A DNA stretch of 18,158 nt, from assembly GCA_937951485.1 (NCBI GenBank), contig CALEDJ010000071.1, positions 1 to 18,158 on the forward strand. Reading direction: 5' to 3'. A program made the translations under genes and the position numbers. How positions within the stretch are numbered: position 1 is the first letter of the stretch; every line of letters begins with the position of its first letter. The notes beneath the pieces were generated by a model, which was not told the DNA's origin, ran no database searches, and saw only the letters and a list, made by a program, of their open reading frames with translations. The stretch is from an uncultured bacterium (GTDB taxonomy: Bacteria > Hydrogenedentota > Hydrogenedentia > Hydrogenedentales > CAILVY01). This document shows positions 1-18,158 of the stretch, piece after piece.

Positions 1-343
1 GAAATATCTCGTGGCGCCGCTCCGGCGGTGGAACAAGTGAAACCATTGAGGCACTATCCATGAATCACCTGTGAACGGTTGCCACAGCCATAAGTAGTGC
101 TGTTGCGTGCATGTTAACCGGGTCAAAATGAAAAAACAAACGCGGGGGGCGTACAGGCATCCATCCTCTCCTCCGTACCCGGTTGTTGCACTTAGAATAA
201 GAATCTGCGTTGCACTTAGAACAAGAATCTGCGATCTGCGTAAACGCGTTATGGTCAGATCCGGGGAAAAATATGGTATCATACTGCATCGTGCGGGGGC
301 GGCGCGATGCCTGCCTGCCGCGGAGATTTGGAGCATACGGGGC
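1..343. other. Non-coding stretch upstream of clpS
   Basis: No convincing gene is visible here. An in-frame extension of clpS back to about position 107 exists, but its residues are Arg-rich, low-complexity and unlike any ClpS N-terminus. The first 40-85 bases are open in all three forward frames and then stop (at 38-40, 61-63 and 72-74), so the window may begin in the last codons of an upstream gene, but the right frame cannot be told. A 24-bp tandem duplication (185-232) lies in the middle. An AT-rich patch at 271-285 (TATGGT, TATCAT) could hold a -10 element for clpS, but no good -35 is seen. Confidence 0.5.
185..232. repeat. 24-bp tandem duplication
   Basis: Two adjacent 24-bp units (185-208 and 209-232) each begin GTTGCACTTAGAA and end AAGAATCTGC. 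They differ at one base (T at 198 versus C at 222). A shorter echo, GATCTGCG, follows at 233-240. The unit contains TTGCAC and TTAGAA, which are promoter-like or operator-like, and it ends about 110 bp before clpS. It may be a duplicated regulatory site or simple slippage. Confidence 0.85.
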
Positions 344-658
344 ATGCCCGACTTCATATACGAAACAGACGAAAGCACCACTGTCAAGGACCGGGAGAAG
401 GTGGAAATACCCCGGCGCCACCGGGTGTTGCTGCACAATGACCACTACACGACGATGGATTTTGTGGTGATGGTGCTGAAGGAGGTCTTCTACAAACCCC
501 ATCGGGAGGCGGTGCGGATCATGCTGAATGTGCATGAGAATGGAATTGGAGTAGCAGGCGTCTATCCCAAGGCGCTGGCGGAGGCCAAGATCATGACCAC
601 GCACCGGCTGGCGCGGGACCATGGTTTTCCGCTGAAGTGTTCGATGGAGCCGGAGTAG
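344..658 (+). CDS. clpS: ATP-dependent Clp protease adaptor ClpS
   Basis: A 104-aa cytoplasmic adaptor that in its family binds N-degron substrates and hands them to ClpA for unfolding and degradation by ClpP. The core from residue 22 onward matches ClpS: RHRVLLHNDHYTTMDFV carries the conserved Asn-Asp pair (N32, D33) that contacts the substrate alpha-amino group, followed by the LKEVFY helix, and MLNVHENG contains the conserved His (H64). The ending FPLKCSMEPE is also typical. The start at 344 gives the usual ClpS length (about 100 aa) and has GGAG at 330-333 ahead of it. The long upstream extension of this frame is not conserved. clpA follows after 28 nt, so the two are almost certainly cotranscribed, the standard arrangement. 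Confidence 0.95.
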   Translation: MPDFIYETDESTTVKDREKVEIPRRHRVLLHNDHYTTMDFVVMVLKEVFYKPHREAVRIMLNVHENGIGVAGVYPKALAEAKIMTTHRLARDHGFPLKCSMEPE

Positions 659-686
659 GTTCCGGCGGCGATGAAAGGCGTTTGAG

Positions 687-2936
687 ATGTTGAGCCGTGA
701 CCTGGAGCGAACATTGAGCGCCGCGATCAAGGAAGCGCGGCGGCGGCGGCATGAGTATTTGTGTGTGGAACACCTGCTCTATGCCTTGCTGGATGACGAC
801 TACGGTTCGGAAATCCTCGAAAACTGCGGGGCGGATGTGGATTCGCTGCGCGAACGCCTGGAACGGTTTTTCAACATCGAGATGGAGGCCATGCCGCCGG
901 GAAAGTCGCGGCCTGTGCAGCAGACCCCGCAGTTCGAGCGGCTGCTCCAGCGCGCCTTCCTGCATGTCCAGTATTCCGGCAAGGAGGAGGTGGATGCGGG
1001 CGACATCCTGGCTGCGATGTTCGAGGAGGAGGACTCCCATGCCGCGTATTACCTGAAAAAAGAGGGCGTCACCCGGCTCGACGTGGTCAATTACATCTCC
1101 CATGGGGTGTCGAAACTGGACGGACCGGAAGAAGGCGCGGAAGAAGGCAAAGTCCGGCCGGACGGGGCCGAGGAAGGCCGCGCGCCCAAGCGATCCGCGT
1201 TGGAAATGTTCACGGTGAGCCTCAACCGCCGCGCTGCGGAAGGGCGCATTGACCCGCTGATTGGGCGGACGGCGGAGTTGCGCCGCGCCATTCGCATCCT
1301 CGCGCGCCGCCGCAAGAACAATCCCGTTTTTGTGGGGGAGCCGGGCGTGGGCAAAACGGCGCTGGCGGAGGGGCTGGCCCTGATGATTCACGAGGGCAAG
1401 GTGCCGGACAGCCTGAAAAACGTTGAAATTCTCGCTCTGGACCTTCCGGGCATGCTCGCGGGCACCAAGTTCCGCGGCGATTTTGAGCAGCGGCTCAAGG
1501 CCGTCCTGCATGAACTGAGCCAGCGCGACAACGTCATCCTTTTCGTGGACGAAATCCACACCATTGTCGGCGCTGGCGCGACCACCGATTCCTCGATTGA
1601 CGCCTCATCCATCCTCAAGCCGGCGCTGGCCTCAGGCGAATTGAGGTGCATCGGGTCCACCACCTACGAGGAATTCAAGAATCATTTCGAGAAAGACCGG
1701 GGACTGTCCCGGCGCTTCCAGAAAATAGATGTGAATGAGCCAAGCGTCGAGGAAACCGTGCGCATCCTGCGCGGGCTGAAGAGCCGCTACGAGGATCACC
1801 ACGGCATCCAGTACACCGACTCCGCGCTGCGCGCCGCCGCCGAACTGGCCGCCAAACACATCAACGACCGATTCCTGCCCGACAAGGCGATAGACGTCAT
1901 TGACGAAGCGGGGGCGAGCGTCAAACTGGCGTCGGGCGGCGAACGCAAGACCATCCGCCCCGGCGATGTGGAGGAAATCGTGGCGGAAATTGCGCAGGTG
2001 CCGGTGCGGTCCGTGTCGTCTTCGGACAAGGAAAAACTGGCCACGCTGGAGACCGCCCTGAAGTGCGTGGTTTTCGGCCAGGACGCGGCCGTCGAGCAGG
2101 TGGCGCGCGCGATCAAGCGCGCCCGCGCCGGGCTTGGCCGGCCCGACGCGCCGATCGGTTGTTACCTCTTCACCGGACCCACGGGTGTGGGCAAGACGGA
2201 GGTGGCAAAGCAACTGGCCTTTCTCCTGGGCAACCACTTCGCGCGCTACGACATGAGCGAATACATGGAAAAACATGCTGTCTCGCGGCTTATCGGCGCG
2301 CCTCCGGGCTACGTCGGCTTCGACCAGGGCGGCCTGCTCGTGGACGAAATCCGCCGCCACCCCTACACGGTCCTGCTGCTCGACGAAATAGAGAAAGCGC
2401 ATCCCGACATCTTCAGCATCCTGCTCCAGGTGATGGACAACGCGGCGCTCACCGATAACATGGGCAGGAAGGCGGACTTCCGCAACGTGGTGCTCATCAT
2501 GACCTCCAACGCCGGCGCGCGCGAAATGGCTGCTTCGAGCATCGGATTCCATACGGCGCAGGAAGACCCCGCGCATAAGGGATTGAAAGCCATCGAGAAG
2601 GTCTTTACCCCGGAATTCCGCAACCGGCTCGATGCGATCGTGTCTTTCAATCCGTTGCCGCTGGAGGTGATTGAACAGGTAGTGGATAAGTTTGCCCGGC
2701 AGATCGAGGCGCAGTTGGCGTCGCGCAAGGTTGAACTGCGCCTGACCCCCGCCGCCCGGCGCTGGCTCGCCGAGCGCGGCTACGACCCCAAATTCGGCGC
2801 GCGTCCCCTCCGTCGTCTGATGCAGCAGGAAATCGAGACCCAGATCTCGGACGAAATCCTCTTCGGCCGCCTCGAAAAGGGCGGCGTCGTGGAGGTGGAC
2901 CTCCAAGGGGACGCCTTGACCCTGCATTGCTCGTAA
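687..2936 (+). CDS. clpA: ATP-dependent Clp protease ATP-binding subunit ClpA
   Basis: A 749-aa AAA+ unfoldase (E. coli ClpA is 758 aa) that forms the hexameric ring on ClpP and takes substrates from ClpS. Residues 1-145 are the Clp N-domain, where ClpS docks, followed by an acidic linker (about 145-168). The first AAA module has Walker A GEPGVGKT (217-224), Walker B ILFVDE (D288, E289) and an Arg-finger region DRGLSRRF (337-344). The second has Walker A GPTGVGKT (497-504), Walker B LLLDE (D566, E567) and the sensor-2 motif GAR (704-706). The ClpP-docking tripeptide is IGF (619-621). The lack of a ClpB-type coiled-coil middle domain, and the adjacent clpS, identify ClpA rather than ClpB or ClpC. 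GAAAGG (673-678) is the ribosome binding site, 8 nt before ATG. No ClpP gene lies in the window. Confidence 0.97.
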
Positions 2937-3043
2937 AAAACGCCTTGTTGCCTCGGAATTTCCATATTTTCCCCCTGAAGATGCGCGCCTCATTTCCCTC
3001 CCTCCGCGTTTGCCCGTGTTTGTTCACCGTTCTTTTCACTTGA

Positions 3044-3072
3044 TTGACATGCCGGGCGCCAGCCGTTATTGT
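3044..3072 (+). promoter_or_regulatory. Sigma70-type promoter for the epimerase gene
   Basis: A perfect -35 hexamer TTGACA (3044-3049) is separated by exactly 17 nt from TATTGT (3067-3072). Transcription would start near 3079 and leave a leader of about 49 nt. This is one of the best promoter matches in the window and shows the epimerase gene is transcribed separately from clpSA. It also argues that the in-frame TTG at 3044 is promoter DNA, not a start codon. Confidence 0.75.
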
Positions 3073-3127
3073 AAATAGATGCGGGAGCGTCGTGCAGGCG
3101 GGTTCAGAAGAAGAGGAGAAGGTCGCC

Positions 3128-4033
3128 ATGCGAATAGCGGTGAGCGGCACGAGCGGTCTGGTGGGGTCCGCGTTGACGTTGTTTTTGGAAGCGCATGGGG
3201 AGGAAGTGTTCCGTATCGTGCGGCGGGAGGCTGCACCCGGGGCGCACGAGATTTTCTGGAATCCGGACCGCGGCGAAATCCAGGCGGAAGCGTTGGAGGG
3301 CATGGACGCGCTGGTTCATTTGTCCGGGGAAAATATAAGTGAAGGGGGCTGGACTGAAGAGAAGAAGCAGCGAATCTACAAGAGCCGTGTGGACAGTACG
3401 CGGACGTTGTGCGACGCATTGACCCGCTTGGAACATCCTCCCCATGTGTGGGTGTGCGCATCCGCGATCGGTTATTACGGCAGCCGGGGCGATCAGGAAC
3501 TTGACGAGGACAGCGAACCAGGTTCCGGTTTTCTGGCAAACGTCTGCCTGGATTGGGAAGCGGCGACCAAACCGGCGTCGGAGCACGGCATCCGCGTTGT
3601 CAATCTGCGCATTGGGGTGGTGCTCAGCCCGAAGGGCGGCGCATTCCCGAAAATGGCCGCACCATTCAGGAAGGGATTCGGCGGGGTGCTGGGCGACGGG
3701 CAGGCCTACCTGAGTTGGATCAGCATCGTGGATTTGCTGGAGGCGATCCATTTTTGCATCTTGAACAACGCCCTCGCTGGACCGGTCAACGCCGTTGCGC
3801 CGCATCCGGTGACCAATCGCGAATTTACACAAGTGCTGAGCCGGGCTTTGTCCCGTCCGGCGATATTGCCCATGCCGGCCTTTGTCATTCGATTGATCCT
3901 CGGCGAAGAAAAAAGCCGGGAATTGCTGCTCGCCAGCGTTCGCGCGCGCCCCAAGCGTCTGCTTGACGCCGGCTTCTCCTTTCAGTATCCGGATATTGAC
4001 GCCGCCATCCAGTGGGTTCTCCGGCACGGGTAG
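3128..4033 (+). CDS. TIGR01777-family NAD(P)-dependent epimerase (YfcH-like)
   Basis: A 301-aa extended short-chain dehydrogenase/epimerase of the TIGR01777/YfcH type. The N-terminal Rossmann motif GTSGLVG (7-13) binds the dinucleotide. SGENI (66-70) and the family signature SAIGYYG (112-118) follow, and the C-terminal part from about 250 (RLILGEEKSRELL to FSFQYPD) matches the DUF1731 domain. The natural substrate of this family is not established; relatives occur in nearly all bacteria and in plants. The start was chosen at ATG 3128, preceded by the purine-rich AGGAGAAGG (3113-3121) and placing the Rossmann motif at the very N-terminus as usual. The gene stands alone with its own promoter and is followed by a perfect hairpin (4064-4079). 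Confidence 0.92.
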   Translation: MRIAVSGTSGLVGSALTLFLEAHGEEVFRIVRREAAPGAHEIFWNPDRGEIQAEALEGMDALVHLSGENISEGGWTEEKKQRIYKSRVDSTRTLCDALTRLEHPPHVWVCASAIGYYGSRGDQELDEDSEPGSGFLANVCLDWEAATKPASEHGIRVVNLRIGVVLSPKGGAFPKMAAPFRKGFGGVLGDGQAYLSWISIVDLLEAIHFCILNNALAGPVNAVAPHPVTNREFTQVLSRALSRPAILPMPAFVIRLILGEEKSRELLLASVRARPKRLLDAGFSFQYPDIDAAIQWVLRHG

Positions 4034-4063
4034 CGGCGCATCGCCTGGGAATCGTTGCCAAGA

Positions 4064-4079
4064 TGACGGAAATCCGTCA
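4064..4079 (+). terminator. Hairpin after epimerase, possible terminator
   Basis: TGACGGAAATCCGTCA forms a perfect 7-bp stem (TGACGGA with TCCGTCA) around a 2-nt AA loop, or more realistically 6 bp with a 4-nt loop. It begins 31 nt after the epimerase stop. No T-run follows, so it is not a classical intrinsic terminator. It may instead stabilise the 3' end or be a protein-binding palindrome. Confidence 0.35.
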
Positions 4080-4206
4080 CAGCGAAGCACGCATGAAAAA
4101 TGAATGGTCTTCGTTAAACCATAGGTGCGGCGTTGTTTGCAGCAATTGCGGACGATATGACCCGCGGGAACGATTCTTGCACCTTATCCTCCGGCACAGT
4201 CGAAAG

Positions 4207-4285
4207 GCGGAACGCCGGAAGCGGACAATTTGGAATGCGCCATCCCTTCTTGCCCCGCGACACCGCAGTCCGACCGGCGTTCCGC
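4207..4285. repeat. Long-range inverted repeat
   Basis: GCGGAACGCCGG (4207-4218) is the exact reverse complement of CCGGCGTTCCGC (4274-4285). Just inside the arms, CGGAC (4222-4226) can pair with GTCCG (4268-4272), giving a broken stem of 17 pairs around a loop of about 40 nt. It sits in non-coding DNA. It could be a decayed palindromic element or a structured RNA; no integron attC core sites were recognised. Confidence 0.6.
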
Positions 4286-4380
4286 TCACGCATGACCCAG
4301 AATATGAATCATAAGGCGACGACAGCGAGGCTTCGCGTGGACGATAACCGGCGGCAGGCGGCGGCGCAGAAGAAAAAGAC

Positions 4381-4409
4381 TTGCCGTAGCGTCCGTTGGC
4401 GCATATACT
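4381..4409 (+). promoter_or_regulatory. Sigma70-type promoter for gspF/pilC
   Basis: TTGCCG (4381-4386) and TATACT (4404-4409) are separated by exactly 17 nt. Transcription would start near 4416, giving a leader of about 150 nt before the GspF/PilC start codon that contains a small ORF (4430-4501) and a hairpin (4523-4538). It is preferred over the perfect TATAAT at 4543-4548, whose predicted start would fall inside the Shine-Dalgarno sequence. Confidence 0.55.
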
Positions 4410-4429
4410 CTTTACATGGGAGCGAAACA

Positions 4430-4501
4430 ATGTCGCCGACCGTCTGGGCCGGCGGATTTTTCTTGTCGCGCGCGAATGGGTATGATTTCAGCGTGCGATA
4501 G
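4430..4501 (+). CDS. Possible 23-aa leader peptide upstream of gspF/pilC
   Basis: ATG at 4430 with GGGAGCG about 6 nt upstream opens a short frame, MSPTVWAGGFFLSRANGYD and a few more residues, ending with TAG at 4499-4501. It lies about 14 nt downstream of the predicted transcription start and 68 nt before the GspF/PilC start. No attenuation-type run of one amino acid is present, and I recognise no family. It may be chance; position and spacing are the only support. Confidence 0.2.
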   Translation: MSPTVWAGGFFLSRANGYDFSVR

Positions 4502-4522
4502 GGAGTGAGTTGCGACCAAATG

Positions 4523-4538
4523 GGTCCGGGGTCGGACC
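4523..4538 (+). promoter_or_regulatory. Hairpin upstream of the gspF/pilC ribosome binding site
   Basis: GGTCCG (4523-4528) and CGGACC (4533-4538) form a perfect 6-bp GC-rich stem with a GGGT loop. The hairpin ends 13 nt before the strong Shine-Dalgarno GGGAGGAGA (4552-4560). It could affect translation initiation or be an operator. Confidence 0.4.
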
Positions 4539-4569
4539 AGAATATAATGATGGGAGGAGATCAACGCAT

Positions 4570-5796
4570 ATGCCGACATTCAGTTATGAAGCGCGCGGAC
4601 GGGATGGGTCGAAGCAAAAGGGGACGATTACCGCTGACAACCGTCAGACTGCGTTGAAGATGCTGCAGGATCGGGGTATGCAGCCGAGCAGGATGGTTGA
4701 GAAGGGGGGACTCTTTTCGATGGGGGGCAAAGCGAGCGGCAAAGGCAACCGCCGCGTGAAAACGGTGGACCTGCTGGTCTTTACGCGACAACTCTCCACA
4801 ATTGTGAGCGCGGGGCTTCCATTATTGCAGGGACTGGACATCCTGGCGGAGCAGACGGAAGACCCGAATTTCGCTGCGGTCATAGACAGCGTCGCGCAGG
4901 AGGTGGAGGCGGGCGAAACCTTCTCGGACGCATTGCGCAAGTTTCCCAAGGCGTATCCGGACCTGTATGTCAGCATGGTGCGCGCAGGGGAAGCGGGCGG
5001 CGACCTGGATGGGGTGCTGATGCAGTTGGCGGATTACCTCGAAGCGACGGAAGAATTGAAACGGCGGATCAAGTCCGCCATGACCTATCCCGTCGTGGCG
5101 TTCAGCATGATTATTCTTATCGCAGCGGGATTGATTGTTTTCGTGGTCCCGCAGTTCGAGAAGATTTTCAGCAGTTTTGGCCGCGCCCTGCCGACGCCCA
5201 CCATGATGCTGATTCAAGTCAGCAATGCCCTTCGCACATACACCGCCTGGGTCATTATTATTGGCTTGATTGTGGGTATCGTGGCGTTTATCCGAATATA
5301 CGGCAGCACGCGCAGCGGGCGCTTCAACCTGGACTCGCTGAAACTTCGCTTGCCCGTCTTTGGTGATTTGATGCGCAAGGTGGCGATTGCCCGCTTCACG
5401 CGCACACTGAGCACCCTCACTCGCAGCGGCGTGGCCATCCTCCAGGCGCTTGAAATCGTCGAGCGGACCGCCGGCAATGAGGTGTATGCCAAGGCCATCC
5501 GTGAAGCGGCGGACAGTGTGCGCAACGGCGAAACCCTGGCCGACCCGCTCGCGCGCGCCGAAGTCTTTCCCTCCATGGTGACCCGCATGATTTCCGTGGG
5601 GGAAAAGACCGGCGCATTGGAAACGATGCTTATGAAGATTGCGGACTTCTACGACGCGGAAGTCCGCGCGAAGGTGGATGCCCTCACCAGCCTGATCGAA
5701 CCCATTCTCATTGGCATGATGGGCCTGGTCGTCGGCAGCATCGTGGTGGCGTTGTTCCTGCCCATTCTGATGCTGTCCAGCCTGGTCGGCACTTGA
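4570..5796 (+). CDS. Type II secretion / type IV pilus inner-membrane platform protein GspF/PilC
   Basis: A 408-aa polytopic membrane protein that in its family forms the inner-membrane platform driven by the GspE/PilB ATPase. After an N-terminal segment typical of the family (FSYEARGRDGSKQKG), two homologous T2SSF domains occur: the first begins FTRQLSTIVSAGLPLLQGL (71-89), the second FTRTLSTLTRSGVAILQALE (276-295). Each is followed by hydrophobic spans at about 172-196 plus 222-243, and 373-402. Acidic-glycine motifs RAGEAGGDLD (138-147) and VGEKTGALE (343-351) are also conserved. The ATG at 4570 has GGGAGGAGA 9 nt upstream, so the in-frame TTG at 4510 is rejected. No other secretion or pilus gene lies nearby, so GspF versus PilC cannot be decided. 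Confidence 0.93.
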   Translation: MPTFSYEARGRDGSKQKGTITADNRQTALKMLQDRGMQPSRMVEKGGLFSMGGKASGKGNRRVKTVDLLVFTRQLSTIVSAGLPLLQGLDILAEQTEDPNFAAVIDSVAQEVEAGETFSDALRKFPKAYPDLYVSMVRAGEAGGDLDGVLMQLADYLEATEELKRRIKSAMTYPVVAFSMIILIAAGLIVFVVPQFEKIFSSFGRALPTPTMMLIQVSNALRTYTAWVIIIGLIVGIVAFIRIYGSTRSGRFNLDSLKLRLPVFGDLMRKVAIARFTRTLSTLTRSGVAILQALEIVERTAGNEVYAKAIREAADSVRNGETLADPLARAEVFPSMVTRMISVGEKTGALETMLMKIADFYDAEVRAKVDALTSLIEPILIGMMGLVVGSIVVALFLPILMLSSLVGT

Positions 5797-5804
5797 AAAA
5801 CATA

Positions 5805-5826
5805 CCCGCAGCCCCAAAAAGGCGGG
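5805..5826. terminator. Weak hairpin between convergent genes
   Basis: CCCGC (5805-5809) can pair with GCGGG (5822-5826) around a 12-nt loop containing CCCCAAAAAGG, in the 36-nt gap between the convergent gspF/pilC and acyl-CoA dehydrogenase genes. The position suits a bidirectional terminator, but the stem is short and no good T-run follows. Confidence 0.25.
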
Positions 5827-5832
5827 ACGGAG

Positions 5833-6975
5833 TCAGCGCCCCTTGCCGAGTTCGCGCGCGATGACCAGTCGCTGGATTTCCTGGGTGCCCTCGTATATCT
5901 GCATCAATTTGGCGTCGCGCATGAGTTTTTCAACGGGGTATTCCCGGGAATAGCCGTTGCCGCCGAATATCTGCACCGCCTCGGTGGTCACCTCCATGGC
6001 AACGTCACCCGCAAAGCATTTGGCCATGGCCGATTCCTTGCCCTGGCGCAGGTCGTTGTCCGCCATCCAGGCGGCCTGCCACGTCAGCAGGCGCGCGGCC
6101 TCGATTTTCATCGCCATGTCGGCGAGTTTGAACTGAATCGCCTGGTTGCGGATGAGCGGCTGGCCGAATTGCACCCGCTGCGCCGCATAGGCTGTCGCCT
6201 CCTCCAGCGCGCGCCGCGCGATGCCCACCGCCCCCGCCGCCGTGCCCGCGCGCGTTCGGTCCAGTGTGCCCATCGCGATCTTGAACCCGTGGCCTTCCCT
6301 GCCCAACAGGTTCTCGGCGGGAACGCGCACATCCCGGAAATGCAGTTCCGCCTGATTTGACGCGCGCTGGCCCATCTTGTCCTCGGTCTTGCCCGGCACC
6401 ACGCCCATGGCGCGTTCCACGATGAATGCGCTCACGCCCAGTGGACCCTTGTTCGGCGCGGTGACAGCGAAGACAGTGTAGATGTCGGCATAACTGCCGT
6501 TGGTGGAGAAACACTTGTCGCCGTTGATGACATAGTAATCGCCGTCGCGCTCCGCGCGCGTACGCAAGCCGCCCGCGTCCGAACCCGCCTCGCGCTCGGT
6601 CAGGCAGAATGCCGCGATGCGGAACTCGCGCATGTGCCACCGCAGGTATTTCTCCTTCTGCGCGTCGTTGCCATAGAGAATCAACGGCGCGAGCGCCAGC
6701 GAATTGGCCATGATGCTCGTGCCGATGCCCATGCACGCCGCGCCCAGTTCTTCCGTCATGATTGCGGCATCCAGATTGCCCATGCCCGGTCCGCCATACT
6801 GCGTGGGCACGGATTCATTCATGATCCCTTCCGCGAAGGCGCGTTCCATCACATCGCGCGGAAAAATCCCCTTTTCGTCGTATTCCCGCGCGCGCGGCCG
6901 GATTTCCCGGTCCGCAAATTCCCTGGCCTTGACGCGCAGGGCCTCTTGGGCCTCTGTAAGTGAAAAACCTATCAT
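5833..6975 (-). CDS. Acyl-CoA dehydrogenase
   Basis: A 380-aa FAD-dependent flavoenzyme predicted to introduce the alpha-beta double bond into an acyl-CoA and pass electrons to ETF. The three family domains are present: N-terminal helical domain (1-115), middle beta domain beginning [13 protein letters not shown] (121-133), and C-terminal helical domain with RVQFGQPL (267-274) and [20 protein letters not shown] (335-354). The catalytic base is probably E362 in YEGTQEIQ, the position used by short/medium-chain and butyryl-CoA enzymes; chain length cannot be fixed. Length matches the family. ATG at 6975 has GGGAAG about 9 nt upstream. It stands alone on its strand, converging with gspF/pilC. 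One copy of a 27-nt dispersed repeat ends 24 nt before its start. Confidence 0.93.
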
Positions 6976-6999
6976 CGTATTGTCTTCCCGTTGTAGATA

Positions 7000-7026
7000 C
7001 AGGCTGAAGCCCGTACTCCAGAACTT
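7000..7026 (-). repeat. 27-nt dispersed repeat, copy 1
   Basis: Read on the minus strand, this begins AAGTTCTGGAGTAC and ends GGGCTTCAGCCTG. It matches 25 of 27 bases of the sequence at 16407-16433 on the plus strand. It contains a small imperfect palindrome (GGGCTTCAGCCTG). It lies 24 nt upstream of the acyl-CoA dehydrogenase start, in the same orientation relative to the downstream gene as copy 2. A GC hairpin (GCGGG, CGA, CCCGC at 7030-7042) sits beside it. Confidence 0.75.
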
Positions 7027-7212
7027 GGCGCGGGCGACCCGCCAGCATTGCGCTTCAGCGTAGCATACGCGCGGGACCTTCGCAAAGGAGTGGCCCTCTC
7101 AGTCGGAGATGGCGGTTGAGAAATACCCGCTTGCATGTTACAGCAGGCAATGGCACACTGAATCGGGCTTGCAGAAGGTCCGGGTGCGGTTGTTGTCACA
7201 CCATCATCGTGG

Positions 7213-7742
7213 TTGGGCAGTCAAAACGGCGTACACGGCGCTTGTAACCAATGGGGAGAACAAATCGTGAGTGCCGGCAGTTTCACCGAAGTCTCATGCC
7301 CCGGCATGCCTGGCCGTTTTGATTACCTCAAACCGGAAAACAACGCTTACAGAAATCCCATCGGCACCGAGGTGGCCCTCCTGCGCAAGAGCGAAGGCGG
7401 CAGGTCGCGCATGACCATGAGCAAGGATACCGCAGGGCATGGCGGCGAAGTGGGGCGCGTGCGCGGTGAAAAAGGGTCCATGACCGGGACGCACTATGAC
7501 GGCCTGGTGCATGTGTCCGCGGTGAATATCACAAAACCGCCGCTCCCGTCCGGCGTCAAGGCGGGGGGCACGGCGGGTCTCACGGCTACCTCACCGAGGA
7601 ATGTATTACGCCGGTTTTCCGGGAACGGACCCCGCTTGTTGACATCGCCTGGTCGCTCAACATGACTGTCCCCGGAATTGTCGCGCACGCCTCGGCCATG
7701 AAGGATGGCGAATTGATGAAAGTGCCGCAGTATTCATTGTGA
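7213..7742 (+). pseudogene. Remnant of a Gfo/Idh/MocA-family oxidoreductase, truncated and frameshifted
   Basis: Only the C-terminal part of the protein remains. From about 7270 the frame reads in family style: GSFTEVSCPGMPGRFDYLKP, then NPIGTEVALLRKSEGG, then DTAGHGGEVGRVRGEKGSM, then ITKPPLPSGVKAGG. At the G-run 7563-7568 the reading frame shifts by one base. Beyond it the other frame carries the expected continuation: HGGSHGYLTEE, LVDIAWSLNMTVPGIVAHAS, KVPQYSL, stop at 7740-7742. Restoring one G (six to seven) rejoins both halves. No N-terminal NAD-binding Rossmann half is found upstream and an in-frame stop lies at 7159-7161, so the 5' part is also lost. The intact family oxidises sugars or related compounds. 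Without the missing half it cannot be a working dehydrogenase. Confidence 0.85.
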
Positions 7743-7934
7743 TTGGCACTGTGAAGTTTGAAAAAATTCCCGGTATTGCTCAAAACAGGTTGTCAGAAAA
7801 ATCAAAGGCTGTGTCCGAAACCCCTGAAAAATCCTGTCGAATCAAGATGATGTGGCGGGCTTGTCCTATGCGCAAACCGCTCCGCGCGAATTCCTGAAAC
7901 ATCATTGTCCCCTGTGCCAAGGCGTCCTGTTTTG

Positions 7935-8041
7935 TTCCCCCTCACCCCACCCCTCTCCCGGAGGGAGAGGGAGCGGCTGCATTCCTCACGTTTCGCGGCA
8001 AACGCCCTCTCCCGGAGGGAGAGGGGTGGGGTGAGGGGGAA
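7935..8041. repeat. REPIN-like element: two REP palindromes in inverted orientation
   Basis: Perfect 25-bp inverted arms lie at 7935-7959 (TTCCCCCTCACCCC to CCCTCTCCC) and 8017-8041. Each arm carries its own smaller palindrome, in which CCCTCTCCC and GGGAGAGGG surround a 3-nt GGA loop (7951-7971 and 8005-8025). About 33 nt of unique sequence separate the two palindromes. This nested arrangement is the structure described for REPINs, and CCCTCACCCC...CCCTCTCCC is a form I know from intergenic repeats in several bacteria. No REP-associated transposase is in the window. Confidence 0.8.
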
Positions 8042-8167
8042 AGTCAATATAATCGAAGGCCTTTCTCAGCGTCCGGAATGTTTGGAACAGCATGGAAATA
8101 TTCCCCTGAATTGCTGTTGGTGTAGCGTCACCACATTTCCACCAGAAGGGGAGAAGAAAGAAGAAGT

Positions 8168-8200
8168 GGACAGGATAACGGGATTTACAGGATGGATTGG
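8168..8200. repeat. Short ACAGGAT-type intergenic repeat
   Basis: GGACAGGATAACGGGATTTA is followed by CAGGATGGATTGG: four GGAT units spaced 8 to 11 nt apart. Sequences of this form recur between genes in many bacterial genomes, from general knowledge. Only one copy is in the window, so its repeat status cannot be confirmed here. Confidence 0.4.
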
Positions 8201-8315
8201 GTGGCCCCGGCGGGAAAGCATGTCGGTGGTGCATTTCGCGTGTACACGCGCATGGGTTCCGGTGTTCTGCGTTCCATTCATGAGAAGCGCGCATACCAGA
8301 CTGGATCGGGAGGAA

Positions 8316-8346
8316 TTGCGCACGATGGGGTCGGGGGCGCTATACT
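8316..8346 (+). promoter_or_regulatory. Candidate promoter for the nucleotidyltransferase operon
   Basis: TTGCGC (8316-8321) is followed after 19 nt by TATACT (8341-8346), with a predicted transcription start near 8353 and a leader of about 34 nt. The -10 is good; the spacing is longer than the preferred 17 nt, so support is moderate. Confidence 0.4.
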
Positions 8347-8386
8347 GCGTTGCGGATCGCAACAAAGACGGAGAGGCGGCGATTTT

Positions 8387-9769
8387 ATGATATCTGCGGT
8401 GGTGTTGGCGGCTGGAGAAGGCCGGGGGACGTGGCCATTCAGCGGCATTCGACAGAAAACAACGGTTCCGGTGCTGCATGTGCCGATGGTGCGGCGCATG
8501 GTCCTGCAATTGGCCGATCTGGGGATTTCCGAAATTGTGGTGGTTACCGGACACCGGGCGGAAGCGGTGCAGGCATGCGTGTTGGACATTCCGGCGGTCA
8601 GGTGCGTGCGACAGGCCGTTTGCCGGGGGCCGGTGGATGCGGCATTGATGGGTTTGGCGGCCGTCTCCGGAGATGCGGTGCTCCTCTGCTGCGCCGACAT
8701 CGTGACGACACGTGACACCCTGCGGCAAACGCTCGACGCTTATACGCACAGCGGCGGCGCGGGTGTGCTGCTGGGGGCGCCGTGTCCGGGGGGATTGCAC
8801 CACTGGGTCACTTTGGAATGCGACGACAGCGGCGCGCTGACCGGCGTGTGGGCGCGCGGGGAGTGCGCCCGCCCGCGCTTCGTGGGGGTTGCCGTTGCGC
8901 CCACGGCGCGGCTGCGTCAGTACTTTGATCGCAATCCCGGCATTATGGAGAACACGGGGGTGGGTTCCATGCCGCCGGTCGAAGGCGACCTTGCATTCAG
9001 TTTTGAGTTGATGCGGCGTGACGGGATTGAAACACGTTGCGTTATCGCGCGGGATTTCGTCGTGGACGTGGACAGGCCGTGGGATATTGTCGAAGCGAAC
9101 AAACAGGCGTTAGGCTACGCCATCGCCTCGGTGCCGGAGAACAGGATCGATCCCGATGCGCGCATTCACGACGGCGCGGAGATTGCGGCCGATGCGCGCC
9201 TGATCGCACAAGCCGGTGCGCAGGTGGGGAAAGGCTGCATCATCCAAGGCTCGGCCATTCTTATGAGCGGCGCGCAAGTGCGCCATGGCGCGATTCTGGG
9301 GTCAGGGGTGTCCATCGGACATCGCGCGCGCGTCGAAGAATATGCCAAAATACATGCGGAGTCCGTGCTTGGCGATGACAGCGTGCTCGCGCATTGCGCC
9401 GAATTCAGCGGCATCACGTTCGATACCGTGTTGATGTACCACTACTGTTGCATTTCCGCGTTGATTGGCACGCATGTGGACATCGGCGCGGCGACCGTCT
9501 GCGGCACTTGGCGATTCGATGACGGTGTCCGCCGACAATATGTTGCCGGTCATTGGGAAACCCCGGCGTGGCACGGCAATCTGAGTTATATCGGCGACTA
9601 TGCGCGGACGGGGGTGAATGCCACCTTTATGCCGGGCGTGAAAGTGGGATGCTATTGTTGTGTGGGCCCCGGCGTTATTGTTTCAGAGGACATCCCCGAA
9701 AGGAAAATGCTCCTGGCTGCGCAACGCCAGATTCAAAAGGAATGGGGTCCTGAACATTACGGCTGGTAA
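8387..9769 (+). CDS. GlmU-like sugar-phosphate nucleotidyltransferase with left-handed beta-helix domain
   Basis: A 460-aa two-domain protein. Residues 1-245 resemble NTP_transferase enzymes that join a nucleotide to a sugar-1-phosphate (LAAGEG at 8-13, IRQKTTVPVL at 21-30, VDVDRPWDIVEAN at 226-238). Residues 255-440 are a left-handed beta-helix of hexapeptide repeats (IDPDARIHDGAEIAADARL onward; GTHVDIGAATV 361-371; ATFMPGVKVG 412-421), as in GlmU acetyltransferase domains. It resembles the archaeal-type bifunctional GlmU more than the E. coli form. Key positions differ: the loop reads GEGRGTWP where relatives have GxGTR, so the usual Arg is Gly, and the metal-site segment reads CADIV rather than a GD motif, though the Asp remains. 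Activity is therefore uncertain. ATG at 8387 follows GGAGAGG by 10 nt. The aldolase gene begins 19 nt downstream. Confidence 0.82.
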   Translation: MISAVVLAAGEGRGTWPFSGIRQKTTVPVLHVPMVRRMVLQLADLGISEIVVVTGHRAEAVQACVLDIPAVRCVRQAVCRGPVDAALMGLAAVSGDAVLLCCADIVTTRDTLRQTLDAYTHSGGAGVLLGAPCPGGLHHWVTLECDDSGALTGVWARGECARPRFVGVAVAPTARLRQYFDRNPGIMENTGVGSMPPVEGDLAFSFELMRRDGIETRCVIARDFVVDVDRPWDIVEANKQALGYAIASVPENRIDPDARIHDGAEIAADARLIAQAGAQVGKGCIIQGSAILMSGAQVRHGAILGSGVSIGHRARVEEYAKIHAESVLGDDSVLAHCAEFSGITFDTVLMYHYCCISALIGTHVDIGAATVCGTWRFDDGVRRQYVAGHWETPAWHGNLSYIGDYARTGVNATFMPGVKVGCYCCVGPGVIVSEDIPERKMLLAAQRQIQKEWGPEHYGW

Positions 9770-9788
9770 AGCGGAGAAAGGAATCGCA

Positions 9789-10682
9789 ATGAAATTCAAG
9801 GCGGACGGGATTATTTCGGCGATGGTGACGCCGTTCACCAGGGACGGGGAGTATGTGGATTACGACAAGGTGGGGGCGTTGGCGCAGTTTCTGGTGAAGG
9901 CGGGCGTGCACGGCCTGTTCCCCTGCGGCACGACGGGCGAGGGGCTGCTCATGTCTCCCGTCGAGCGCATGGAGGTGTTGGAGGAAGTCGTGGCGGCCGT
10001 CGGCGGCAGAACGCTCATCATCGCGCACACGGGCGCGATGGACCTGGCAACCACCATTGATCTGACGCGGCACGCGCAGGCGTGCGGCGCGGACGCCGCG
10101 GGCGTCGTCGTGCCGGGCTACTACGGCTACGACGACGTCTCCCTGGAAAACTACTACCGGCGCATCGCCAAGGCGGTCAAGGGCTTTCCCGTCCTCCTGT
10201 ACAATATTCCATCGTGCGCAAAGAACGCCCTTTCCACAGACCTGGTGATCCGGCTGGCCGAAACGACGGAGAACATCGTCGGCATCAAGGACAGTTCCGG
10301 CGACATGGCATCGCTGACCCGGCTGATTGGCAATGCCCCCAAGGGCTTTCAGGTGATCAACGGTGCGGATGATTACGGCTATCAAGCCTTCCTCGCCGGG
10401 GTGCCCGGCGCGGTCTCCGGCACCTCGAATGTCGTATGGGACGTGTACCTTTCCGTGTACACCCAGATCAAGAAAGGCGATCTCAAGAAGGCCTGGAAGG
10501 CTCAGGTGGTGCTGGAAAAAATGTGCCGCGTGCTCGAATATGGGCACAAGGCCGCAATCTTCAAGGAGGGATTGCGACTTCGCGGCTTCGACGCGGGGTA
10601 TGTGCGGCCGCCCCAACGCGAACTCACCGTCGCCGAGAAGAAACGCCTCGCCAAGGACCTGGCCGCCGCCGGGATCATTTGA
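9789..10682 (+). CDS. DapA/NanA-superfamily class I aldolase (dihydrodipicolinate-synthase-like)
   Basis: A 297-aa TIM-barrel lyase, the usual length for the family. GTTGEG (47-52) supplies the threonine pair, Y138 in LLYNIPSC is the catalytic tyrosine, and K167 in VGIKDSSGD forms the Schiff base. Known members condense or cleave pyruvate with an aldehyde. True DapA enzymes have Arg in YN(V/I)PSRT to hold the amino-acid carboxylate; here the segment is YNIPSCAKN, with Cys143 instead. Lysine synthesis is therefore unlikely, and a sugar-acid, sialic-acid-like or keto-deoxy-sugar substrate is more probable (inference). The start at 9789 follows GGAGAAAGGA by 6 nt. It shares an operon with the upstream nucleotidyltransferase, which also points to carbohydrate metabolism. 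Confidence 0.9.
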   Translation: MKFKADGIISAMVTPFTRDGEYVDYDKVGALAQFLVKAGVHGLFPCGTTGEGLLMSPVERMEVLEEVVAAVGGRTLIIAHTGAMDLATTIDLTRHAQACGADAAGVVVPGYYGYDDVSLENYYRRIAKAVKGFPVLLYNIPSCAKNALSTDLVIRLAETTENIVGIKDSSGDMASLTRLIGNAPKGFQVINGADDYGYQAFLAGVPGAVSGTSNVVWDVYLSVYTQIKKGDLKKAWKAQVVLEKMCRVLEYGHKAAIFKEGLRLRGFDAGYVRPPQRELTVAEKKRLAKDLAAAGII

Positions 10683-10783
10683 GTTGACGGTTTGGCCGGT
10701 CTCATGACTGCGCCGCAAGCGCCGACCGAAGGTCTCCAAGTACACTAAAGACGCCAAGGCCCCTGTGGTCGCCGGGGGCGGGA

Positions 10784-11956
10784 TCATTTGCGGCGCAACA
10801 TGTCCTCGTAGATGTCGGAAAGCGCGTCAGCGCAGCGCGGGAGGGAGAAGCGGGCAAGAGCGTGTTCGCGGCCATGCTGGGCGAGTTCGCGGCGGCGCCG
10901 CGCATTCCGGATGAGTTCGGTGATGACCTCATAGAGCGCGACGAAATCGTTCGGCTGGCACAGTACGGCGGCATCTTCCGCGATTTCCGCTACAGCACCG
11001 GTGCAGGTGCTGACCACCGGCGTGCCGGCGGCCATCGCTTCGATGAGCGTCATGCCGATCTGCTCCTGCCATTCAGGCGTGGCGATGCTGGGCAAAACAA
11101 AGAGGTCCGCCGCCCGGAAGGCCTCCGGCATCCGTTCGTAGGGCAGCGCGCCGGCGAAAAGGCACGCCTCGCGCACACCAAGCCGTTGGGCCAGATGTTC
11201 GATGCGGTCCCTGTCCTGGTCCGGGCCGACCATCATCAGGCGTACCCGATGACGACGCAACGCCGGGTCGCGCACCAGTTCGCGCAGGGCAAGGAGCAGA
11301 AAATCAATGCCCTTGCGCGGCAGGAACCACCCCACAAAGAGGATGACGAAATCATCCGGGCCCAGCCCGAATGCCGCACGGTTGGCCGGGCCGGGCGCAA
11401 ACTTGTCCGTGTCCACCCCCGGATCAATCTTGACGATGCGTTCAGTGGGAACATGCTCCAAGTCGAGCATGCGAAACGAGCGTTCAGTGTACACAATGAA
11501 GCGGTCGGCATGGGCGGCGACCTGCCGCTTGATTTCCCTGCGAACGGGGTTACGCTCCATGTTGAAGGGGATGTTGTCCCAGACCATCACTGCGATCGGA
11601 ATCCCCCATCGGGCGCGCGCCGCCACCGCCTCCGCCGACCAGTCGGTAAACAACTCCCAGGACTGGATGATGTCGAAGTCTTGAAGGCGTTCATGGAAGG
11701 GAAGGATATGCGGTTCGCGCCCGGCATATCGCGAGAGCAGAATGTTGCGCACGCGCCGCGCGATCGGCCCCGCCTGCGTGTCGAAATGGATGAATTCCGC
11801 CGGGAAAGTCGGCATATCGCGGCTGCCGGGCAGGGAATCCCCGCGGGTTTCGGTGTGCGTGCAAAAAGCGGTTATCGCGGGGTTGCCGCGCAGCATCCTG
11901 AACGCGTGAAAATGCCACGGACTGAGACGATTACCTGCGAGAAGCGCCAGTTTCAC
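10784..11956 (-). CDS. GT4-family glycosyltransferase
   Basis: A 390-aa GT-B-fold enzyme that transfers a sugar from an activated donor, probably in the cytoplasm or at the inner membrane. The N-terminal acceptor half is variable. From about 200 the Glycos_transf_1 domain is clear: VILFVGWFLPRKGIDFLLLA (204-223), MMVGPD (241-246), and RAADLFVLPS (281-290). The donor-binding EX7E motif lies in EQIGMTLIE (E298, E306), followed by AMAAGTPVVST. Translation starts with GTG at 11956, preceded by a strong GGGAGG about 7 nt upstream. It is last of four genes on this strand, 84 nt after the GMC oxidoreductase; functional linkage to it is unproven. Donor and acceptor cannot be read from sequence. Confidence 0.92.
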   Translation of the reverse strand: MKLALLAGNRLSPWHFHAFRMLRGNPAITAFCTHTETRGDSLPGSRDMPTFPAEFIHFDTQAGPIARRVRNILLSRYAGREPHILPFHERLQDFDIIQSWELFTDWSAEAVAARARWGIPIAVMVWDNIPFNMERNPVRREIKRQVAAHADRFIVYTERSFRMLDLEHVPTERIVKIDPGVDTDKFAPGPANRAAFGLGPDDFVILFVGWFLPRKGIDFLLLALRELVRDPALRRHRVRLMMVGPDQDRDRIEHLAQRLGVREACLFAGALPYERMPEAFRAADLFVLPSIATPEWQEQIGMTLIEAMAAGTPVVSTCTGAVAEIAEDAAVLCQPNDFVALYEVITELIRNARRRRELAQHGREHALARFSLPRCADALSDIYEDMLRRK

Positions 11957-12040
11957 GGTCCATCCTCCCGCCTGAAAGGTCCATCACCAGAACAGCCGTA
12001 TCACGATAATCCACGGGGCCGCAGATGCGCACGCGAGCGC

Positions 12041-13588
12041 TCATTGCGCCGCTTCCGGCCCAAGGGTCTTCCCCAATAGCCGCTGCGCGAGGCGCGTGCC
12101 CAGCATCATGATCGTCTCCTGCGGATTCACACCGAGCGCCGTCGGCACGGCGCTGCCGTCGCAGACGTACACGCCCGGCGCGCCGAAGACCTCATGGTCC
12201 GGCCCGCAAACGCCCTGCTCCGGCGTCGCGGCCATCCTGCACGTGCCCAGTGGATGGAAGGCCATGCACTCGATGTCCGCCGCGCGCAGCGGGCTGCGCT
12301 CGAAGCGGTCCACGTCCTCCAAGGAAGTGAATTCATTATCACGCCGGACAAGCATCGCCCAAGCGCGCTTCGCGCCGTGGCGAAGGAAAAGCCGCGCCAG
12401 CCATGCGAACGCCCGCTTGAAGCGGCGCACATCTGTGGAAGTGAGCGAATATATGAAGCGATAGCCGAGCAACGGCAGGCGCACCATGCGCCCTTCGGCG
12501 GTGTCGCTGATGAGAAAGCCATAGGACGCCATATGGCGGTAATTGCGGATGTAGTGGGCCAGGCGGTGACCGGACAGCGGATTTGCCGCGCCGCCCAAAT
12601 CCGGCGGCATCGTGATCCCCTCAAACATGATGCCGTCGTCGTGCAGCCCGTCGTAGCCGTACGCCTGGGGAATGCCTTCCCAGGGTTTGATTTCCTCATC
12701 AAATTCAGCGGCCACCTTGCTGGCCGGGTGTATTGCGAGGTGGCGTCCGAGATGCCGGTTGCCCCGGGCGATTCCGCTGCGCTTGAGCAACACCGGCGTC
12801 AGCAAGGTGCCGCAGGCGACCAACACGCGCGGCGCGTGGAGGGTCAGTGTATGACCCGTTGGCCGCCCGGTGTCGTCCACCGCCGCCGCGCGTACGCCCG
12901 ACGCACCATATCGGTCAAGCAGAATCCGATCCGCGCGGGCATGCACATAGACAACCGCGCCCGCACACAGCGCTTTCGGCAGATAACTCACCGCCATGCT
13001 TTTTTTCGCGCCGGAAGTGCAGCCGTAGCAACACATGCCGCAACCTTCGCATCCGGGCGCATTGCGCGGGAGCGGCGCGCCGGAAAGCCCTTCTCCCCCG
13101 ATGAATTCATGCACAAGAACGTTTGGGCGGCTCATCACCCTGAATGCCGCCGGGGCCACGCCGATTTCTGCTTCCACGCGATCAAAGAGAGGGGCGATCG
13201 CGGCAGGGTGCATATCCTGCAATCCGAATTCATTGCGCCAACGCGCCAGCACGGCCTCGGGCGTGCGGAAACAGGTCCCGGAATTGACGGTGGTGGTGCC
13301 CCCGAAGCAGCGGCCCAGCGGAACGGGAATCACCGGCGCGCCGATGGTCGCCGTGATGCCGCCGTCGCGGTACATCCGCTGGATCGCCTGCGAGGCGAGG
13401 TCGCGATGTTCGAAATGGCATCCGCCTTCCTCCAGCACCGCCACGCGCATCCCGCCTTCGGCGAGTTCCTTCGCCGCCGGCGCGCCGCCCGCCCCCGTTC
13501 CTACCACCACCGCGTCATAGGTTTCCACAATGTCATGCGACAGTGCGGCAGCGTCCCGGATGCCTTGCGGTGCTGCGTTCTGCGTCAT
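12041..13588 (-). CDS. GMC-family FAD oxidoreductase, long-chain-alcohol-oxidase-like
   Basis: A 515-aa flavoprotein. The FAD-binding Rossmann motif is VVVGTGAGG (27-35), the GMC N-terminal signature is RCFGGTTTVNSGT (93-105), and the C-terminal GMC domain contains FHPLGTCRM with the probable catalytic His445, then VCDGSAVPT and N488 in GVNPQETI. A Cys cluster, GCEGCGMCCYGCTSGAKKS (179-197), gives C180, C183, C186, C187 and C190. A similar Cys-rich segment before GAK(K/R)S occurs in fatty/long-chain alcohol oxidases. The likely reaction is oxidation of a hydrophobic alcohol. Its start ATG overlaps the stop of the upstream small gene (ATGA, 13585-13588), implying translational coupling; AGGGGA lies about 8 nt before the start. 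No signal peptide is visible. Confidence 0.9.
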   Translation of the reverse strand: MTQNAAPQGIRDAAALSHDIVETYDAVVVGTGAGGAPAAKELAEGGMRVAVLEEGGCHFEHRDLASQAIQRMYRDGGITATIGAPVIPVPLGRCFGGTTTVNSGTCFRTPEAVLARWRNEFGLQDMHPAAIAPLFDRVEAEIGVAPAAFRVMSRPNVLVHEFIGGEGLSGAPLPRNAPGCEGCGMCCYGCTSGAKKSMAVSYLPKALCAGAVVYVHARADRILLDRYGASGVRAAAVDDTGRPTGHTLTLHAPRVLVACGTLLTPVLLKRSGIARGNRHLGRHLAIHPASKVAAEFDEEIKPWEGIPQAYGYDGLHDDGIMFEGITMPPDLGGAANPLSGHRLAHYIRNYRHMASYGFLISDTAEGRMVRLPLLGYRFIYSLTSTDVRRFKRAFAWLARLFLRHGAKRAWAMLVRRDNEFTSLEDVDRFERSPLRAADIECMAFHPLGTCRMAATPEQGVCGPDHEVFGAPGVYVCDGSAVPTALGVNPQETIMMLGTRLAQRLLGKTLGPEAAQ

Positions 13589-14055
13589 GGTTCGATCCCC
13601 TTCGGGCAGGGCGACCGCGTATCCTCGGACATGCCCGTGCGGTGGCGCAAGGTTTCTTCATAGCCGATGAAACATAACAGTTCCGGCTCCTGAAGCAGGT
13701 TGGCCAACGTTGTCAACTTGATCAGTCTGAATAGGTCGCGCTTGAGGGAAAGGCGGTTGAATTCCCAGCCCTCCAACCGCCGCAACCGCGCTGCCAGAGG
13801 CAGACGGCTGAAGCGTCGCAGGCAACGCGGCGAGAACAGCGGCCCCCATTCGATGGCCAATAGTGACAGGCGAAATGCCGACACCAGTATCAGGGGCAGG
13901 CAGTCGAGTTGGTCTTGCAGCCGCGCCGCAACACGGTCCGGCGCCGTTCGCGACAGAATCGCCTCATCCTCCGCAACCAGGGTGCGTAACACCGCCCCCA
14001 GCGCGCGACGTTCCCCGGAACGCAACCGCCGCAACCATGGTGCATCCATACGCAT
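13585..14055 (-). CDS. Small helical protein coupled to GMC oxidoreductase (putative detached N-terminal domain)
   Basis: A 156-aa protein rich in Arg and Leu with no signal peptide. A hydrophobic stretch (CLPLILVSAFRLSLLAIEWG, about 52-71) is followed by RFSRLPLAARLRRLEGWEFN, a Leu-rich helical region and CFIGYEE (128-134). This order resembles, from memory, the N-terminal extension of plant and yeast long-chain alcohol oxidases (a KF(S)xLSxxKREKxLxxW helix followed by xxIGY), which precedes the FAD domain. Here it is encoded separately, with ATGA overlap to the oxidoreductase, so a dedicated partner or membrane-associating subunit is inferred. The start at 14055 has GGGGAAAG about 7 nt upstream; ATG two codons later is an alternative. 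It could also be an unrelated small subunit of gluconate-dehydrogenase type. Confidence 0.7.
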   Translation of the reverse strand: MRMDAPWLRRLRSGERRALGAVLRTLVAEDEAILSRTAPDRVAARLQDQLDCLPLILVSAFRLSLLAIEWGPLFSPRCLRRFSRLPLAARLRRLEGWEFNRLSLKRDLFRLIKLTTLANLLQEPELLCFIGYEETLRHRTGMSEDTRSPCPKGIEP

Positions 14056-14076
14056 AAAGAAACTTTCCCCGTACTT

Positions 14077-14088
14077 CTATGCGCATAG
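14077..14088. promoter_or_regulatory. 12-bp perfect palindrome, candidate operator
   Basis: CTATGCGCATAG is a perfect palindrome 21 nt upstream of the small-subunit/GMC operon start. On the minus strand it overlaps TACTAT, a possible -10 element (TACTATGCGCATAG). It could be a repressor site controlling the oxidase operon; no convincing -35 was found. Confidence 0.35.
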
Positions 14089-14121
14089 TACACAACGGTT
14101 GTCTTAATTTTCCAGTACGGA

Positions 14122-14982
14122 TTATCCGGCGCGCAGGAAAGCGCGAAAAACGTCGGGCATGGGCAGTTCCAGTTGTACCGTTTCACCGGTGATGGGGTGC
14201 GGGAACGCCAGAAAACAGGCGTGTAGTCCCAGGCGGCGCAACGGATCACTTTGCGCTCCATATTTCTTATCGCCTGCGACAGGGCAGCCAATCGAAGCGA
14301 GATGCACGCGAATCTGGTTTCTTCGTCCCGTTTCAAGGCGCACCTCGAGCAACGTGTTGGTTTTGAGCGATTTTTTGACGCGGTAATGCGTAATGGCCAG
14401 CCGCGCACCGGGTTCTCTCTCACACACCTGCATCTTTTGTGCGGCGGCTTCGCGCAGCCAGCCCCGGACCGTGCCGGCCTCCCTCGGCGGCCTCCCTTCC
14501 ACCAATACAAAATATCGCTTCTCCACACGGTCCCAGTGGCGCTGCAATGTCTTTTTGATTTCCAGGTTTTTGGCAAGCAGGAGCAACCCCGAGGCGGACC
14601 GGTCGATCCGGTGAACGATATAGACGCGCCCGCGCCCGTGGGTGATCGCGCGCACATAGTCTCCCATCACGTCATAAGCCGATGGCGCCTCCTCGCCGAC
14701 GGCTGCGATCGAAAGCAGGCCCGACGGCTTGTCCACCACCATCAGCCATTGGTCATCGTAAACTAGCGGCAACGGCGGCTCAACGGCCCGCGCCGCGTCC
14801 ACCCGGTGAACCTCGACCACCTGCCCCGGCCGGATCGCCTGGTCCGGTCGCTTTGCGACCGCCCCGTCCACCGTGACGCCGCCATACTTGATCATCTTGC
14901 GCAGGCGCGTCTTCGCCGCCGACTGTATCTTACGCTGCAGGAATTCCAGCAAAGCGCATGGTTCGTTCACAAGAATCCGCAT
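14122..14982 (-). CDS. RluA-family 23S rRNA/tRNA pseudouridine synthase
   Basis: A 286-aa enzyme that isomerises uridine to pseudouridine in RNA. An N-terminal S4 RNA-binding domain (about 11-60, LLEFLQRKI to KYGGVTVDGA) precedes the catalytic domain. The signature IVHRIDRSASGLLLLAKN (122-139) contains the catalytic Asp127. VEKRYFVLVEG, then LETGRRNQIRVHLASIGCPV (216-235) and GDKKYG complete the family pattern. RluC/RluD-type target specificity cannot be assigned. ATG at 14982 with AAGGAA 8 nt upstream is preferred over the in-frame ATG at 15024, which adds 14 residues not typical of the S4 domain. The gene lies 66 nt before the oxidase operon. Confidence 0.92.
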   Translation of the reverse strand: MRILVNEPCALLEFLQRKIQSAAKTRLRKMIKYGGVTVDGAVAKRPDQAIRPGQVVEVHRVDAARAVEPPLPLVYDDQWLMVVDKPSGLLSIAAVGEEAPSAYDVMGDYVRAITHGRGRVYIVHRIDRSASGLLLLAKNLEIKKTLQRHWDRVEKRYFVLVEGRPPREAGTVRGWLREAAAQKMQVCEREPGARLAITHYRVKKSLKTNTLLEVRLETGRRNQIRVHLASIGCPVAGDKKYGAQSDPLRRLGLHACFLAFPHPITGETVQLELPMPDVFRAFLRAG

Positions 14983-15083
14983 GGAAATGTTTCCTTGAAA
15001 GCATTCAAGATTCCATTCTAACATGGGGCCATTGCTGCAAGTTTCAAAGCAGGTTGTTTCATTCAGTGTTCCATTTTCTGTGC

Positions 15084-15112
15084 TTGACCCATTTCAGGAA
15101 AAATGCTAGCAT
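15084..15112 (+). promoter_or_regulatory. Promoter of the MFS transporter gene
   Basis: TTGACC (15084-15089) and TAGCAT (15107-15112) are separated by exactly 17 nt, and TGC (15104-15106) directly before the -10 makes an extended -10 element. Transcription would begin near 15119, leaving a leader of about 143 nt. The RluA-type gene starts divergently at 14982. Confidence 0.65.
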
Positions 15113-15118
15113 CAGCCT

Positions 15119-15261
15119 TGCGGGGCTTAATGAAAGTTCGGTTTTTCATGGGCGAGAAAACCGCCTGGCGAGGGAATGTCTGATTCATGCAACGTGAATA
15201 AGTCAACGCCAACCGGCCCTTGTGCGATGCGCGCACAGGGGCAAAGCAGGAGGAGGAATCC
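15119..15261 (+). promoter_or_regulatory. Structured 5' leader of the MFS transporter gene
   Basis: Two hairpins are visible. The first pairs CGGTTTTT (15139-15146) with GAAAACCG (15156-15163) around a 9-nt loop. The second pairs GCCCTTGTGCG (15216-15226) with CGCACAGGGGC (15232-15242), 11 pairs with one G-U and a 5-nt loop, ending 5 nt before the Shine-Dalgarno. A 17-codon open frame (15130-15183, MKVRFFMGEKTAWRGNV) overlaps the first hairpin without a clear ribosome site. I recognise no known riboswitch class; a regulatory leader is an inference. Confidence 0.4.
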
Positions 15262-16404
15262 ATGTCAGTAGCAGCATTAACCGCCTTTTCCGGGGTCTTC
15301 GCGCTCGGCGCGATCTTTGCCATTTTCGGCAGCATCAAGTTGAAGTTGCAGGAGCAGATTAACATTGATGATGCCAAGGCCAGCCAACTCATCTCGGCGA
15401 TGATGTTCAGTTGTCTTGTCTTCTCGCTGGCAATCGGGGCCATCACGCCGGCGCTGGGATTCAAGATTGTGGGGCTTCTGGGCTTTGCCGCAGGGGCGAT
15501 TTGCGTATTGTTGCTGGCGCAGGCCCCTTCCTATGGCGTGGCCATGGGGGCGTTTCTTGCCTTGGGTTTTGCCGCGATGTGCGTCAATACCGTCGGCAAC
15601 ACACTCGGGCCGATGGTTCTCTTTCCCGGTGAACCCGCCAAAGCCTCCAATCTGCTCAACGTGTTCTTCGGCGTGGGCTCCTTCCTGACCCCGCTCATCA
15701 TCGCCAACCTCATGGGGCGAGTGGGATACAAAGCGACAGTCAGCCTCATCGCGGCGCTCCTGGCCATTCCCATCCTTTGGACCATCATGGGGACGGATTT
15801 CCCTTCGCCGGTGGGCGGTTTCAGTTTCAGCCGCGCTGCGGGTTGGCTTCTTCATCCCGCCGTGTTTGCGGGGGGAGCGGCCCTGTTCTGCTACATCAGC
15901 CTGGAAGCCACTTTGGGCGGTTTCCTGACCACCTATCTGGCCAACCACAAGGTGGACGCGGCCAAGGCGACCAATTTCCTCTCTCTTTTCTGGATTTGCC
16001 TGATGCTGGCGCGTCTTTTCACGGCGTTCTTCGTCCCGTCGGCGATTTTCCCGTACTATGTGCCCGTGCTCGCGCTGATTGCCACAGCGGCCCTGCTGCT
16101 GATGGTTGGCGCCAAAAACGCCAATGCGGCCGTCGTGGCCATGCTGATCACCGGGTTCGTGCTCGGCCCCATTTTCCCGACCCTCGTCGGCGTCACATTC
16201 AGCAAGACGGGGGTGGAATCAGAGGTTTTCGGCATGATTTTCGCCATCGGATTGCTGGGCGGCATTGTCACCCCCCGTGTCATGGGCGGCTTCTCCGCCG
16301 GCGGCCATATCCGCAAAGGCATCCAGGTGCTCGCGGGCCTCGCCGTGGCCCTGGTCGTTATATCCGCCGTATTGAGCCTGGCCATCCCGAATCTGGCCCA
16401 ATAG
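15262..16404 (+). CDS. MFS transporter (FucP-like)
   Basis: A 380-aa integral membrane protein with about 12 hydrophobic spans, typical of major facilitator superfamily permeases that move sugars or other small solutes by ion coupling. SNLLNVFFGVGSFLTPLI (129-146) resembles the conserved fourth/fifth-helix region of FucP-type sugar transporters, and TGFVLGPIFPTLVGVTFSKT (297-316) resembles the second-half counterpart. Substrate cannot be assigned. ATG at 15262 lies just after the unusually strong AGGAGGAGGAA (15248-15258), so an upstream in-frame GTG-type start at 15220 is rejected. It has its own promoter and a structured leader. The radical SAM gene follows after 94 nt. Confidence 0.88.
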   Translation: MSVAALTAFSGVFALGAIFAIFGSIKLKLQEQINIDDAKASQLISAMMFSCLVFSLAIGAITPALGFKIVGLLGFAAGAICVLLLAQAPSYGVAMGAFLALGFAAMCVNTVGNTLGPMVLFPGEPAKASNLLNVFFGVGSFLTPLIIANLMGRVGYKATVSLIAALLAIPILWTIMGTDFPSPVGGFSFSRAAGWLLHPAVFAGGAALFCYISLEATLGGFLTTYLANHKVDAAKATNFLSLFWICLMLARLFTAFFVPSAIFPYYVPVLALIATAALLLMVGAKNANAAVVAMLITGFVLGPIFPTLVGVTFSKTGVESEVFGMIFAIGLLGGIVTPRVMGGFSAGGHIRKGIQVLAGLAVALVVISAVLSLAIPNLAQ

Positions 16405-16406
16405 CA

Positions 16407-16433
16407 AAGTTCCGGAGTACAGGCTTCAGCCTG
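16407..16433 (+). repeat. 27-nt dispersed repeat, copy 2
   Basis: This begins AAGTTCCGGAGTAC and ends AGGCTTCAGCCTG. It matches 25 of 27 bases of the reverse complement of 7000-7026. The core CAGGCTTCAGCCTG is a palindrome (6-bp arms, 2-nt centre). It starts 2 nt after the MFS stop codon and ends 65 nt before the radical SAM start. Confidence 0.75.
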
Positions 16434-16462
16434 CACCAGACAGCCACCAAGCATGGGCTGCT

Positions 16463-16498
16463 TTATGCAACGAGGCCGCCTGTGCTACCTTTCGCACC
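16463..16498 (+). promoter_or_regulatory. Candidate extended -10 promoter producing a leaderless mRNA
   Basis: TGCTACCTT (16483-16491) contains an extended -10 (TGC then TACCTT). Seven nt after it is the A of the ATG at 16499, so transcription could begin at or next to the start codon. The -35 position holds a poor match, TTATGC (16463-16468). No Shine-Dalgarno sequence is present before this gene, unlike all its neighbours. Confidence 0.35.
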
Positions 16499-17932
16499 AT
16501 GTTCAATCGCGAGGTCTTGCTCGTAAATCCAAACCGGATGCGACCGCCCATCGCGCCGCTTGGACTGGATTACCTTGCGGAAGCGCTGGCGCATCGCGGC
16601 TATGAGCCGGTGTTGTGCGACCTGTGCGGCGCGGAGGACTGGCAGCACGCCCTGGATGCGGCCGTCGAAGCGGTGCGGCCGGGCGCGATTGCTCTCACAG
16701 TGCGCAATCTGGACGATGCGTACTTTGCCAGCCAGGATTTCATCTTCGAGACCACCGCGGCCATGGTGCGCCATGCAATGGCGCGCAGTCCCGCCCCGGT
16801 GATCCTCGGCGGTGTGGGGTTCTCCATCGCCCCCTGCGAAGCCCTGCGTTATGCCGGTGCGCCCTATGGGATATCGGGCGACGGCGAGCAGGCGCTGCCG
16901 GACCTGCTGGACTGTCTCGCGGCAGGGGGCGATGTTTCCCGCGTGCCGGGCGCGATCTATTGGAAAGACGGCGCGGTGTGCGCCACCCCGCCGGCGCCAT
17001 TTGTTCCCGCACGGCAACCTGCGCGTAAGCGTCGTTTCCTCGAAAACGCGCGCTACTTCGCCGAAGGCGGCCAGGGGGGCATCGAAACCAAGCGCGGCTG
17101 CGGCCAGGCGTGTATCTATTGTGTCGAACCACATGCGAAAGGCGGGCATATCCGTCTGATGCCACCGGATTCGGTGGCGGACGAAATCGCCGCCATGCTC
17201 GATCAGGGCGTGGACGTATTTCACCTCTGCGACAGTGAGTTTAATCATCCGCCGGAACACGCCCGTGGCGTCTGCGATGCGATTGTGCGGCGCGGCCTGC
17301 ACGATCGCATCCGCTGGTATGTGTACGCAAGCCCGGTCCCGTTTGATGAAGACCTTGCCCGCGCGATGCGGCGGGCAGGCTGCGCGGGCATTGATTTCGG
17401 CGTAGACCACGTGGACCCGGTCATGCTGCGGCGGCTCCGCCGCAATCACCACGCCGACGCCGTCCGGCGCACCGTGAAAGCCTGCCGCGATGCCGGCATC
17501 GTCGTGATGACGGACATGCTGCTGGGGGCTCCAGGCGAGACGCACGAGAGCCTTGCGCGGGCCATCGCCATGATGCGCGAGATTGCCCCGGACTGCGTGG
17601 GACTATCCTGCGGCGTCCGGGTCTATCCACATACGCCACTGGCGGCGGCCATCCGCCGCCAGGGACCGCTGCACCAGAACCCACACCTCCACGGCTGCCT
17701 CCGCGAAAACGACGACCTGTTGCGGCCGGTCTTCTATGTGGACGCCGCCGTTGGCGGCGAATTGCCGCGCGAAGTGACCGCCATGGTGGGCGGCGATCCC
17801 CGGTTTTTCCATGCGGACCCGACCGAGTCAGACGGCAACTACAATTATAACGACAATTCCCGTCTGGCCACGGCCATTCGCGAAGGCGCACGCGGCGCGT
17901 ACTGGGATATCCTCCGCCGCCTTGCCCAATGA
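16499..17932 (+). CDS. Radical SAM protein with B12-binding-like N-terminal domain
   Basis: A 477-aa protein. The CX3CX2C cluster motif RGCGQACIYC (C201, C205, C208) binds a 4Fe-4S cluster for SAM cleavage. The preceding GGIETKRGC and following segments (FHLCDSEFN 241-249, IRWYVYASP, GIDFGVDHV 297-305, VMTDMLLGAPGET 336-348) fit an Elp3/MiaB-like radical SAM barrel. Residues 5-140 look like a Rossmann cobalamin-binding domain (VLLVNPN, LGLDYLAEALAHRGYEP, VILGGVGFS 101-109, GDGEQALPDLL) but the DxHxxG motif that ligates cobalt is not seen. Such proteins methylate or rearrange unactivated carbons; substrate unknown. The C-terminus has an Asn/Tyr-rich segment, GNYNYNDNS (446-454). ATG at 16499 is supported by the domain start, yet lacks a ribosome site. 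Confidence 0.9.
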   Translation: MFNREVLLVNPNRMRPPIAPLGLDYLAEALAHRGYEPVLCDLCGAEDWQHALDAAVEAVRPGAIALTVRNLDDAYFASQDFIFETTAAMVRHAMARSPAPVILGGVGFSIAPCEALRYAGAPYGISGDGEQALPDLLDCLAAGGDVSRVPGAIYWKDGAVCATPPAPFVPARQPARKRRFLENARYFAEGGQGGIETKRGCGQACIYCVEPHAKGGHIRLMPPDSVADEIAAMLDQGVDVFHLCDSEFNHPPEHARGVCDAIVRRGLHDRIRWYVYASPVPFDEDLARAMRRAGCAGIDFGVDHVDPVMLRRLRRNHHADAVRRTVKACRDAGIVVMTDMLLGAPGETHESLARAIAMMREIAPDCVGLSCGVRVYPHTPLAAAIRRQGPLHQNPHLHGCLRENDDLLRPVFYVDAAVGGELPREVTAMVGGDPRFFHADPTESDGNYNYNDNSRLATAIREGARGAYWDILRRLAQ

Positions 17933-18158
17933 AAGGCGTGCGGAATGCCAAACGCGGATTATGGAATGGAGTGATTACGGATTCAACATTCAAGCGCGAT
18001 TTGGATGCACTGCCCGCCGGGACCCATGACCGTTATACGGCACCCACCCCGCGTTCAAGGCACTCGGATCACCCGGCACAGAGATTTTGTCCGCAACGCT
18101 GGAAAAACAAATAGTCCCAATAAAATGCGAAAAAAACCACCCCTTCAACTGGCTGGGC
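17933..18158. other. Non-coding end of the window
   Basis: No supportable gene. A 61-codon frame begins with an ATG overlapping the radical SAM stop (ATGA at 17929-17932) and runs to 18114, but its composition (MKGVRNAKRGLWNG onward, Pro/Arg/His-rich) shows no family resemblance and no ribosome site beyond the coupling overlap. A gene may begin beyond the window edge. Confidence 0.5.

Follow-up and report, generated by a model that had tools for sequence, protein, structure and literature searches.

The closest described relatives of the gene pair analyzed here are FAD-dependent dehydrogenase complexes built on a GMC protein. In the FAD glucose dehydrogenase of B. cepacia, the ligands of a 3Fe-4S cluster are Cys212, Cys218, and Cys222, and a disulfide connects Cys152 of the gamma subunit to Cys213 of the alpha subunit (PMC6719666). 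The gamma subunit is required for folding and secretion (PMC5979317). The known long-chain alcohol oxidases (LCAOs) of plants and fungi are GMC proteins as well (PMC9299179). The stretch of DNA that we analyzed, referred to here as the window, is an 18,158-nucleotide contig (C71) of a 4.55-Mb Hydrogenedentota genome that is 94% complete. It contains a small gene followed by a GMC gene, and this pair is a divergent member of the known arrangement. We think it probable that the pair specifies a single FAD-dependent alcohol dehydrogenase with a hitchhiker-type small subunit, in which a cluster would mediate electron transfer to a membrane acceptor.

A first-pass annotation of this DNA had proposed a long-chain alcohol oxidase whose N-terminal domain is encoded by a separate, coupled gene. 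The sequence features that it described are all present. The 156-aa gene and its ATGA overlap with the GMC gene were confirmed (Table 1), and the pattern F-x2-LP-x3-R-x3-L-x2-W is matched exactly by residues 82 to 97 of the small protein (FSRLPLAARLRRLEGW). The IGYE motif occupies residues 130 to 133, the hydrophobic stretch peaks at residues 50 to 68, and the Cys-rich GAKKS segment of the GMC protein reads C180-x2-C183-x2-C186-C187-x2-C190-TSGAKKS. A Shine-Dalgarno-like run, AAGGGG, lies shortly upstream of the GMC start codon, and in the small protein's nine-member clade, at least five members keep the ATGA overlap. A profile built without this clade recovered the small ORF at an E value of 3e-25 among 3607 ORFs, indicating that it is a real conserved gene. 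Within the clade, R90, W97, and Y132 are invariant, and C150 is one of six invariant positions. MAGs of Candidatus Hydrogenedens and Candidatus Hydrogenedentes contain close matches of the GMC protein. We rejected an operon partnership with the upstream pseudouridine synthase gene, which only L111 shares among the loci that were compared. On the downstream side of the GMC gene, a 370-aa ORF with no meaningful Pfam match (window positions 9675 to 10787, minus strand) overlaps a GT4 glycosyltransferase gene (10784 to 11956).

Table 1. Features of the small-GMC gene pair, in window coordinates
Feature	Position	Strand	Basis
Small partner subunit gene, 156 aa	13585..14055	(-)	ORF and family profile
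GMC flavoprotein gene, 515 aa, catalytic subunit	12041..13588	(-)	ORF and Pfam
ATGA stop/start overlap of the small and GMC genes, 4 bases	13585..13588	(-)	Translational coupling
PCPK tail of the small protein, containing C150	13600..13611	(-)	C150 invariant in the nine-member clade
Motif helix FSRLPLAARLRRLEGW of the small protein	13765..13812	(-)	Motif match
IGYE motif, end of the conserved helical core of the small protein	13657..13668	(-)	
Cys cluster C180-x2-C183-x2-C186-C187-x2-C190-xxGAK of the GMC protein	13004..13051	(-)	Alignment to 3Fe-4S ligands

Profile comparisons indicate that the small-protein family is a remote branch of Gluconate_2-dh3 (PF13618), the "hitchhiker" subunit of FAD dehydrogenase complexes. 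Matches to PF13618 were detected in 20 of the 54 family members (best E value, 5.8e-11), with two exceeding the Pfam cut-off, and hhalign of the small-domain family against canonical PF13618 gave 97.7% (E value of 1.4e-12 over 117 columns), compared with <1% for control alignments of unrelated families. The relation to gluconate 2-dehydrogenase subunit 3, which the first-pass annotation had listed for checking, is therefore supported for the broad family. In keeping with this assignment, a relative in Alteromonas is named "gluconate 2-dehydrogenase subunit 3 family protein" by NCBI. In the window, the small gene has the position of a Gluconate_2-dh3 subunit gene, just upstream of GMC; the homology was seen with the broad family and not with the window clade alone. 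Searched by itself, the window protein matched nothing significantly in Pfam, NCBIfam, or PDB and did not reach the curated cut-off of PF13618 (23.4 bits); the nine-member clade did not match canonical PF13618, probably because it is too shallow, and no PF13618 match at an E value of 1e-8 was found in the genome that contains the window.

The small protein is modeled confidently as a helical bundle (pLDDT of 92), and one helix of this all-helical model is hydrophobic. Foldseek found no similar solved structure for the model, and a PDB profile search with the small-domain alignments did not retrieve the 6a2u gamma subunit; a relation is compatible with both negative results. The window protein has no match to Tat models and no signal-like N terminus, and a Tat signal is present in other members of the small-domain family. 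PDB entry 8s2y, in which a GMC protein carries an N-terminal extension of 130 residues, was examined as a candidate fusion and discarded, having no match to the small-domain profile.

The GMC protein matches PF00732 (4e-47) and PF05199 (6.7e-20) and has the Rossmann FAD motif GTGAGG; its catalytic pair is likely the His in AFHPLG and the Asn in VNPQ. Among PDB entries, the fused-family profile matched 6a2u_B best, the B. cepacia FAD glucose dehydrogenase alpha subunit. The Cys cluster is part of the alignment: C180, C186, and C190 fall on the 3Fe-4S ligands C212, C218, and C222. Of 52 GMC rows, 51, 52, and 52 have Cys at the respective positions of this C-x5-C-x3-C pattern. The name "oxidase" used in the first-pass annotation is not supported by this comparison, as the cluster matches the 3Fe-4S ligands of FAD glucose dehydrogenase in both spacing and alignment, which makes an electron-transferring dehydrogenase likelier than an enzyme that uses O2. 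The cluster has an extra, fourth Cys, represented by C183 in the window, that tends to accompany a Cys in the tail of the small domain (23/27 versus 5/25; Fisher P value of 4e-6, with the tail Cys scored by eye and related rows, not independent events, being counted). This covariation is compatible with the tail of the small subunit touching the region of the cluster, possibly via a disulfide. In Deinococcus radiodurans, a 688-aa GMC protein (L123:2446-4509) followed by an aldehyde dehydrogenase has the Cys cluster replaced (HAGFGDQTGAKQGT). The Deinococcus fused protein, which has lost the cluster, matches the small-domain profile weakly (E value of 0.016).

The alternative that survives best, although we consider it unlikely, is that the pair is a true FAO-type long-chain alcohol oxidase split in two, with the GMC protein reducing O2 to H2O2 and the Cys cluster serving a structural role without transferring electrons. 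The order of motifs in the small protein may resemble that in the N terminus of Arabidopsis FAO, judged from a provisional sequence; the part of this N terminus from the motif helix to IGY scored 33.6 bits against the family profile, which we treat as a lead, and 16 bits against the window clade. A fused relative, L078, contains an FAO-like segment (C-G-x-C-x3-C-x2-GAKQST), and the plant and fungal LCAOs share the GMC fold family (PMC9299179). The single chain of N-terminal extension plus GMC that is a trait of EC 1.1.3.20 is represented in the window by two genes and is fused in 20 related loci. What speaks against the oxidase is that the C-x5-C-x3-C pattern is nearly universal in the family and coincides with proven 3Fe-4S ligands, and that the FAO sequence used for the comparison is a provisional one.

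The dehydrogenase reading draws further on the association of the two genes. The small protein and its 13-row profile served as queries in a search of up to 386 genomes, and we read the DNA around the matches. A GMC gene directly follows the small domain, or is fused to it, at 53 of 54 distinct loci. The two genes are split, small before GMC, at 33 of these 54 loci, and at 20 they form natural fusions, single ORFs of 635 to 769 aa in which the small domain is always N-terminal and GMC lies behind it. Only L104 (1712-2146) had no GMC gene in the stretch read. On a GMC tree of 55 rows, the split or fused state changes eight times, and at least five of the changes are forced by well-supported branches. 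Such repeated conversion between two genes and one indicates that the linkage of the small domain with GMC has been retained. The survey proposed in the first-pass annotation thus revealed conserved adjacency across unrelated families and fusions in the predicted domain order.

At one locus, L121, the small and GMC genes share a reading frame and are separated by only one stop codon, and we used this chain, with the stop read through as a linker, as a surrogate for co-folding. The linked model had a pTM of 0.92, and its only long stretch below a pLDDT of 50 was the linker (123-139). From this pTM, we infer that the small domain is docked on the GMC protein. In addition to FAD glucose dehydrogenase, the model was near fructose dehydrogenase, choline oxidase, and cholesterol oxidase. 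Adjacency, the 20 fusions, the confident linked fold, and the covariation of Cys residues between the small protein and the GMC cluster all favor the earlier suggestion that the two proteins form one enzyme.

These observations also bear on whether the small protein might act only as a chaperone, helping the GMC protein to fold or assemble and staying outside the working enzyme. The precedent is the gamma subunit of FAD glucose dehydrogenase, on which folding and secretion depend (PMC5979317). However, the 20 permanent fusions, the confidently packed model, and the fusion of the small domain to a membrane protein in many genomes, described below, favor a stoichiometric subunit, and a role as chaperone only seems to us quite improbable. 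The fused state of the sister clade on the GMC tree might suggest that the window pair is itself a natural fusion broken by a frameshift from assembly or sequencing. This reading can be dismissed almost entirely because all nine Hydrogenedentota members of the window clade, which come from separate genomes, have the two genes split; the genes have start codons of their own, and most of the pairs overlap by ATGA.

We therefore take the small protein to be a stoichiometric partner subunit of an alcohol dehydrogenase with a membrane acceptor. The first-pass annotation had suggested "a membrane or partner subunit"; the partner role stands, and the membrane role most likely belongs to a separate protein with three or four predicted transmembrane segments. 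In the relatives L111, L113 to L117, and L121, a gene for such a membrane protein begins a cassette, followed by genes for a 350-aa protein, the small protein, and the GMC protein; in L111, a pseudouridine synthase gene is inserted into the cassette. The 350-aa protein has repeated weak matches to tocopherol cyclase (E values of 0.0026 to 0.0044) that fall below the Pfam cut-off. Two genomes outside the phylum have the same order: four separate genes in L182 and, in L176:1129-4253, a fusion of the membrane and cyclase-like proteins ahead of a fused small-GMC protein. Direct fusion of the membrane protein to the small domain occurs in L106 to L110 (L106 being cut at its 5' end), L120, L138 to L140, and L177 to L179, and its gene lies beside a fused small-GMC enzyme in L075 to L077 and L079.

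Across the 386 genomes, the small domain is also present in 37 of the 41 with the membrane gene and 34 of the 38 with the cyclase-like gene (P values for co-occurrence of 6e-34 and 3e-30, respectively). Outside the phylum, the corresponding values are 6e-17 and 2e-19. The genome that contains the window has membrane and tocopherol-cyclase-like genes side by side on contig C16 (L131:6911-8724, about 96910-98720), unlinked to the small-GMC pair on C71. We also looked for a multi-heme cytochrome c. The window has no ORF with at least two CxxCH motifs, and among the stretches read, including the C16 stretch in L131, such ORFs occur near small-GMC only in L081 and L082. There, the two-CxxCH ORFs near the fused small-GMC genes are a possible cytochrome acceptor in the L081/L082 lineage.

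The following mechanism would be consistent with these results. The 515-aa GMC protein would oxidize an alcohol at FAD, and an iron-sulfur cluster bound by C180, C186, and C190 would take up the electrons from FAD and release them to a membrane acceptor; they would not go directly to oxygen. The 156-aa small subunit would pack on the GMC protein near the cluster and stabilize it, and C150 might form a disulfide with one of the extra cluster Cys residues, C183 or C187. As the small subunit lacks a Tat signal, the complex is probably on the cytoplasmic side. In the relatives, the membrane protein, whether a separate product of the cassette or a fusion partner of the small domain, would be the likely anchor. 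The substrate would, on slight grounds, probably be a lipid-like or long-chain alcohol, given the cyclase-like partner and the aldehyde dehydrogenase genes that follow the related small-GMC pairs of Alteromonas and Deinococcus.

A broader proposal, which we put forward tentatively, is that the predicted anchor of three or four segments, the tocopherol-cyclase-like protein, the hitchhiker-type small subunit, and the Fe-S GMC protein constitute an undescribed four-part membrane redox system that feeds electrons from lipid alcohols into the quinone pool without cytochrome c, and that the N-terminal extension of eukaryotic FAO is the same subunit in permanently fused form. In the literature searched, we found no description of a four-part membrane-linked gene set and no paper that combines GMC oxidoreductase with bacterial long-chain alcohol oxidase or GMC family oxidoreductase with gluconate 2-dehydrogenase subunit 3. 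What gives the locus its value for follow-up is this four-part membrane version, together with the possible FAO link. Single-chain fatty alcohol oxidases and multisubunit FAD dehydrogenase complexes, usually treated as separate groups, would be joined via one small domain that moves among three states: a separate gene, a fusion to the enzyme, and a fusion to a membrane protein. Three kinds of protein with little or no annotation thereby gain testable roles, and the cassette is a named candidate for laboratory study of how GMC enzymes hand electrons over to membranes.

Several known systems can be set beside the pair. In Streptomyces (NZ_CP109361), DUF5987-GMC pairs likewise have a small gene that overlaps the GMC start by four bases. 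In one of these (L153:2799-5038), the small partner encoded by the DUF5987 gene looks unrelated, and DUF5987 was rejected as a relative of the small domain, having no match to its profile. PF13618 shares profile-profile homology with the small-domain family over the whole domain, whereas the Pfam model does not detect the window protein or its clade. The plant and yeast long-chain (fatty) alcohol oxidases likewise have a GMC protein and differ from the window in its two genes and Fe-S ligand set. Closest are the FAD glucose dehydrogenase of B. cepacia (gamma-alpha, 6a2u/8grj) and fructose dehydrogenase (7w2j), which are among the best profile and structural matches of the window family, at about 15% identity to the linked model. 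In contrast to these enzymes, the window small protein has no Tat signal and the pair has no adjoining cytochrome c subunit, with a different membrane partner in the relatives. Like the window pair, they combine a small helical subunit with a GMC subunit, and they share with it the C-x5-C-x3-C cluster, the Cys in the C-terminal tail of the small subunit, and the extra Cys of the cluster.
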